From: Hyphomicrobium sp. LHD-15
GTDB taxonomy: Bacteria > Pseudomonadota > Alphaproteobacteria > Rhizobiales > Hyphomicrobiaceae
DNA length: 64,000 nt
Reading direction: 5' to 3'
Assembly: GCF_031157355.1 (NCBI RefSeq)
Contig: NZ_JAVIFT010000002.1
Location: 978,501 to 1,042,500 of the forward strand
Part shown: piece by piece, positions 1 through 64,000 of the stretch
How the letters are laid out: each line of letters begins with the position of its first letter
How positions within the stretch are numbered: the stretch's first letter is position 1
Translations under genes and position numbers: made by a program
The notes under the pieces: generated by a model
What the model was told of the DNA's origin: nothing
Databases searched by the model: none
What the model saw: the letters and a program-made list of their open reading frames with translations, nothing else

Positions 1-1
1 G

Positions 2-520
2 CTCAGGGTCGAGTTTCCGAAGCGCTCGGTGCTGGTGCAGGAGTTCCTGACGGGGGCCGAATATTCGGTATCGCTGATCGGCAATCCGGACCAGGGCTTA
101 CGTGCGCTCCCGATCCTCGAGGTCGACTATTCGAAGCTCGATCCGGATCTGCCGAAGATCCTCGGCTACGAAAGCAAGTGGGAGCCCGAAAGCCCCTATT
201 GGACGCAGATCCGCTATCGGGAGGCCTCGCTTTCGGAAATCGCGCAGCAGCAGCTCGTCGAGCATTCGACGCGGCTGTTCGAACGGCTCGGGTGCCGGGA
301 CTATGCGCGCTTCGATTTCAGGGCGGATGCGCGGGGTGAGCTCAAGCTGCTCGAGGTCAATCCCAATCCCGGCTGGTGCTGGGACGGCAAGCTCAATCTC
401 ATGGCGGGCTTCCAGGGGATGAGGTATTCAGAGCTGCTGGCTCAAATCCTTCAGGCAGCGGTCGAGCGGTTGGGTGTCGTGGCGAAGCCGCAGGCGCAGT
501 CCGCAGAGGCTGCGCAATAG
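2..520 (+). CDS. D-alanine-D-alanine ligase-like ATP-grasp protein, 3' part
   Basis: The reading frame is open from base 2 and ends at TAG 518-520, so the start lies outside the window; about 172 C-terminal residues remain. They look like the C-terminal lobe of an ATP-grasp ligase of the D-Ala-D-Ala ligase type: QEFLTGAEYSVSLIG near the beginning, then YARFDFRAD and LLEVNPNPGWCWD. The Glu and Asn of EVNPNPG would bind Mg2+ and the ATP phosphates. There is no mur or fts context, so this may be a stand-alone ligase acting on a peptide or amino acid rather than the wall-building Ddl. The substrate cannot be read from this fragment. TspO follows after 7 bp and may be co-transcribed. Confidence 0.75.
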   Translation, partial: LRVEFPKRSVLVQEFLTGAEYSVSLIGNPDQGLRALPILEVDYSKLDPDLPKILGYESKWEPESPYWTQIRYREASLSEIAQQQLVEHSTRLFERLGCRDYARFDFRADARGELKLLEVNPNPGWCWDGKLNLMAGFQGMRYSELLAQILQAAVERLGVVAKPQAQSAEAAQ

Positions 521-527
521 GTTCCCC

Positions 528-992
528 ATGAAATCGTTGCTCGCTCTTCTCGTATTTCTCGCGCTTGTCGCCGCGGCGGCGCTCACCGGCATGATGTATT
601 TGCCGGGTCCGTGGTACGAGGCCCTCGTCAAGCCGGATTGGACTCCGCCGAACTGGCTATTTCCGCCGGTGTGGACGGTTCTCTACGTCATGATCGCTTT
701 GGCGGGTTGGCGCGTGTGGGAGAAACAGGGCTTCAATCAGGCGCTGATTATCTGGCTGGTGTCGCTGCAGCTCAATGCGGCGTGGTCGGTGTTCATGTTC
801 AAGGAGCACCAGATCGGCATGGCTGCCGGCGACATCAGCGTGCTCTGGATTTCAATCGTGGCCTTTATCGCGCTGACGTGGAATTCCAACCGGATCGCGA
901 GCCTCCTGTTCGTCCCGTATCTGGTGTGGGTCAGCTACGCGGCTGCGCTCAACTTCGCGATCTGGCAGCTCAATCCGACTCCGCCCGTATAG
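528..992 (+). CDS. tspO: TspO/MBR family membrane protein
   Basis: This 154-residue protein has five hydrophobic segments and the tryptophan- and proline-rich signature of the tryptophan-rich sensory protein (TspO) / mitochondrial benzodiazepine receptor family: KPDWTPPNWLFPPVWTVLY near residues 34-52, then LNAAWS and WNSNRIA. Family members bind tetrapyrroles or cholesterol in the membrane; in Rhodobacter TspO modulates the response to oxygen. The ATG at 528 is chosen because it directly precedes the first membrane segment and follows the upstream stop by 7 bp; an 18-codon upstream extension would overlap the ATP-grasp gene and lacks family similarity. The Aat paralog converges on it with 12 bp between the two stops. 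Confidence 0.85.
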   Translation: MKSLLALLVFLALVAAAALTGMMYLPGPWYEALVKPDWTPPNWLFPPVWTVLYVMIALAGWRVWEKQGFNQALIIWLVSLQLNAAWSVFMFKEHQIGMAAGDISVLWISIVAFIALTWNSNRIASLLFVPYLVWVSYAAALNFAIWQLNPTPPV

Positions 993-1004
993 GCACCGTT
1001 CGGA

Positions 1005-1940
1005 TCAGGCCTCCGGCGCACTCTCCAGGACATCGAGAGCCTGGGCCGGGGAGAGAGTTGCGGTCCAGCGACCGATCGTCTGGCTGTGGCCGGCGTGCTC
1101 GCGCATCAATGTCTCGAACTCGGCGCGAGGAATGTCGCGGTAGCCCTGCTTATCGAGTACCGGCGTTCGATCACGCGCATCCACGAAAGCGAAGCCCCAT
1201 TTCTTGAGGTGGGCGTAAAGCACCATGCTCGCGAGCTTGGAGGTATCCGGCTCGCGGCTGAACATCGACTCGCCGACGAAGACCTGACCGACGACGGAGC
1301 CGAAGCCGCCGGCGACGAGCTCGCCTTCCGTGTTCCACACTTCATAGGAATGGGTGTGGCCCTTGCGGTTCAGATCCGCGAAGAGCGTCCTGAAGCGGGG
1401 GGTGAGCCAGGTGAGGGAGTGCCAATTGTAGGCTCTCGGGGCGGCGCAGTTTTTGACGACCTCTTCGAACGCGGTGTCGAACGTCACCCGGTATTTGCCC
1501 GACCGCATAAGCTTACGCAGGCGCCGGGAGACGTGGAGCTCGGAGAAGAACAGGATGGAACGCTGCTTGCGGGTCCACCATTTCAGGGGGCCGCAATGGG
1601 CCCACGGGAAAAATCCGAGGCGCAAAGCCGCCATGTAGGTCTCGGCATTCAGGTGGCGCACCACGCCGCCGAATGTGTCGGGCCGGGACCGTGTGCGACT
1701 TTGATCAGGGATGTCGGTGCCCCCCCGAAGCAGATCGAGGGCGGTCCAGAACAGGAGATGGGGTAGGTTCGCAATTCGTTGCGGCTGCAAAGCGTAGGCC
1801 GTGCCGAGGAGCCATCTTTTGGCGGTCTCGGCGGCTGTCTCGCGCGCGGGAAGTCCCGGAGAATCGGCTGCTTGGTCGCTTCCGCCGGTCTCGTGGGATA
1901 CGGAATGGGGCGCGGTCAGGGCTCTGCGGGACGCAAACAT
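1005..1940 (-). CDS. Divergent leucyl/phenylalanyl-tRNA-protein transferase paralog
   Basis: The product resembles Aat, which moves Leu or Phe from tRNA to N-terminal Lys/Arg of proteins for N-end-rule degradation. Recognisable blocks are [60 protein letters not shown] and a final [11 protein letters not shown]. Compared with E. coli Aat and with the canonical copy at 25400, TWI is TWL and the D-x-Q pair of the active-site DxQ region is DAR, so the Gln is missing. About 90 extra residues precede the core, including [19 protein letters not shown]. Start: the ATG at 1940 gives 311 residues; the frame stays open to 2102 but that part is low complexity. No clear Shine-Dalgarno decides it. It may be a GNAT-fold enzyme with another substrate. 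Confidence 0.7.
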
Positions 1941-2219
1941 ATCGGCACTATGCCTCCGAGAGGTGAACGAATGCCCTATGAATTGGCAAATCCCGGGCCA
2001 AAATTCGGGTTTGGAGCGGTCTCGGGGGGCTTGCTGTTCCGCAGTTTGCGGGGGCGTGGCCGGTTCAAAGGGGAAAAGCTGGCGACTGCGGCTTTGCTCC
2101 ACCCCCCGGCCGTCTTGACGCTCGACTGGCCAGGTGGTCTACCCCGCACATTCCGTTTTTTGGACCAGTCCGGGTTCCAATGCTTTCGCCCGGCGTCTCA
2201 GGGAGTGAGCCCACCCTCC

Positions 2220-3767
2220 ATGTCCGCATCCGTCCTGATCATCGATTTCGGCAGCCAGGTTACGCAGCTCATCGCGCGGCGCGTGCGCGAAGCCGGCGTC
2301 TATTGCGAAATCCACCCGTTCCAGAACGCGGACGCCGCGTTCGCCAAGCTCAAGCCGAAAGCCGTCATTCTTTCCGGCGGGCCATCGTCGGTGCCGGAGG
2401 CGGACAGTCCGCGTGCGCCGGACGCCGTGTTTACCTCCGGCGTTCCGGTGTTCGGCATTTGCTACGGACAGCAGACCATGGCCGAGCAATTGGGCGGCAA
2501 GGTCGAGAGCGGGCATCACCGGGAATTCGGGCGGGCGGTGCTTTCGGTCGATTCCGACAGTCCGCTGTTCGAGGGTGTGTGGGCCAAGGGTGACCGGCAT
2601 CAGGTCTGGATGAGCCACGGCGATCGCGTGACGCGGCTGCCGGACGGGTTTCGCATCATCGCCACGAGCGAGAACGCGCCGTTCGCGGCCGTCGCGGACG
2701 AAGCGCGCGGCTTCTACGCCGTGCAGTTCCATCCCGAGGTCGTGCATACGCCGGACGGCGAGAAGCTGATCTCGAATTTCGTGCATCGCATCGCGGGCCT
2801 CAAGCCCGACTGGACGATGGCCGCCTACCGCCGCGAGATGATCGAGCGTATTCGCAAGCAGGTCGGCAAGGGCCGTGTTATCTGCGGGCTTTCGGGCGGT
2901 GTCGACAGCACGGTTGCGGCGGTTTTGATCCACGAGGCGATCGGCGATCAGCTGACCTGCGTGTTCGTCGATCATGGCCTGATGCGGCTTGGTGAAGCCG
3001 AGCAGGTCGTCGGCCTGTTCCGCGATCACTACAACATTCCGCTCGTGCACGTGGATGCCTCGAAGCAGTTCCTCGATGCGCTGGCGGGGGTTTCGGATCC
3101 CGAAACCAAGCGCAAGACCATCGGCAAGCACTTCATCGACGTGTTCGAGGCGGAAGCGAAGAAGATCGGCGGCGCGGAGTTCTTGGCGCAGGGCACGCTT
3201 TATCCGGATGTCATCGAAAGCGTCTCGTTCAGCGGCGGGCCCTCGGTCACGATCAAGTCGCACCACAATGTCGGCGGTCTCCCTGAGCGCATGAACATGA
3301 AGCTCGTGGAGCCCTTGCGCGAATTGTTCAAGGACGAGGTCAGGGCGCTGGGGCGCGAGCTTGGCTTGCCGGAGGCGTTCGTCGGGCGGCATCCGTTCCC
3401 GGGGCCGGGGCTCGCGATCCGTATTCCGGGCGACATCACGGTCGAGAAACTCGACATCCTGCGCAAGGCGGACGCGATCTATCTCGACGAGATCCGCAAA
3501 GCGGGGCTTTACGACGCGATCTGGCAGGCTTTCGCCGTGCTGCTGCCGGTGCGTACCGTCGGCGTGATGGGCGACGGGCGCACCTACGACCACGTGCTGG
3601 CGCTGCGCGCGGTGACGAGCGTCGACGGCATGACAGCCGACTTCTTCCCGTTCGACATGGGTTTCCTCGGCCGTGCGGCGACGCGCATCATCAACGAGGT
3701 GCGCGGCATCAACCGCGTCGTCTACGACGTGACGAGCAAGCCGCCGGGCACTATTGAGTGGGAGTAG
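2220..3767 (+). CDS. guaA: GMP synthase (glutamine-hydrolysing)
   Basis: GuaA converts XMP to GMP with ATP and glutamine in the cytoplasm, the last step of guanine nucleotide synthesis. The 515-residue product is full length for the family. The N-terminal class I glutamine amidotransferase has nucleophile C81 in GICYGQQ and H171/E173 in QFHPEV. The ATP-pyrophosphatase domain has the P-loop SGGVDST from residue 225. The C-terminal dimerisation domain ends in the typical KPPGTIEWE. The ATG at 2220 fits the family start ([10 protein letters not shown]); the longer open frame back to 1779 has no similarity. A GGGAG about 14 bases upstream is a weak ribosome site. The stop codon lies inside the first copy of a tandem repeat (see 3756-3846). 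Confidence 0.97.
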
Positions 3768-3846
3768 CATGCCTTCGGCATGACCGAGTGGGAATAGGAT
3801 GCCTTCGGCATTGACCAAGTGGGAGCAGCCGGCCTCCGGCATCACC
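3756..3846 (+). repeat. Three ~30-bp tandem repeats across the guaA stop, each with a small hairpin
   Basis: Copies lie at 3756-3785, 3786-3816 and 3817-3846, with a partial fourth match after 3847. Each begins with a GAGTGGGAGTAG-like stretch and carries a hairpin of the type ATGCC-TTC-GGCAT. Copy 1 supplies the last guaA codons (EWE, stop), so copies 2 and 3 look like duplications of the gene end. The hairpins have no T-run and are not classic intrinsic terminators. Confidence 0.8.
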
Positions 3847-3878
3847 GGGTGAGATAGACCTGCGTCGAGGGGATTCCC

Positions 3879-4562
3879 GTGAAACTTTCGGTGCCGACGC
3901 TTCTGAGCTTCAACGGCGGGTATGTCGATACCGCGGGCTTCCTGACGCTACACGGCTTGTTTACGGCGCATGTGACCGGCAACTTCGTGACATTCGGCGC
4001 GGCGCTCGCCTATGGAACGTCCGGCGCATTGGCGAAGCTGCTCGCTCTGCCGGTATTCTGTATCGTGGTCATGCTGGTGCGCATTCTCGGTGGAGAGTTG
4101 CCGAAGCTCGGCGTCGCACGTTTCCGGACGCTACTGGGGCTGAAAGTGCTGCTGCTCGCGGTCGGAGCGCTGCTGGCGGTGCTCTGGGGGCCGTTCCCGG
4201 ATGGCGACGCGTGGCGGGCGATCCTCACCGGCATGGTGCTGGTGGCAGCGATGGCGATCCAGAATGCGGTTCATCGGGTTCATCTCGCCAAGGCACCGCC
4301 AACGACGATCATGACCGGAAATGCCACCCAGATGATGCTCGACGTTGCCGATCTGATCGCGGGGCATCTTCCGGCGGCGGATCGTGAGGCAACGGTCACG
4401 CGGGTCCGGGCCCTCGCGACCAGCATCGGCGTTTTTGCGCTTGGTTGCGCGACAGCGGCGGTGGTTTTTCTCGCGGTCCATATGTGGGTGTTCGCGTTGC
4501 CGCCGCTGGTCGCGCTCATCTCGGCGCTGTTGTCGAAACCCGCGAGCGAAGCTGCGGCGTAG
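3879..4562 (+). CDS. DUF1275 (YoaK-like) membrane protein
   Basis: This 227-residue hydrophobic protein has about six membrane segments. The N-terminal block SFNGGYVDTAGFLTLHGLFTAHVTGN (given here only as a landmark, residues 9-34) and the later NAVHRVHLAKAPPTTIMTGN are typical of DUF1275/YoaK proteins. The family's role is unknown; transport has been suggested but not shown. The start is GTG at 3879, supported by GAGGGG about 8 bases upstream and by the match to the family N-terminus. It follows guaA by 111 bp, most of which is the tandem repeat, so it may or may not share a transcript with guaA. Confidence 0.8.
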   Translation: MKLSVPTLLSFNGGYVDTAGFLTLHGLFTAHVTGNFVTFGAALAYGTSGALAKLLALPVFCIVVMLVRILGGELPKLGVARFRTLLGLKVLLLAVGALLAVLWGPFPDGDAWRAILTGMVLVAAMAIQNAVHRVHLAKAPPTTIMTGNATQMMLDVADLIAGHLPAADREATVTRVRALATSIGVFALGCATAAVVFLAVHMWVFALPPLVALISALLSKPASEAAA

Positions 4563-4604
4563 GCGTTTCAACTGTCATTCGAAGAACTGCGAGGGTGAGG
4601 TCCG

Positions 4605-4967
4605 ATGGCTGGTCCGTCCGTCACGATCTACGGCATTCCGAACTGCGACACGATGAAGAAAGCCCGCGCATGGCTTGCTGAGCACGGCATAGATGCGACG
4701 TTCCACGACTACAAGAAAGAGGGCATCGACAAGACGCGGATCGAGCACTGGTGCAAGGAGGCGGGCTGGGAAACGGTGCTCAATCGCGCCGGCACGACGT
4801 TCCGGAAGCTTTCCGATGGCGACAAGCAGGGGCTCGACCAGAAAAAGGCGATCGCGCTGATGCTCGATCAACCCTCACTCATCAAACGGCCGGTGCTCGA
4901 TATCGGCGGCAAGACGTTGTTGATCGGCTTCAAGCCGGAGAGTTACGCGGCGGCGTTCGCGCGCTGA
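4605..4967 (+). CDS. ArsC/Spx-family reductase-like protein (YffB type)
   Basis: The 120-residue protein has the ArsC-like thioredoxin fold. The conserved cysteine sits in IPNCDTMKKARAWL near residue 14, in a CDTM setting rather than CxxC, and IKRPVLDIGGK near residue 90 supplies the Arg-Pro of the family. Proteins of this type (E. coli YffB) are glutathione-dependent reductase-like and are not proven arsenate reductases; no ars genes are nearby. GAGG seven to ten bases before ATG 4605 supports the start. The gene follows the DUF1275 gene by 42 bp on the same strand. Confidence 0.85.
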   Translation: MAGPSVTIYGIPNCDTMKKARAWLAEHGIDATFHDYKKEGIDKTRIEHWCKEAGWETVLNRAGTTFRKLSDGDKQGLDQKKAIALMLDQPSLIKRPVLDIGGKTLLIGFKPESYAAAFAR

Positions 4968-5393
4968 ACGTCTGAAGCACGAGGGGAGACGCCTAAGCAT
5001 CCGAGACGCTCTTCGACAGCGGAGACGGCGTGTTCGTCGTATCGGGGGAGGGCAATCAGGCGGCGATGAAGTTTCGGCCGGAGCTGCACCAAAGCGGGTA
5101 CAAAAAACAAAGACGGGACAGGTGTGCGGGTCCTGTCCCGTCCATTGACGTGCTCATCTCGGCGCATATCCCTTCGGACGCATGCTTTTGATGAGTTCGT
5201 AAGATGCGGCTCGATTGCCAACGCGGGGACATAGGCATTCGAGACGCACTGGGGGGAAAACGGATGATCCGGGAACTTATTCTGCGAAAAATGCTCGGAG
5301 ACGCAAAAAAAATAGGGCGTAAGAACAAACGCGAGAGAAGGCCTTCCCGCTCAATCTGTTAGCAAAATTCATCTTTCGGTAATTTTTAGGGAC
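4968..5393. other. Intergenic region, 426 bp
   Basis: No convincing gene is seen. The part from about 5260 to 5390 is noticeably richer in A and T than its surroundings. It holds one strong minus-strand terminator (5100-5142). A related motif occurs twice, AAGCATCCGAGACGC near 4996 and AGGCATTCGAGACGC near 5233. Small open frames here lack ribosome sites or run through the terminator. Confidence 0.5.
5100..5142 (-). terminator. Intrinsic terminator downstream of the NTP/NDP transporter gene
   Basis: A perfect 11-bp stem (GACGGGACAGG with its complement at 5112-5122 and 5132-5142) encloses a 9-base loop. On the minus strand it is followed by TTTGTTTTTTG. It lies about 250 bases after the transporter stop at 5394, so that transcript would carry a long 3' end, or an unseen short RNA ends here. 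Confidence 0.75.
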
Positions 5394-6719
5394 TCAGGCG
5401 ACGGCCGCCTCCTTCTGGCGCTCGCGGCGGCCGAGATAGCCGCCGGTAGCCGCCCAGCCGAGCGCGATCCCCGCGCCGATCATCATGGCCAAAGCTGGGC
5501 TCTCGGCGAAAACGTCGAGCCCGCGCTTGACCCAGCCGCCGATGGCGTCGCCGCCGCGGTAGACGACGGTGTCGATGAAGTTCTTGGCCTTGTACTTCTC
5601 CTCGGGCGCGGCCACGGCGAACAGCATCTCGCGGCCGGGGCGGACGAGGGCGTATTCGCCGACACGGCGGGCGATCATGATGAGGGCGAGCACTGCGAAT
5701 ACCGGGGCGACCGCGAGCCACAGGAAGCCGGCGGCCATCGCCAGGGGAACCGAGACGAGTAAAACGCCTATGCCAAACCGCTCGGCGATGCGTCCGGTCA
5801 GGAACACCTGAATGACGATGGTCAGTGTTTGGACGACGGTGTCGATCAGTCCGAACACCTGGGTTTGGCGAACCTTGTCGGGAAATGTCTCTGCGACGAG
5901 CTTCGCCTGCTCGAAATAGAGGAACGTGCTGACCACGGCGAGCAGGATCACGAAGAGTGCGATGGCTGCCAGATAGCCGGACTTCACAACGGCGCTCGCA
6001 CCCGCGAAAGGATGTCCGCCGAGCGGCCGGCCGCGCGGCGCGTGCTGATCGCTTGCGAACAGGGTGGATTCAGTTTGTGGGCTGCGATCTCGCCAACGAT
6101 GCAGCCAGGCCGCGGCGAGCGCACTGAGAGCCAGAAGCACGGCGGCCAGCAGCAGCAGGCCCGCGTGTCCGATCGGCGCGACAAGCGTCGTGCCGAGAAT
6201 GGGGCCGGTCAATCCGCCGAGACTTGCGCCGCCGGCGATCATGGCGAACAGGCGCTTGGCTTCGGAAGCCGCGAGAACGTCTGCCAGTACGCTCCAGGCC
6301 AGCGAGATCGCCAGCAGATTGAAGACCGACAGCCAGACGTAGAACGTTCGCGCCATCCAGATGTTGTCGGGATCGATCACGAAGCCCACCGCGAATGCGA
6401 TGAGGTTCAGGGTGAAAAACGCGTAGGTCCAGGCCAGGACATGGCGGCGAGGGACCTTCGAGGCGATCCATCCGAACAGCGGCAACGCGATCAGCGTTGC
6501 GACGAAAGTGGCGGTGAAGAGCCACTGCAGATTGTCGATGCCGCCGGCGATCCCCATGGTCTCTCGGACGGGGCGCAGCATGAAATAGCCGGCGAACAGC
6601 AGATAGAACATGCCGACACCGGCCGCGACGGCGGGAACCTCCTCGCGCTCGACATTGAAGAGTGTCGAAAGGCGAGAGCGTTTGAACCAAGCGGCGATGC
6701 TCTCCATGTGCTGGATCAC
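5394..6719 (-). CDS. NTP/NDP exchange transporter-like (COG3202) membrane protein
   Basis: The 441-residue polytopic protein has roughly ten to twelve hydrophobic segments. The block YFMLRPVRETMGIAGGIDNL (residues 41-60) and the conserved arginine-rich C-terminal stretch ARRVGEYALVRPGREMLF match proteins annotated as ATP/ADP translocase-like or MFS-like NTP/NDP exchangers. Classic members feed intracellular parasites such as Chlamydia and Rickettsia; the role in free-living alphaproteobacteria is unknown. The likely start is GTG 6719, which overlaps the TGA of the upstream aldo/keto reductase gene (GTGA), so translation is probably coupled. An in-frame ATG at 6707 is the alternative. The substrate is not shown by sequence. 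Confidence 0.75.
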   Translation of the reverse strand: MIQHMESIAAWFKRSRLSTLFNVEREEVPAVAAGVGMFYLLFAGYFMLRPVRETMGIAGGIDNLQWLFTATFVATLIALPLFGWIASKVPRRHVLAWTYAFFTLNLIAFAVGFVIDPDNIWMARTFYVWLSVFNLLAISLAWSVLADVLAASEAKRLFAMIAGGASLGGLTGPILGTTLVAPIGHAGLLLLAAVLLALSALAAAWLHRWRDRSPQTESTLFASDQHAPRGRPLGGHPFAGASAVVKSGYLAAIALFVILLAVVSTFLYFEQAKLVAETFPDKVRQTQVFGLIDTVVQTLTIVIQVFLTGRIAERFGIGVLLVSVPLAMAAGFLWLAVAPVFAVLALIMIARRVGEYALVRPGREMLFAVAAPEEKYKAKNFIDTVVYRGGDAIGGWVKRGLDVFAESPALAMMIGAGIALGWAATGGYLGRRERQKEAAVA

Positions 6720-7660
6720 GCGAAGACGGAAATCAGCGACGCACGCTGCGCTTCGGTGAGATCCGGTCCGGTGCCGGCCTTCAGGTTATCGGCCTGCCGG
6801 TTCGGCTTGCCGGTTGCGGGAATGACGGCGGTCACGGCCGGCTGGCTCAATGCGAATTTGAGGAATGCCTGTGCCCAGGAACTGATGCCGGCCTCTGCCG
6901 CCCAATCCGGCAACGGCGTATCCTTGACGCGTGAGAACAGCTTTCCGTCCTCGAAAGCGCGGTTGATCAGAACGGCGACGCCGAGATCGCGCGCGAGTGG
7001 CAGGACGCGTTTTTCCGCGCCGCGCGTCACCACCGAATAGTTGATCTGCAGGAAGTCCGGCTTTTCCTTTTCGACGATATCAGCGAGCCGATCCTGGGCG
7101 CCCTCGACATAGTGCGTGACGCCGACGTAGCGGGTTTTTCCTTCCGCCTTTAGCTCGCGGGCCAGCGCGAGCTGGGTTTCGAGATCGCCGAGATTGTGAA
7201 CCTGTAGCAGCTCGACCTTGTCGGTTTTCAGCCGCTTCAGCGTGGAGTTGAACTGTGCAAGGCCGTCTTCGCGGCCACGTACGCCCGAGAGCTTGGTTGC
7301 GAGCCAGGTTTTAGGACGGAGGTTCTGCTCGGCCAGCAGTGCGCCCAGCACGTCTTCGGCATTGCTGTACGTGGGGGCCGTATCAATGAGCGTGCCGCCG
7401 CCGGTGACGAAGATTTTCAGAACGTCTTTCAGCGCTTCGTATTCGGGCGTGTTCTCGCCGACCTCGAAGCTGCCGGACGTGCCCATGCCGATGACGGGAA
7501 TTCTTTCGCCGGTCGAGGGGATCACACGGGTTGCGAGCGCGGTGGTGGATTGATCCGCTGCCGTGGCGTTGTCGGCCCTTGCAGCCGAATTCCACGGTGC
7601 CATCGCAAGGAGTGCTGCGGCCGAGCCAGTCGTGCTCAGAAACGTACGGCGTGACTGCAT
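6716..7660 (-). CDS. Tat-exported aldo/keto reductase
   Basis: The 314-residue protein starts with a twin-arginine signal (SRRTFLSTTGSAAALLAM) and an alanine-rich cleavage region near residue 30, so it should be folded in the cytoplasm and exported with its cofactor. The rest is an aldo/keto reductase barrel: VIGMGTSG, the catalytic Asp/Tyr region LIDTAPTYSNAED, Lys in ATKLSG, and His in LLQVHNLGD. The NAD(P)H-dependent substrate is not predictable. ATG 7660 is supported by AAGGAGGAG seven bases upstream and by the signal peptide; the open frame continues 13 codons further up. Its TGA overlaps the start of the transporter gene. Confidence 0.88.
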   Translation of the reverse strand: MQSRRTFLSTTGSAAALLAMAPWNSAARADNATAADQSTTALATRVIPSTGERIPVIGMGTSGSFEVGENTPEYEALKDVLKIFVTGGGTLIDTAPTYSNAEDVLGALLAEQNLRPKTWLATKLSGVRGREDGLAQFNSTLKRLKTDKVELLQVHNLGDLETQLALARELKAEGKTRYVGVTHYVEGAQDRLADIVEKEKPDFLQINYSVVTRGAEKRVLPLARDLGVAVLINRAFEDGKLFSRVKDTPLPDWAAEAGISSWAQAFLKFALSQPAVTAVIPATGKPNRQADNLKAGTGPDLTEAQRASLISVFA

Positions 7661-7776
7661 GACGGTCTCCTCCTTCGACGTTCGACGGGATGCGGGCAAT
7701 TCAGGCCATTGGCATAAGACGTCAGCGGCTGGAGTGCCCCGGCTGTTCCGTGAAGCTCGTTTCTTAAGTGAACCTT

Positions 7777-7814
7777 AAAAACGAATGGCCCCCCAGTGGG
7801 GGGACTGGGGGGCC
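7777..7814 (-). terminator. Intrinsic terminator of the predicted C-rich sRNA
   Basis: A perfect 11-bp stem (GGCCCCCCAGT, 7787-7797 with 7804-7814) encloses a hexaloop that is CCCCCC on the minus strand. It is followed by ATTCGTTTTTAAGG on the minus strand. It also separates the RNA from the aldo/keto reductase gene, which starts at 7660. Confidence 0.8.
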
Positions 7815-7945
7815 GACCGTGGGATGAACGCTGCCAGCGCGGAGGGGGGAACCCGCAGCAGCGTTCTGTCTCGCCAGAAAACGGGGGTCTTTCTGGCGGA
7901 TCTGGGAACTCAACAGCCGGGAGGGGGCTTCGGTTCCCACCCCCA
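7777..7945 (-). ncRNA. Predicted sRNA with four C-rich-loop hairpins
   Basis: On the minus strand, in 5' to 3' order, are hairpins at 7904-7938 (GGGAAC/GTTCCC plus inner AGCC/GGCT, loop CCCTCCC), 7872-7898 (9-bp CGCCAGAAA stem, loop GACCCCCGT), 7826-7866 (9-bp GAACGCTGC stem plus inner GCGG/CCGC, loop containing CCCCCC) and the terminator 7787-7814. Every loop shows a run of five or more C (or CCCTCCC), which would pair with GGAGG-type Shine-Dalgarno sites. This design resembles the CcsR RNAs of Rhodobacter and the alpha-r14 family. It lies between prfB and the aldo/keto reductase gene on their strand, so it has its own promoter or is cut from a prfB transcript. The 5' end is uncertain. Confidence 0.55.
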
Positions 7946-7997
7946 GACCATGAAATTTTCTAAGGCCGCGCGCTGTCACGTAGGGAACAGGAGAAAA

Positions 7998-8077
7998 GGC
8001 AGCGGGCGGGGCTGGGCAACAGCAAATATCATGGGCAGCAAGACGTGCTTGCTGCCGGCTGCCTGTTGCCCGCTGCC
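7998..8077. repeat. Long imperfect inverted repeat with GGCAGC units just after prfB
   Basis: The outer arms are GGCAGCGGGC... and ...GCCCGCTGCC. Within them is a perfect 9-bp stem GGCAGCAAG (8034-8042 with 8048-8056, loop ACGTG). On the minus strand the structure begins 4 bases after the prfB stop and is followed by TTTTCTCC, so it may help end the prfB transcript. It is built from the same kind of GGCA-containing short units as the element at 23871-23940. Confidence 0.6.
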
Positions 8078-8081
8078 GATA

Positions 8082-9213
8082 CTAGTCGAGGTCGGCGATC
8101 ACCGCGTCGGCACCGCCCTTCATGCGCTGGGCGAGCGTCGCCTCGATGAACGGATCGATGTCGCCATCGAGAACCGCATCGGGGTTCGAGCTTTGGGCGC
8201 CGGTCCGCAGGTCCTTCACGAGCTGATAGGGCTGGAGAACGTAAGAACGGATCTGGTGGCCCCAGCCGATATCGGTTTTGGCGGCCTGGTCCGCCGAGGC
8301 CTGCTGCTCACGCCGCTTGAGCTCCATCTCATAGAGGCGAGCTTTGAGGCGCTTGTAGGCGATGTCCTTGTTCTGGTGCTGGGAGCGCTGCTCTTGAGCG
8401 AAGATCACGATGCCGGTGGGCTTGTGCACAAGGCGCACCGCAGACTCCGTGCGGTTGACGTGCTGGCCGCCGGCGCCGCTCGAACGCGCGAAGCTCATAT
8501 CGACGTCGGCCGGGTTGATTTCGATGTCGATCGAGTCGTCGATCACCGGATAGACCGTGACCGACGCGAAGCTCGTGTGGCGGCGTGCGTTGGAATCGAA
8601 CGGCGAGATGCGCACGAGGCGATGAACGCCGGCTTCGGTCTTGAGCCAGCCGAAGGCGTTCTCGCCCTCGATCTCGAGGGTTGCGGATTTGATGCCGGCC
8701 TCTTCGCCCGGGCTTTCGTCGATCAGCTTGACCTTGAAGCCGCGGCGCTCGCCCCACCGCATGTACATGCGGGTGAGCATCGAGGCCCAGTCCTGGCTCT
8801 CGGTGCCGCCCGCGCCGGCGTGAATTTCGATGTAGGTATCCATACCGTCGGCTTCGCCGGACAGCATGGCTTCCACGCTCTTGCGTTGAACTTCCTCGTC
8901 GAGACGCTTGAGCGCGCCTTCGCCCTCAATGACGATAGCGTCGTCGTCCTCGGCTTCGCCGAGTTCGATCAGCGTGAGGTTGTCCTCGAAATCGCGCTCG
9001 ATACGCCGAAGCTCCGTCAGGGAGCGTTCGAGCTGCTGGCGCTGGCGCATGACCTTCTGGGCTTGGGCGGGATCGTTCCAGAGGGCAGGATCTTCCGCGC
9101 GCCGATTGAGATCGGCTAGGCGAGCTTCAGCTTGCTCCGGGTCAAAGAGACCTCCTCAAGAGGACCAGCGCCTCTTCGATCGAAGCCACGACTTTTTGCG
9201 CTTCAGCGCGCAT
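8082..9213 (-). CDS. prfB: Peptide chain release factor 2, with programmed +1 frameshift
   Basis: RF2 ends translation at UGA and UAA. The full gene starts at ATG 9213 after AGGAGG. After 23 codons a TGA (9144-9142) interrupts the frame; the local sequence is AGGAGG-TCT-CTT-TGA-C, the internal Shine-Dalgarno and slippery CTT-TGA-C of the known RF2 autoregulatory frameshift. Shifting +1 continues as [19 protein letters not shown] and joins the 322-residue frame that opens at 9050, giving 376 residues. RF2 marks are SPF in [14 protein letters not shown] (tripeptide anticodon) and GGQ in SGAGGQHVN (peptidyl release). When RF2 is scarce, the slow UGA promotes the shift. Annotation starting at 9050 would lose the N-terminal domain. 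Confidence 0.96.
9142..9156 (-). promoter_or_regulatory. RF2 programmed +1 frameshift signal
   Basis: On the minus strand AGGAGG (9156-9151) is followed by TCT, then CTT (9147-9145), the in-frame stop TGA (9144-9142) and C. The 3-base spacing from the Shine-Dalgarno-like element to CTT equals that of E. coli prfB. Downstream zero-frame codons soon become nonsense, while the +1 frame encodes RF2. Confidence 0.95.
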
Positions 9214-9304
9214 TGGAGCCTCCTAGGGGCCTTGGATCGCGTGCCACGCAGTGGAGGACGCAGGCCAAAGGACAGAGTGATATGGGGAAGACTTATTGGT
9301 CTCT

Positions 9305-9333
9305 CATATAGTGAGGCCAATCTCTAATGTAAA
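9305..9333 (-). promoter_or_regulatory. Likely prfB promoter
   Basis: On the minus strand TTTACA (9333-9328), 17 bases, then TATATG (9310-9305). Matches to the housekeeping consensus are 5 of 6 and 4 of 6. The start site would be near 9298, about 85 bases before the prfB ATG. A partial inverted repeat (ATTGG...CCAAT, about 9296-9322) overlaps the -10 element. Confidence 0.55.
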
Positions 9334-9399
9334 CGCGGCGTCGCGCTGCACCGACCAAGTGCTCAGGGAACTAACGCGCCGCCGCTTTGGGAAAAATCC

Positions 9400-11952
9400 T
9401 CACCACATTCCGCCGCGTCCGCCGCCGTAGCCGGGCTGCGGAGAGGCTTGCCAGGCGTCGTTCTGGGGAGCGCCGCTGGCCGAGCTTTGCGCGTAGGGAT
9501 CCGAGAAGCCGATCACGGAGTAGGCATCGTCCGGCTCCTCGTTCGGCTTGAAGGCCTCCATGATGGCGGTGGTGTCTTCGGGCGCTGCGCGCATCCCGGT
9601 TTTCAGATTGATGCGCACGAGCTTGATGCCGGGCGGAACGCGGAACGGAATGGCCGGCTGATCGGCGAGCGCCTGCTTGACGAAATTGCCGAAGATCGGC
9701 GCCGTCACGTGGCCGCCGGTGTTGCCCTTGCCCATCGGACGAGGCGTGTCGAAGCCGACGAAGACGCCGACCACAAGATCCGGCGTGTAGCCGACGAACC
9801 AGGCGTCGCGCTCTTCGTTGGTGGTGCCGGTCTTGCCGGCGAGTGGGCGGTTCAACGACTTCAGCGACGTGGCCGTACCGCGCTGGATGACGCCCTCCAT
9901 GATCGAGGTCATCTGATAGGCGGTATGGGGGTCTACGATCTGCTTGCGGTCGTCGGGAACCTCCGGCTCGACCTGGTTGTCCCAATGGTCAGCCACGCAA
10001 TCGGTGCACTGGCGCGCGTCATGGCGCCAGACTGATTTGCCCCAGCGGTCCTGGATGCGATCGATCAAGGTGGGGCGCACGGTCTTGCCCCCATTGGCGA
10101 GCATGCAATAGGCCGTGGCCATGCGGAGAAGCGTGGTCTCGCCGGCGCCGAGCGACATCGAGAGCACGGGCAGAAGATCATCGTAGATGCCGAAGCGCTT
10201 GGCATATTCGGTGATGATCGGCATGCCCATGTCCTGGGCCAGCCGCACCGTCATCTGGTTTCTGGATTTCTCGATGCCGACGCGGAGCGTCGTCGGACCA
10301 CCAGACTGGTCCTTCTCGTAGTTGTTCGGCTTCCAGATATCCTGGCCGGGGCCCTGCTCGATCTCGATCGGTGCGTCGAGCACGATGGAGGTCGGCTTGT
10401 ACCCGTTGTCGAGGGCGGCGGTGTAGACGAACGGCTTGAACGACGAGCCGGGCTGGCGCTTGGCCTGCAGGGCGCGGTCGAACTGGCTCATTGAGAACGA
10501 GAAGCCGCCGACGACAGCGAGCACGCGGCCGGTATGCGGATCCATCGCGATCAAGCCGCCGCTGATTTCGGGCACCTGCATCAGCGACCAGACGCCGGCG
10601 AGGTTCTTTTCATCCTTCGGCGAGACGTAAATCACGTCGCCGGGCGCCAGAATGTCGGCGATTTGTTTCGGTTCGGTCCGCTTCTGCGGAACCTTCGCCC
10701 ACTTGATCTCTTCGAGCGTGATCTCGACGGCGTGGCGCTCGTCGGTCAAAGAACCGTCCTGCTTGCGTGACGGCTTCAGGCCGACGACGGCCTTCGTCTT
10801 CTCCATCGAAAGCACGACGCCGAGACGCCAAGGGGCGATATCGGCGGGACTGTCGATGGCGCCGAGCGGAACGCCCCAGTCGCCGGTGATCGCGATCTTG
10901 CTCACGGGGCCGCGCCAGCCCTGCTTGCGATCGTAAGACACGAGACCGTCGATCAGTGACTTACGTCCGATCTGCTGAAGCCGAGGATCGAGCGTCGTGC
11001 GGACCGAGAGCCCGCCAGCATAGAGTTTCGCCTCGCCGTAGGCCGACAGAAGCGAGCGGCGAACTTCCTCGGCGAAATACTCGGCTGCGAAGATGTGTGC
11101 GCCGCCGGGGCGGATGTTCACAGTGAGCGGAATGGCCTTCGCGGCCGTCGCCTGCTCGTCGGTGATGTAGTTGTTCTCGGCCATCTGGCCGATGATCCAA
11201 TTGCGCCGTTCGGTGGCGCGCGCCTTCTGGCGGAACGGATGGTAGTTGTTGGGCGCTTTCGGAAGGGCCGCGAGGTAAGCGGCTTCCTCGATGGTGAGAT
11301 CCTTGAGCTCCTTGTTGAAGTAGGCGAGACCCGCGGCGGCGACGCCATAGGCGCCGATACCGAGGTAGATCTCGTTCAGGTAGAGCTCGAGAATTTTGTC
11401 CTTCGAATAGGCCCGCTCGATGCGGATCGCGAGGATCGCTTCCTTGATCTTGCGATCCATGGTGCGGTCGCTGGTCAGCAGGAAGTTCTTCGCAACCTGC
11501 TGGGTGATCGTGGACGCGCCCTCTGCGCGGCGGTCTCCGCCCTGAATCTTGGTTTCGACGATCTTCAGGACGGCGCGGGCGATGCCCTGGATGTCGAGGC
11601 CACCGTGTTCATAGAAGCGACGATCTTCGGCGGAAAGGAACGCGGCGATGATGTGCTTCGGAATGGTGTTGATCGGCACGAAGATGCGTCGCTCGCGTGC
11701 ATATTCGGCGATCAGCGAGCCGTCATGGGCGTGGATGCGCGTCATGACGGGAGGCTCGTATTTGGCGAGGCTCTCGTAGTCGGGCAGATCCTTGGACGCT
11801 TGCCACAGCACGTAACCCGCGCCGGCCGAGCCAACCAGGAACAGCACGACGAAGGCCGCAAAGCTCCAGCCGAGGAAGCTCAGCAGAAAGCTTTTGCGCC
11901 GCCGGGTTCTTCGCCGGGGCTCTTGCTGGGGTGGAAGGGTCGGGGCTCGCAT
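9400..11952 (-). CDS. mrcA: Penicillin-binding protein 1A, bifunctional glycosyltransferase/transpeptidase
   Basis: The 850-residue protein polymerises and cross-links peptidoglycan in the periplasm. A short basic cytoplasmic tail (RRRTRRRK) and one membrane anchor (about residues 22-50) precede the GT51 domain, with catalytic E109 in SAEDRRFYEHGG, then GASTITQQVAKNFLL, RKIKEAILAIRIE and LNEIYLGIGAYG. An OB-like insert follows. The transpeptidase has SSFK in RQPGSSFKPFVY, SRN in IEKSRNQMT and KTGTT in LAGKTGTTNEERD. The C-terminal tail is rich in Gly, Gln and Pro. ATG 11952 is the natural start before the basic tail. It lies downstream of the amidase gene on the same strand, with a 368-bp gap, and probably has its own promoter. 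Confidence 0.95.
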   Translation of the reverse strand: MRAPTLPPQQEPRRRTRRRKSFLLSFLGWSFAAFVVLFLVGSAGAGYVLWQASKDLPDYESLAKYEPPVMTRIHAHDGSLIAEYARERRIFVPINTIPKHIIAAFLSAEDRRFYEHGGLDIQGIARAVLKIVETKIQGGDRRAEGASTITQQVAKNFLLTSDRTMDRKIKEAILAIRIERAYSKDKILELYLNEIYLGIGAYGVAAAGLAYFNKELKDLTIEEAAYLAALPKAPNNYHPFRQKARATERRNWIIGQMAENNYITDEQATAAKAIPLTVNIRPGGAHIFAAEYFAEEVRRSLLSAYGEAKLYAGGLSVRTTLDPRLQQIGRKSLIDGLVSYDRKQGWRGPVSKIAITGDWGVPLGAIDSPADIAPWRLGVVLSMEKTKAVVGLKPSRKQDGSLTDERHAVEITLEEIKWAKVPQKRTEPKQIADILAPGDVIYVSPKDEKNLAGVWSLMQVPEISGGLIAMDPHTGRVLAVVGGFSFSMSQFDRALQAKRQPGSSFKPFVYTAALDNGYKPTSIVLDAPIEIEQGPGQDIWKPNNYEKDQSGGPTTLRVGIEKSRNQMTVRLAQDMGMPIITEYAKRFGIYDDLLPVLSMSLGAGETTLLRMATAYCMLANGGKTVRPTLIDRIQDRWGKSVWRHDARQCTDCVADHWDNQVEPEVPDDRKQIVDPHTAYQMTSIMEGVIQRGTATSLKSLNRPLAGKTGTTNEERDAWFVGYTPDLVVGVFVGFDTPRPMGKGNTGGHVTAPIFGNFVKQALADQPAIPFRVPPGIKLVRINLKTGMRAAPEDTTAIMEAFKPNEEPDDAYSVIGFSDPYAQSSASGAPQNDAWQASPQPGYGGGRGGMW

Positions 11953-12320
11953 TCAGCCTTTGTCCGCTCGACGAAAGACGTCCGGTGGAAAATGATCGCT
12001 AAGGTGCGATCGCAAATCGCTTAATTCCGCGTGCTCGCTCCGAATCCATGGAAGCAGGCTACGCGCAACAATCCCGTATTTGGCACGCATTCTTCGACGA
12101 AGGTATGTTCAACCGACCGCGGCCGGGCGAGGCTTCGTCGGAAGCGCCCCAGTTGCTCCTGCTATTGCACCGCAGCAACCGTAGGATCAAGCTGAAACAT
12201 TAACATGGATTGTGGCATCACGTCGTCCTTAAGGCCTCTGATCGTAAACCTATTCCTGTTTGTCCCGTCGCGATGCGACGGAGGCCAGGACTGCAAGCGC
12301 CGCGAAGGCAGCCTGCTCGA
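11953..12320. other. Intergenic region, 368 bp, between the amidase gene and mrcA
   Basis: No gene is seen. A perfect 7-bp hairpin (CCGTCGC-GAT-GCGACGG, 12265-12281) lies just after the amidase stop but lacks a T-run on the minus strand. The rest should hold the mrcA promoter and a leader; no -35/-10 pair stands out. Confidence 0.4.
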
Positions 12321-13586
12321 TCAAGGAGCGGGGGATCCGGCGGTTCTTTTTGCGAAGTAGCTGTCGACGGCCCCGGTGATGGAGCCTGCCATTTTTTTCT
12401 GCCAGGCGGGCGTGTTGAGCAGTTTCTCATCCTCCGGATGGCTCAAATAGCCAAGCTCGATCAGCACGGAAGGAGCGTGCGTCTGCTTCAGCACCTTGAA
12501 GGCGGCTGCGCGCTGGGGCACGGGGGACAGTGCGGCGGATTGTTTCAGCTTGCGAATGAGGGCGTTTGAGAAGTCGCTGGAGAAATTGGCGGTCTCGCGT
12601 TTCATGAGGTCGATCAGGATGCCGGTTACTTCGTCGTCGCCGCTTTCCGCCGAGCTGAGGCCGGCCACGAGGTCGGAAGCGTTCTCTTTCTCGGCCATAC
12701 GGCGCGCCTGCTCGTCTGACGCGCGCTCGGACAGCGTGTAGACGGTCGCGCCCCGTATGGTTTGCGCCACGTTGTGCTCGGGAAGCGTATCGGCGTGCAG
12801 CGAGATGAAGAGGTCGACGCCGTGCTTCAGCGAGAGGCTGAGCCTCTGGTCGAGGGAAATGAAAACGTCGGACGCGCGGGTCATGCGGACGTCGTAGCGG
12901 CCGGTCGCGGCGAGCTGGCGGCCAAGTTCTTTGGCAACTGCGAGCACCACGTCCTTTTCGAGCACTTTGCTGGTGGCGCTCACGGCGCCGCCATCGATGC
13001 CGCCGTGCCCCGGATCGATCATGATTACGGGTTTGCCGGGGCGTTTCGGCTTGGCGGCGCCTGCCGCATCGCTGGGAGGAGCATCTTTTTTGAGCTCTTC
13101 CGCAACTTTGTCCGCGCCGGTGCCCATCCCGAAGCTTTCGGGTGCGGTGGTCACCATATCGAAGCTGAACGTGACGCCGGTGCCTTTGGGGGCGGCAGTC
13201 ATGGCGGCCCGCTCGATGCGCACCGGGCCGTTGGTATCGAGGACCACGCGCGCCTTGCGCTCGGCAAACAGACCGTAACGGAAGGTTCGGACCAATCCGC
13301 CGCCGTTCTGTCCGGTGCTGTCGGGCAGGCGGAAGGCGACGTCCGGAAGATCGACGATGACGCGGTAGGGGTTTGCGAGCGTGAAGATCTCGGCGGTAAC
13401 GCCTGCCGTCAGCTCGAGCAAAAAGGTAGTTCGGGTCTGGTCGCCCGACAGCTCGGCGCGCGTTGCTGACGCAACGCTGGCCGCTGCCGCAGCCGCGCCC
13501 AGGCCGACGTGCATCAGCACCGCGAGGGCCGCGAAAGCCGCTCGCAGACCAACAGCTCCGGCCCTGGTTCCGATCCCCGGTTGCAC
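12321..13586 (-). CDS. amiC: N-acetylmuramoyl-L-alanine amidase with AMIN domain
   Basis: This periplasmic zinc amidase cuts the bond between MurNAc and the stem peptide, mostly at division septa. The 421-residue product has a signal sequence (about residues 10-38), an AMIN domain (about 40-140) for septal localisation, and an Amidase_3 catalytic domain from about 190. Zinc ligands and catalytic residues are visible as His in IDPGHGGIDGG, Glu in KVLEKDVVL, His in FISLHADT and Glu in LIELGYLSHPED. The start is GTG 13586, preceded by TAGGGA; an ATG at 13514 would truncate the signal peptide. The gene precedes mrcA on the same strand, fitting a wall-remodelling pair. The symbol is by similarity of domain order. 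Confidence 0.92.
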   Translation of the reverse strand: MQPGIGTRAGAVGLRAAFAALAVLMHVGLGAAAAAASVASATRAELSGDQTRTTFLLELTAGVTAEIFTLANPYRVIVDLPDVAFRLPDSTGQNGGGLVRTFRYGLFAERKARVVLDTNGPVRIERAAMTAAPKGTGVTFSFDMVTTAPESFGMGTGADKVAEELKKDAPPSDAAGAAKPKRPGKPVIMIDPGHGGIDGGAVSATSKVLEKDVVLAVAKELGRQLAATGRYDVRMTRASDVFISLDQRLSLSLKHGVDLFISLHADTLPEHNVAQTIRGATVYTLSERASDEQARRMAEKENASDLVAGLSSAESGDDEVTGILIDLMKRETANFSSDFSNALIRKLKQSAALSPVPQRAAAFKVLKQTHAPSVLIELGYLSHPEDEKLLNTPAWQKKMAGSITGAVDSYFAKRTAGSPAP

Positions 13587-13711
13587 GCGGTCCCTATCGC
13601 GTTCGTCAGCAAATTATCACGTAGGCGCTACAAGTTAGCTCATATTCGCCGGTTTAGTGCAAGAGCGGCCCGGTTTATGAGGTTCTGTTGCGCCTTTTCT
13701 CCATAACGCAC

Positions 13712-13740
13712 TTGCCACACCGGCGGCGAACCCGTACAAA
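13712..13740 (+). promoter_or_regulatory. Likely promoter of the rne leader or an sRNA
   Basis: TTGCCA (13712-13717), 17 bases, TACAAA (13735-13740). Matches to the consensus are 5 of 6 and 4 of 6 with ideal spacing. Transcription would start near 13747, about 780 bases before rne and 80 bases before a terminator. Confidence 0.5.
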
Positions 13741-13746
13741 ATTAAC

Positions 13747-13838
13747 CCGCATCGTGTTGAGTACGCCTCTTCACGCGAGAGTTTGATCGGTTGCCGGATG
13801 CACGGTCTGGTTTAGGACCGGCTTTTTTCCCAACCGAT
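13747..13838 (+). ncRNA. Predicted ~82-nt leader RNA or sRNA upstream of rne
   Basis: A plausible promoter (13712-13740) is followed by about 80 transcribed bases that end in a hairpin CGGTC/GACCG (13803-13807 with 13816-13820) and six T (13823-13828). An outer perfect 8-bp inverted repeat (ATCGGTTG 13786-13793 with CAACCGAT 13831-13838) encloses the terminator and, if formed, would compete with it. It could be a free sRNA or an attenuator in the rne leader. No ORF of note is inside. Confidence 0.4.
13803..13828 (+). terminator. Intrinsic terminator/attenuator upstream of rne
   Basis: Five-base-pair stem CGGTC/GACCG with an 8-base loop, then GC and six T (13823-13828). The stem is short, so efficiency may be modest; it is the only terminator-like element in the 943-bp gap. 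Confidence 0.55.
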
Positions 13839-14529
13839 GATCGCCGAGTCCCAGAAGGGGCGATGCGCACGGTTCGATGACAGTCCGGCGCGTGCTTTGC
13901 GATCGGCAACGTTTGAGCCAGGATTTCCCGCCTGGATGTTCCGGGGAGAAGCCCGGCCGAATGATGCGCCGAAGCGCGTCGCACCAGACGTCTCGAACCG
14001 AGAGCGGTCTTGGCTCGATGCAGCCTACCTGATCGGGTGCCAGCGAAAGGGGTGCCGCAGGTGGGCGGGACATGTGTTCTTGCCGAGCAGGCGGGTTGTT
14101 CCCGACGGCGGCTAACGCGGTCCTCACGTACAAACTTCGGCTTGTCTCCGGCGCTGATGCAGCTCGTATGCCGCGCACGCGCCAAGAGGTCAGGGCCGCT
14201 GTTCGACATCTTTCTCGATACTGGCGCAGGCTTTCGCGCCTTCTAGCTGATGAACTGTCACCTGTCTGTCATTCAAGGACACCTGTCAGACTAACGCCCA
14301 TGCAGATCGAACGCGCATTTCCTTCTTTCGCCTCCGAGCCGTTTGCGGCTCAGGGCGGAGCGCACCCGGATCATCCGGCTCTGCGCGAAATGTGCGCCCG
14401 CACTTTCAACCCAACCCTTCTCATCTCAAACACAACAAAGGCGCGCGCCACGACACGGCCGCAAGTCGCCTCCGGCCGTCTGGCCGGTTCCGGTGGTTCG
14501 GCCCACCGGCGCGCAAAGGACAAAAACAC

Positions 14530-17500
14530 ATGGCACCAAACAAGATGCTTATCGATGCCACCCACCCCGAGGAAACTCGGGTGGTGGTTCTACGCAACGG
14601 ACGAGTAGAGGAGTTCGATTACGAGAGCGCCGCCCGCAAGCTTCTACGCGGGAACATCTATCTGGCGAAGGTTACGCGCGTCGAGCCATCGTTGCAGGCC
14701 GCGTTCGTCGATTACGGCGGCAATCGCCACGGCTTTCTCGCATTTAACGAAATCCATCCCGACTACTACCAGATCCCGATGGCGGATCGGCAGGCGCTTC
14801 TCGACGAAGAAGCCGCTGCCGAGGCCGAGGAAGAAGCTGCCGCGGATGCGCGCGCCGAGCGGCTGGCGCGCAGGCGTCGGCCCGACAACACGAGCCGGGG
14901 TTCTGCTCCCGATTCCGACGACAGCGCCCACGCCGATGACCACGCGCACGATCACCACGATCACGGCGCGGAAGGCGAAGGCTCCGACGACGAGCACGCC
15001 GATGACGATGCGGCCGATGATGATCGTGGTCCGCAGGTTATCGCCGAGGCGAGCGTCCGCGACGACGTGATCGTCGAGGACGCACCGGAGCCGGAGAGCG
15101 CCGGTGGCTTCGAAGGCGGTGACGAACCCGCTCATGAAGGCGACGACGAGGGCGAGGGTTCGACGGTCGAGGCTTCGGCCGAAGCTGCCGATGCTGCGCC
15201 TTCGGAGGAGCAGGCCTCAAGCGAAACGCGCGAAGGCGAGGGCGTTCAGGTGGTCGCCAGCGCATCGGCCGAGCCGGAAGCACTGGAGAGCACGGGCGCC
15301 GAAGACGCACTCGAGGAATTGCCCTCGCGTCCGCGCCGCCGGCCGCGCAGCTACAAGATCCAGGAAGTCATCAAGCGCCGCCAGGTGATCCTGGTGCAGG
15401 TGGTCAAGGAAGAGCGCGGCAACAAGGGTGCCGCGCTTACGACCTACCTCTCGCTTGCCGGACGCTACACGGTGTTGATGCCCAACACTGCACGTGGCGG
15501 CGGCATCTCGCGCAAGATTACCAACCCGCAGGATCGCAAGCGTCTCAAGGCCATCGCGCAGGAGCTCGAGGTGCCGGAGGGCATGGGGCTCATCATTCGC
15601 ACCGCCGGCGCTGCGCGCACCAAGCAGGAAATCAAGCGCGACTTCGAATATCTGCTCCGTCTGTGGGAGAGCGTTCGCGATCTCACGCTCGAGAGCACCG
15701 CGCCGAGCCTCGTCTACGAGGAAGGCAACCTGATCAAGCGTTCGATCCGCGACCTTTACAACAAGGACGTGGAGGAGATCATCGTTGCGGGCGAACACGC
15801 GCACAAGGATGCCAAGGACTTCATGCGCATGCTCATGCCGAGCCATGCCAAGAACGTCATTCCGCACCAGGATCCGGAGCCGCTGTTCACGAAGTATGGC
15901 ATCGAGCGCCAGCTCAATGCGATGTTCAACCCGTACGTGACGCTGAAGTCGGGCGGCTATCTCGTCATCAACCAGACCGAAGCGCTGGTTGCGATCGACG
16001 TCAACTCCGGCAAGTCGACGCGTGAGTTCTCGATCGAGGAAACGGCGCTCAACACCAACCTCGAGGCGTCCGACGAGATCGCGCGCCAGGTCAAGCTGCG
16101 CGACCTCGCCGGCCTGATCGTCATCGACTTCATCGACATGGAGGAGAAGCGCAACAACCGGGCCGTCGAGCGTAGGCTCAAGGACGCGTTGCGGTTCGAT
16201 CGCGCCCGCATCCAGCTCGGCCGGATCAGCCATTTCGGCCTCATGGAAATGAGCCGCCAGCGGTTGCGTTCGGGCGTGCTCGAAGGATCGACTTCGCAGT
16301 GCCCGCATTGCCAGGGCACCGGCATCATCCGCTCCACGGAGAGCGTTGCACTCGCTGTGCTGCGTGCGATCGAGGACGCGATGCTGGCTGGCGCGCGCAG
16401 TTCGCTGATCGCGACGACGACTTCGTCCGTCGCGCTCTATATCCTCAACAACAAGCGTCATTTCATCAATGAGATGGAGACGCGCAACGGCATCTTCGTC
16501 ACCGTTCAGGCGAGCGACAAGCTGCAGGGCGCGAACTTCCTGATCGAGAAGGGACATGCGGCTCCGGTCGCAACGCGCCGTCCGGACCGCGCCGCAGTCA
16601 ACATGGACTGGGGCTTTGCGGGTGAAGGCGTCGAGGGCGACGCGAGCGATGCCGGAGACGACGAGGACGAGGTCGTGGAGAGCCAGGGCAGTGGCGAGCA
16701 GCGGGGCGAGCCCCGTGCGCGCGACGAAGGCCGTGGTGAAGGTGGTCGCCGTCGGCGCCGCCGTCGCGGGCGTCGCGGTGGCGAAGGTGGCCGCGGCGAA
16801 GGCCGGGGCGACGGACGCCGCAACGAGGAACTCGGCGCACAGTCTTACGATGACGACAACGTCGAGACCGTCGAGGAGCGCGACGAGCCGATCGAGGCCG
16901 TTGGCGGCGATCAGTCGGTCGAGGCGGACGACGGATACGGTGACGACGAGGGCGCACCGCGGGAAGCGCGCGAGCCCGGATCGCGGGGCGGAGAACGTTC
17001 GGAGGACGGAAACGGACGCCGGCGTCGCCGTGGCCGTCGCGGTGGACGGCGGGGCCGTGAGCGCCGCCCTTCCGAGGAGGGCACTGCGCTTTCGGATGCG
17101 CAGCCGGATACCGAGGCCAGCGGTTTCGATGATGGAGCCGGCATCGGCGACGTCGGTTCGGACGATGCTGCTCCGGTGGAAGCGATCGCAACCAACGACG
17201 ATGCAGCGCCGTCTGCGGCTCCTGCTCGTGAGCCGCGTCGCAGCCGGTCGGCCGAGAGAAACGGCGAGGAGCGCACGCGGTCGGCCAAGCCGGTCGAGGC
17301 GATCGGCGAACAATCGGCGATAAAGGTCGAAAGCCCCGCGCCTGTCGCGCCTGAGAAACATGCTCAGGCTCCGGAACGGGCGGATGCGCCGGAAGATACG
17401 GTTCTGGCCCGCGTGCGCGCGCGTCAGGCGACCCTTGCGGAGCCTAAGCTCGAGCGGGTCGTCGTTTCTCCCGAGCAGAGCGGTGAGACCGGCGAAGGCG

Positions 17501-17553
17501 GCGGCGACCAGCCGACCCGGCGCGGGTGGTGGCAGCGCCGGTTGGGCGGCTGA
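14530..17553 (+). CDS. rne: Ribonuclease E
   Basis: RNase E is the single-strand endonuclease and degradosome scaffold for mRNA decay and rRNA/tRNA processing. The 1007-residue protein has the core of the family, but the S1 domain is split. Its first part, NIYLAKVTRVEPSLQAAFVD, is near residues 42-61; an acidic, Ala/Glu-rich insertion with an Asp/His-rich stretch runs from about 90 to 275; S1 then resumes at RRQVILVQVVKEERGNKGA. Catalytic metal ligands are D490 and D533, 43 apart as D303 and D346 are in E. coli, and the Zn-link is C591-PH-C594. The C-terminal half is disordered, with Arg-rich RNA-binding tracts near 740-760 and 830-845. ATG 14530 fits the family start. Confidence 0.96.
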   Translation: MAPNKMLIDATHPEETRVVVLRNGRVEEFDYESAARKLLRGNIYLAKVTRVEPSLQAAFVDYGGNRHGFLAFNEIHPDYYQIPMADRQALLDEEAAAEAEEEAAADARAERLARRRRPDNTSRGSAPDSDDSAHADDHAHDHHDHGAEGEGSDDEHADDDAADDDRGPQVIAEASVRDDVIVEDAPEPESAGGFEGGDEPAHEGDDEGEGSTVEASAEAADAAPSEEQASSETREGEGVQVVASASAEPEALESTGAEDALEELPSRPRRRPRSYKIQEVIKRRQVILVQVVKEERGNKGAALTTYLSLAGRYTVLMPNTARGGGISRKITNPQDRKRLKAIAQELEVPEGMGLIIRTAGAARTKQEIKRDFEYLLRLWESVRDLTLESTAPSLVYEEGNLIKRSIRDLYNKDVEEIIVAGEHAHKDAKDFMRMLMPSHAKNVIPHQDPEPLFTKYGIERQLNAMFNPYVTLKSGGYLVINQTEALVAIDVNSGKSTREFSIEETALNTNLEASDEIARQVKLRDLAGLIVIDFIDMEEKRNNRAVERRLKDALRFDRARIQLGRISHFGLMEMSRQRLRSGVLEGSTSQCPHCQGTGIIRSTESVALAVLRAIEDAMLAGARSSLIATTTSSVALYILNNKRHFINEMETRNGIFVTVQASDKLQGANFLIEKGHAAPVATRRPDRAAVNMDWGFAGEGVEGDASDAGDDEDEVVESQGSGEQRGEPRARDEGRGEGGRRRRRRRGRRGGEGGRGEGRGDGRRNEELGAQSYDDDNVETVEERDEPIEAVGGDQSVEADDGYGDDEGAPREAREPGSRGGERSEDGNGRRRRRGRRGGRRGRERRPSEEGTALSDAQPDTEASGFDDGAGIGDVGSDDAAPVEAIATNDDAAPSAAPAREPRRSRSAERNGEERTRSAKPVEAIGEQSAIKVESPAPVAPEKHAQAPERADAPEDTVLARVRARQATLAEPKLERVVVSPEQSGETGEGGGDQPTRRGWWQRRLGG

Positions 17554-17589
17554 CTGCGCGTTATCATCGGCTCGTAAGTTTGAAACATT

Positions 17590-17625
17590 AGCCAGGGTCG
17601 TTCTACGGAACGGCCCTGGCTTTTT
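17590..17625 (+). terminator. Intrinsic terminator of rne
   Basis: Stem AGCCAGGG/CCCTGGCT (17590-17597 with 17614-17621), extended inwards by CGTT/AACG, followed by TTTTT (17621-17625). It starts 36 bases after the rne stop. Confidence 0.9.
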
Positions 17626-17908
17626 GCTTGGGCGTGTTTCTCGTCGCGAAATCTGGCCCCACGACACGCCCAGTTCTCGCCTTGTTTTCACTCGCGCGTC
17701 CAAATCTCTGGGGTCGCGACAATTTTTCACGTTCCGGATTTGCAGGGCAATTCCATTGCGGAATCAAAGGCCGTGCACAGACTGGGGCGCCTTTGGCGCG
17801 CCTCGTCGGCAGGTAAAGTCACATTTTCACCATAAGCGGCTGGTGACTGCCGCCGGTCATATCGAGTAATTGGCGGGGCCGGAATGGATTATCCGGCAAT
17901 GGCGTGGG

Positions 17909-17934
17909 ACGTCACATCGCAACTCGTGTGACGT
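17909..17934. promoter_or_regulatory. Operator-like perfect inverted repeat
   Basis: ACGTCACA (17909-17916) and TGTGACGT (17927-17934) form a perfect 8-bp dyad spaced by 10 bases, 135 bases before the M15 peptidase start. The layout fits a dimeric repressor or activator site. No regulator gene is adjacent, so the binding protein is unknown. Confidence 0.45.
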
Positions 17935-18069
17935 GATTTGGGGCGATCTCTCCGATCTGTTCTCAAGATCACGGGGATGCTTGAACTATATTCCGGGTGT
18001 TTTTCTCGTCATTACTTTCTTTTCTTTGGGCCCATCCGGAATTCAGCAAGAATTAAAGGGAGTTCTTCC

Positions 18070-18729
18070 ATGAGTCAGCGCATTTTTGCTGCTTTCCTGG
18101 GCCTGGCTGCAGCCGTGTGCCTAGTGGTACCCGCCGAAGCGCGGGTCGAGAACGGGGCGAGCCGCGCGCACTATGCAAAGGATGGCCGTGCAGCCTCGAA
18201 GCGCGCTTACAAACAGCAGCGCACCTACAAGCAGCGCTCATACGCTCAGAAGGCCTATGCCAAGAAGCGCCAGGCGGCCTATCGCACGACCGGCAAGGTC
18301 GGCAAAACCGCTCAATATCGCGGTTACAAGAAGAAGTACGCTTCCAAGGGCGTGAAGGGCCGTGCGGCCCGGCTCCAGGGCCGCGCCATGACGGCTAGCC
18401 ATTCGGGCGGCGGCGGCGCCAGTGCGTCGCGCGGTTGCCTCCAGGCTTCGGCTCGCGGTCTGCTCGATCGGATCGAGGCGCAGTTCGGCCCGGTCAAGGT
18501 CATCTCGACCTGCCGTCCGGGGGCGCGCATTGCCGGCAGCGGCAAGCCGTCGAAGCATGGCTTCGGTCTCGCGGTCGATTTCGATGCCGGCGCTCGCAAG
18601 GGGGCCATCGTCAGCTGGCTGCGTGCCAACCATATGGCGGGCGGCACCATGACCTACCGCAACATGAGCCACATCCACGTGGACATCGGACCGCGGTTCG
18701 TGTCGCTGGGTGCCGGCGGGCGCGGCTAA
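18070..18729 (+). CDS. Secreted M15-type D-Ala-D-Ala carboxypeptidase-like protein
   Basis: The 219-residue product has a signal peptide (residues 1-24, ending near AEARV), then a very basic linker of about 80 residues rich in Lys, Arg, Tyr and Ala, then an M15 peptidase domain. Zinc-site features are SKHGFGLAVDFDAG (His and Asp) and SHIHVDIG (His). CxxP-like cysteines in STCRPGARIAG and RGCLQA could form a disulphide. Such enzymes trim peptidoglycan stem peptides or related D-amino acid bonds. The basic linker may bind anionic wall or lipopolysaccharide. ATG 18070 follows AAAGGGAG. The gene sits alone between two terminators. Confidence 0.8.
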   Translation: MSQRIFAAFLGLAAAVCLVVPAEARVENGASRAHYAKDGRAASKRAYKQQRTYKQRSYAQKAYAKKRQAAYRTTGKVGKTAQYRGYKKKYASKGVKGRAARLQGRAMTASHSGGGGASASRGCLQASARGLLDRIEAQFGPVKVISTCRPGARIAGSGKPSKHGFGLAVDFDAGARKGAIVSWLRANHMAGGTMTYRNMSHIHVDIGPRFVSLGAGGRG

Positions 18730-18738
18730 GACTAGGGG

Positions 18739-18773
18739 AAAAGGAGGCGTGCGCCGTTCGCAGCCTCCTTTTT
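18739..18773. terminator. Bidirectional terminator between convergent genes
   Basis: AAAAGGAGGC (18739-18748) pairs with GCCTCCTTTT (18763-18772), with an inner TGCG/CGCA. Runs of A on the left and T on the right let it end both the M15 gene (plus) and the aminotransferase gene (minus, stop at 18786). Confidence 0.85.
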
Positions 18774-18785
18774 CATCTCAGCCTT

Positions 18786-19994
18786 TCATCCGGAAGTGCG
18801 CAGCCGCGACCAGCTTAGGATGCGGTTCGCGCCCTCTCGGATGTCGGCTTCCGTTCCCGCATACGAAAAGCGCAGGAAGTGCCGGCCGCGGGCTTCGTCA
18901 AAGTCGAGGCCTGGGGTGACCGCAACGCCGATCTCGTTCAGCATCGCGGACGCGAAGGCGCGGGCATCATCGGTGAACGCCGAGACGTCGGCATAGAGGT
19001 AGAACGCGCCGTCCGCGGGGGCGATGCGCGTGAAGCCGGCTTGCGGCAGCGCTTCCAGAAGCAGCGCGCGGTTGTTTGCGTAGGTTTCCCGATTGCCCTC
19101 GAGCTCGTCTTCGGCCTCGAAAGCGCCGAGGGCTGCCACTTGCGAGACCGCGGGCGCCGAGATGAACAGGTTTTGCTGCAATCTTTCGACCACACGGACG
19201 AGGGACGGCGGTACGATCAGCCACCCGATGCGCCAGCCGGTCATGGCGTAATATTTCGAGAAGCTGTTGATGACGATGACGTCGTCGGAAACGGAAAGCG
19301 CCGTCGTGGCCGGCTTTTCGTAAGTCAGCCCGTGGTAGATCTCGTCCGAGATGAACCAGAGGCCGTGCTCGTCGCAGTAGCCCACAAGCTCGGCGAGGCG
19401 ATGGGGCTCGATTATGGTGCCGGTGGGATTGGCGGGGCTTGCGATCAAAAGGCCGTCGAGCCCGGTCGCGCGATCGAGGCGTGCGAGGGCGTCGAGGGTC
19501 GGCATCCAGCGCGTTTCGGGGCCGGTTTCGATCAGTGGAGATCGGCACCCGAGCGCCGACAGGATATGGCGATAGCAAGGGTATCCGGGTGAGGGCAACG
19601 CCACTTGCGCGCCGGTATCGAAGACCGCGAGAAAAGCCAGGATGAATGCCGCCGACGAGCCGGTGCAGACGACGACGCGGCTGTCGTCGATGTCGACATT
19701 GTAACGTTCGCCGTAGCTGCGGGCGATCCGGTGTCTCAATCCATCGATGCCGAGCGCTGCGGTGTAGCCGAGCGTCTCGGTTCCGAGAGCCGATTTCGCC
19801 TTCGCGAGCGCCGCGGCGGGCGCTGGTGTTCCAGGCTGGCCGACTTCCATGTGAATGACGGACCGCCCTTCAGCTTCGAGGGCAGCTGCTTCGCGCATGA
19901 CATCCATGACGATAAAGCTCGCGATGTCGCTGCGGCGCGCGGGGCCGCGCTCGGCTCGGGCGCGTTTGCGTCCCAACCCCTGCTCATCACTCAT
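18786..19994 (-). CDS. PLP-dependent aminotransferase, class I/II (AspC-like)
   Basis: The 402-residue product is a fold-type I aminotransferase. The catalytic lysine is in NSFSKYYAMTGWRIGW; the PLP-contacting blocks are GSSAAFILAF, SPANPTGTII and ISDEIYHGLTY; the C-terminal Arg for substrate carboxylate is in HFLRFSYAG. The donor and acceptor cannot be told. The ATG at 19994 is preceded by GAAGGAAAA; a longer open frame to 20072 has no similarity. Divergent from the M48 protease gene with about 245 bp between starts. Confidence 0.9.
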   Translation of the reverse strand: MSDEQGLGRKRARAERGPARRSDIASFIVMDVMREAAALEAEGRSVIHMEVGQPGTPAPAAALAKAKSALGTETLGYTAALGIDGLRHRIARSYGERYNVDIDDSRVVVCTGSSAAFILAFLAVFDTGAQVALPSPGYPCYRHILSALGCRSPLIETGPETRWMPTLDALARLDRATGLDGLLIASPANPTGTIIEPHRLAELVGYCDEHGLWFISDEIYHGLTYEKPATTALSVSDDVIVINSFSKYYAMTGWRIGWLIVPPSLVRVVERLQQNLFISAPAVSQVAALGAFEAEDELEGNRETYANNRALLLEALPQAGFTRIAPADGAFYLYADVSAFTDDARAFASAMLNEIGVAVTPGLDFDEARGRHFLRFSYAGTEADIREGANRILSWSRLRTSG

Positions 19995-20239
19995 CGCGTT
20001 TTCCTTCGGGGTTCTGAAGCTTCGCCCATGGCCGCGCTTCCGCCGGTCGCAAACGCCTTCCTTTGGCCGCATTGAAGCCAGTCCATGGGGTTCGAGCGAC
20101 GCGTTTTAGCCGTCAACCCACTGTAAAGCCAGCGGCTAGGCCGGTAGTCTTGTGTTGACCGGCTCTCTATGCCCATCTAGTTCGTGTCAGCGTGGTTTTC
20201 TCACTCTTTCAGCGCGATCTTTCGAGCGATCCGACGAGC

Positions 20240-21643
20240 ATGACTAAATCGACGTCCAGGTTTTCTCTTCGCACACTCCTCTTGATCGGTCTGATGGCGG
20301 GGTTTGTTGCAAGCGCGTTTCCGGCGCCGGCTGCCCGCGCGCAGGGATTGCCGCTGATCCGCGACACCGAGATCGAGCTGCTTCTCAACGACTACTCCCA
20401 GAAAATTTTCCGTGCGGCGGGCCTCGGTACCGGGCGCGTGACGGTTCGGATCGTCAACAACGAGGCGTTCAACGCATTCGTGATCGATGGCCGGAACGTG
20501 TTCATGCACACCGGAACGCTGATGCAAGCCAATACGCCGAACGAAGTGATAGGGGTGCTCGCGCACGAAGCCGGCCACATCGCGGGCGGCCACATGGCGG
20601 CGCTGAGATCGCGCATCGCGAAAGACCAGACGCGCGCACTGCTGATCCAGTTGCTCGGCATCGGCGCGATGATCGGCGGCGCCGTTTCGGGTGGCGATTC
20701 CGGCAAGGAAATCGGCAGCGCCGGCCAGGGCGTCATGATGGGCGGCAACGAGCTGATCATGCGTGGCCTGACGGCCGAGCGGCGCTCGCAGGAATCCGCG
20801 GCTGATCAGGCCGGCCTGCAGTATCTCAATGCGACCCAGCAGTCCGGCCGCGGTATGCTCGCGACGTTCGAGCGTTTCGCCGGGCAGGAACTTTTCTCGG
20901 ATGCGCACAAGGACGCGTTCGCGAGAACGCACCCCGTGGCCACCGATCGCTTGGCTCGCCTGCGCCAACTCGTCGAAAGCAGCCCCTATTTCGATGCGAA
21001 GGACCCGGCCGAGCTTCAGCTTCGCCACGATATGGTCCGCGCGAAGCTCTCCGGCTACATCGAGCCGCCGGCCGTCGTGTTCAATCGCTATCCGCCTGCG
21101 GATACGAGCTTGCCGGCGCGTTATGCACGGGCGATCGCCTCGTTCCGGCGCGGTGGTGCGGGTGGTCTCGACGACGCCGTCGCGGCGGCCGATGCGCTTA
21201 TTCGCGATCGGCCGAACAACCCCTATTTCTGGGAAGTGAAGGGCGATTTCCTGCAGAAGGGCGGACGTGCCGAGGCCGCGATCGCACCGTTCCGCAAGGC
21301 GCTGCAACTTCATAACGGAGATGCGCCGCTGGTCGGCGTGCAGCTCGCGCAAGCGCTGCTCCAGACCAAGAATCCTGCGGTTGCGGACGAAGCCATCAAT
21401 CTCCTGCGCAAGGCGGTCCAGCGCGAGCCGGACAACGCTTCGGCTTACAATACGCTCGGCCAGGCTTATTATGACAAAGGCATGATGCCTCAATCGGAGC
21501 TGGCGCGCGCGCAAGGGCTTTTCTATTTTGGTGCCTTGAAACAGGCGCAGGAATTTGCCAAACGCGCGCAGGGCGGCTTGAAGGCCGGATCGCCGGATTG
21601 GGTTAAGGCCGACGATATCATCAACTACAAACCTCAGACCTGA
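20240..21643 (+). CDS. M48 family metalloprotease with TPR domain (BepA-like)
   Basis: The 467-residue product has a signal peptide (residues 1-37, ending ARAQG), an M48 zinc protease domain with H109-E-A-G-H113 and the third-ligand glutamate region SQESAADQAGL, and C-terminal TPR repeats (about residues 300-440). This is the architecture of BepA/YfgC, a periplasmic protease and chaperone for outer-membrane protein assembly. ATG 20240 is preferred because the signal peptide begins there; 16 more codons lie open upstream. A promoter-like TTGACC with a poor -10 17 bases on lies at 20155-20183. It is followed 71 bp later by a DsbA-like gene, suggesting an envelope quality-control pair. Confidence 0.88.
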   Translation: MTKSTSRFSLRTLLLIGLMAGFVASAFPAPAARAQGLPLIRDTEIELLLNDYSQKIFRAAGLGTGRVTVRIVNNEAFNAFVIDGRNVFMHTGTLMQANTPNEVIGVLAHEAGHIAGGHMAALRSRIAKDQTRALLIQLLGIGAMIGGAVSGGDSGKEIGSAGQGVMMGGNELIMRGLTAERRSQESAADQAGLQYLNATQQSGRGMLATFERFAGQELFSDAHKDAFARTHPVATDRLARLRQLVESSPYFDAKDPAELQLRHDMVRAKLSGYIEPPAVVFNRYPPADTSLPARYARAIASFRRGGAGGLDDAVAAADALIRDRPNNPYFWEVKGDFLQKGGRAEAAIAPFRKALQLHNGDAPLVGVQLAQALLQTKNPAVADEAINLLRKAVQREPDNASAYNTLGQAYYDKGMMPQSELARAQGLFYFGALKQAQEFAKRAQGGLKAGSPDWVKADDIINYKPQT

Positions 21644-21714
21644 TCCGACAGCTCGCCGTCGACGTTCCGGCAAGAAACTGCGTTTCGGTCCGAAGATCTA
21701 CTCATGGAGCATTT

Positions 21715-22587
21715 ATGACAAATCCCGATACCGACAAGCCGGCCGCACCCGAAACGCCGGCACGTCCTTCGGCGATCAGCCTCGGCGCGCTCGTGGCCGC
21801 TCCGCTGCTTCTCGTTGCGGGCCTTTGGATGGCGTTCGGCGGCTCTCTCGGGGACGGCCGTTCTTCCGATACGCGGATGCTGGTCGGCGCCAATGTCGCG
21901 GAATTCACGCCGGATCAGCGCAAGGCCATTGAAGGGATCGTGAAGGACTATCTGATCCAGAATCCGGAGATCTTCCTCGAGGTGCAGAGCTCGCTCGAAG
22001 CGAAGATGGCCAAGGACGAAGCCGATCGCACCAAGGCGATGGTGGCGGAGCACGGAAAAGAGATCTATCGCGCTCCGAACGCGCCGGTGGCGGGCAATCC
22101 GGACGGCGACATCACCGTGGTCGAGTTCTTCGATTACAACTGCGGCTACTGCAAGCGTGGCTTCAGCGAGATCGCAAAGCTGGTCGAGAAGGACAAGAAC
22201 GTCCGCGTCGTGTTCAAGGAGTTCCCGATCCTGCGTGACGAATCCGAGCAGGCGGCGCGCGTGGCTCTCGCGGCCCGCATGCAGGGCAAATATTGGGAAG
22301 TCCATCGCGACATGATCTCGACCAAGGGCCTCGTCAACGAAGCGGTCGGTCTCAAGGTGGCTGAAGCCCACGGCCTCGACATGGCCAAGCTCAAGGCCGA
22401 CATGGCGTCCCCTGAGGTCAAGGCGGAGCTGGATCGGGTCAAGGAATTGGCCCGCAAGCTCTCGATCAACGGCACCCCGCACTTCCTGGTCGGAGACCGG
22501 GCGATCGGGGGGGCGCCCGAGAACCTTTACGACGTGCTCGAGACGCACGTGACGGAGCTTCGCAAGTCGGGCTGCAGTTATTGCTGA
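21715..22587 (+). CDS. Membrane-anchored DsbA/ScsC-like thiol oxidoreductase
   Basis: The 290-residue protein has a proline-rich cytoplasmic N-terminus, one membrane segment (about residues 20-43), a helical N-terminal extension like that of ScsC proteins, and a DsbA-type thioredoxin domain. The redox motif is C143-GY-C146 and the cis-proline loop is NGTPHF. It ends with CSYC, an additional cysteine pair that is unusual. It should form or isomerise disulphides in periplasmic proteins. ATG 21715 follows TGGAG. Neighbouring M48/TPR protease suggests joint work on outer-membrane or secreted proteins. Confidence 0.88.
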   Translation: MTNPDTDKPAAPETPARPSAISLGALVAAPLLLVAGLWMAFGGSLGDGRSSDTRMLVGANVAEFTPDQRKAIEGIVKDYLIQNPEIFLEVQSSLEAKMAKDEADRTKAMVAEHGKEIYRAPNAPVAGNPDGDITVVEFFDYNCGYCKRGFSEIAKLVEKDKNVRVVFKEFPILRDESEQAARVALAARMQGKYWEVHRDMISTKGLVNEAVGLKVAEAHGLDMAKLKADMASPEVKAELDRVKELARKLSINGTPHFLVGDRAIGGAPENLYDVLETHVTELRKSGCSYC

Positions 22588-22863
22588 TTAGACTGGGGTG
22601 TCTGTGCAAGTTTCCGATGTGCGCCGGCACCCTAGACCTCTGATTTTCCAATATTTATCTTTAGCGCGCTGGTTTTGGCCTCCGTGGGCGCCTTTTCGAC
22701 CGACGTTACGGGCAACGTTTGGCTTGGCGGCCTTTCGCGGCTGAGTTAAAGCTGCTACGGACCTTATGGGGCTTCTCCGGGACTGGGGTGGCCTGCTTTT
22801 GCGGATGGGAGCGTCCGCGAGACGGCGGTTCAGCTCCCGACACCCTCATCTCAGACCCGTGAT

Positions 22864-23301
22864 ATGGCCAAACCGGTATTCGTCCTCAACGGCCCGAACC
22901 TAAACTTGCTCGGCGTACGCGAGCCCGAGATCTACGGCCGGGACACGCTGGACGACGTGCGCAAGCGGGCCGAGGCGCGCGCCAGTGCGCTCGGGCTTAC
23001 GATCGCGTTTCGCCAGACCAATCACGAAGGCGAGCTGATCGGGTGGATCCAGGAGGCGCGCGGGGCGGCATCGGGCATCATTCTCAATGCCGGATCGTTG
23101 ACGCACACGTCGGTCGGTGTTCTGGATGCACTCACGGCGTCAGAGCTGCCGATCATCGAGGTGCATCTGTCGAATATCTTCCGACGCGAGAGTTTCCGTC
23201 ATCATTCCTATGTGTCGCTCGCCGCGAAAGGCGTTATCTGCGGCCTGGGCGTACAGGGCTACGAGCTGGCGCTCGATGCCATGGCAAAGCTGGCGGCATG
23301 A
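22864..23301 (+). CDS. aroQ: Type II 3-dehydroquinate dehydratase
   Basis: AroQ removes water from 3-dehydroquinate in the shikimate pathway. The 145-residue product is standard length. Signature residues are visible: NGPNLNLLGVREPEIYG (Arg and the catalytic Tyr), NHEGELI, NAGSLTHTSVG, HLSNIFRRESFRHHSY (catalytic His). ATG 22864 is used; no strong Shine-Dalgarno is present. It precedes accB by 66 bp and accC, a common alphaproteobacterial order that links shikimate and fatty acid synthesis genes. Confidence 0.95.
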   Translation: MAKPVFVLNGPNLNLLGVREPEIYGRDTLDDVRKRAEARASALGLTIAFRQTNHEGELIGWIQEARGAASGIILNAGSLTHTSVGVLDALTASELPIIEVHLSNIFRRESFRHHSYVSLAAKGVICGLGVQGYELALDAMAKLAA

Positions 23302-23367
23302 GACAAATCCGTGAAACACAAATCCAAAGACAGCGATAAAAAGCCGAAAGGGAAAGGGCTAGCGCGC

Positions 23368-23862
23368 ATGACGGCGAAAGACGAAGCCGAAAATTCGAGT
23401 GGCGAGCAGCAATTGATCCGGGAGCTCGCGAAGCTCCTGAACGATACGGGACTATCGGAAATCGAGATCGAAAAGAGCGGTCTCAAGGTTCGCGTCGCCC
23501 GCACCGTGACCGTTACGGCTGCCGTGCCCGCTCCCGCTCAGCTCGGCTTGGCCAGCGCGCCTGTCGCGAGCTCGCCGGCTGGTCCGGGCGCTGCACCCGC
23601 GGCGGCAGGTTCCGATCCCGCGAAGCATCCGGGCGCGGTGAAGTCGCCGATGGTCGGCACGGCGTATCGCTCGCCCGATCCCAAAGCCCCTCCGTTCGTC
23701 GAGGTCGGAACCCGCGTGCAGCAGGGCGATACCCTGCTGATCATCGAGGCGATGAAGACCATGAACCAGATCCCCGCTCCGCGTGCGGGGACCGTGACCT
23801 CCGTCCTGGTCGAAAACGGCCAACCGGTGGAGTTCGGCGAGCCGCTCGTGATCATTGAATAA
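23368..23862 (+). CDS. accB: Biotin carboxyl carrier protein of acetyl-CoA carboxylase
   Basis: AccB carries biotin between the biotin carboxylase and carboxyltransferase of acetyl-CoA carboxylase. From ATG 23368 the product has 164 residues: an N-terminal helix-strand segment ([20 protein letters not shown]), an Ala/Pro-rich flexible linker (about 52-88) and the biotinyl domain with K130 in EAMKTMNQ. The frame is also open from a GTG at 23311, which would add a Lys-rich leader of 19 residues; the ATG has AAGGGAAAGGG upstream and matches usual accB starts better. accC follows after an 89-bp spacer that holds a hairpin repeat. Confidence 0.93.
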
Positions 23863-23870
23863 GGGAGAAC

Positions 23871-23940
23871 GGCAGGCGGCAGTCGGCAATCGGCAATCGG
23901 GACAAGACCCCCTATTGCCTGGTGCCTAGTGCCGAATGCC
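23871..23940. repeat. Short-unit inverted repeat between accB and accC
   Basis: The left arm repeats CGGCAAT (GGCAGTCGGCAATCGGCAAT, 23877-23896); the right arm repeats TGCCTAG-like units (ATTGCCTGGTGCCTAGTGCC, 23914-23933). The arms are imperfect inverse complements, giving a long hairpin within an operon. The unit type matches the element at 7998-8077. No terminator T-run follows. Confidence 0.65.
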
Positions 23941-23951
23941 TAAAATAAAGA

Positions 23952-25295
23952 ATGTTCGACAAGGTCCTTATTGCTAACCGGGGTGAGATCGCACTGCGCA
24001 TCCAGCGCGCGTGCAAGGAGCTTGGTATTGCGACCGTCGCCGTTCATTCGACGGCCGATGCCGACGCGATGCACGTGCGGCTCGCAGACGAAAGCGTTTG
24101 CATCGGGTCACCGCCCGCGAGCGACAGCTATCTCAACATTCCGCGCCTGCTCGCGGCCTGCGAGATTACGGGCGCGGATGCGGTCCATCCGGGCTATGGC
24201 TTCCTCTCGGAAAACGCGCGTTTTGCCGAGATCCTCGAAGAGCATTCGATCACCTTCATCGGCCCGACCTCCGAGCATATCCGGATCATGGGCGACAAGA
24301 TCACGGCCAAGGAGACGGCCAAGAAGCTCGGCATTCCGGTGGTCCCCGGCTCGGACGGCGAAGTGACAAGCGAAGCCCAGGCGTTGAAGATCGCCAAGGA
24401 GATGGGCTTTCCGGTGCTGATCAAGGCAACGGCGGGCGGCGGTGGCCGCGGCATGAAAGTCGCGCATACGGCGGCTGATCTCGGGCTCGCTCTCTCGACG
24501 GCCCGCTCGGAAGCCAAGGCCGCATTCGGCAACGATTCCGTCTACGTCGAAAAGTACCTGCAGAAGCCGCGCCATATCGAAATCCAGGTGTTCGGCGACG
24601 GCAAGGGGAATGCAGTCCACCTCGGCGAGCGCGACTGCTCGCTGCAGCGCCGACACCAGAAGATCCTGGAAGAGTCTCCTTCACCCGCGCTCAATGCGGC
24701 TTCGCGCCAGAAGATCGGCGAGGTCGTCGCCAATGCGATGCGCAAGATCAAGTATCGCGGCGCCGGCACCGTGGAGTTCCTGTTCGAGGACGGCGAATTC
24801 TACTTCATCGAGATGAATACGCGTCTGCAGGTCGAACATCCGGTCACGGAAGCCGTCACCGGCATCGATCTAGTGCTGGAGCAGATCCGCGTGGCCTCGG
24901 GCGGCAATCTGGCGTTCAAGCAGGAGGACATCACGTTCTCGGGTCACGCCATCGAATGCCGCATCAATGCGGAGAACCCGCGCACCTTCCGTCCCTCGCC
25001 CGGCCAGATCACCTATTGGCATCCGCCCGGCGGGCTCGGCGTGCGTGTCGACAGCGGCGTCTACCAGGGCTACCGTATTCCCCCGTTCTACGACAGCTTG
25101 ATCGGCAAGCTTATCGTGCACGGAAAGAACCGGAACGAGTGCCTGATGCGCCTCCGTCGTGCGTTGTCGGAGTTCGTCATCGACGGAATCGAGACGACGA
25201 TCCCGTTGTTTAACGAACTCATCCGGCAGCCGGACATCGCCAACGGCCTGTACGACATCCATTGGCTTGAGAAATATCTCGGGAAGCAGCCTTAG
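23952..25295 (+). CDS. accC: Biotin carboxylase subunit of acetyl-CoA carboxylase
   Basis: AccC carboxylates the biotin on AccB with ATP and bicarbonate. The 447-residue product is full length and starts with the family's [17 protein letters not shown]. The ATP-grasp domain has the glycine loop [28 protein letters not shown] contains the catalytic Glu/Asn/Arg cluster; the C-terminal domain has [14 protein letters not shown] 23952 is clear. Together with aroQ and accB it forms a likely operon; aat follows 104 bp later. Confidence 0.97.
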
Positions 25296-25399
25296 GCCGC
25301 AGTGAGGCCAAGGCGCTCGCATCCCGACCGATCCGGCTTTATTATCCGCTTCGGTGCCGGGGTGCCGACGCGAGTATATGCAGACGGGAGCACTGAGTG

Positions 25400-26083
25400 A
25401 TGGCGTCGCGCGACGACATCATGATCGAGATTACGCCGCAGGTCCTTCTCAAGGCCTATAGTTGCGGCATCTTTCCCATGGCCGAAAGCGCTGACGATCC
25501 GGCGCTCTACTGGATCGAGCCCCAGCATCGCGGCATTCTTCCACTCGAGCACGTGCACGTTCCGCGGCGGTTGCAGCGGACGGTGCGCAGCGGCACGCTG
25601 CGGGTCGCGATCGATACCGACTATGACGGCGTGATCGAGGGATGTGCCGCGGAGCGGGCCGGGCGGCGCTCGACCTGGATCAACGGGCGTATTCGCGGCC
25701 TCTATCAGGAGCTGTTCCGGCTCGGCCATTGCCATACCGTCGAGGTATGGGACGAGGATCGGCTGGTCGGCGGCCTCTATGGCGTCGCGCTCGGTGGCGC
25801 GTTCTTTGGCGAGAGCATGTTTTCCTATGTCCGGGACGCCTCCAAGATTGCCCTGGTGCATCTGGTTGGCCGTCTCATCGGCGGGGGCTTCACGCTGCTC
25901 GATACGCAATTCGTGACCGATCACCTTCGCCAGTTCGGCACGATCGAGGTCGATCGTGACGACTTTCACGGTCTGCTCGACGGCGCGCTCAAGCACTCGG
26001 CTGACTTCTTGCGGCTGCCGCTCGACACTCCGGGCCCGGCCATTCTCGACATCATCGAACAGGCGCAGGGCGGGGCCCGCTGA
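25400..26083 (+). CDS. aat: Leucyl/phenylalanyl-tRNA-protein transferase (canonical copy)
   Basis: Aat attaches Leu or Phe from aminoacyl-tRNA to proteins that begin with Lys or Arg, marking them for ClpS/ClpAP. The product of 227 residues keeps the family motifs: [32 protein letters not shown] (TWI), [25 protein letters not shown] and [11 protein letters not shown], with the D-x-Q pair intact. ATG 25400 or GTG 25397, directly preceding, could start it; GGGAG lies about 10 bases upstream. A second, divergent family member is at 1005-1940. The methyltransferase gene follows 33 bp later. Confidence 0.95.
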
Positions 26084-26116
26084 GCAAGCGGCATCTCGTT
26101 CGGCTCAGGGCGCAGC

Positions 26117-27067
26117 ATGACTTCGAACATCGGCGATATTTCCAAAGAGACGGCCAAGGGCCGCGCGCGATCGCTCGAGCGGACGGGGAGGCTCGATCTC
26201 ATCCGGACCCCCGGGCCGTCCGACTATGCGCTTCTCGATAGTGGTGGTGGGCGGAAGCTCGAACGGTTCGGCACGATCGTGGTCGATCGCCCGGAACCGC
26301 AGGCGCTCTGGAGCCGTCGTCTCGGAGATGGCGCGTGGAAGAATGCGCATGCAGTGTTTTCCGCGTCTGCCGACGACGAGGAAAAGGGCAAGTGGCGCTT
26401 CGACAAGCCGGTGCCCGAAAGCTGGCCGGTCAAGGTGCGTGACGTGGTTCTGACGTGCCGCCTGCAGGGGCTGTGGCATCTGGGGCTGTTTCCGGAGCAG
26501 GCGCCGCATTGGGACTGGATGATCGATCAGATCGCGTCGGTGCGCGGTGAGCGTCCGCGCGTGCTCAATCTGTTCGCCTACACCGGCGCGGCCTCCTTGC
26601 TCGCGGCGCGGGCGGGCGCGGAAGTGACCCACGTGGACGCCTCCAAGAAGGCGATCCAGTGGGCTAAGGACAATCAGACGGCCTCGGGGCTTTCGGACGC
26701 GCCGATCCGTTGGATTCTGGATGATGCGGCCAAGTTCATCGCGCGTGAGGTGCGCCGCGGCAAGACCTATCACGTGATCCTGGTGGATCCGCCGAAGTTC
26801 GGACGCGGACCCGAGGGTGAAGTGTGGGATCTGTTCCAGGGACTGCCGGGGCTGCTCAAGAATGCCGCGCAGCTTCTCGCGCCGGATCGGGCTGCGATGA
26901 TCCTCACCGTTTATGCCATTCGCGCATCCGCGCTCGCGTTCGAGCAGCTGGCGGCGGATGTGCTGTCTGAGCGGGGTGGGGCCCTTTCGGCGGGCGAGCT
27001 TGCGCTTGCCGCGGAGGGCGCCGGGGCGCAGGTGCCGACTTCGCTGTTCGTGCGGTGGACCTCATGA
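26117..27067 (+). CDS. Class I SAM-dependent rRNA methyltransferase-like protein
   Basis: The 316-residue protein has a Rossmann methyltransferase domain with the SAM motif LNLFAYTGAASLLAARAGA (about residues 150-168), an acidic ribose-binding region THVDASKKAI, and the catalytic motif ILVDPPKFGRG. It resembles RlmI/RlmK-type 23S rRNA cytosine or guanine methyltransferases but lacks an obvious PUA domain; the N-terminal 100 residues form a separate beta-rich domain. The target base is not known. Its TGA overlaps the start of the next RNA methyltransferase gene (ATGA), so the two are translationally coupled. Confidence 0.82.
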   Translation: MTSNIGDISKETAKGRARSLERTGRLDLIRTPGPSDYALLDSGGGRKLERFGTIVVDRPEPQALWSRRLGDGAWKNAHAVFSASADDEEKGKWRFDKPVPESWPVKVRDVVLTCRLQGLWHLGLFPEQAPHWDWMIDQIASVRGERPRVLNLFAYTGAASLLAARAGAEVTHVDASKKAIQWAKDNQTASGLSDAPIRWILDDAAKFIAREVRRGKTYHVILVDPPKFGRGPEGEVWDLFQGLPGLLKNAAQLLAPDRAAMILTVYAIRASALAFEQLAADVLSERGGALSAGELALAAEGAGAQVPTSLFVRWTS

Positions 27068-27891
27068 GCGTGCCCGGTTCCGGCGCGCATGGCCCGCGCG
27101 TCATCACCAGCCTCAGCAATGATCGCGTCAAGGCGATCCGGGCGCTCGACATGCGCAAGGAGCGCAAAGAGACCGGCCTTTTCGTGGCCGAGGGAACGTC
27201 GATCCTGGTCACGGCGCGGGATGCGGGGTTCGTGCCTACCAGTATCGTCTATCAGGCAGGCTCGGCGGGGAGTCCTGCTTCGCGCGCGCTGGTCGGATGG
27301 GCGCTCGGCGCCGGGGCGGAAGTGCTCGAGGTTTCGGAGCCGGTGCTGGCAAAACTGTCGGCAAAGGAAAATCCGCAGTCGATGCTGGGCGTGTTTCGGC
27401 AGCGCTGGGTGGGATTACCGGAGGCGGTTGCAAAGGATGACTGCTGGCTTGCGCTTGAAGAAGTGCGCGACCCCGGCAATCTCGGCACGATCATTCGCAC
27501 GGTGGATGCCGTCGGTGCCAAAGGCGTGATTTTGATCGGCAACTGCTGCGATCCCTATTCGCGTGAATCCGTGCGGGCAACGATGGGCTCGGTGTTTGCG
27601 GTGCCGCTTGTGCGCACGACGCGCGAGGACTTTCTGCAGTGGCGGGCGGCATGGCGCGGCGACGTGGTCGGCACGCATCTCGACGGGCGCGAAGACTTTA
27701 GGCGCGCTGCCTACAAGGGGCCGGTGCTGTTGGTGATGGGCAGCGAGGGGCCGGGGCTTTCGGAAAGCCTCACGCGGTCGTGTTCGCGCCTCGTCAAAAT
27801 TCCCATGGCCGGGAAGCTCGACAGCCTCAATCTCGCAGTCGCGACTGCGCTGACGCTCTACCAGCTCCGCGGCGGTTCGTTGAGGCTTTGA
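27064..27891 (+). CDS. SpoU/TrmH family RNA 2'-O-methyltransferase
   Basis: The 275-residue protein is a SPOUT-knot methyltransferase that would methylate a ribose 2'-OH in tRNA or rRNA. Motif 1 is EEVRDPGNLGTIIRTVDA, motif 2 LLVMGSEGPGLS, motif 3 IPMAGKLDSLNLAVATAL. The N-terminal domain (about residues 10-100) is a typical RNA-binding substrate domain (RVKAIRAL, LFVAEGTSIL). ATG 27064 overlaps the upstream stop. A strong terminator follows 3 bases after the gene, closing the likely aat - methyltransferase - trmH-like unit. Confidence 0.9.
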   Translation: MSVPGSGAHGPRVITSLSNDRVKAIRALDMRKERKETGLFVAEGTSILVTARDAGFVPTSIVYQAGSAGSPASRALVGWALGAGAEVLEVSEPVLAKLSAKENPQSMLGVFRQRWVGLPEAVAKDDCWLALEEVRDPGNLGTIIRTVDAVGAKGVILIGNCCDPYSRESVRATMGSVFAVPLVRTTREDFLQWRAAWRGDVVGTHLDGREDFRRAAYKGPVLLVMGSEGPGLSESLTRSCSRLVKIPMAGKLDSLNLAVATALTLYQLRGGSLRL

Positions 27892-27893
27892 TT

Positions 27894-27946
27894 AGAGCCG
27901 TTCCGATTTTGGTGGAGCCGTGGAACGGCTCTGGGTTTTTTGTTTT
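27894..27946 (+). terminator. Intrinsic terminator after the TrmH-family gene
   Basis: An 11-bp perfect stem AGAGCCGTTCC/GGAACGGCTCT (27894-27904 with 27922-27932), then GGG, six T and G-TTTT. The loop is 17 bases. Confidence 0.9.
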
Positions 27947-27989
27947 ATCGTGCTTCTTGTCAGACACTTTGCCTTGCATGGCTCCGCCA

Positions 27990-28022
27990 TGACCGGATCC
28001 CACTTTTCCGGAAGCACTCTAG
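27990..28022 (-). repeat. Interspersed repeat resembling a common Hyphomicrobiales intergenic element
   Basis: On the minus strand the sequence reads TCTAGAGTGCTTCCGGAAAA then GTGGGATCCGGTC. From memory this matches an intergenic element frequent in Bradyrhizobium and relatives (TCTAGAGC...TCCGGAAAAGTGGG...CCGG). It begins inside the stop codon of the dehydrogenase gene. Confidence 0.5.
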
Positions 28023-28768
28023 ATGCAACGGCCGCCGTCGACTTCGATGGCGACGCCGGTGACGAAGCTCGATGCGGGATCGGCCAGGAACAGCGCGGCG
28101 TTGGCGATGTCCGACGGCTTCGACATGCGTCCGAGCGGAATGCCGGCCAGGAAGCGTGCGCGGTTCTCCGGCGTATCCGGCGCGCCCATGAACTCTTCAA
28201 GCAATCCGGTCTCGCCGATGACCGGATTGATGGCGTTGACGCGAATGTTTTTTGGCGCAAGTTCCGCCGCCATCGATTTCGTCAGTGTGATCACCGCGCC
28301 TTTCGAGCCGTTGTACCAGGTGAGACCGGGGCGCGGGCGCAAGCCTGCCGTAGAGGCGGTGTTGATGATCGAGCCGCCGCCGCGCTTCTCAAGCGCTGGT
28401 ACGGCTGCGAGCGTCGTCAGATAAATGGACTTCACGTTGACGGCGTAGATGCGATCGAACTCGTCCTCTGTCACAGTCATCAAGGACTGGTTCTTGTGCG
28501 TCGTCCCCGCGTTGTTGACGACGATGTCGAGGCCGCCGAAGGCTGCGACGGCGGCTTCAATCATGGCGTCGACGTCGGTCTTGCGGGAGACGTCAGCTGT
28601 GACGGGAACGGCCGTTGCGCCAATGCTGGCGGCCACCTCGGCGGCGCGTGCCGCATCGATGTCGGCAACGACAACCTTGGCGCCTTCCTGGCCAAATAAT
28701 TCTGCGATGCCTTTACCGAAGCCGGAGCCGGCCCCGGTGACGACGGCGACTTTTCCAGCCAGTCTCAT
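28019..28768 (-). CDS. Short-chain dehydrogenase/reductase (SDR)
   Basis: The 249-residue protein is a classical SDR, an NAD(P)-dependent oxidoreductase. It has the cofactor motif VTGAGSGFGKG, NNAG in DIVVNNAGTTH, the catalytic Ser region IINTASTAG, and YNGSK as the YxxxK motif; the C-terminal part FVTGVAIEVDGG is typical of the FabG/glucose-1-dehydrogenase-like group. The Asp in VVVADID suggests NAD preference. The substrate is unknown. ATG 28768 is supported by CGGAG; the frame is open further upstream over pheA without similarity. It is 28 bp downstream of pheA on the same strand. Confidence 0.88.
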   Translation of the reverse strand: MRLAGKVAVVTGAGSGFGKGIAELFGQEGAKVVVADIDAARAAEVAASIGATAVPVTADVSRKTDVDAMIEAAVAAFGGLDIVVNNAGTTHKNQSLMTVTEDEFDRIYAVNVKSIYLTTLAAVPALEKRGGGSIINTASTAGLRPRPGLTWYNGSKGAVITLTKSMAAELAPKNIRVNAINPVIGETGLLEEFMGAPDTPENRARFLAGIPLGRMSKPSDIANAALFLADPASSFVTGVAIEVDGGRCI

Positions 28769-28796
28769 GTCGATCTCCGGGGCGTGGGCTGAGGCG

Positions 28797-29696
28797 CTAT
28801 TTGCCGGTTGCGCCAAGGGGCGGGGCGGCGGCGCGGGCGGCTTCGGCCCGATAGGGGCTCGCGACATACGTGCCGAGTAGGCGGACCTCGGTCGAGAAGA
28901 ACGACAGTTCTTCGAGCGCAAGCTGGACGGGCCGATCTGCGGGATGGCCCTCGATGTCGGCGTGGAACATGGTGGCGTTGAAGGTGCCCTCGAGCTGGTA
29001 GCTTTCGAGCTTGGTCATGTTGACGCCGTTGGTCGCGAAGCCGCCGAGCGCCTTGTAGAGCGCGGCCGGCACGTTGCGCACCCGGAATAGGAACGTGGTG
29101 ACGACGGGGCCATCTTCCGGCTCGGCGTCGTCCGGGTCCTTGGAGAGAACGAGGAAGCGCGTCGTGTTGTGGGCCTCGTCCTCGATGTCGGAGCGCAGGA
29201 TGTCGAGACCGTAGATTTCGGCGGCGAGTTTCGAGGCGATGGCAGCGAGCGCGGGATCGCCCTGCTCTGAGACGATGCGGGCGGAGCCGGCGGTGTCGGC
29301 TTCCGGCACCGGGGTCAGGCCCAGAGATCGCAGCGTTTTGCGGCACTGGCCGAGTGCCTGCGTGTGGCTCAGCACCTTCTTCACCGAGTCCAGCGAGGCG
29401 CCTTTGACCGACATCAGCTGATGGCGCACGCGCAGGAAGTGCTCGCCGACGATGTAGAGGTTGGCGCTGGGCAGCAGGTGATGGATGTCGGCGACACGGC
29501 CTGCAACAGAATTCTCGATTGGGATCATCGCGAAATGGACGTCGCCGGATTTTACGGCGGCCAGTGCGTCCTCGAAGGTCGGATAGGCCACGGCCTCGAA
29601 ATCCGGATAGGCCTCGGTGCAGGCCAGGTGTGAGTTTGCGCCGGGCTCGCCCTGATAGCCGATCCGTGAGGCTTGCACGTGCGAAGTGTTGGACAT
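28797..29696 (-). CDS. pheA: Prephenate dehydratase with ACT domain
   Basis: The enzyme converts prephenate to phenylpyruvate in phenylalanine synthesis. The 299-residue product has the periplasmic-binding-like catalytic domain (IGYQGEPGANSHLA, FAMIPIENSVAGRV, then HNTTRFLVL containing the catalytic TRF) and a C-terminal ACT domain (FRVRNVPAALYKALGGFA, NMTKLESYQLEGTF), where ESYQ-type residues bind phenylalanine for feedback inhibition. No chorismate mutase domain is fused, unlike the enterobacterial P-protein. ATG 29696 is used; the open frame continues upstream without similarity. It lies 102 bp after kdsB on the same strand. Confidence 0.94.
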   Translation of the reverse strand: MSNTSHVQASRIGYQGEPGANSHLACTEAYPDFEAVAYPTFEDALAAVKSGDVHFAMIPIENSVAGRVADIHHLLPSANLYIVGEHFLRVRHQLMSVKGASLDSVKKVLSHTQALGQCRKTLRSLGLTPVPEADTAGSARIVSEQGDPALAAIASKLAAEIYGLDILRSDIEDEAHNTTRFLVLSKDPDDAEPEDGPVVTTFLFRVRNVPAALYKALGGFATNGVNMTKLESYQLEGTFNATMFHADIEGHPADRPVQLALEELSFFSTEVRLLGTYVASPYRAEAARAAAPPLGATGK

Positions 29697-29798
29697 GATG
29701 CGGGGCTCGATGTGCTGGTGAGGAAACGGCACCCGCGCGTTCACGCGAATGGTCTCGGCTGGACCGAAACCGGTGCCGCGCAAAGCGAAATGAGGCTC

Positions 29799-30545
29799 TT
29801 ACGCCTTGCGCGCCTTTCGTACGAGCAGGCGCGCCCGTTCGAGGTCGGCGGGAGTATCGACACCGAGGGGAACAGTGTCAACGATGGCAACGTCGATGCG
29901 CATGCCATCCTCCAGCGCGCGAAGCTGCTCCAGGCGCTCGCGCTTTTCGAGGTAGGACGCCTTCAAGGATACGAAGCGTTCGAGCGCGGACCGGCGGTAA
30001 GCATAAAGGCCGATGTGGTGGTAAAGAGGCCCGTCGCCGTGGGGGGCCGTCGCGCGGGTAAAATAGAGCGCGCGCAGACGATTGGGTTCCGGCAACGGGG
30101 TACCCACCACTTTCACCACGTTGGGGTTGGTGCGCTCCTCGGGATCGTGGATCTCGGCGGCAAGCGTCGCGATGTGCGGGCCTTTCGACGAAAGAACGGC
30201 CGCGCAGTCCCGGATCAGGGCCGGCTCAATGGTCGGGAGGTCGCCCTGCACGTTCACGACGATGTCGGTTTCCGCATCCGGGTCGATCTGGTTCAGGGCC
30301 TCGAAGATGCGGTCGGAGCCCGAGGCGTGGTCCGGGCGGGTCAGCAATGCTTCACCGCCGGCGCGGCGGACAGCCGCGCAGATCGCCTCGCAATCGGCGG
30401 CGACCACGACGCGGCCCATCTCGGCCGCATGAGCCTTGCGCCAGACGTGGACGATCATCGGCTCGCCCTCGATGTCCGCCAGCGGCTTATCGGGCAGGCG
30501 GGTGGAAGCCATGCGGGCGGGGATGACGATCAGGGCTCTTGTCAT
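29799..30545 (-). CDS. kdsB: 3-deoxy-manno-octulosonate cytidylyltransferase
   Basis: KdsB activates Kdo as CMP-Kdo for the lipid A core. The 248-residue product has the nucleotidyltransferase signature [51 protein letters not shown] and [15 protein letters not shown] 30545 is the family start; the open frame to 30815 is unrelated. Together with pheA and the SDR gene it forms a leftward unit. The divergent cytochrome c gene starts 219 bp away. Confidence 0.95.
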
Positions 30546-30664
30546 GTCGGGGCTCGGGTCTTGATCGAGGTCAGGGAACGCCTCGGGAGGCGGGCGAAGC
30601 GTGTCTCTATGGCGACAAGAGCTGTAGACTGCTGTCGCACGGGCTTGCAAGGCGTGGCCGTGGT

Positions 30665-30722
30665 CTTTTAGATGCGTTCTAGAAATGCGCCGAAACCGGT
30701 TTGCGTCGCGAAACCCGGTTCC
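30665..30722. repeat. Palindromic/direct repeat upstream of the cytochrome c gene
   Basis: The stretch holds TTCTAGAAATGCGCC, then GAAACCGGTTT and CGAAACCCGGTT in near-direct repeat; AAACCGGTTT is itself a palindrome. It recalls the Hyphomicrobiales element seen at 27990-28022. A regulatory role is not shown. Confidence 0.4.
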
Positions 30723-30763
30723 AAGGCGGCGGGGCGGATGGCGCCCGGTTACGGGGAGATGAG

Positions 30764-31321
30764 ATGCTGGATTCCTTTGAATTGACCAAGATCGTCGGTG
30801 CGGTGCTGGCGGCATTGTTGCTCATCTTTGCCCCCAAGACGATCATCGATCTCACCCGCCACGGCCATCATGGTCCTGTTGCAGGCGGCTACAAGCTTCC
30901 CGAGCCCTCCGCGGCGCCGGCCGCGGCAGACGGCGCGCCTGCGGCTCCCGCAGCGTTCGATCCGGCTCAGGTGGTGGCGGCGCTCGCGACGGCCAAGCCC
31001 GAGAACGCCAGCGGAACCTTCAAGAAGTGCCTCGCGTGCCATACCGCCGACAAGGCAGCCGCCAGCAAGGCAGGTCCTAACCTTTGGGACGTCGTCGGGC
31101 GCACCCACGGCACCCGCGCCGATTTCACGGGCTACTCGGATGCCATGAAGAAGAAGGGCGGGGATTGGAACTACGCAGATCTCGCTGCTTTCCTTCATTC
31201 GCCCAAGGTCTGGTTGCCCGGTACCAAGATGATCTTCGCAGGCGTTTCGGATCCAGCCGATCTCGCGGATCTCATCGCCTATCTTCGGACGCTTTCGGAC
31301 AATCCCAAGCCGTTGCCGTAA
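30764..31321 (+). CDS. cycM: Membrane-anchored cytochrome c (CycM-like)
   Basis: The 185-residue protein keeps an uncleaved N-terminal membrane anchor (about residues 8-26), a Pro/Ala-rich linker (about 45-66) and a class I cytochrome c domain. Heme is bound through C89-LA-C92-H93, with M156 in GTKMIFAG as the sixth ligand. The layout is that of CycM/c552 from Bradyrhizobium and Paracoccus, which passes electrons from the bc1 complex to cytochrome oxidase. ATG 30764 has GGGGAG seven to twelve bases upstream. It is monocistronic as far as can be seen. Confidence 0.9.
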
Positions 31322-31659
31322 GGCGCGCCTGAGCGTCTTGCGGACGCGTTCGATGATGTTGTCTGCGGGGCCGTTCCTTCGGGATGGCCCCGTTGGTTTA
31401 TCTGCCCGGTCTCGTTGAACAAATCGAGGCATCGACGAATAACTTGGGCTTCTCTGCCGTTGTATTGCCCACGGCGCCGCGCCCGACATGTCGCAAAGCG
31501 CATCTTGCCGATCTTTAATCCGAATCCCGTGGAAAGGCATGCTAGGAACAGGTCTTTCGTCAGTCCTGCGCTTTTCTCGGGCTGGCGGACCATGGGCGGC
31601 TCCGCATAGTTCCCGATGTCCTGCCGCCGGGCGTTTTTTTGCACGGAACGAAGGTGACG
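31322..31659. other. Intergenic region, 338 bp, upstream of the yej operon
   Basis: A GGGGCC/GGCCCC hairpin (31367-31372 with 31386-31391), extended by TTCC/GGGA, probably ends the cytochrome gene although only GTTGGTTT follows. A run of seven T at 31634-31640 after a GC-rich stretch (GCCGCCGGGCG) just before the first yejA could be an attenuator. No gene is seen. Confidence 0.4.
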
Positions 31660-33735
31660 ATGGCAGCGAAATTCATGGTTGATCCCGCCGGTTTTCATGG
31701 AGCCGCTACTCAAACCCTCAACGAGAGGGGCTCCGCTCGAGGATCCTCCTCACTTCGCAGGCGCGCCACGACTTTCCTGGCCGTGCTCGCCACCACCGCT
31801 GCAACGTTTTCCGGTTCCGTTTTCGCGCAGGCCGAAGCGTCAGCCCCTGCAACTCCGGCCCCGGCCGCCGCGCCGGACGCGAGTGCGCCCGTTCGCCATC
31901 ACGCACTGTCGCTGATCGGGGAGCCGAAGTTCGGGCCTGACTTCAAGCATTTCGACTGGGTCAATCCTGATGCGCCGAAAGGCGGCGTCGTGCGAATGAC
32001 AGTCGAGGGGACTTTCGATTCGTTCAATCCGTTCTCGGTGCAGGGTGTGCCTGCGGCGGGCTCCGGCAGCATCTACGATACACTGATGACGGGGAGCCCG
32101 GACGAAGAGTCGACCGAGTACGGACTTGTTGCCGAGTGGGTGTCGTACCCGCCGGATATTTCGTGGGCGAAGTTCGGGCTCAGGCCCGAAGCGCGTTTTC
32201 ACGACGGCAAACCGATCACGCCCGAAGATGTGATCTTCAGCCTCGAAGCGCTGAAGAAATCGCACCCGATGTACAACCGCTACTACAAGAACGTGGTCAA
32301 AGCCGAGAAGACCGGCGACCACGAGGTGACGTTCACGTTCGACATCACTGGAAATCGCGAGCTTCCGCAGATCCTCGGTCAGCTTACCGTGCTGCCTCGG
32401 CACTACTGGGAAGCGGTCGGCAAGAACGGCGAGCCGCGCGACATCACCAAGAGCACGCTCGAAATTCCGCTCGGATCGGGGCCTTACAAGATCAAGGAGT
32501 TCAGCCCCGGCAGCCGCATCGTTCTCGAACGCGTGAAGGACTATTGGGCCAAGGATCTTCCGGTCCGCGTCGGCCAGTTCAATTTCGACGAGATGCAGTT
32601 CCAGTATTTCCGCGACCGGACGGCGGCGTTCGAGGACTTCAAGAGCGGCCGGGCCGACATGTGGCGCGAAAGAATGGCCAGCGCCTGGTCGACGCAGTTC
32701 AGCTTCGATGCCATCAAGCAGGGATGGGTGAAGAAGGAAGCTTTGCCGACCAAGGGCGTCGCGATGATGCAGGCTTTCGCGTTCAATACGCGGCGGGACA
32801 TTTTCAAAGATCCGCGCGTGCGGCAGGCCTTCAACTACGCCTTCGATTTCGAGGATCTGAACAGGTCGGTCCTGTTCGGCCAATATACGCGCGTGGGCAG
32901 CTTCTTCGACAATTCGGAGCTCGCGGCCAAGGGCTTGCCGGAAGGGCGTGAACTCGAGATCCTGAAGGAGTTCGAGAAGGATCTGCCGCCGGAGGTGTTC
33001 ACCACCGAATGGAAAAATCCTTCGTTCGCGACGCGGGACGATCTGCGCAAGAACCTTTCGGAAGCCATGCGGCTCTTCAAGGAAGCCGGCTGGGAAGTGC
33101 GGCAGGAGGAGGTTGAAGATCCAGATTGCGGCACGTTCTGCAAGCTGACGCGTGCCGTAGGGCTGGGATCGACGAAGACACAGGCCGTGCTGCGCAACGC
33201 CAAGGGCGAGCCGTTCAAGGTCGAATTCCTGCTCAGCGACGACGCGTTCCAAAAGCATGTCGCGCATTACATCTCCAACTTGTCGAAGATCGGTGTGCAG
33301 GCCACCATTCGTGTCGTCGATCCAGCGCAATATCAGCGGCGCGAACGCAGCTTCGATTTCGACATCGTCGTCGACAGCTTCCCGCAGTCGAACTCGCCGG
33401 GTAACGAGCAACGCGACTACTGGGGTACCGGCGCGGCCGACCAGGAAGGCAGCCGCAACACCATCGGCATCAAGAGCCCCGTCATCGACGCGATCATCGA
33501 GAAGTTGGTGGTTGCAAAAGATCGCGACGAGGTGATTGCGACCACGAAGGCGCTCGATCGCGTGCTGCTGTGGGGCCACTACGTGGTGCCGCAGTGGTAC
33601 AATCCGTTCGAATGGATCGCCACGTGGGACGTGTTCGGCCGGCCCGAGAAGCTTCCGTCTCTGACCAGCGCCTTCTCTCAGGTCTGGTGGGTGGATGCCG
33701 CGAAAGAGCAGGCGCTGGCCGGTCGCAGGAAGTGA
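31660..33735 (+). CDS. yejA: Oligopeptide ABC transporter substrate-binding protein, first YejA copy
   Basis: The 691-residue periplasmic protein belongs to the SBP family 5 / YejA group, which binds peptides (microcin C uptake in E. coli) for the YejBEF transporter. A long N-terminus (about 55 residues) ends in an export signal (FLAVLATTAATFSGSVFAQA) and an Ala/Pro linker. The mature part opens with FGPDFKHFDWVNPDAPKGG and shows IYDTLMTGSPDE, LGSGPYKIKEF and AFNTRRDIFKDPRVRQAFNY. ATG 31660 follows CGAAGG. It is followed 29 bp later by a second, divergent yejA. Confidence 0.92.
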   Translation: MAAKFMVDPAGFHGAATQTLNERGSARGSSSLRRRATTFLAVLATTAATFSGSVFAQAEASAPATPAPAAAPDASAPVRHHALSLIGEPKFGPDFKHFDWVNPDAPKGGVVRMTVEGTFDSFNPFSVQGVPAAGSGSIYDTLMTGSPDEESTEYGLVAEWVSYPPDISWAKFGLRPEARFHDGKPITPEDVIFSLEALKKSHPMYNRYYKNVVKAEKTGDHEVTFTFDITGNRELPQILGQLTVLPRHYWEAVGKNGEPRDITKSTLEIPLGSGPYKIKEFSPGSRIVLERVKDYWAKDLPVRVGQFNFDEMQFQYFRDRTAAFEDFKSGRADMWRERMASAWSTQFSFDAIKQGWVKKEALPTKGVAMMQAFAFNTRRDIFKDPRVRQAFNYAFDFEDLNRSVLFGQYTRVGSFFDNSELAAKGLPEGRELEILKEFEKDLPPEVFTTEWKNPSFATRDDLRKNLSEAMRLFKEAGWEVRQEEVEDPDCGTFCKLTRAVGLGSTKTQAVLRNAKGEPFKVEFLLSDDAFQKHVAHYISNLSKIGVQATIRVVDPAQYQRRERSFDFDIVVDSFPQSNSPGNEQRDYWGTGAADQEGSRNTIGIKSPVIDAIIEKLVVAKDRDEVIATTKALDRVLLWGHYVVPQWYNPFEWIATWDVFGRPEKLPSLTSAFSQVWWVDAAKEQALAGRRK

Positions 33736-33764
33736 TCACTATGGCGCGGTCTCTCGGAGGGCAG

Positions 33765-35603
33765 ATGAGGCTTGGAAATGCGCGCGCGGGTATTTCGCTG
33801 CTTTGTGCGCTGGGGTTTTCGGTCGCCTTCGGCGCTCCGCTGGCGGCCGAGCCGAAGCATGGCCTCTCGATTTTCGGCGAGCTCAAGTACGCTCCCGATT
33901 TCAAGCACTTCGATTACGTCAACCCTGACGCGCCGAAGGGTGGCAAGGCCTCGCAGATCGGTCCCGCCGGGATCACCACGTTCGACAGCTTCAACGCCTT
34001 CATCCTCAAGGGTGATGCCGCGCAGGGGATGGAGCTGACCTACGACTCGCTCATGGCGCGGGCGCTCGACGAGCCGGATGCGGTTTATGGGCTCGTCGCC
34101 GAGACGGTGGACGTTGCGGCGGACGGAATGTCGGTCACGTTCAAGCTGAGGCCGGAAGCCAAGTTTGCCGACGGGTCGCCGCTTACCGCCGACGATGTCG
34201 TGTTCTCGTTCGAGACGATCAAGGCAAAGGGACATCCCCGGCTGGCGTTTCCGCTTCGCGATGTGAAGGCGGCCGAGGCGCTAGATCCGCACACCGTGCG
34301 CTATACCTTCGAAGGCACGCTAATCCGTGATCTGCCGGTGACGGTCGCGACGCTGCCGATCCTCTCCAAGGCCTACTATACCGCCCATGATTTCGACAAG
34401 ACGTCGCTCGAGGCGCCGCTCGGCTCCGGCCCGTACAAGGTCGGCGGCTACAAGGCGGGAACCTATGTGAGCTACGTCCGGCGGCCGGACTATTGGGGCA
34501 AGGATCTCCCCGTCAACGTCGGGCAGCACAACTTCGACGAGGTTCGCTACGAATATTATCGCGACCGAACGCTGGAGCTCGAGGGGCTGCTCGCAGGCAA
34601 TATCGATTTCCGCGAGGAGTTCACGTCCAAGGACTGGGCGACGGGCTATGATCGGCAACCGGTGAAGGACGGACGCGTCAAGCTGCTCACGATCCCCGAC
34701 GAGCGGCCGTCGGGCGCGCAGGGGTTCTTCATCAATACGCGGCGCGACAAGTTCAAGGATGTTCGTGTGCGCAAGGCGCTCGAGCTGGCCATGGACTTCG
34801 AGTGGATGAACAAGAACCTGTTCTTCGGGATCTACACGCGCACGGCGAGCTACTTCGAGAATTCGGATTTGAAGGCGGTGGGGTCGCCGTCGGCCGAGGA
34901 ACTCGCACTGCTTGAGCCGTTCAAGGACAAGCTGCCCCCGGAGGTGTTCGGCGAGCCGGTTTCGCCGCCGGTGACGGACGGCAGCGGCAACAATCGCACG
35001 CAGCTTCGCGAGGCGCTGAAGCTTCTGTCGGAAGCGGGATGGACGCAGCAGGGTTCGGGCGGGCTGCGCAACGCCAAGGGTGAGCCGCTGACCGTCGAGA
35101 TCCTCGTCGACTCGCCGAGCTTCGAGCGGATCGCGTCGCCCTACGTCAAGACGCTGCGCTCGATCGGTATCGATGCGTCGGTCCGCATGGTCGATGATGC
35201 GCAGTACGAGCGGCGGACGAAGGATTTCGATTTCGATCTCACCACGCAGCGTTATGCGCTGCAGACGACGCCGGGGGTCGAGCTCAAGACGTTCTGGGGC
35301 TCGCAGGCCGCGGCGACAAACGGAAGTTTCAATCTGGCGGGTATCGCCGATCCGGTGCTCGACCAGCTCATCGACAAGATCGTGGCGGCGAAGTCCCGGG
35401 CCGAGCTGGTGACGGCGACGCGCGCGGCCGACCGGGTGCTCCGGGCTGGCTACTACTGGGTTCCCCAGTGGTATAAGGGAGCACACAACCTGGCATTCTG
35501 GGACAAATTCGGATGGCCGGCCGTCAAACCGAAATACGAGCGTGGCGCGCTCGATACGTGGTGGTTCGACGCCGAAAAGGCCAAGGCTTTGGCGCAGCGA
35601 TGA
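33765..35603 (+). CDS. yejA: Oligopeptide ABC transporter substrate-binding protein, second YejA copy
   Basis: This 612-residue SBP has the same fold and order of motifs as its upstream neighbour (APDFKHFDYVNPDAPKGG, LTYDSLMARALDEPD, LGSGPYKVGGY, FINTRRDKFKDVRVRKALEL) but clearly different sequence, so the copies are old paralogs. The signal peptide is residues 1-27 (ending GAPLAAEP). ATG 33765 is preferred over ATG 33741 because CGGAGGG lies directly upstream and the signal peptide then has normal length. Two binders feeding one permease suggest a wider peptide range. yejB follows after 48 bp. Confidence 0.92.
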   Translation: MRLGNARAGISLLCALGFSVAFGAPLAAEPKHGLSIFGELKYAPDFKHFDYVNPDAPKGGKASQIGPAGITTFDSFNAFILKGDAAQGMELTYDSLMARALDEPDAVYGLVAETVDVAADGMSVTFKLRPEAKFADGSPLTADDVVFSFETIKAKGHPRLAFPLRDVKAAEALDPHTVRYTFEGTLIRDLPVTVATLPILSKAYYTAHDFDKTSLEAPLGSGPYKVGGYKAGTYVSYVRRPDYWGKDLPVNVGQHNFDEVRYEYYRDRTLELEGLLAGNIDFREEFTSKDWATGYDRQPVKDGRVKLLTIPDERPSGAQGFFINTRRDKFKDVRVRKALELAMDFEWMNKNLFFGIYTRTASYFENSDLKAVGSPSAEELALLEPFKDKLPPEVFGEPVSPPVTDGSGNNRTQLREALKLLSEAGWTQQGSGGLRNAKGEPLTVEILVDSPSFERIASPYVKTLRSIGIDASVRMVDDAQYERRTKDFDFDLTTQRYALQTTPGVELKTFWGSQAAATNGSFNLAGIADPVLDQLIDKIVAAKSRAELVTATRAADRVLRAGYYWVPQWYKGAHNLAFWDKFGWPAVKPKYERGALDTWWFDAEKAKALAQR

Positions 35604-35651
35604 CTTGTGTGAAGCGCCGTGTGCCACAGCGTTATGGAGACATGATCTGAG

Positions 35652-36770
35652 ATGGGTGCCTATCTCCTAAAGCGGACGCTTCTCATCATTCCGACGATGA
35701 TCGGTATCATGCTGATCAGCTTCGTGATCGTGCAGTTCGCTCCGGGCGGGCCCGTCGAGCAGATGATCGCCAAGCTTACGGGCACCGACACGTCGATTTC
35801 GGATCGGCTCGGCGGCGGCGGTCGCGACACGGTGAGCGGGGGCAACCAATCCCAGCTCGGGCAAGGCGCGGGCGATAGCGTCACCTCGAAATATCGTGGC
35901 GCGCAGGGGCTCGATCCCGAATTCATCAAGAGCCTCGAAAAGCAGTTCGGCTTCGATAAGCCGGCGCACGAGCGCTTTTTCCTTATGATGAAGAACTATC
36001 TGATGTTTGACTTCGGAAAGAGCTATTTCCGCGACGTCTCGGTGATCGAGCTGATCAAGGAGAAGATGCCGGTTTCGATCTCACTCGGCCTCTGGATGAC
36101 GCTGATTACCTATTTCATCTCGATCCCGCTCGGTATCCGCAAGGCGGTCAAGGACGGAGAGAAGTTCGATACCTGGACCAGTACGATCTTGGTGGTTGGC
36201 TATGCGGTGCCGGGCTTCCTGGTTGCGGTGCTGCTGTTGATCGTGTTCGCGGGTTCTTCGTTCTTCCAATGGTTCCCTTCGCGGGGGCTCACCTCCGACA
36301 ATTTCGACCAGCTTTCTCTGTTCGGTCAGATCGTCGACTATTTCTGGCACCTGACGTTGCCAATCATTGCGATGTCGCTCGGCGCCTTCACGACGATGAC
36401 GTTCCTGACCAAGAACAGCTTCCTCGACGAGATCCGCAAGCAGTACGTCATCACCGCGCGCTCGAAGGGGCTTAACGAGCGGGAGGTGCTTTACGGGCAC
36501 GTGTTCCGGAACGCGATGCTGCTGATCATCGCCGGGTTCCCGGGGGCGTTCATCGGCGCGTTCTTCTCGGGTTCGCTTCTGATCGAGACCGTGTTCTCGC
36601 TGGATGGACTGGGGTTGCTCGGCTTTGAATCGGCGATCAAGCGCGACTACGCGGTGGTGTTCGCGACGCTCTACATCTTCGCGCTGATGGGACTGGTCGT
36701 GAACGTCGTTACGGATTTCATCTATACGATGGTCGATCCGCGCATCGACTTCGAGAGCCGGGAGATCTAA
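35652..36770 (+). CDS. yejB: Peptide ABC transporter permease YejB
   Basis: The 372-residue inner-membrane permease has a first membrane helix (YLLKRTLLIIPTMIGIML), a long periplasmic loop (about residues 40-115, longer than in DppB) and the binding-protein-dependent transport domain with five helices. The EAA-type cytoplasmic loop is YVITARSKGLNEREVLYGHV. It pairs with YejE to form the channel. ATG 35652; GGAGACATGATCTGAG precedes it. The next gene begins 3 bases after its stop. Confidence 0.94.
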   Translation: MGAYLLKRTLLIIPTMIGIMLISFVIVQFAPGGPVEQMIAKLTGTDTSISDRLGGGGRDTVSGGNQSQLGQGAGDSVTSKYRGAQGLDPEFIKSLEKQFGFDKPAHERFFLMMKNYLMFDFGKSYFRDVSVIELIKEKMPVSISLGLWMTLITYFISIPLGIRKAVKDGEKFDTWTSTILVVGYAVPGFLVAVLLLIVFAGSSFFQWFPSRGLTSDNFDQLSLFGQIVDYFWHLTLPIIAMSLGAFTTMTFLTKNSFLDEIRKQYVITARSKGLNEREVLYGHVFRNAMLLIIAGFPGAFIGAFFSGSLLIETVFSLDGLGLLGFESAIKRDYAVVFATLYIFALMGLVVNVVTDFIYTMVDPRIDFESREI

Positions 36771-36773
36771 GCC

Positions 36774-38012
36774 GTGGACGCCCGACGCGAAGACAACGAC
36801 GAGCAGGCGGTGGTGCCGGATCCGGTGCGGCCCCCGTTTTATACGCGGATCTTTCCGCAGATCGAGCTGTCGCCGATCAACGTGCGGCGCTGGGCGAATT
36901 TCAAGGCCAACCGGCGCGGCTACTGGAGCCTCATCCTGTTTCTCGTGCTGTTCGTTCTGACGCTGTTCGCGGAGCTGATCGCCAACGACCGCCCGCTGAT
37001 CGCGCGCTACAAGGGCGAGACGCTGTTCCCGGCGCTGGTGGATTATCCGGAATCGAAGTTCGGTGGATTTCTGGCGGTGACCGACTATCGCGATCCGATC
37101 ATCATCGATGAGATCGAAGCCAATGGCTGGATGCTGTGGCCGCCTATCCGTTACTCCTACGACACCATCAACAAGGACTATCCCAACCGCGCCGATTCCG
37201 ACGGCAACTGTTTCATCGAACGCGACGGCGTAAAGCGCCAGGCCGGGCTCGGCTATCCGGCGCCGCCGCAATGGGCTGCGCGGGCCAAGCTCTGCGAGGC
37301 GCCGCCCGATCAGATGGCGCGCTATCTGGCGGTCGGAAACTGGAATTGGCTCGGTCTCGACAACCAGGGACGCGACGTGCTCGCGCGCGTGATCTATGGC
37401 TTCCGGATCTCGGTGCTGTTCGGCCTGATCCTCACCATTCTTTCGAGCGCAATCGGTATCGCGGCAGGTGCGGTGCAGGGTTTTTACGGCGGTTGGCTCG
37501 ATCTCCTGCTGCAGCGCTTCCTCGAGATCTGGGGCAACATTCCGACGCTCTACGTGCTGATCATCATCGCGGCGGTTCTGGTGCCGGGGTTCTGGACGCT
37601 GCTGTTCGTGCTGCTCGCGTTCCAGTGGACGTCGCTCGTCGGGCTGGTGCGGGCTGAATTCTTGCGCGCGCGCAATTTCGAGTATGTCCGAGCGGCCCGT
37701 GCGCTTGGGCTCTCCGACTCGACGATCATGTGGAAGCACCTGTTGCCGAACGCGACGGTCGCGACGCTGACCTTCATGCCGTTCCAACTTTCGGGCGCGA
37801 TCACGACGCTGACCTCGCTGGACTTCCTCGGCCTCGGCTTGCCGCCGGGCTCGCCGTCGCTCGGCGAGCTCTTGCTGCAAGGCAAGGGCGATCTCGGCGC
37901 GCCCTGGCTCGGCATGAGTGCGTTCTTCTCGATCGCGATCATGCTGTCGCTCTTGATCTTCATCTTCGAGGGGGTTCGCGATGCGCTCGATCCCCGCAAG
38001 ACGTTTGCTTAA
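36774..38012 (+). CDS. yejE: Peptide ABC transporter permease YejE
   Basis: The 412-residue permease has a cytoplasmic N-terminal tail, a first helix (about residues 52-70), a large periplasmic domain (about 75-195, with KYKG-like and cysteine-bearing DSDGNCFIERDG stretches) and a five-helix transport domain. The EAA loop is YVRAARALGLSDSTIMWKHLL. GTG 36774 is the start, with GGGAG eight to twelve bases upstream, just after the yejB stop. yejF follows after 14 bp. Confidence 0.93.
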   Translation: MDARREDNDEQAVVPDPVRPPFYTRIFPQIELSPINVRRWANFKANRRGYWSLILFLVLFVLTLFAELIANDRPLIARYKGETLFPALVDYPESKFGGFLAVTDYRDPIIIDEIEANGWMLWPPIRYSYDTINKDYPNRADSDGNCFIERDGVKRQAGLGYPAPPQWAARAKLCEAPPDQMARYLAVGNWNWLGLDNQGRDVLARVIYGFRISVLFGLILTILSSAIGIAAGAVQGFYGGWLDLLLQRFLEIWGNIPTLYVLIIIAAVLVPGFWTLLFVLLAFQWTSLVGLVRAEFLRARNFEYVRAARALGLSDSTIMWKHLLPNATVATLTFMPFQLSGAITTLTSLDFLGLGLPPGSPSLGELLLQGKGDLGAPWLGMSAFFSIAIMLSLLIFIFEGVRDALDPRKTFA

Positions 38013-38026
38013 GGAGCGCCTAGGCG

Positions 38027-39658
38027 ATGTCGAAAGAAGTGCTGATCAACGTCAAGAACCTCTCGGTGGCGTTCCGTTCGAACGGCGCGTTGACGACGGC
38101 TGTCAAAGGCGTGTCGTTTCGCATCAACAAGGGCGAGACGGTGGCGCTGGTCGGCGAATCCGGCAGCGGCAAATCGGTTTCCGCGCTCTCGATTCTGAAG
38201 CTTCTGTCCTATCCCGCCGCGTCGCATCCGACCGGGCAGATCTTCTTCGAAGGCAAGGATCTCCTGCACGCCTCCGAGGACGAGCTGAAGCGTATTCGGG
38301 GTGACCGGATCTCGATCATCTTCCAGGAGCCGATGACGTCGCTCAATCCGCTGCACACGATCGAGCGGCAGGTGGGCGAGATCCTCGAATTGCATCGTGG
38401 GCTCAAAGGCGCGGCGTTGCGCACGCGCGTTGTCGAGCTGTTGACGAAGGTCGGCATTCCTGAGCCAGAAAAGCGGCTCGGCGCATTCCCGCACCAGCTT
38501 TCCGGCGGGCAGCGCCAGCGCGTGATGATCGCAATGGCGCTCGCCAACGAGCCGGATCTCCTGATTGCAGACGAGCCGACAACCGCGCTCGACGTGACGA
38601 TCCAGGCGCAGATCCTAGAGCTTTTGCGCAACCTGCGGCGCGAGATGGGTATGGCGATGCTGCTGATTACCCACGATCTCGGCATCGTGCGGCGGATGGC
38701 GGAGCGGGTCTATGTCATGCAGCAGGGCCTGATCGTCGAGGAGCAGCCGACGGACGCGTTGTTTGCGTCACCGCAGCATCCCTACACGCGCCATCTGATT
38801 GCAGCCGAGCCGAAAGGCAAGCCGCCGGTGTATGACGCCGCGGCGCCAGTGATTGCCGAGACGCAGGATCTTCGCGTGTGGTTTCCGATCAAGCGCGGAT
38901 TCATGCAGAAGACGGTCGATCACGTGAAGGCTGTCGATGGGCTGTCGGTCAAGATCCTGGCTGGGCAGACCGTCGGTGTGGTGGGCGAATCCGGATCCGG
39001 TAAGACGACGCTCGGGCTCGCGATCCTGCGGCTTATCTCGTCGCAGGGGCCGATCGTCTATCTCGGCAAGCGGATCGATCAGCTCAACTCGAAGGAGATG
39101 CGCCCGCTTCGGCGCGAAATGCAGGTGGTGTTCCAGGACCCATACGGGTCGCTGTCGCCGCGCCTTTCGATCTTCGACATCATCGAGGAAGGGCTTCTGA
39201 TTCAGAAGCCGGAGTGGAATGCCGACCAGCGGCGTGAGCAGGCCGCGCGTGCACTTCGCGAGGTGGGGCTCGACGCGGGGGCGCTCGATCGCTATCCGCA
39301 CGAATTTTCCGGCGGGCAACGCCAGCGCATCGCCATTGCGCGCGCGATGGCGTTGGAACCCAAGTTCATCGTTCTCGACGAGCCGACGAGCGCGCTCGAC
39401 ATGAGCGTGCAGGCGCAGATCGTCGATCTCTTGCGGGAGCTGCAGGCGAAGCGAAATCTCGCCTATGTGTTCATCAGCCACGATCTCAAGGTGGTGCGTG
39501 CGCTCTGCAACTATGTGATCGTGATGCGGAACGGCAAAGCTGTGGAAGAAGGGCCGGCCGAGCAGATCTTTTCCTCGCCCAAAGAGGCTTATACGAAGGC
39601 GTTGCTCGCGGCGGCGTTCGATATCAAGGTTCAGAACCGGGCTGAAATCGCAGGGTAA
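38027..39658 (+). CDS. yejF: Peptide ABC transporter ATP-binding protein YejF (tandem domains)
   Basis: The 543-residue protein fuses two ABC ATPase domains, as in E. coli YejF. Domain 1 has Walker A GESGSGKS, signature LSGGQRQR and Walker B LLIADEPTTALD; domain 2 has GESGSGKT, FSGGQRQR and FIVLDEPTSALD. Each is followed by an oligopeptide-transporter C-terminal extension (QHPYTRHLIAA; SPKEAYTKALL). ATG 38027 has TAAGGAG upstream. This closes the yejAABEF operon. Confidence 0.96.
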   Translation: MSKEVLINVKNLSVAFRSNGALTTAVKGVSFRINKGETVALVGESGSGKSVSALSILKLLSYPAASHPTGQIFFEGKDLLHASEDELKRIRGDRISIIFQEPMTSLNPLHTIERQVGEILELHRGLKGAALRTRVVELLTKVGIPEPEKRLGAFPHQLSGGQRQRVMIAMALANEPDLLIADEPTTALDVTIQAQILELLRNLRREMGMAMLLITHDLGIVRRMAERVYVMQQGLIVEEQPTDALFASPQHPYTRHLIAAEPKGKPPVYDAAAPVIAETQDLRVWFPIKRGFMQKTVDHVKAVDGLSVKILAGQTVGVVGESGSGKTTLGLAILRLISSQGPIVYLGKRIDQLNSKEMRPLRREMQVVFQDPYGSLSPRLSIFDIIEEGLLIQKPEWNADQRREQAARALREVGLDAGALDRYPHEFSGGQRQRIAIARAMALEPKFIVLDEPTSALDMSVQAQIVDLLRELQAKRNLAYVFISHDLKVVRALCNYVIVMRNGKAVEEGPAEQIFSSPKEAYTKALLAAAFDIKVQNRAEIAG

Positions 39659-39665
39659 GCTGGTG

Positions 39666-39696
39666 CCGACCGGCGGTCCGGTTGCTTCGGTTTTTT
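39666..39696 (+). terminator. Possible intrinsic terminator of the yej operon
   Basis: CCGACC-GGC-GGTCCGG forms a short stem with one bulge (39666-39681), followed by TTGCTTCGG and TTTTTT (39691-39696). It starts 8 bases after the yejF stop. The distance between stem and T-run makes it less than ideal. Confidence 0.4.
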
Positions 39697-39765
39697 GCAG
39701 GCCTTGAGCCTGTCGCGATTTTTCGACATCCTGTGGCGTCTTCCGTGTGCGGCGGGGCTTTTTTC

Positions 39766-40218
39766 ATGACCGTGACGTCCGAGGGATTTCATCCCGCTCA
39801 GGTCCAGGCGACAATCGAGGAAATCCGCTATTGGGTTCCGACGATCAAGGATGTCGCGCATGTGTTCGAGGGGAACGAAGAGGGCAGCTGGCTGCTTTCG
39901 ATCGAACCCGTGATCGGCTCGGCTTGCCCGGTGGCGATCGCGCTCAAGGAGAACGGACGCTTCGACATTTCGATCGCGGGCGAGACCTACGACGATCGGG
40001 TGCTGGCGACGCTCGATCAGATCGTGTTGATGCTCGAGCGCATCGCGGACGGCCATGTGATCCAGCGTCGGTGGGTCAGCTCGGCGACGGGCGCGCACCA
40101 CGCCGTCGAGACCATCGTGACACTGGGGCCTGGGCTCGATTGGCGCGGCGGGCCGGAGCCCCACGCGCATGTCGTCGAGCGACACGACCGCCATTTCCTG
40201 CCGTATCGGCGCGTTTAG
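39766..40218 (+). CDS. Conserved-looking hypothetical protein, 150 aa
   Basis: The product is not recognised. It is a soluble, mixed alpha/beta protein with no signal peptide, membrane segment or cysteine cluster except a single Cys in IGSACPVAI. Visible stretches are EEIRYWVPTIKDVAHVFEG, a regular strand pattern (GSWLLSIEPVIG, RFDISIAGETYDDR), a helix DQIVLMLERIADGHV and a His/Pro-rich end EPHAHVVERHDRHFLPYRR. ATG 39766 is chosen as the first ATG after the yej terminator; an upstream extension to 39682 would run into it. Its TAG and the TAA of the convergent NlpC/P60 gene share two bases. Base use is like that of neighbours, so it is probably real. Confidence 0.6.
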   Translation: MTVTSEGFHPAQVQATIEEIRYWVPTIKDVAHVFEGNEEGSWLLSIEPVIGSACPVAIALKENGRFDISIAGETYDDRVLATLDQIVLMLERIADGHVIQRRWVSSATGAHHAVETIVTLGPGLDWRGGPEPHAHVVERHDRHFLPYRRV

Positions 40219-41165
40219 ATTCTTTCGCCCCGAGCCTGCACGGGCGAGGTGGCGATGCGGCGGATCGCGGTAATGGGCGAGTTGCTCTGCCTGGCGATGC
40301 GCTCGACGGCTTCGGGAAGCGTTTCGACGGCGACAGCCATGTGGTGTGCGTTCGCGTGAACCAGCATGACCCCATCGGCCATGATCCCGACGTGTCCCTT
40401 CCAGAAAATCAGATCGCCGCGCTGCAAGCCCTCGAGGTCGTCCGGTATCGGAATGGCTTCGCCGAGCTCGGCGGCCTGCATGTCGCTGTCGCGGGGGGCC
40501 GAAACGCCGGTTGCTTCCAGTGACACCTGAACCAGCCCCGAGCAGTCGATGCCGATACGGGTGCGTCCGCCCCAGAGATAGGGTGTCCCGATCAGTCGCT
40601 CGGCGATGTCAACGAAATCGCGCTCTGCGCGCTCGCGCTCGATGAGGTGGCGTGACACGATGAATCCGCCGCGCTCCAGGCGGCAGAAGCGTTCGGTCCA
40701 CTCCGCCACGCGAATCTCGGCGTTGAGCGGTAAGTGCATCACGGGCGGCGATTTGATGTCGGCCGCAGTATAAACGAACGTGCCGAGCGCTTTGACGCGG
40801 TGGGTCGGGAGCTGGACATCCTTCGTCAGCGCGTTCGCGGGCATGTAGCCGACGTAGCGATCCTTCTGGAGCTGAACCCAGGCCCAGCCGTCCGCCTCGT
40901 CATAGACCTTGACCAGCTCGCCGAAGAGCGCTTCGGTTTCGAGGCCCAAGGCGGCGGAGGGTTCGCGGCGCAGGGGGACCGCCGGCTTGTTCACCTGACG
41001 CATGGTGCCTGGTGCGTATCGCGGAGAGACGATCTGGCCGCGCAACGAGAGCGCCGCGAGGTCCGGACGATAGGCATGACGGCGGGGATCGAGCACCGGC
41101 GCCGAAGGTGGGGCAGCGGTGTCGCGCGGGCTATCCTGCTTTTCTTCCGGGTTCTTCTCGGTCAT
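40215..41165 (-). CDS. NlpC/P60 family cell-wall hydrolase with SH3-like domain
   Basis: The 316-residue protein has a bacterial SH3-like region (about residues 55-180, VYDEADGWAWVQLQKDRYVGYM) followed by an NlpC/P60 cysteine peptidase. The catalytic Cys is in GIDCSGLVQVSL, and His is in KGHVGIMADG. It resembles the D-gamma-Glu-mDAP endopeptidases (YkfC type) that cut peptidoglycan stem peptides. No signal peptide is seen, which fits intracellular recycling of murein peptides. The start overlaps the stop of the upstream aminopeptidase gene (ATGA, 41162-41165). Confidence 0.88.
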   Translation of the reverse strand: MTEKNPEEKQDSPRDTAAPPSAPVLDPRRHAYRPDLAALSLRGQIVSPRYAPGTMRQVNKPAVPLRREPSAALGLETEALFGELVKVYDEADGWAWVQLQKDRYVGYMPANALTKDVQLPTHRVKALGTFVYTAADIKSPPVMHLPLNAEIRVAEWTERFCRLERGGFIVSRHLIERERAERDFVDIAERLIGTPYLWGGRTRIGIDCSGLVQVSLEATGVSAPRDSDMQAAELGEAIPIPDDLEGLQRGDLIFWKGHVGIMADGVMLVHANAHHMAVAVETLPEAVERIARQSNSPITAIRRIATSPVQARGERI

Positions 41166-42610
41166 GCGGAGAGTTCTTTCGTCAGCAGCGAAAACAGCGC
41201 GCGCGCGGTCTGCGGCTCGCCGCCCTTGGGGCCGAGTGGGCGCGGGGCCGGCCGCCAGCCGTAGAGATCGAAGTGCGCGAAGCGGCGCGCGTTTTTGACG
41301 AACCGCTTCAAGAACAGGGCGGCGGTGATGGCGCCTGCGAACGGCGCATCGTACACGTTATTCATGTCGGCGACTTCGCTGTCGAGGTGGCGTTCGTAAC
41401 CCGGCCACAGCGGCAGGCGCCAGACTGGATCGCCGACGGCTTCGGCTTCGGCAGTCAGGGCGGATGCGAAGGCGTCATCGTTGGTGAAGAACGCGGGGAG
41501 GTCCGGGCCGAGCGCGACGCGGGCAGCGCCAGTCAAGGTCGCGAAGACCAGCACCGTGTCCGGCTGCTCCTCGTCGGCCAGAGACAGCGCGTCCGCGAGC
41601 ACGAGGCGGCCTTCGGCATCGGTGTTGCCGATCTCGACCGTTTTGCCTGCTCGGCTCAGCAGCACGTCGCCGGGGCGGAAGGCATCGCCGGAGATGCTGT
41701 TCTCGGCGGCGGCAATCAGCAGCCGTAGCCGCACGTCGAGGCCGTGCGTCATGATCAACTCGGCCAAGGTGAGGGCCGCGGCGGCGCCACCCATGTCCTT
41801 CTTCATCAAGAGCATGCCGGAGGCCGGCTTGATATCGAGGCCGCCGGTGTCAAACGTGATGCCCTTGCCGACGAGGGTGAGGGTGGGCGCGTTCGGATTA
41901 CCGCCGGGCTTGCGCCATCTGACGTCAATCAAACGCGGGGCGCGCGGGCTCGCGCGGCCGACCGCATGGATCATGCGGAAGCCCTTGGCGAGGAGATCGT
42001 CGCCGACTGTGACCTCGATCGTCGCGCCGTGTGTCTCTGCCAAACGGGCGGCTGCGGTCTCCAGGTCTTCGGGTGCCAGATCGGACGCCGGCGTGTTGAT
42101 CAAATCGCGGCCCTTCCAGACGGCGCCGACCTGGTCGACGATGGCGCGATAGTCCAGCCCGGCGGGAACCTTCAGGCGGGGCAGGGCCTCGGCTGGCGCG
42201 CTTTTGTAGCGGCGGAACTTATAGGCGCCGAGCCCCCAGGCGACGGCGGCGAGGTGGGCGTGTGGTATCTCCTGGGCGAGATGGTAGAGCCCTTCGGGCA
42301 GACTTGCCGCGAGCTGCCCTAGAAGAAGCTCCGAGGGCCCCGAAGGATCGCCCCCGCTGCCGTTTCCTTGGCCGAGCACAACGCCTGCGAGTGCACCGGA
42401 CTGACCTGGGAACAGCGCCTGCTTCTTGGCCGCGCTCGTGAAACGGGCATGTTCAAGCCAGCGCTTGGCTGCGTCGTCGATGCCCGGCTGGCGGGCCAGC
42501 GGCTGCTGGTCAGAAACGAGCCAGATCGGCGTGCTCGCGCCGGCCGCGTCGTGGGGGACCAGCACATCGGTCGGGGAGAGCGTGCTCGCCACGTTGTTTT
42601 TTTCGGTCAT
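41162..42610 (-). CDS. Leucyl aminopeptidase family (M17) protein
   Basis: The 482-residue cytosolic exopeptidase has the M17 catalytic domain: VGKGITFDTGGLDIKP (Lys and Asp), MKKDMGGAA, and the signature NTDAEGRLVLADAL with Asp, Glu and Arg of the dinuclear metal site. The N-terminal 160 residues are the poorly conserved M17 leader domain. It removes N-terminal residues from peptides. Tight coupling to an NlpC/P60 enzyme resembles murein-peptide recycling sets in which one enzyme frees L-Ala and the other the mDAP bond. ATG 42610 lacks a strong ribosome site. Confidence 0.92.
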   Translation of the reverse strand: MTEKNNVASTLSPTDVLVPHDAAGASTPIWLVSDQQPLARQPGIDDAAKRWLEHARFTSAAKKQALFPGQSGALAGVVLGQGNGSGGDPSGPSELLLGQLAASLPEGLYHLAQEIPHAHLAAVAWGLGAYKFRRYKSAPAEALPRLKVPAGLDYRAIVDQVGAVWKGRDLINTPASDLAPEDLETAAARLAETHGATIEVTVGDDLLAKGFRMIHAVGRASPRAPRLIDVRWRKPGGNPNAPTLTLVGKGITFDTGGLDIKPASGMLLMKKDMGGAAAALTLAELIMTHGLDVRLRLLIAAAENSISGDAFRPGDVLLSRAGKTVEIGNTDAEGRLVLADALSLADEEQPDTVLVFATLTGAARVALGPDLPAFFTNDDAFASALTAEAEAVGDPVWRLPLWPGYERHLDSEVADMNNVYDAPFAGAITAALFLKRFVKNARRFAHFDLYGWRPAPRPLGPKGGEPQTARALFSLLTKELSA

Positions 42611-42718
42611 GATGGGTTCTTTGGTACTGGTGAGGACTGGCCCCTTTGAAGGAGCTTGGATGATCAGGCATTATCCCCAGAGCCGAAGGGAAACACAATC
42701 GCAAGAGGACGCTTGAGG

Positions 42719-43396
42719 ATGGCGGAAGAGTACCGACTTGTCATTGGCAACAAGAACACGTCGAGCTGGAGCTTGAGGCCTTGGCTTGCCATGAAACAGG
42801 CAAATATCGGCTTTACCGAGGTCAGGATAAACCTGCGCGCGCCAGATGCGAAGCAGCAGATGCTCGCCCATTCCCCGGCAGGCAAGGTGCCGGTGCTGTG
42901 GGCGGGGGATCTCATGATCTGGGACAGCCTTGCCATCCTCGAATACGTCGCGGAGCGCCATCCCGAAAAGTCGCTGTGGCCAGCGGATGTCAAGGCACGC
43001 GCCGTAGCGCGATCTGTCAGCGCGGAGATGCATTCCGGGTTCCAGCCGCTTCGCGAACACTGCCCGATGAAAATTCTCTCGGTTGATCCGCGGGCCGAGC
43101 ATCTGGAGCCGGTCGAGGCCAATATCCGCCGAATCGTCGAGCTGATGCTCGACTGCCGCAAGCGGTTCGGCGGGGACGGACCGTTCCTGTTCTCCAAGTT
43201 CTCGGTCGCGGATGCCATGTACGCGCCGGTTGCGTCGCGGTTCCGGACCTACGTGGCGGACCTCGGTGCGTTCGGAGACGACGGCACAGTGGCGCGCTAT
43301 ATCGATACGCTGCTCGCTCTTCCTGCCATCGAGGAATGGACCAGCGCTGCCAAGGAGGAGGTTGCTCAGCTCGCGAGCGCTGCCGCAACCGGTTAA
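42719..43396 (+). CDS. Glutathione S-transferase-like protein
   Basis: The 225-residue protein has a thioredoxin-like N-terminal domain (YRLVIGNKNTSSWSLRPWLA, with Ser as the likely catalytic residue) that keeps the cis-Pro/SxS-type GSH site (AGKVPVLWAGDLMIWDSLAI), and an all-helical C-terminal domain (FSVADAMYAPVASRF). It belongs to the zeta/maleylacetoacetate isomerase-like or YfcF-like GSTs. The substrate is not known. ATG 42719 is preferred to a start 63 bases upstream because family members begin shortly before the first strand. Divergent from the aminopeptidase gene. Confidence 0.85.
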   Translation: MAEEYRLVIGNKNTSSWSLRPWLAMKQANIGFTEVRINLRAPDAKQQMLAHSPAGKVPVLWAGDLMIWDSLAILEYVAERHPEKSLWPADVKARAVARSVSAEMHSGFQPLREHCPMKILSVDPRAEHLEPVEANIRRIVELMLDCRKRFGGDGPFLFSKFSVADAMYAPVASRFRTYVADLGAFGDDGTVARYIDTLLALPAIEEWTSAAKEEVAQLASAAATG

Positions 43397-43481
43397 GGCT
43401 TTATTGACCGCTGTATCGGAAAGTGACGGAAGCTGATGCCGCCAGAGCATCTTCCGTAACGAACGAGCAGTGGAGACGTGA

Positions 43482-44495
43482 ATGCCCGACCTCGACGCGC
43501 ACAGTGCGGTGGCGAAGCCGGCGCGTTCCCGTGGTTTTCTCGCTGCGCTCGCGGCAAGCCTGTTGCTCGGCGCCTGCGCGCAGGTCGGCGGAGAAGAGAG
43601 TTCGGGGCTGTTCGCGGCCCTGGCTCCAGCAGAGCAGCCGGCGGCAGCCGAGGCTCAATCGCCTTCGGATCCGCAGAAGGCTGCGGACCATTGGGGCAAG
43701 GAATACTCGAAGAATCCGCGCGATCTCGATGCTGCGCTCTCTTATGCGCAGAACCTCAAGGCCACGGGGCGCAAGCGCGAGGCGATGGCTGTGCTGCAGC
43801 AGGCCTCGCTCATCCATGGGTCCGACCGGCGGCTTGCCGGCGAGTACGGCCGCCTGGCGCTCGATCTCGATCAGGTGAGCGTCGCCAGGAAACTTTTGGA
43901 GCTGGCCGACGATCCCGCCAATCCGGATTGGCGAATCATTCTTGCGCGAGGAACTGCGCTCGCCAAGGAAGGAAACTATCGGGAAGCGATCTCGTTCTAC
44001 GAGCGGGCCCAGGCTCTGAACCCCGGACACCCCTCGGTTCTGAACAATCTGGCGCTGTCCTATACGATGAGCGGCGAACCGGAGCGCGGCGAGCAGCTGC
44101 TGCGTCAGGCGAGCGCCTCCGGCAACGAAAACGCCAAGGTCCGGCAGAACCTCGCCCTCGTTCTCGGCTTGCAGGGCAAGTACGACGAGGCCACCAAACT
44201 GGCGTCAGTCGATCTCGCGCCGACGGAAGCGCAGGCGAACACGGCGCTGCTGAGGAAGATGGTGAAACTCGACGGCAAGCCGATGGCACCGGCTTCGAGC
44301 CCGTCCCAAGCGCCGGCCGGCGATGTCTGGTCTCCGGCGGTTGCGAAAGCGCCGGCCCCGGCGCGCACGCCAGTCGTCGCTCAGGCGCCGGCGTCATCAG
44401 GCCAGGCTCCGATGCTTCGTTCTTCCAAGATCGAAACCGGGTTCGGATCTCAGTCCGACAGCGATCGCGCGGCTTCTCTGTCCAGCGCAGACTAA
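43482..44495 (+). CDS. tadD: Tad pilus assembly lipoprotein TadD (TPR)
   Basis: The 337-residue product has a lipoprotein signal (LLLGACAQ, lipid on C32), TPR repeats (about residues 65-260, for example AISFYERAQALNPGHPSVLN) and a Pro/Ala-rich tail. TadD acts with TadC/TadB and the CpaC secretin in assembling Flp pili. ATG 43482 has GGAGACGTGA upstream. It is convergent with tadC and separated from it by 133 bp, so unlike the rest of the locus it has its own transcript. A second frame over the same bases is open but is a shadow. Confidence 0.88.
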   Translation: MPDLDAHSAVAKPARSRGFLAALAASLLLGACAQVGGEESSGLFAALAPAEQPAAAEAQSPSDPQKAADHWGKEYSKNPRDLDAALSYAQNLKATGRKREAMAVLQQASLIHGSDRRLAGEYGRLALDLDQVSVARKLLELADDPANPDWRIILARGTALAKEGNYREAISFYERAQALNPGHPSVLNNLALSYTMSGEPERGEQLLRQASASGNENAKVRQNLALVLGLQGKYDEATKLASVDLAPTEAQANTALLRKMVKLDGKPMAPASSPSQAPAGDVWSPAVAKAPAPARTPVVAQAPASSGQAPMLRSSKIETGFGSQSDSDRAASLSSAD

Positions 44496-44628
44496 ACGCA
44501 TCCAGTTTTTTATGCAGGCGTTCGTCGCGTGGGGCTTGCCTGCTCGCGCATGCGCTCCCGCCCGCCTGAAAGGTTCCGCATTTCTCAGGATCGGAGACGG
44601 GTGACCTGTTATCTGGTCTCGTTGCCCG

Positions 44629-45603
44629 CTACTGCAACTTCAGGATCGTGATCGCAGCCGGGCCGAGGATCACCAGGAAGAGGACCGGCAGAAAGAACAC
44701 GATCATGGGCACGGTCAGCTTCGGGGGAAGTGCGGCCGCCTTTTTCTCGGCTTCCGCCATCCGCATGTCGCGGTTTTCCTTGGCCATGACGCGGAGCGAT
44801 TGGCTCACGGGCGTGCCGTAACGCTCAGCCTGAATGAGTGCGGTTGTGACGGCCTTGATGCTCGGCAAGTTGGTGCGCTTGGCGAGGTTTTCAAAAGCGA
44901 CCCGGCGATCCGGCAGATACGACAGCTCGGCGGTTGTCAGCGACAGCTCCTCGCCGAGCTCCAGGCACTGCGGGGTGATTTCCTTGGCGACCTTGCCAAA
45001 CGACGCCTCGACCGACATGCCGGATTGCACGCAGATCAGCAGCATATCGAGCGATTCCGGGAACGCGACCTTGATCGCCTGCTGGCGTTTCTGGGTGAGG
45101 TTTTCTAGGAGCACGTTCGGCAGATAGTAGCCGGCGGCCGCTGCTATCACGGCATAGAGAAACTTCATGTTCGAGGATGCATCGATCTCGACGATGAAGA
45201 ACAGATAGAACAATGCCACGACGAATGCGATCGGCGGCGCAACGAAGCGGAAGAACATGTATGTGACGAGAGGCGCTTGTCCTCTGAGCCCGGCCATTTT
45301 GAGCTTGGCGCGCAGCTCGTCGCTGTCGAACTGGGAGCGTAGATCGAACTTGTCGACGATCTGCTGCATAAAGCCTTTCGGCGTCTGGCGCAGCCTCGTC
45401 GTTCCCCGCTCCTTGTTCAGCTCGGCCAGGCGCTGCGACCGCATCTTGTCGCGCTCGAGCGCCATCACGCGCATGCGCTGGTTCATCTGATCGCGCGCGA
45501 GCATGGGCATCACCAGCGCAAGGATGGTGGCGAAGGCCGAGACAGCCGCCAGCAGCATCGCGAGGAATGCCGGTGAGATCAGCGTGTCTACGAGCTGTTG
45601 CAT
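44629..45603 (-). CDS. tadC: Tad pilus inner-membrane protein TadC
   Basis: The 324-residue protein has a T2SS-F (GspF) domain with flanking membrane helices (residues 11-35, about 110-170 and near the C-terminus). Conserved features are FPESLDMLLICVQSGMSVEASF and AERYGTPVSQSLRVMA. It forms the inner-membrane platform with TadB. It is the last gene of the leftward cpa/tad operon and starts 18 bp after tadB. Confidence 0.93.
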   Translation of the reverse strand: MQQLVDTLISPAFLAMLLAAVSAFATILALVMPMLARDQMNQRMRVMALERDKMRSQRLAELNKERGTTRLRQTPKGFMQQIVDKFDLRSQFDSDELRAKLKMAGLRGQAPLVTYMFFRFVAPPIAFVVALFYLFFIVEIDASSNMKFLYAVIAAAAGYYLPNVLLENLTQKRQQAIKVAFPESLDMLLICVQSGMSVEASFGKVAKEITPQCLELGEELSLTTAELSYLPDRRVAFENLAKRTNLPSIKAVTTALIQAERYGTPVSQSLRVMAKENRDMRMAEAEKKAAALPPKLTVPMIVFFLPVLFLVILGPAAITILKLQ

Positions 45604-45621
45604 GAGCGCGGTCTTTGCTGG

Positions 45622-46632
45622 CTAGAACTTGAAGTTGATCATCTTGCGCATGACCATGATGCCGGTCACCATCCAGAGGAGGCCGCCCAGAATAAAAAAG
45701 TTGCCGGTTCTGGTATCGAACAATGGCTGCAGGTAGTGGGGCGAAGACATGTAGACCATCGTCATCACGCCCGGCGGCAGGCACCCGAGGATACCGGCCG
45801 ATGCCTTGGCTTCTGACGAAAGCGCCTTGACCTTCATCGCCATCTTGAGGCGGTCGCGAAGGACGCCCGACAAGTTGGAGAGAGCTTCCGCGAGATTGCC
45901 GCCGGATTGCTGCTGAATGGCGATGACGATCGCCAGGAATTTGACCTCGGGTACCGGAACGCGGTGCGTCATGCGTTCGAGGGATTCCGATAGCGAGACG
46001 CCGATGCGCTGCTGCTCGATGGCTTCGCGGAATTCGCTCGAGATCGGCTCGGGTGCTTCCTTGGCGATGACCCCGAAACACTCGTTCAGCGGCATGCCGG
46101 ATTTTACGCCGCGAACGATGACGTCGATCGAGTTGGCGAGCTCGTCGAGGAATTTCTTCTGACGGCGGGCGATGAGCTTCGCCAAGACGAAGCGGGGCAC
46201 GCCAAAGCCGCCCACGAAGGCGCCGGCGATCATGAACAACGGCCTGAATACGGCCGCGGAGGCCGGCGCGAGGCCTGCTGCAATGACGGCGAACACGGAA
46301 GCGGAAGCTGCGCTTGCGATCCAGAAGTATTTCGGCTCGATGTCGAGACCCGCCTGCACGAGCTTGAGGCGCAGCGAAACCTTTTTCTGGGCCTTTTGCC
46401 GGTTCTCGATTTCCTTCAGGCTTTCGGCGACCTGCTTTTTGCGGTTTGCGGCCACCTCCGCTGCTGTTCGCGGGATGGCTTTCTTGGTTCCGGATTCTCT
46501 GACGTTTGCGACGCGCTTGTCCTTGATCCGGTCGCTCGAAATGTAAGGGTACATGATGGCATAGGCGATGGCCGCGATGGCAACCGCCGCAACGAGCGCC
46601 GTCATGAGCGGCATCATGCCAAGGTCATCCAT
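45622..46632 (-). CDS. tadB: Tad pilus inner-membrane protein TadB
   Basis: The 336-residue T2SS-F domain protein begins with a membrane helix (about residues 8-27) and carries LDELANSIDVIVRGVKSGMP and QQQSGGNLAEALSNLSGVLR. It partners TadC. ATG 46632 overlaps the end of cpaF by 8 bases and has GGGAG upstream, so translation is coupled; a longer frame to 46683 would run further into cpaF and lacks similarity. Confidence 0.93.
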   Translation of the reverse strand: MDDLGMMPLMTALVAAVAIAAIAYAIMYPYISSDRIKDKRVANVRESGTKKAIPRTAAEVAANRKKQVAESLKEIENRQKAQKKVSLRLKLVQAGLDIEPKYFWIASAASASVFAVIAAGLAPASAAVFRPLFMIAGAFVGGFGVPRFVLAKLIARRQKKFLDELANSIDVIVRGVKSGMPLNECFGVIAKEAPEPISSEFREAIEQQRIGVSLSESLERMTHRVPVPEVKFLAIVIAIQQQSGGNLAEALSNLSGVLRDRLKMAMKVKALSSEAKASAGILGCLPPGVMTMVYMSSPHYLQPLFDTRTGNFFILGGLLWMVTGIMVMRKMINFKF

Positions 46633-48097
46633 GGGTTTCTCCCATGGGATTGCCATTGGAATCGAGAACCTCGGCGGCGGCAAGGGCTACGGCGAGGCGC
46701 GAGTCTTCCTTGTAGTATTGGGCGCGGTCCCAGAATGCGGGGCGCGCGATGCCGGTGGACCGGTGGCGCCCGGTGAGCTTGCCGTGGGCGTCCTCGCCGG
46801 TGATCTCGTAGACGATGAGGTTCTGCAGCGTGATGACGTCCTCTTCGAGGCCGGTCACCTCGGTGATGTGCGTGATCTTGCGCGAGCCGTCGCGAAGACG
46901 CGCGGCCTGGATGATCACGTCGATCGAACCGACGATCATCTCGCGGATGGTTTTGACGGGGAGCGCGAAGCCGCCCATCATGATCATGGACTCCAGGCGG
47001 CTCAGCGCCTCGCGTGGACTGTTCGAGTGAAGCGTGCCCATGGAGCCGTCGTGGCCGGTGTTCATGGCCTGCAGGAGGTCGAAAGCTTCGGGGCCGCGGA
47101 CCTCGCCGACGATGATCCGCTCCGGCCGCATGCGAAGGCAGTTCTTTACGAGATCGCGCATCGTGATCTCGCCTTCGCCTTCTAGGTTCGGCGGACGGGT
47201 TTCGAGACGCACGACGTGGGGCTGCTGGAGCTGAAGTTCCGCCGAGTCTTCGCAGGTGATGATGCGCTCGTCGTTATCGATGCTCGCCGTCATGCAGTTC
47301 AGAAGTGTCGTCTTGCCCGAGCCGGTACCGCCGGAAATCAGAATGTTGCAACGAACGCGCCCGATGATTTCCAGAATGGTCTTGGCTTGCGGTGTGATTG
47401 CTCCGAACTTGCAGAGCTGATCGAGCGTGAGGCGATCCTTCTTGAACTTGCGGATGGTAAGCGCAGGGCCGTCGATGGCGAGCGGTGGGGCGATGACGTT
47501 GACACGCGATCCGTCGGGGAGGCGCGCGTCGCAGATCGGGCTGCTTTCGTCTACGCGGCGGCCGACCTGGCTCACGATGCGCTGGCAGATGTTCATCAGC
47601 TGCTGGTTGTCGGCGAAGCGCACCGAGGTTTTCTGCGTTTTGCCGGCAACTTCGATGAAGGTCGTCGTGGCGCCGTTGACCATGATATCGGCGATGTCGT
47701 CGCGCGCGAGCAGGGGTTCGAGCGGGCCATAACCCAGCACGTCGTTGCAGATGTCCTCGAGCAGCTCTTCCTGCTCGGCAATCGACATGACGACGTTCTT
47801 GACTTGGATAATCTCGCTGACGATGTCGCGGATTTCCTCGCGGGCGGCCGCCGAGTCGAGCTTGGCGAGCTGCGTGAGGTCGATGGTGTCGATCAGCGCG
47901 TTGAAGACGGTCGTCTTGACGTCGTAATACTCTTCGGAATGGTTGCGCTGAGGCTCGGCTGGTTCGACGCGCGCGGGGGCTGGCGCAGCGGCGGGCTGAG
48001 GCGTGGCTGTGACGGCAGGCGCAGCCGCTACCGGCGCGACCGGTTGGGACGGCAGCTTGCGTTGAGTTCCAGGTTCATTCGTGCGTCTGCCGAACAT
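46625..48097 (-). CDS. cpaF: Tad pilus assembly ATPase CpaF/TadA
   Basis: The 490-residue GspE/VirB11-type hexameric ATPase drives pilus extension. An Ala/Pro-rich tail (about residues 15-50) precedes the domain. Walker A is GGTGSGKTT, the Asp box includes [12 protein letters not shown], Walker B is [12 protein letters not shown] and the His box is [17 protein letters not shown] 48097 has GAAGG upstream. It starts 8 bp after cpaE and overlaps tadB. Confidence 0.96.
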
Positions 48098-48105
48098 GTT
48101 GACCT

Positions 48106-49413
48106 TCAGCGCATGAGCTTCAGCTTTTCGAGAAGCGGCGCGAGCGGCGATTTCTTCTCGACCTTGATTTCCTTACGATGCGCGAGCGTCAACGCGATTT
48201 CGCGGAAAGCCTGCGCGGCCTTCGCCTTGGCGTTGAAATCCTCGACCATCTGGCCGTTGTTTGCGGCCTGGCCGAAGTTTTCACAGTCGAAATCGATGAC
48301 GGCGAGGGTCTTGATGTCGAGTGCGCTCTCGAATTCCTTCGGCGTGATCTCGGGACGCTTCTGCATGTTGGCCATGTTCAGGACCAGATGCGGAGACGCG
48401 TCGTTCTTGCGGGTCGTCCGGATGAGATCCAGGATGTTCTTCGCGTTGCGGAGGTTGGCGAGGTCGGGGATCGCGGTGATGACGATCTCGTCGGCCTGGA
48501 GCAGAAGGCGCTTTGTCCACGGCGCCCAGGTGTGGGGAAGGTCGACTGCGACGAAGGGGACGTTCTGGCGCACGACGTCGATCACCGTTTCGCAGCCTTC
48601 GGGCGACATTTCGTAGTCGCGGTCGAGCACGACGGGCGCGGCGAAGATCGAAAGGTGCTTCGAGCACGTGGTGAGGAGGCGATCGAGCAGCACCTCGTCG
48701 AGGCGCTCGGGGTTCTGGAGCGCATCGGCGATGCCTTGAACGGGGTCCTGGTTGAAGTCGAGGCCTGTGGTGCCGAACGCTAGGTCCATGTCGGCGATGA
48801 CTATGTTGGTCGAGATGGCTTCCGACAGGGTCCAGGCCACGTTGTGGCAGATGGTGGAAGAGCCCACGCCGCCCTTGGCGCCGACAAACGCCAACACCTG
48901 CCCAACAGGATCCGAATCGGGGTTGTTATAAAGGCCCGACAGGCACTCCATGAAATCGAACGGCGAGATCGGTGCGACGAGATATTCGGAAATGCCGCGT
49001 TTCATGAGGTCGCGGTAAAGCACAACGTCGTTGGCGGAACCGATGATCACCACCTTTGTGCCGGGATCGCAGCTCTGCGCGAGATCTTCGAGGGCGCCGA
49101 TGAGTTCGGCGTGCGGCAGATGCGATTCGAGCACGATCAGGTTCGGGGTGGGGTTTTCCTGATAGTGGGCCACGGCCGCGGCCACGCCGCCCATCTGGAA
49201 CGTTACGTGCGCTTTGCTCAGGCGCCTGTCCTCGGAAGCGGTTTGAATGATCTCCGCAATCGTCGGGGTCTCGCAAAAGGCTTGAATGGAAATGCGCGGG
49301 AGCGGGCGCGCGCGGTCGCTCAACGCCGGCGCATCCGGAGCGTTCAGGTCATAGGCATAGGGCTGCGGCGCTTCGTGCGCGTCCTGGCCGGATACCTTCA
49401 ACGATTTTGACAT
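48106..49413 (-). CDS. cpaE: Tad pilus assembly protein CpaE (MinD/ParA-like with receiver domain)
   Basis: The 435-residue protein has an atypical receiver-like domain (about residues 40-165, with LIVLESHLPHAELIG and KVVIIGSANDVVLYRDLMKRG) and a ParA/MinD ATPase domain with deviant Walker A FVGAKGGVGSST and DMDLAFGTTGLDF. In Caulobacter CpaE directs the pilus machinery to the cell pole. ATG 49413 is chosen; the frame is open 30 codons further but over cpaD with no similarity. It starts 14 bp after cpaD. Confidence 0.93.
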   Translation of the reverse strand: MSKSLKVSGQDAHEAPQPYAYDLNAPDAPALSDRARPLPRISIQAFCETPTIAEIIQTASEDRRLSKAHVTFQMGGVAAAVAHYQENPTPNLIVLESHLPHAELIGALEDLAQSCDPGTKVVIIGSANDVVLYRDLMKRGISEYLVAPISPFDFMECLSGLYNNPDSDPVGQVLAFVGAKGGVGSSTICHNVAWTLSEAISTNIVIADMDLAFGTTGLDFNQDPVQGIADALQNPERLDEVLLDRLLTTCSKHLSIFAAPVVLDRDYEMSPEGCETVIDVVRQNVPFVAVDLPHTWAPWTKRLLLQADEIVITAIPDLANLRNAKNILDLIRTTRKNDASPHLVLNMANMQKRPEITPKEFESALDIKTLAVIDFDCENFGQAANNGQMVEDFNAKAKAAQAFREIALTLAHRKEIKVEKKSPLAPLLEKLKLMR

Positions 49414-49427
49414 GGCGGAACCTGTCG

Positions 49428-50171
49428 TCACTTTGCAATCTTGATCTTCTCGTCTTCCGACTTCTTGGACGCGGTCGACTCGCCCTTCACGTACTGATTC
49501 CACGCCGTATCTCTGCGCTCACCGGCACGGTCGGTTTCGGTGCGGGGACCGAGGAGGTCGCCCGGATTGGCAACCATGACGGCGAGATTGTGCTGATTGG
49601 CGCAGCCGAAGTTCGGGTAGTTGCCGTTGTCGCGCTGGTTCGCCAGGTTTGTCGGCCAATAGCCGCAGACGGGCGCTTCGGCGACGTAGCGAAGATAGGA
49701 GACGCGGATCGGCGCGTTCGAACGCTGGCCAGAATGATAGGCCTCGATGGCGATCGAGGAGTCCTGGAACCCGTTGTCGCTCAGAATCTGGCGAATCTCG
49801 CCGACGGCCTGCATCGACGACATCTCGTTGGCGCCGCCGCCCGGTGCCTGGATCACGAGACGGCTGTTTCCGGCGTCGGCTGCGCGAGAGCGATCGGAGA
49901 ATTCGAGAATTTGGGCGCGCTGGCGCGGCGTCAACCCACGCGCGGACGCGGCGACGTGGACCTCCATCGTCTGCGGCTCCTGCGAGACGATGATCGGATG
50001 GCGCTGGGAAGGGTCTACCATCGACCAGCCGGCGACTTGCGGTGCGGCGATGTCGTAGTCGGGCCGGCATCCGGCGAAGCTCGTCGCCAGGATTGCGAGC
50101 GCCACGCAAGCGACCCGATGGACGCGCACCTTGGCGGGGCGGTCCGATGGCGATGCAAGTCCGTACTCCAT
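49428..50171 (-). CDS. cpaD: Tad pilus assembly lipoprotein CpaD
   Basis: The 247-residue protein has a lipoprotein signal (LAILATSFAGCRPD, lipid on C35) and the CpaD domain, with VCGYWPTNLANQ and NFGCANQHNLAVMVANPGDL typical of the family. It stabilises the CpaC secretin in the outer membrane. ATG 50171 with CTGGAGACG upstream is favoured; a GTG at 50195 would overlap the cpaC stop by one base. Confidence 0.93.
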   Translation of the reverse strand: MEYGLASPSDRPAKVRVHRVACVALAILATSFAGCRPDYDIAAPQVAGWSMVDPSQRHPIIVSQEPQTMEVHVAASARGLTPRQRAQILEFSDRSRAADAGNSRLVIQAPGGGANEMSSMQAVGEIRQILSDNGFQDSSIAIEAYHSGQRSNAPIRVSYLRYVAEAPVCGYWPTNLANQRDNGNYPNFGCANQHNLAVMVANPGDLLGPRTETDRAGERRDTAWNQYVKGESTASKKSEDEKIKIAK

Positions 50172-50194
50172 GATTGCGTCTCCAGACTGCGCCA

Positions 50195-51778
50195 CTATTC
50201 GACAATGAAACCGTAGTCGCCCTTGAGGTCGCCCACGGGGGCGGCGCTCTCGGTGCCATAGATGCGATTTAGATGGCCCATGAAGTTGGCCTTGCGGTCG
50301 GTGGCTTCCGCCAAGCCATCGAGGGGCTTGGCAAGATCCTTCTGAGCCACTGGCTTCACGAGGTAGGGCGTGACGATGACGACGAGTTCGGTTTCGCGCT
50401 TGATGAAGTCGCGGCTGCGGAACAGGGTTCCGAGCATCGGCAGGTCCTTGAGGCCGGGGAAGCCGTCGATGTTCTGGCGGACGTCATCGGAGATGAGGCC
50501 GGCGAGCGCGATTGATCCGCCGGACGGCAGCTCAACCGTGGAGTTGGCCTGGCGCTTCTTGAGCGCCGGAATCTGGGTGGAATCCAGAACGATGGCGCCG
50601 TTGTTGGAAAGCTCGCTGACCTCGCTTTCGATCTTGAGACTGATGCGACCCTCCGACATCACGGTCGGGGTGAAAGCGACGCCGACGCCGAACTCCTTGA
50701 AGGTGACGGAGGTCTGTCCGTTGCTGTCCTTCACGGGGATCGGGTATTCGCCGCCGGCGAGAAACTTGGCGGGTTCGCCGGAGATGGCGGTCAGGTTGGG
50801 TTCGGCCAGCGTGCGGACGAGGCCGTCGCGCTCGAGGGCGCGCATTGCTTTGGCGATGCTGCCGTTCTTGCCGGTGTAGCCGGAGATGGCGCCTGAATTT
50901 CCGAAGCTGTCAGTCGTGGGACCGCTTCCGAAGGCGCAGGTCTGGCCGGCGCCGCACGAGACTGCCGGATCGCTCGGATCGCCCTTCGTGGAAACGCCGA
51001 ACATGGGCAGTGCGCCGAGGCCCGCCGCGGTCGTCAGCGGGAGTGCGTTGGCGGTCAGCAGGCTCCAGGTGAAGTTGCCGGCGTTGATATCGGCGGCGAG
51101 GTTGATGCCGAACTGCTTCAGAAGCTCGCGCTGAACCTCGGCGACGACGACCTTGAGCATGACCTGCTCTTCGCCCTCGACGCCGAGCATGTTGACGACC
51201 TTGTTCTTGGCGCGCTCGTCGGTCTCTGGGGAGGCAACGATGAAGCGTGAGGCGATGTCGCTGGCACGGTTCGAATCCACCGGCGTGCGCACCGATCCGG
51301 TCAGAATGACGGTGTCATTGAGGATTTCGGATCTGACGTTGGAGCCCGGCAGGAGGCGGTGCAGCAGCGCATCGAGTACGGCAGTGTCCTGCTCGACGCT
51401 GATCTCGAGCGTCAGGATCTGCTCGCCGTTGGCATCGAAAAAGAAGGCGTTCGACTGGCCGATCTTCTTGGCGATCAGGTGGACGCGATTGGACGACTGG
51501 ACGACTGCGTCGACGATTTCCGGCGCGGACACCATCACATCACGCAGCTCAAGCGGAAGCTCGACCAGCAGTGATTTGTTGCGCCCGATCCGGACGGCGC
51601 GGGATTGAGGCAGGGCGTCGCCAGCGTTGATGCGCAGGACAGAGCTTTGCAGGGATAGCGGCGGAAAATCGCCGCCGGCAACGGCCGGCCGCCCCATGGA
51701 TGCAACGAGCAATCCAAGGGCAAGCATCCCGGCGCAGGCCAGGATGCTGCGGGCCGACGGTTTAACGTAAGTGCGCAT
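50195..51778 (-). CDS. cpaC: Tad pilus outer-membrane secretin CpaC
   Basis: The 527-residue secretin has a signal peptide (residues 1-35), an N-terminal pilotin-like/BON segment (RIGRNKSLLVELPLELRDVM, and VILTGSVRTPVDSNRASDIA) and a C-terminal secretin barrel domain (AGGEYPIPVKDSNGQTSVTF, VELPSGGSIALAGLISDD, TELVVIVTPYLVKP). It forms the outer-membrane channel for the Flp pilus. ATG 51778 has ATAAGG upstream. Confidence 0.95.
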   Translation of the reverse strand: MRTYVKPSARSILACAGMLALGLLVASMGRPAVAGGDFPPLSLQSSVLRINAGDALPQSRAVRIGRNKSLLVELPLELRDVMVSAPEIVDAVVQSSNRVHLIAKKIGQSNAFFFDANGEQILTLEISVEQDTAVLDALLHRLLPGSNVRSEILNDTVILTGSVRTPVDSNRASDIASRFIVASPETDERAKNKVVNMLGVEGEEQVMLKVVVAEVQRELLKQFGINLAADINAGNFTWSLLTANALPLTTAAGLGALPMFGVSTKGDPSDPAVSCGAGQTCAFGSGPTTDSFGNSGAISGYTGKNGSIAKAMRALERDGLVRTLAEPNLTAISGEPAKFLAGGEYPIPVKDSNGQTSVTFKEFGVGVAFTPTVMSEGRISLKIESEVSELSNNGAIVLDSTQIPALKKRQANSTVELPSGGSIALAGLISDDVRQNIDGFPGLKDLPMLGTLFRSRDFIKRETELVVIVTPYLVKPVAQKDLAKPLDGLAEATDRKANFMGHLNRIYGTESAAPVGDLKGDYGFIVE

Positions 51779-51814
51779 GTTATCGCCTTATGACGGACAA
51801 AAACTCAAAATTAT

Positions 51815-52624
51815 TCAGTTTACGCCGTACGAACGCGATGGTGTTCCATAACGCAAAACGCGAATTGAAGCTGTCTCCCGAGACGACGAAGGATCGACGC
51901 CAGCGGTTGGACCTTGTGTGACGTCGAGATCGGCGATCGAGCGCAGCGATAGGCTGATGTCGCCGATCGAGTTGCCGAGCGCGAGAAGCTCGGCTTGACG
52001 GGCGGTGAGCTCCAGCGTCGCGGTGGCTGCGGAGCTGTCGGCCGTCTTCTTGCCCTCCTTGGTCTCGATCTGTTGGCCGATGGCGAGGACGCGCACGTTT
52101 CCGAACAGAAGCTCGCTGACGAAATCTTCTTGGCCTGTTCGGGCGTTTCTCAGACGGCGAATGAGGATGACGTCGACCCGGTCGTTCGGAAGGATGAGAT
52201 TTCCGACCGCAGTCTCCTCTTTGATCTTGGTCGAGATGGCGCGCATGCCGGCCGGAAGGATCGCCGCGAGTACGCCGCCTTGTCCTGCCTTCACGAGCTT
52301 GGTCTGGGTGATTGGCTCGCCCGCCATGATCGGGGCGCGCGCGATCGATCCGGCGAGCTGGGTCATGGCATCGGGCTGGCCGGTGCGCGTGATGAAGCCG
52401 GGCGTGACGGTTTCTTCAGGCCAGGATTGCCACCGGAACAGGCTATCGTTGGTGATCTGGCCGAGGCCGATGTCGGTGCGGGCGACCAGCACGTCGCTCG
52501 ACTTCACCTTGATTTCGACGGTTTTCTCGACCGGCGGTTTGCTCACCATGCCGCGCACCATGACGAATGCCATGAGGCCGGCAGTTGCCGCGATGGCAAG
52601 TCCGATGAGCTGGGGCCGTTTCAT
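51815..52624 (-). CDS. cpaB: Tad pilus assembly protein CpaB
   Basis: The 269-residue protein has an N-terminal membrane anchor (about residues 5-25), a SAF domain (SSDVLVARTDIGLGQIT, then RAPIMAGEPITQTKLV) and the RcpC/CpaB region LPAGMRAISTKIKEETAVGN with LPNDRVDVILIRR. It is thought to brace the secretin channel in the periplasm. It starts 109 bp after cpaA. Confidence 0.93.
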   Translation of the reverse strand: MKRPQLIGLAIAATAGLMAFVMVRGMVSKPPVEKTVEIKVKSSDVLVARTDIGLGQITNDSLFRWQSWPEETVTPGFITRTGQPDAMTQLAGSIARAPIMAGEPITQTKLVKAGQGGVLAAILPAGMRAISTKIKEETAVGNLILPNDRVDVILIRRLRNARTGQEDFVSELLFGNVRVLAIGQQIETKEGKKTADSSAATATLELTARQAELLALGNSIGDISLSLRSIADLDVTQGPTAGVDPSSSRETASIRVLRYGTPSRSYGVN

Positions 52625-52733
52625 TGCGCGCGTTGTCCCATACGGCCTTATGGCCGAACCTTTGAGCGTGAAGCCAAAGATTGGAGGACAAACGTCAACG
52701 CGCCGTTAATTATCGTGCCGTTCTGGACAGCTT

Positions 52734-53243
52734 TCAGATTGCTGTGGCGACAAACAACGCGGTCTGGGGAAACACCAGCAGAGCGGAGCTGGCGATGGCC
52801 AGTCCGTAGGGGATGCCAGTGCCTTGCTTGTGGAGGTTGATGGCCCAATCGGGGGCTTTCGGGTGCACCATCGGGTTTTTTCTATAAAGCAGGATGGCGA
52901 TCGCGAGGGCGCCACCGAAGAGCGTCACATAGACGAGGAACGGCACGAGCTGATCGAGACCGATCCAAAGTGCCGCGGCGGCCAGCAGTTTGGCGTCACC
53001 ACCACCAAAGCCGCCGACGGCGAAGAGGATGATCCCCGCGAGAAGAATGATCGCGCCGGAGGCGATGTGAGAGAGGATGTCCTCGGTCGACAGGCCGGAG
53101 ATCACGGCTACAACAAAGAAAAGCGCGACGAGAGCAATCGAGACCCGATTGGGGATCGTCATCGTCAGAAGATCATAGGCGCCGCCGAAAGCGACGAGGG
53201 CGGGAAACGCCAGCAATAACGCATAGTACAACACGACGTGCAC
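52734..53243 (-). CDS. cpaA: Prepilin peptidase CpaA/TadV
   Basis: The 169-residue polytopic aspartic peptidase removes the leader from Flp prepilins. The two catalytic aspartates are D24 in GGAYDLLTMTIPN and D83 in GFGGGDAKLLA. About six hydrophobic segments are seen, and no N-methylation domain, as expected for the Tad type. The start is set at GTG 53243; GTG 53234 is possible. The long open frame to 53459 runs over the flp2 pilin gene and is not part of cpaA. Confidence 0.93.
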   Translation of the reverse strand: MHVVLYYALLLAFPALVAFGGAYDLLTMTIPNRVSIALVALFFVVAVISGLSTEDILSHIASGAIILLAGIILFAVGGFGGGDAKLLAAAALWIGLDQLVPFLVYVTLFGGALAIAILLYRKNPMVHPKAPDWAINLHKQGTGIPYGLAIASSALLVFPQTALFVATAI

Positions 53244-53272
53244 CTCTGTCGGATGGCGGCCGGGCCGGCGGT

Positions 53273-53440
53273 CTATTGGTCGAGGGCGTCGGCAGCGGTG
53301 GTGAAATTCCCTTCTATCGCCGGTGCGATTTGGTGAAGAGCACCCACGATCGCGATCGAGATGATGCCGGCGATGAGCGCGTACTCGATGGCCGTTGTGC
53401 CACGATCGTCCGCACAGAATCTGAAAAGAAGAGCTTTCAT
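53273..53440 (-). CDS. Flp/Fap-type pilin, second copy (flp2)
   Basis: A 55-residue prepilin gene lies between flp1 and cpaA. The leader MKALLFRFCADDRG is cut after G14, then comes TTAIEYALIAGIISIAIVGA with the conserved Glu at +5 and Tyr at +6 of the Flp motif; the mature chain is 41 residues. ATG 53440, TAG 53273-53275. It differs clearly from flp1 in leader and C-terminal half, so it is likely a minor or alternative pilin, or a pseudopilin standing in for the absent TadE/F. Confidence 0.88.
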   Translation of the reverse strand: MKALLFRFCADDRGTTAIEYALIAGIISIAIVGALHQIAPAIEGNFTTAADALDQ

Positions 53441-53538
53441 TCGTAAGCCGTGTCCCCAAGCGTGTGGAGGAACTCTAGCGTGGAGAGATTAACTTCCCGT
53501 GCTCAGTCGTCGCCGATCCATGAGGTCCTTCCAAACGG

Positions 53539-53574
53539 GTCGGGCCACCCTAGCGATAACTGGGGTGGCCCGAC
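53539..53574 (-). terminator. Hairpin between flp1 and the rest of the tad operon
   Basis: A perfect 12-bp stem GTCGGGCCACCC/GGGTGGCCCGAC (53539-53550 with 53563-53574) with a 12-base loop. On the minus strand only CCGTTTGG follows, so it is a weak terminator or an RNA-stability element. It would leave flp1 mRNA much more abundant than the assembly genes. Confidence 0.65.
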
Positions 53575-53613
53575 TGCATTGCGATAAATTCGCTCGTGGG
53601 GAGCGGCCTGTTA

Positions 53614-53775
53614 CTACAGGTCCTTCTCGATCGTCTCGAAGGCCGTCTTCAGCTTGTCGCCGATGCCGCCGACTGCGGTGATGATGGCGACGCTGATGAG
53701 GGCAGCGATCAGGCCGTACTCAATCGCGGTTGCGCCAGACTCGTCCTTGAGGAAACGCGAGAAAATGTTCGTCAT
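53614..53775 (-). CDS. flp: Flp/Fap-type major pilin (flp1)
   Basis: The 53-residue prepilin has leader MTNIFSRFLKDESG (cut after G14) followed by ATAIEYGLIAALISVAIITA with Glu at +5, and a short C-terminus rich in Lys and Glu; the mature chain is 39 residues. It should be the main subunit of the Flp pilus used for surface attachment. ATG 53775 has ATGGGAG upstream. It is the first gene of the locus, behind an AT-rich promoter region and ahead of a strong hairpin. Confidence 0.94.
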   Translation of the reverse strand: MTNIFSRFLKDESGATAIEYGLIAALISVAIITAVGGIGDKLKTAFETIEKDL

Positions 53776-53910
53776 TACTGTAACTCCCATGGTCGACTTC
53801 AAATTCGTTCGCTGCCCGGTGATTTGCCCCGTCGCTCGTGAACTGGAGACCAACCTACGCTTTACTCGTTAAAGCGCTGTAAAAGCTCTAGATGTTCAGA
53901 TCAACAAATT

Positions 53911-53925
53911 CTAATAACTCGTTAA
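53911..53925. promoter_or_regulatory. CtrA-like box upstream of flp1
   Basis: CTAA, seven bases, TTAA (on the minus strand TTAA-N7-TTAG) differs at one position from the CtrA consensus TTAA-N7-TTAA. CtrA activates pilA in Caulobacter. The box is about 140 bases before the flp1 start. Confidence 0.4.
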
Positions 53926-54200
53926 AAATACGAATTTATTTTGATGCTATTCGAGTTCTTCCAAGTTGTTCTCGTGTAGTTTTTGGTTACTCGTGTGTTT
54001 AAGTTAGTCCACTACATGGAAATCGTGCTTCGTTCGTCGCTAAAAATTTGTTACTCGAGATTTCTACTGCAAAGCGGGGCCGTTGAACGGTGCTCAGAAC
54101 GGGCCGGCGTTTATTGGGAGAACGCGTTCGATAAATGGGGACCTCGGTAGTTCCTCCGAGGGACAAGTAAAACAGGAAGGGGTGAGTGGCGGAGTTATAG

Positions 54201-54238
54201 GGCAGGCTTTTGATGCCTGCCGCCGGTCCGGCGACCGG
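54201..54238. other. Two adjacent perfect hairpins downstream of secA
   Basis: GGCAGGC/GCCTGCC (54201-54207 with 54215-54221) and CCGGTC/GACCGG (54223-54228 with 54233-54238). They lie beyond the secA terminator and before the pilin promoter. Another hairpin, CCTCGG/CCGAGG, is at 54142-54161. No function is evident. Confidence 0.45.
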
Positions 54239-54245
54239 GACAGCT

Positions 54246-54265
54246 AAAAAGCTATCCAGGATAGC
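54246..54265 (-). terminator. Likely intrinsic terminator of secA
   Basis: On the minus strand GCTATCC-T-GGATAGC (54265-54251) is directly followed by TTTTT (54250-54246). It lies about 100 bases after the secA stop. Confidence 0.7.
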
Positions 54266-54305
54266 GAGCGTTCAAAGTGTTGCCCGCATTACGCGCGGCA
54301 TCGAC

Positions 54306-54328
54306 GCCGAAGCACGAGGTGCTTCGGC
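54306..54328. repeat. Perfect 10-bp hairpin just after secA
   Basis: GCCGAAGCAC-GAG-GTGCTTCGGC (54306-54315 with 54319-54328). It lacks a T-run on either strand and could protect the 3' end of the secA mRNA. Confidence 0.6.
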
Positions 54329-54365
54329 CGGCCATTTCAACACGTGAATGGATTTGCTGCCTCGG

Positions 54366-57320
<2,955 letters not shown>

Positions 57321-57473
57321 CAAGATAAATCCTCAAAATCATGGACTTGGCGGAGATGCGCGGCGCGTCCGGAGGGCGAGCGGGAGGCTCGTTCGGTTGC
57401 GCCAGGCGGTCTAACATCCAAGAACCGGAGAACCGCGGGAGCGCCAGTCCGGCCAATTGGCCATACGGGGGCA

Positions 57474-57503
57474 GACATAAGGATTGCCGCCCGGAATTGT
57501 CAA
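57474..57503 (-). promoter_or_regulatory. Likely secA promoter
   Basis: On the minus strand a perfect TTGACA (57503-57498) is followed after 18 bases by TATGTC (57479-57474), or after 17 by TTATGT. The start site would be near 57467, leaving a leader of about 145 bases. Confidence 0.5.
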
Positions 57504-57595
57504 CGCGTGGCACGGTTATTCTCGTTAGGGCGTTCTTCTGCCGTCCTTATGCCAGCATCTGGGAAAAATGCGGGCAAAAATCTGCAATTGTTAAC

Positions 57596-57625
57596 TTGGC
57601 AGGCCGACGACCCCTGGTCTATGGA
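57596..57625 (+). promoter_or_regulatory. Possible promoter of the parvulin gene
   Basis: TTGGCA (57596-57601), 18 bases, TATGGA (57620-57625). The -35 fits 5 of 6, the -10 only 3 of 6. The leader would be about 90 bases. Confidence 0.35.
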
Positions 57626-57723
57626 TGCGCCCAAATCGCGATCTCGCATCCTCCGCCTCGGCCGGAGCGCTTCCTGTGCTCCGAGACACCCCCGAGGCCT
57701 GAACCCGGCAGGAGCCGTTCCAA

Positions 57724-58680
57724 GTGATCCATATCCGTGTTGCCCGTCTTACCGCGTTCGCGCTTGCCGGCGCTGCGTTTCTCTCCGGGGCGGCCTTGAT
57801 TGGCCCAAGCCGGGCCTTGGCCGACGACGCCGTGCTCGCCAAGCTCAACGGCAAGGAAATCCGGGAGTCGGACCTTGCACTCGCCGAAACGGAAATCGGG
57901 CCTCAGCTTGGCGAATTTTCGCCAGCCCAGCGGCGCCGGGTGCTGCTCGAGTTCCTGATCGAGATGCAACTGTTTGCCGACGCTGCGGATAGCGACAAGC
58001 TGACCAGCGGTCCCGACTACGAGAAGCGGCTGGCTTACTGGACCCTGCGGGCCAAGCGCGACGCATTCTACGAAAAGGCGGTCAAGGGATCGATCGGCGA
58101 CGCGGTTATGAAGGGTATCTACGACGATAAGGTCAAGATGATCCCGCCGCAGGACGAGGTCGAGGCGCGTCATATCCTGGTCGACAGCGAGGCTAAGGCC
58201 AAGGAAGTCGTCGAGAAGGTCAACAAGGGCGACGACTTCGCGAAACTGGCGGAAGAATATTCGAACGATCCGGGCTCCAAGGCCGACGGCGGCAAACTCG
58301 GCTATTTCTCTAAAGGCCAGATGGTGAAGGAATTCGAGGACGCGGCCTTCGCGCTGCGCAAGGGCGAGGTGTCGAAGCCGGTTCAGAGCAAGTTCGGCTG
58401 GCACATCATCAAGATCGAGGATCGCCGCGCCAAGCCGGTCCCGAGCTATGACGAAGTGAAGGACCAGATCCTCAACGGCATGGTGCAGCAGAAGGGCCAG
58501 CAGGTCGCGACCGAGCTGCGCGGCAAGGCCGGCATCGAGTACGTCGACAGCGAGATCAAGCTCCAGGTCCAACAGGAGACCGCGGCGCAGGCTGCCAAGC
58601 AGAAGCAGTTCGAGCAGCAGATGGAAGAGCAGATCAAGAAGAAAGATGCGCTCGACGCCATCCAGAAGGACCAAAAGTAA
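57724..58680 (+). CDS. Periplasmic parvulin-type peptidyl-prolyl isomerase
   Basis: The 318-residue protein has a signal peptide (residues 1-34, ending RALADD), an N-terminal SurA/PrsA-like helical domain (KLNGKEIRESDLALAETEIG), a PpiC rotamase domain (about residues 140-235: ARHILVDSEAKAKEV, YSNDPGSKADGGKLGYF, PVQSKFGWHIIKIEDRR) and a Gln/Lys-rich helical tail. It would help fold proteins exported by the neighbouring SecA. GTG 57724 is the start (the leader is complete from there). A strong terminator follows. Confidence 0.9.
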   Translation: MIHIRVARLTAFALAGAAFLSGAALIGPSRALADDAVLAKLNGKEIRESDLALAETEIGPQLGEFSPAQRRRVLLEFLIEMQLFADAADSDKLTSGPDYEKRLAYWTLRAKRDAFYEKAVKGSIGDAVMKGIYDDKVKMIPPQDEVEARHILVDSEAKAKEVVEKVNKGDDFAKLAEEYSNDPGSKADGGKLGYFSKGQMVKEFEDAAFALRKGEVSKPVQSKFGWHIIKIEDRRAKPVPSYDEVKDQILNGMVQQKGQQVATELRGKAGIEYVDSEIKLQVQQETAAQAAKQKQFEQQMEEQIKKKDALDAIQKDQK

Positions 58681-58709
58681 GCGCACGGACGCATTCACTC
58701 TGGCTTAGG

Positions 58710-58741
58710 TCGGGCCGCCGGAATGGGCGGCCCGATTTTTT
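58710..58741 (+). terminator. Intrinsic terminator of the parvulin gene
   Basis: A 10-bp perfect stem TCGGGCCGCC/GGCGGCCCGA (58710-58719 with 58726-58735), loop GGAATG, then TTTTTT (58736-58741). Confidence 0.92.
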
Positions 58742-58905
58742 CTGCCCCCGGTCCAAAGCTGGGACAGGCGGCCGATGTGGAAACTGGCGCGTTTGCCTTC
58801 GGGCTGGTAAGTCCCGCGCTAGAGCGCGATGAGCCAAGCTTCGGACACTTCCCGCGCTGCCGATTCACGCCGCGCCCGATAGGGGCCGCGACGATCGGAG
58901 CGCGT

Positions 58906-58985
58906 GGGTCCGAAGCGATCATGGTCACCTTAGTGAGACCTATGATTCACGCTTCGGACTGGTAGGGTCCGAAGCGATCATGGTC
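58906..58985. repeat. Direct and inverted repeats of a 21-bp unit
   Basis: GGGTCCGAAGCGATCATGGT plus a final C occurs at 58906-58926 and 58965-58985. Between them ATGATTCACGCTTCGGAC (58942-58959) is an inverted, slightly changed copy; GCTTCGGAC also occurs near 58839. The layout is that of a REP-like element upstream of the SMR gene. Confidence 0.65.
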
Positions 58986-59011
58986 TAGAAGGCCGTAAAT
59001 CGGGAGCCGGT

Positions 59012-59344
59012 ATGTCCAGCCAACTCGCCTTGATGATCGCCATTCTTTCTGAAGTCGCCGCGACGTCGGCTCTCAAAGCCAGCGATGGGTTCAGGAACCT
59101 CGTGCCGTCGCTTATCGTCGTGGTCGGCTACGGCACGGCGTTTTACTTCCTGTCACTCGCTTTGCGGACCATCCCAATGGGGATCGCGTACGCCATCTGG
59201 TCGGGGGTTGGCATCGTCCTTATTTCGCTGGCGGGTTGGCTTGCCTACGGCCAGAAGCTGGATCTTGCGGCGCTGGCCGGAATAGGGCTCATCATCGCCG
59301 GCGTCTTCGTGCTCAACATCTTGTCCGGCTCGTCAGGGCATTAG
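59012..59344 (+). CDS. Small multidrug resistance (SMR/EmrE) family exporter
   Basis: The 110-residue protein has four membrane helices. The essential glutamate is in IAILSEVAATSALK (residue 14), the SMR signature is GIAYAIWSGVGIVLIS, and GVFVLNIL ends helix 4. It acts as a dimer, exchanging protons for lipophilic cations. ATG 59012 has CGGGAG upstream. It could be of the QacE/EmrE type; guanidinium export cannot be excluded. Confidence 0.9.
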   Translation: MSSQLALMIAILSEVAATSALKASDGFRNLVPSLIVVVGYGTAFYFLSLALRTIPMGIAYAIWSGVGIVLISLAGWLAYGQKLDLAALAGIGLIIAGVFVLNILSGSSGH

Positions 59345-59419
59345 CGGACGACGCGTCACACCACCCCGTTATATTGCAGCCTCGTAGGTTTGCGGCCAGT
59401 GCCGCTTCGGAGTTCCACC

Positions 59420-60667
59420 ATGGGCAAGATCACGACTCGCTCGCCATTTGCGCCGGATACCCTGGTGCGCCTCGAACCACTCGAAGGCGTTCGGTTCGCG
59501 ACCGCCGAAGCGGGGATCCGCTATCAGGGCCGCACCGATCTCATGGTGGCCGTGCTCGACGCGGACACGACGGTTGCCGGTGTCTTCACCCAATCCAAGA
59601 CGGCATCGGCGCCGGTGCTCGCCTGCCGCAAGCATCTGAAGAAAGGCGAGGCGCGGGTTCTGGTCGTCAATTCCGGAAACGCCAACGCGTTCACCGGAAA
59701 AAAGGGCAAGGAAGCCGTCGATCTCACGGTCGAGGCGGCGACCGAGGCTGCCGATTGTGCGCGCCATGAGGTGTTCGTCGCTTCGACGGGCGTGATCGGC
59801 GAGCCGCTGGATGCGAAGGTTTTCGCGCATCTTCTGGATGATCTGGTGAAGAAGGCCGAGCCGGATGCCTTTGAAGCGGCCGCACGCGCGATCATGACAA
59901 CCGATACCTATCCGAAGATGGCGACCCGCAAGGCGTTTATCGGGGACGTGGAAGTGACGATCAACGGCTTCTGCAAGGGAGCGGGCATGATCGCGCCGGA
60001 CATGGCGACGATGCTGTGCTTCATTTTCACCGATGCGCACATTGCGGCCAAGCCGCTGCAAGCGCTGCTCTCCGAACACGTCGAGACGACCTTCAACGCG
60101 ATGACGGTCGATGGCGACACGTCGACCAGCGACACGCTGCTGTTGTTTGCAACCGGCGACGCCAGCGTGCGTGGGCAGGAGCCCATCACGAAAGAGGGCT
60201 CGAAGAAGCTCAAGGAGTTCTCGGCGGCGCTGCACGATTTGATGCAGGATCTTGCCATTCAGGTTGCCAAGGACGGCGAAGGGCTTTCCAAGTTCGTCAC
60301 CTTCGTCGTGGAAGGGGCCGAGAGCGAGAAGGCGGCGCGCAGAATTGCTCTCTCCTGCGCCAACTCTCCGATCCTCAAGACGGCGATCGCCGGCGAAGAC
60401 CCGAACTGGGGTCGCGTCGTGATGGCAGTCGGCAAATCGGGCGAGGCGGCGGATCGCGACAAGCTCTCGATCTGGTTCGGCGAGCATTGCGTGGCGCGCG
60501 ACGGCGAACGGTCGGCAGACTATGACGAAGCGACGGCGGCTACCTATATGAAGGGGCGCGAGATCGTGATCCGGATCGACGTCGGTGTCGGCGATGCAAC
60601 TTCGCATGTCTGGACTTGCGATCTCACGCACGACTACGTGTCGATCAACGCGGACTATCGCAGCTGA
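59420..60667 (+). CDS. argJ: Arginine biosynthesis bifunctional protein ArgJ
   Basis: ArgJ transfers acetyl from N-acetylornithine to glutamate (and may use acetyl-CoA), closing the acetyl cycle of arginine synthesis. The 415-residue precursor cuts itself before T197 in DMATMLCF, the new nucleophile. Other marks are VNSGNANAFTG, STGVIGEPL, IMTTDTYPK and DGDTSTSDT. ATG 59420 has CGGAG upstream; ten more codons are open before it. Stand-alone location, away from other arg genes. Confidence 0.96.
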   Translation: MGKITTRSPFAPDTLVRLEPLEGVRFATAEAGIRYQGRTDLMVAVLDADTTVAGVFTQSKTASAPVLACRKHLKKGEARVLVVNSGNANAFTGKKGKEAVDLTVEAATEAADCARHEVFVASTGVIGEPLDAKVFAHLLDDLVKKAEPDAFEAAARAIMTTDTYPKMATRKAFIGDVEVTINGFCKGAGMIAPDMATMLCFIFTDAHIAAKPLQALLSEHVETTFNAMTVDGDTSTSDTLLLFATGDASVRGQEPITKEGSKKLKEFSAALHDLMQDLAIQVAKDGEGLSKFVTFVVEGAESEKAARRIALSCANSPILKTAIAGEDPNWGRVVMAVGKSGEAADRDKLSIWFGEHCVARDGERSADYDEATAATYMKGREIVIRIDVGVGDATSHVWTCDLTHDYVSINADYRS

Positions 60668-60716
60668 TCGCATCGGTGCGTTCCACATTCTCAAACCGTG
60701 AATTGGGAGGGGGAGT

Positions 60717-61397
60717 TTGCCATTGACACCCGACTTCTGGATCGAGCGCTGGAAAAAAGGCGAGATCGGTTTCCACATGGGAGCCGTGCACGAGTTCCTT
60801 CCGAAGCATTGGCCCCATCTCAAGCTTGCCCCCGGCAGCGCCGTGTTCGTGCCACTCTGCGGAAAAAGCCATGACATGGTGTGGCTCGCCGCGCAGGGCC
60901 ATCGGGTAATCGGGATCGAGCTTTCGCCACTCGCGGTCGACGATTTCTTCCAGGAGCAGGGTCTCGAAGCCGACACGCGCTCGACGGGTGCGCTCGTCGT
61001 GCGTTCGGCCGGGCCCTACACGATCTGGTGCGGGGATATTTTCGATCTTCCGGCCGAGGCGACGGCCGAGGTCGCGGCGGTCTACGATCGCGCGGCGCTT
61101 GTCGCGCTCCCGCCCAGCCTGCAGCCGCGCTACGCCAAGAAGCTCGTTGAAATTCTTCCGGCCTCCGCGCCCATCCTGCTCGCCGGGCTCGTCTATCCCG
61201 ACGGTGAGATCTCGGGGCCGCCGTTCTCGACACCGCTCGCGCAGGTCGCGGCGTTGTTCGGAGGCAGCTACACGATCCAACTTGCGGAAGTCCGCGACGG
61301 CCTAGCGCAGAGCCAGAATTTGAAGGCTCGTGGCGTCTCTTCGCTCGAGGAGACCGCCTACATTCTGGAGCAGAAGCCCCGTAGCCTATGGGATTGA
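60717..61397 (+). CDS. Thiopurine S-methyltransferase-like (TPMT) protein
   Basis: The 226-residue SAM-dependent enzyme matches the bacterial Tpm family: FWIERWKKGEIGFH at the N-terminus, VFVPLCGKSHDMVWLAAQGHRVIGIELS (SAM site, residues 43-70) and VYDRAALVALPP. Bacterial members methylate selenium or tellurium compounds or act on unknown substrates. The start codon is TTG: either 60717 or 60723 (two codons later), both well placed behind GGGAGGGGGAG. The 3' end overlaps the convergent bioA by 12 bases. Confidence 0.85.
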   Translation: MPLTPDFWIERWKKGEIGFHMGAVHEFLPKHWPHLKLAPGSAVFVPLCGKSHDMVWLAAQGHRVIGIELSPLAVDDFFQEQGLEADTRSTGALVVRSAGPYTIWCGDIFDLPAEATAEVAAVYDRAALVALPPSLQPRYAKKLVEILPASAPILLAGLVYPDGEISGPPFSTPLAQVAALFGGSYTIQLAEVRDGLAQSQNLKARGVSSLEETAYILEQKPRSLWD

Positions 61398-62633
61398 GCG
61401 GATCGCCTCGTAGACAAGCGAAAGGTCTGGCCCTGTCGCGCAATAGGGCGGCATGACGTAGATCGTGTTGCCGAGCGGGCGAAGCAGAATGCCCTGGGCC
61501 AGGAAGTGGGCACGCAGCGCTGGGCCGGCGGCCGCGAGATAACCGCCGTCCGCGACATCGAGATCAACAGCGGTAATGGTGCCGATCCGGCGCGGGTTCA
61601 GGAAGCGCGAGCTGCTCTCGACCAGCGCGGTGAGGTTCTGTTCCTGCATCTCGCTCACTTTTGCGATGCGGTCCAGCACCGGCTCGTTTTCCCAGATTTC
61701 GAGATTGGCGAGGGCCGCGGCACAGCACACCGGATTGGCCGTGAAGCTCGACGAGTGAAACAGCGTGCGTGCGCGATCTTCGGAGTAGTGCGCGTCGTAG
61801 ATGCGTGACGTGGCAAGTGTCGCGGCGAGGGGCATACTGCCGCCGGTCAGACCCTTCGCGGTGCACAGGATGTCGGGCGTGACACCGGCTTGGTTGCAAG
61901 CGAAGGTCGTGCCGGTGCGGCCCCAGCCGGTCATGACCTCGTCGGCGATGAACAGCGCGCCGTAGCGCTCGCAGATGCGCTTCATCTCGGCAAGGGCAGC
62001 GGAGCTATACATCAACATGCCGCCTGCGCCTGCGATCAACGGTTCGGCGATGAAGGCGGCAACCGGAGTTTCGCGGCAGGCAGCTTCCAGGGCGTCGAAT
62101 GTCTCCTGCTCGCGACCGGCATGCGGGAACGGAATGCGAATGACGTCGAACAGCAGGGGCTCGTAGGCGGCATTGAAGACGCCGCGGGCGCCTGCGGACA
62201 TGGTGCCGATGGTGTCGCCGTGATAGCCGTGCTCGAGCGCCGCGATGCGGGAGCGTGGGTGTCCGATGTTGCGCCAGTAGCCGAGCGCCATCTTGATCGC
62301 GACTTCCACTGACGTGGAGCCGCTATCCGAGAAAAACACGTGTTCCAGGCCGACTGGCGTAATGGCGACCAGTTTCTCGGCGAGCTTCTCGGCGGACTCG
62401 TGGGTGAAGCCTGCGAAGATCACCTGATCCAGCTTGTCGATCTGATCTTTGACCGCGGCAACGATAGCCGGATGGCGGTGGCCATGGGTGATCACCCACC
62501 ACGACGATATGGCATCGAAAATGCGCCGGTTGTCATCGGTTTCGAGCCAAGCGCCCTTGCCGCGCGTGATGGTCGGCACGTTGTCTTCCAGCGCGTGCTG
62601 GGTGAACGGATGCCAGACGGTTCGGCGGGGCAT
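61386..62633 (-). CDS. bioA: Adenosylmethionine-8-amino-7-oxononanoate aminotransferase
   Basis: BioA makes 7,8-diaminopelargonate from KAPA with SAM as amino donor. The 415-residue PLP enzyme has VWHPFTQH, SSWWVITHGHRHP, FFSDSGSTSVEVAIKMA, EHGYHGDTIGTMS and the catalytic Lys in CTAKGLTGGSMPLAA. ATG 62633 shares one base with the bioD stop. Third gene of a bioF-bioD-bioA set. Confidence 0.96.
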   Translation of the reverse strand: MPRRTVWHPFTQHALEDNVPTITRGKGAWLETDDNRRIFDAISSWWVITHGHRHPAIVAAVKDQIDKLDQVIFAGFTHESAEKLAEKLVAITPVGLEHVFFSDSGSTSVEVAIKMALGYWRNIGHPRSRIAALEHGYHGDTIGTMSAGARGVFNAAYEPLLFDVIRIPFPHAGREQETFDALEAACRETPVAAFIAEPLIAGAGGMLMYSSAALAEMKRICERYGALFIADEVMTGWGRTGTTFACNQAGVTPDILCTAKGLTGGSMPLAATLATSRIYDAHYSEDRARTLFHSSSFTANPVCCAAALANLEIWENEPVLDRIAKVSEMQEQNLTALVESSSRFLNPRRIGTITAVDLDVADGGYLAAAGPALRAHFLAQGILLRPLGNTIYVMPPYCATGPDLSLVYEAIRSIP

Positions 62634-63259
62634 CAGCGGAAATCCTCGAGGCGGAAGGCGGCCTGAAATGCGTCGGCGAGGCTTGTGCGTGTCAGCGGCT
62701 CGATCTGCGGCAGGCGGCCGAGCCGGCGCACGTTGCCCATTTCCGCGATGGTTCGTTCCGTATCCGGGTTTTCATCGCCGACGAATGCGATGCCGAGGAT
62801 CGGGATGTTGCGGCCGTTCAGGGCCTCGATGGAGAGTAAGCTGTGGTTGATGGTGCCGAGTGCGGTGCGGGCGACAAGCACAACAGGCAGGCGCCAGGAT
62901 GCGAAGACGTCGATCGTCAGCGTTTGGCGATTGACCGGGACCATCAGGCCGCCGGCACCTTCCACGACGAGAGGACCTTCGATCTTCGGAAGCTCGAGTT
63001 TCGCGATGCCGATCTCGATGCCTTCGGCCTCGGCGGCGCGATGGGGCGAAGCAGCCATGTTCAATCGATAGGCTTCCGGGTGAATGCGATGCGGCGGCAA
63101 ACCTGAAAGCGTGTGCACGCGTTCGCTGTCGCCGCCATCGGCGAGGCCGCATTGGATCGGCTTCCAGTACGTCGCTCCGAGCGCGCCGGCTAGGGCGGCG
63201 GCGAAGACGGTCTTGCCGACGTCGGTGTCGGTGCCGGTGACAATGAGGCCCTGGGTCAT
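62633..63259 (-). CDS. bioD: Dethiobiotin synthetase
   Basis: BioD closes the ureido ring of dethiobiotin with ATP and CO2. The 208-residue product has the P-loop GTDTDVGKTVFAAAL, KPIQCG and VEGAGGLMVPVN. ATG 63259 overlaps the bioF stop (ATGA); TGA at the other end overlaps the bioA start. Confidence 0.95.
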   Translation of the reverse strand: MTQGLIVTGTDTDVGKTVFAAALAGALGATYWKPIQCGLADGGDSERVHTLSGLPPHRIHPEAYRLNMAASPHRAAEAEGIEIGIAKLELPKIEGPLVVEGAGGLMVPVNRQTLTIDVFASWRLPVVLVARTALGTINHSLLSIEALNGRNIPILGIAFVGDENPDTERTIAEMGNVRRLGRLPQIEPLTRTSLADAFQAAFRLEDFR

Positions 63260-63999
63260 GCCGGGACCTTCCGAAGGATGGTAGCGAGGGTGTCGAGCAG
63301 CCGCGACGTTGCTTCCTCGCCGGCGTTGAGGGTGAGCGAAATCCTGAGCCGCGCGGTGCCCTCGGGTACTGTCGGCGGGCGTACGGCGCGGACGTCGAAG
63401 CCTTCGGCCACGAGGGCCTTGGCGACCGAGATCGCCTTTTCGTCGCTGCCGAGAATGACGGGCTGAATGTGGGAGCCGGACGGCGCGATTCCGCACAGGC
63501 GCTCGAGCTCACGGCCGGTAAACGCAACAAGGTTTGCGAGCCGTTCCCGTCTCTCCGGGGTGCGGTGCACGAGATCGAGGGCGGCGCGGACGGCTGCAGC
63601 CATCAGCGGGGAAGGGGCGGTGGCGTAAATGAACGGGCGCGCGCGATTGACGAGATAATCCCGTATGACGCGCGGGGCGAGCAGCAGAGCGCCGCTGGCG
63701 CCGAGTGCCTTGCCGCAGGTGTGCAGCGAGATCACGTCGGGCGCCCCTTCGAGCGCGTGGGCAAGGCCGCGTCCGCCGGGACCCAGCACGCCGGTCGCGT
63801 GGGCTTCGTCGACGACGAGGATGCCGTCGTGACGACGGGCAACCGCGATCAGATCCGCGAGGGGCGCGCAATCTCCGTCCATCGAATAGAGGCTTTCGAC
63901 GGCGATCCATGGGCGGCCGGTGCCGCCGGCCGCGCGCCAGCGAACGATTGCGTCGTCGAAGCTTTGCGGCGCGTTGTGGCGGGCGGCGGCGATGGTGGC
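63256..63999 (-). CDS. bioF: 8-amino-7-oxononanoate synthase, 3' part
   Basis: BioF condenses a pimeloyl thioester with alanine to KAPA. The frame runs off the window, leaving 247 C-terminal residues: VESLYSMDGDCAPL, VVDEAHATGVLGPGGRG and the PLP-lysine region HTCGKALGASGALLL, ending in NAGEEATSRLLDTLATILRK. It is the first visible gene of the bio set. Confidence 0.95.
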   Translation of the reverse strand, partial: ATIAAARHNAPQSFDDAIVRWRAAGGTGRPWIAVESLYSMDGDCAPLADLIAVARRHDGILVVDEAHATGVLGPGGRGLAHALEGAPDVISLHTCGKALGASGALLLAPRVIRDYLVNRARPFIYATAPSPLMAAAVRAALDLVHRTPERRERLANLVAFTGRELERLCGIAPSGSHIQPVILGSDEKAISVAKALVAEGFDVRAVRPPTVPEGTARLRISLTLNAGEEATSRLLDTLATILRKVPA

Positions 64000-64000
64000 C

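Follow-up and report, generated by a model that had tools for sequence, protein, structure and literature searches.

The alpha-r14/cuckoo RNAs (RF02344; NfeR1, SmelA075/SmelA099, CcsR1-4) of Alphaproteobacteria consist of several hairpins with exposed C-rich loops, in which the stems vary and the loops are kept. In the passages of PMC3927594 consulted, the anti-Shine-Dalgarno (anti-SD) motif CCUCCUCCC is given for cuckoo/ar14 loops, and members with three or four hairpins are described; features of the cuckoo and CcsR RNAs were also taken from parts of PMC10253847 and PMC7143759, the latter reporting anti-SD loops for NfeR1. Two sRNAs of Caulobacter were considered as well, likewise after excerpts of the respective papers: GsrN, in which a loop of six tandem cytosines pairs with G-rich mRNA sites (PMC5869019), and ChvR, which is controlled by an envelope-related two-component system and pairs through its stem-loops (PMC6237742). 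The consensus of ar7 (RF02342) spans about 145 positions and has C-run loops such as CCCCC. 6C RNA (RF01066), a family of Actinobacteria, has hairpins with six-C loops in its consensus.

In the window, the whole 64-kb stretch of Hyphomicrobium sp. LHD-15 DNA analysed here, a four-hairpin RNA with a C-run in each loop and a strong intrinsic terminator at its end can be read from the minus strand of 7777-7945. An Rfam scan of the window gave no matches at gathering level, in agreement with the original prediction, which had found no family that could be named exactly. Below that level, scores of 28.8 bits for ar14 (gathering threshold 58.8), 27.5 bits for ar7 (60) and 19.8 bits for 6C (47) were obtained. 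The RNA resembles the alpha-r14/cuckoo group in its several hairpins, its exposed C-rich loops, its variable stems and constant loops, its alphaproteobacterial origin and its sub-threshold profile matches; it differs in that C-runs take the place of CCUCCUCCC in loops 2-4, that the upstream motif is another one, that no DUF1127 gene adjoins it, that strong matches are confined to one genus, and that it reaches about half the gathering cut-off. It has C-run loops in common with ar7, 6C and GsrN, but differs from the first two by the scores given above and from GsrN by an upstream region that is not of the conserved sigma-EcfG type. No sequence relation to ChvR was shown, the likeness lying in the putative envelope-linked control. 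Membership in ar14/cuckoo, ar7, GsrN (judged by its promoter) and 6C was rejected after the tests for each, and the RNA may work like the members of these families. By title and start of abstract, no sRNA of Hyphomicrobium was described in the literature searched.

Fold, strand and conservation of the RNA

The gene and its structural elements were placed as follows:
7777..7940, minus strand: sRNA gene of about 164 nt, with a putative 5' end and a 3' end given by the terminator tail
7903..7939, minus strand: hairpin 1, loop CCCUCCC
7872..7898, minus strand: hairpin 2, loop ACCCCCG (C-run)
7826..7866, minus strand: hairpin 3, loop UUCCCCCCU
7777..7814, minus strand: hairpin 4, the intrinsic terminator with its U tail (stem-loop 7787-7814, loop CCCCCC, tail AUUCGUUUUU)

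The minus strand folds with a minimum free energy of -90.5 kcal/mol, compared with a shuffle mean of -69.85 (z = -4.87, none of 200 shuffles as low), and ends in a strong terminator of 11 pairs, so that the predicted four-hairpin RNA with C-rich loops and a minus-strand terminator is borne out by the sequence. The description of its hairpins as perfect or near-perfect holds overall, except for hairpin 1, the stem of which is bulged and thus not perfect. The plus strand of 7777-7945 also folds (z = -2.97, 1/200 shuffles as low), and a single weak terminator-like site of 5 pairs is found on it inside the region (7869-7886). Over the eight species, the minus-strand reading contains 19 G-U cells versus 5 A-C cells, which indicates the minus strand as the RNA strand. 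When both strands of the window and of 400 kb of contig C2 were scanned for clusters of at least three C-loop hairpins (stem length at least 6, loop containing CCCC), this cluster was the sole one.

DNA comparison with 60 relatives yielded strong matches in the genus only, in seven of its eight genomes, the remainder being stretches of 18-31 bases. A covariance model (R1) built from these seven sequences detected the RNA in all eight Hyphomicrobium genomes with 133.8-167.8 bits; the eighth genome, matched by R1 without a DNA match, is a draft of 88% completeness. Among named genomes, a pattern scan picked out Hyphomicrobium zavarzinii ATCC 27496 (G004) and three Hyphomicrobium MAGs (G001, G002, G005).

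In the alignment of the seven sequences, which also supplied the structure and therefore favours it somewhat, two-sided (compensatory) changes occurred in 16/47 pairs, a measure equalled by none of 500 shuffles, and 96.2% of the cells were paired, compared with 42.8-52.1% for slid partners. The number of further pair types showed no excess over shuffles (238/500 as high). Two-sided changes were found in 8/11 pairs of hairpin 2 and 7/15 pairs of hairpin 3, and 10/11 pairs of the terminator stem of hairpin 4 were invariant. Column identity averaged 89% in the loops and 85% in the stems outside the terminator. All four loops retain C-runs of 3-7 in all eight species, loop 1 with CUCCC in 8/8 and CCUCC in 6/8. 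Conserved, exposed C-run loops are hence carried by stems of which hairpins 2 and 3 covary and the terminator stem hardly changes, and the covariance search that had been proposed as a check of conservation came out in favour of the RNA within the genus.

Promoter region and neighbouring genes

The elements upstream of the sRNA and the genes around it are:
7974..7989, minus strand: palindromic operator TGTTCC-N4-GGAACA, here TGTTCCCTACGTGACA with two mismatches, present in all 8 genus genomes
7947..7952, minus strand: putative -10-like hexamer CATGGT, YATGGT or TAAGGT in most relatives
8082..9050, minus strand: prfB (PCRF and RF-1 domains), upstream neighbour in 7/8 genus genomes, outside the sRNA unit
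6716..7660, minus strand: aldo/keto reductase, downstream neighbour on the same strand in 7/8 genus genomes
2643..3764, plus strand: guaA, of whose frame the C-terminal part was used; it runs convergently to the sRNA and is the syntenic anchor across genera
25559-26056: aat

Position 7940, where hairpin 1 begins, was taken as the putative start site. If this base counts as +1, the palindrome is centred at -41.5, which is the centre position of class II activators. With the 75 upstream bases aligned ungapped, the palindrome starts at -49 in seven of the eight genus genomes and at -48 in G006. A consensus sigma-70 scan found nothing, and the lack of a recognisable -35 element is consistent with an activated promoter. 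A sigma-EcfG promoter, which has the form GGAAC-N15-18-GTT, was rejected, as this pattern occurred in just 1/8 upstream regions. The upstream region is conserved and carries the palindrome at near-fixed spacing throughout the genus, which supports the own promoter assumed for the RNA.

The second origin that had been suggested, the prfB transcript, fared worse. As prfB immediately precedes it, on its own strand, in 7/8 genus genomes, the RNA could be read as a 3'-UTR product cut from prfB mRNA. In G002, however, prfB is located about 167 kb from the RNA, and both the RNA and its upstream palindrome persist, which argues that the sRNA is no by-product of prfB; synteny moreover suggests that an inversion brought prfB to its place, and we regard this origin as extremely improbable. 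The interval from aat to guaA holds C-loop RNAs in four other genera (g5, g8, g16, g22), where they face guaA in convergent orientation; at two of these loci (L143, L160), aat was confirmed by Pfam. The gene order seen today would follow from an inversion with one end between the RNA and aat and the other at prfB.

Three further observations were made in this context. The aldo/keto reductase begins with MQSRRTFLSTTGSAAALLAM, resembling a twin-arginine export signal. The minus-strand frame at 5394-6719 of the window encodes a transporter that matches both the MFS and the TLC ATP/ADP transporter family. A draft genome of the genus contains a second, weak R1 match of 33.9 bits (L046, G003:C393:1851-2023) with a C-run terminator loop, for which the operator was not found within 300 nt upstream.

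C-loop RNAs beyond the genus

In the family-wide search, R1 matched 9/103 genomes, eight of which belong to Hyphomicrobium; in the order-wide search it matched 5/249, one being the window's own and the other four (L184-L187), in other families of the order, scoring 29-36 bits. Because only some candidates were scored per genome (27 in the family and 11 in the order), divergent copies can be missed. Applied without filters to 22 prfB loci outside the genus (20 from g11, one from g14, one from g23), R1 reached 14.8 bits at best.

With guaA as anchor, 40 stretches 3' of this gene were examined, 11 from the sister genus g11, one from g14 and 28 from other genera, five of the 40 being shorter than 1 kb. 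A hairpin scan identified C-loop RNA candidates in L142, L143 and L160, and weak model matches (over 16 of the stretches) were obtained in L136 (25.1 bits), L130 (19.6 bits), L140 (17.8 bits) and L138 (17.7 bits); L047, a C-loop RNA locus from the family-wide R1 search, belongs to the same genus as L142. Eleven clusters were dropped, as no T-run followed them: two- or three-hairpin clusters in L128, L129, L131, L133, L135 (two), L139, L144 and L147, one in L136 at 906-983, and one in L140 near 4.5 kb.

The operator, with at most two mismatches, occurs within 300 nt upstream of 6/9 RNA starts outside the genus (L143, L140, L142, L130 and two in L047, for the second of which 150 nt were searched), at a background of 0.076 per 320 nt. 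In the remaining loci, L136, L138 and L160 (three genomes of genera g7 and g8), the palindrome is located further upstream and precedes a small reading frame that starts like a signal peptide; the stop codon of this ORF is followed by a 3' UTR with C-loop hairpins and a terminator. All 40 guaA stretches were searched for the palindrome, which is also present in many of them with no C-loop RNA behind it and is thus not specific to these RNAs. In genus g16 (L047 and L142), a tandem pair of C-loop RNAs was observed between aat and guaA, each with a two-mismatch operator. In the 11 stretches of the sister genus g11, 10 of which contained aat, no such RNA was found, the hairpin scan giving two weak clusters without T-run (L128, L129); as judged from these sequences, g11 either lacks the RNA or has it in an unrecognisable form, an argument against simple vertical inheritance along every line. 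On the grounds that the RNA forms a 3' UTR in g7 and g8 and stands alone, with the ORF missing, in others, we tentatively consider that the Hyphomicrobiaceae might possess a fast-evolving C-loop RNA lineage with one operator of an exported-protein regulon, graded from mRNA tail to independent sRNA and answering to an unnamed envelope regulator.

The same loci bear on the possibility that the RNA acts in cis on the aldo/keto reductase, as its 5' leader or attenuator, with transcription starting at the operator and stopping at the terminator unless a signal induces read-through. The reductase does follow directly on the same strand in 7/8 genus genomes, and base pairing between the G arm of the terminator and a C-run loop is conceivable. 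In H. zavarzinii (G004), however, the RNA is intact and followed by the convergent guaA, and no aldo/keto reductase was found in 18 kb around it. Neither the 40 guaA stretches of other genera nor L047 yielded a reductase match (E <= 1e-10), several of these reductase-free guaA stretches hold C-loop RNAs with the operator, and the terminator stem is almost invariant. A leader function therefore appears quite unlikely.

A canonical anti-SD RNA of the cuckoo/alpha-r14 kind, blocking many ribosome binding sites, is only slightly easier to reconcile with the data and still unlikely. This reading draws on the window's sub-threshold matches to ar14 (28.8 bits) and ar7 (27.5 bits), on an ar14 score of 39.4 bits for the guaA-adjacent RNA of g16, and on the published members with three or four hairpins and anti-SD loops, as far as the passages of PMC3927594 describe them. 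These scores are, however, about half the gathering thresholds; among the eight genus loci, L038 (32.9 bits) was the sole one listed for ar14 at E <= 0.5, and ar7 at E <= 0.001 gave 0/8 genus genomes with 42 candidates scored per genome. The loop table of the eight species does not contain a CCUCCUCCC-type motif in every loop; CCUCCUCCC itself is absent, and CCUCC occurs in loop 1 only, in six of the species. A linked DUF1127 gene, as in the CIN1 locus, is lacking: the only DUF1127 match of the window's genome is on contig C1 and the RNA on C2, and around DUF1127 in 4/8 genus genomes the script's rule found no CCUCC-loop hairpin within 1.5 kb. Finally, of 21 ar14/ar7 loci, for which 20 of the 25 ar14 matches were scanned, 20 lack the operator (at most two mismatches) in the 300 nt before them, and the single operator-bearing locus is the guaA-adjacent RNA of g16.

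Operator copies, loop targets and proposed role

Allowing up to one mismatch, the palindrome is found in 95 copies in the eight genomes, compared with 36 for the reversed pattern; no published account of TGTTCC-N4-GGAACA was found in the literature search. At 10 of the 17 near-exact sites of this genome, which exclude the window's own palindrome with its two mismatches, an ORF with a signal-peptide-like start begins 40-200 nt away. The same rule was satisfied at 320/3000 random positions (10.7%) and at 57/292 points 80 nt upstream of called gene starts (19.5%), so that the enrichment over gene starts is about threefold. At least two of the 10 matches look spurious (L165, L177), and at L174 and L181 the rule overlooked a visible signal peptide. 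A second set of palindrome loci gave 5/16; it includes one misplaced site (L083), two sites from this genome (L086, L094), two sRNA operators (L082, L091) and five instances of one conserved histidine-kinase site.

Sixteen proteins at palindrome sites were searched against Pfam, and eight scored above the curated cut-off (8/10 in one batch, 0/6 in the other), representing histidine kinase, metallo-beta-lactamase fold, AsnC regulator, DUF3829, FecR, bacterial alpha-2-macroglobulin, M50 peptidase and OmpA families; the other eight had no family over the cut-off. The shared operator suggests a link between the sRNA and a putative exported-protein regulon, in place of the stress- or carbon-related role assumed in the original prediction.

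One of the palindrome sites was inspected individually. At L167 (G000:C3:22390-22407), an exact palindrome lies between a gene of the metallo-beta-lactamase fold, behind which an AsnC-type regulator is encoded, and a histidine kinase, and exact palindromes occupy the same place in L084, L090, L095, L096 and L097 of other genus genomes. No response-regulator domain was found in the eight other proteins scanned from the 12 kb that hold this kinase, one of which had no family.

For the loops, the original prediction had assumed that they sequester SD sites. GGGAG, which is matched by the CUCCC of loop 1 (8/8), occurs 12 times before 142 constrained starts, the highest count among the 25 most enriched 5-mers listed, and in 8.5% of the SD windows, compared with 2.1% and 0% further upstream. 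GGGG, in contrast, is not enriched (7.0%, versus 6.3 and 5.6% further upstream). Complementary runs of at least 7 to loop 1 were counted at the starts of the 376 gene calls, minus those less than 120 nt from a stretch end, and were found at 25 starts, compared with 20 for the reversed loop and 8 for an upstream window. Since the reversed loop matches SD windows almost as often, the claim of specific targets is weakened and the proposed target prediction with the loops is not specific. SD sequestration is thus retained for loop 1 with reservation: judged by sequence fit, loop 1 is suited to SD sites, and loops 2-4 are not SD-specific.

The latter point would also agree with a role as a sponge, titrating some other regulatory RNA that is G-rich, or with a protein-binding RNA, in place of an mRNA regulator: homopolymer C loops are not SD-specific, and a sponge is known from Caulobacter, where, according to the part of PMC12559287 consulted, CrfA, the second stem loop of which is G/A-rich, acts in this way on the anti-SD sRNAs SisA-D. 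The invariant CUCCC of loop 1, however, fits SD sites, and we rate either function as no more probable than the reductase leader.

We instead favour the view that the RNA is probably an autonomous, trans-acting base-pairing sRNA, which would constitute the non-coding arm of an exported-protein/envelope regulon. A dimeric activator bound to the palindrome at -41.5, in class II geometry, would turn on the sRNA and would likewise switch on the genes of exported and envelope proteins that bear the same operator. The C-rich loops, loop 1 first, would then pair with G-rich stretches at or near the SD sites of other mRNAs, mostly lowering their translation, with the four loops providing several docking points per molecule. 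In Caulobacter terms, the sRNA would parallel the role of ChvR for ChvI. A C-loop RNA tied to the operator of exported proteins offers a tangible starting point for tracing an envelope regulator that has yet to be named, and its 3'-UTR counterparts in related genera would make it possible to follow how an sRNA gene gains independence from a coding gene.
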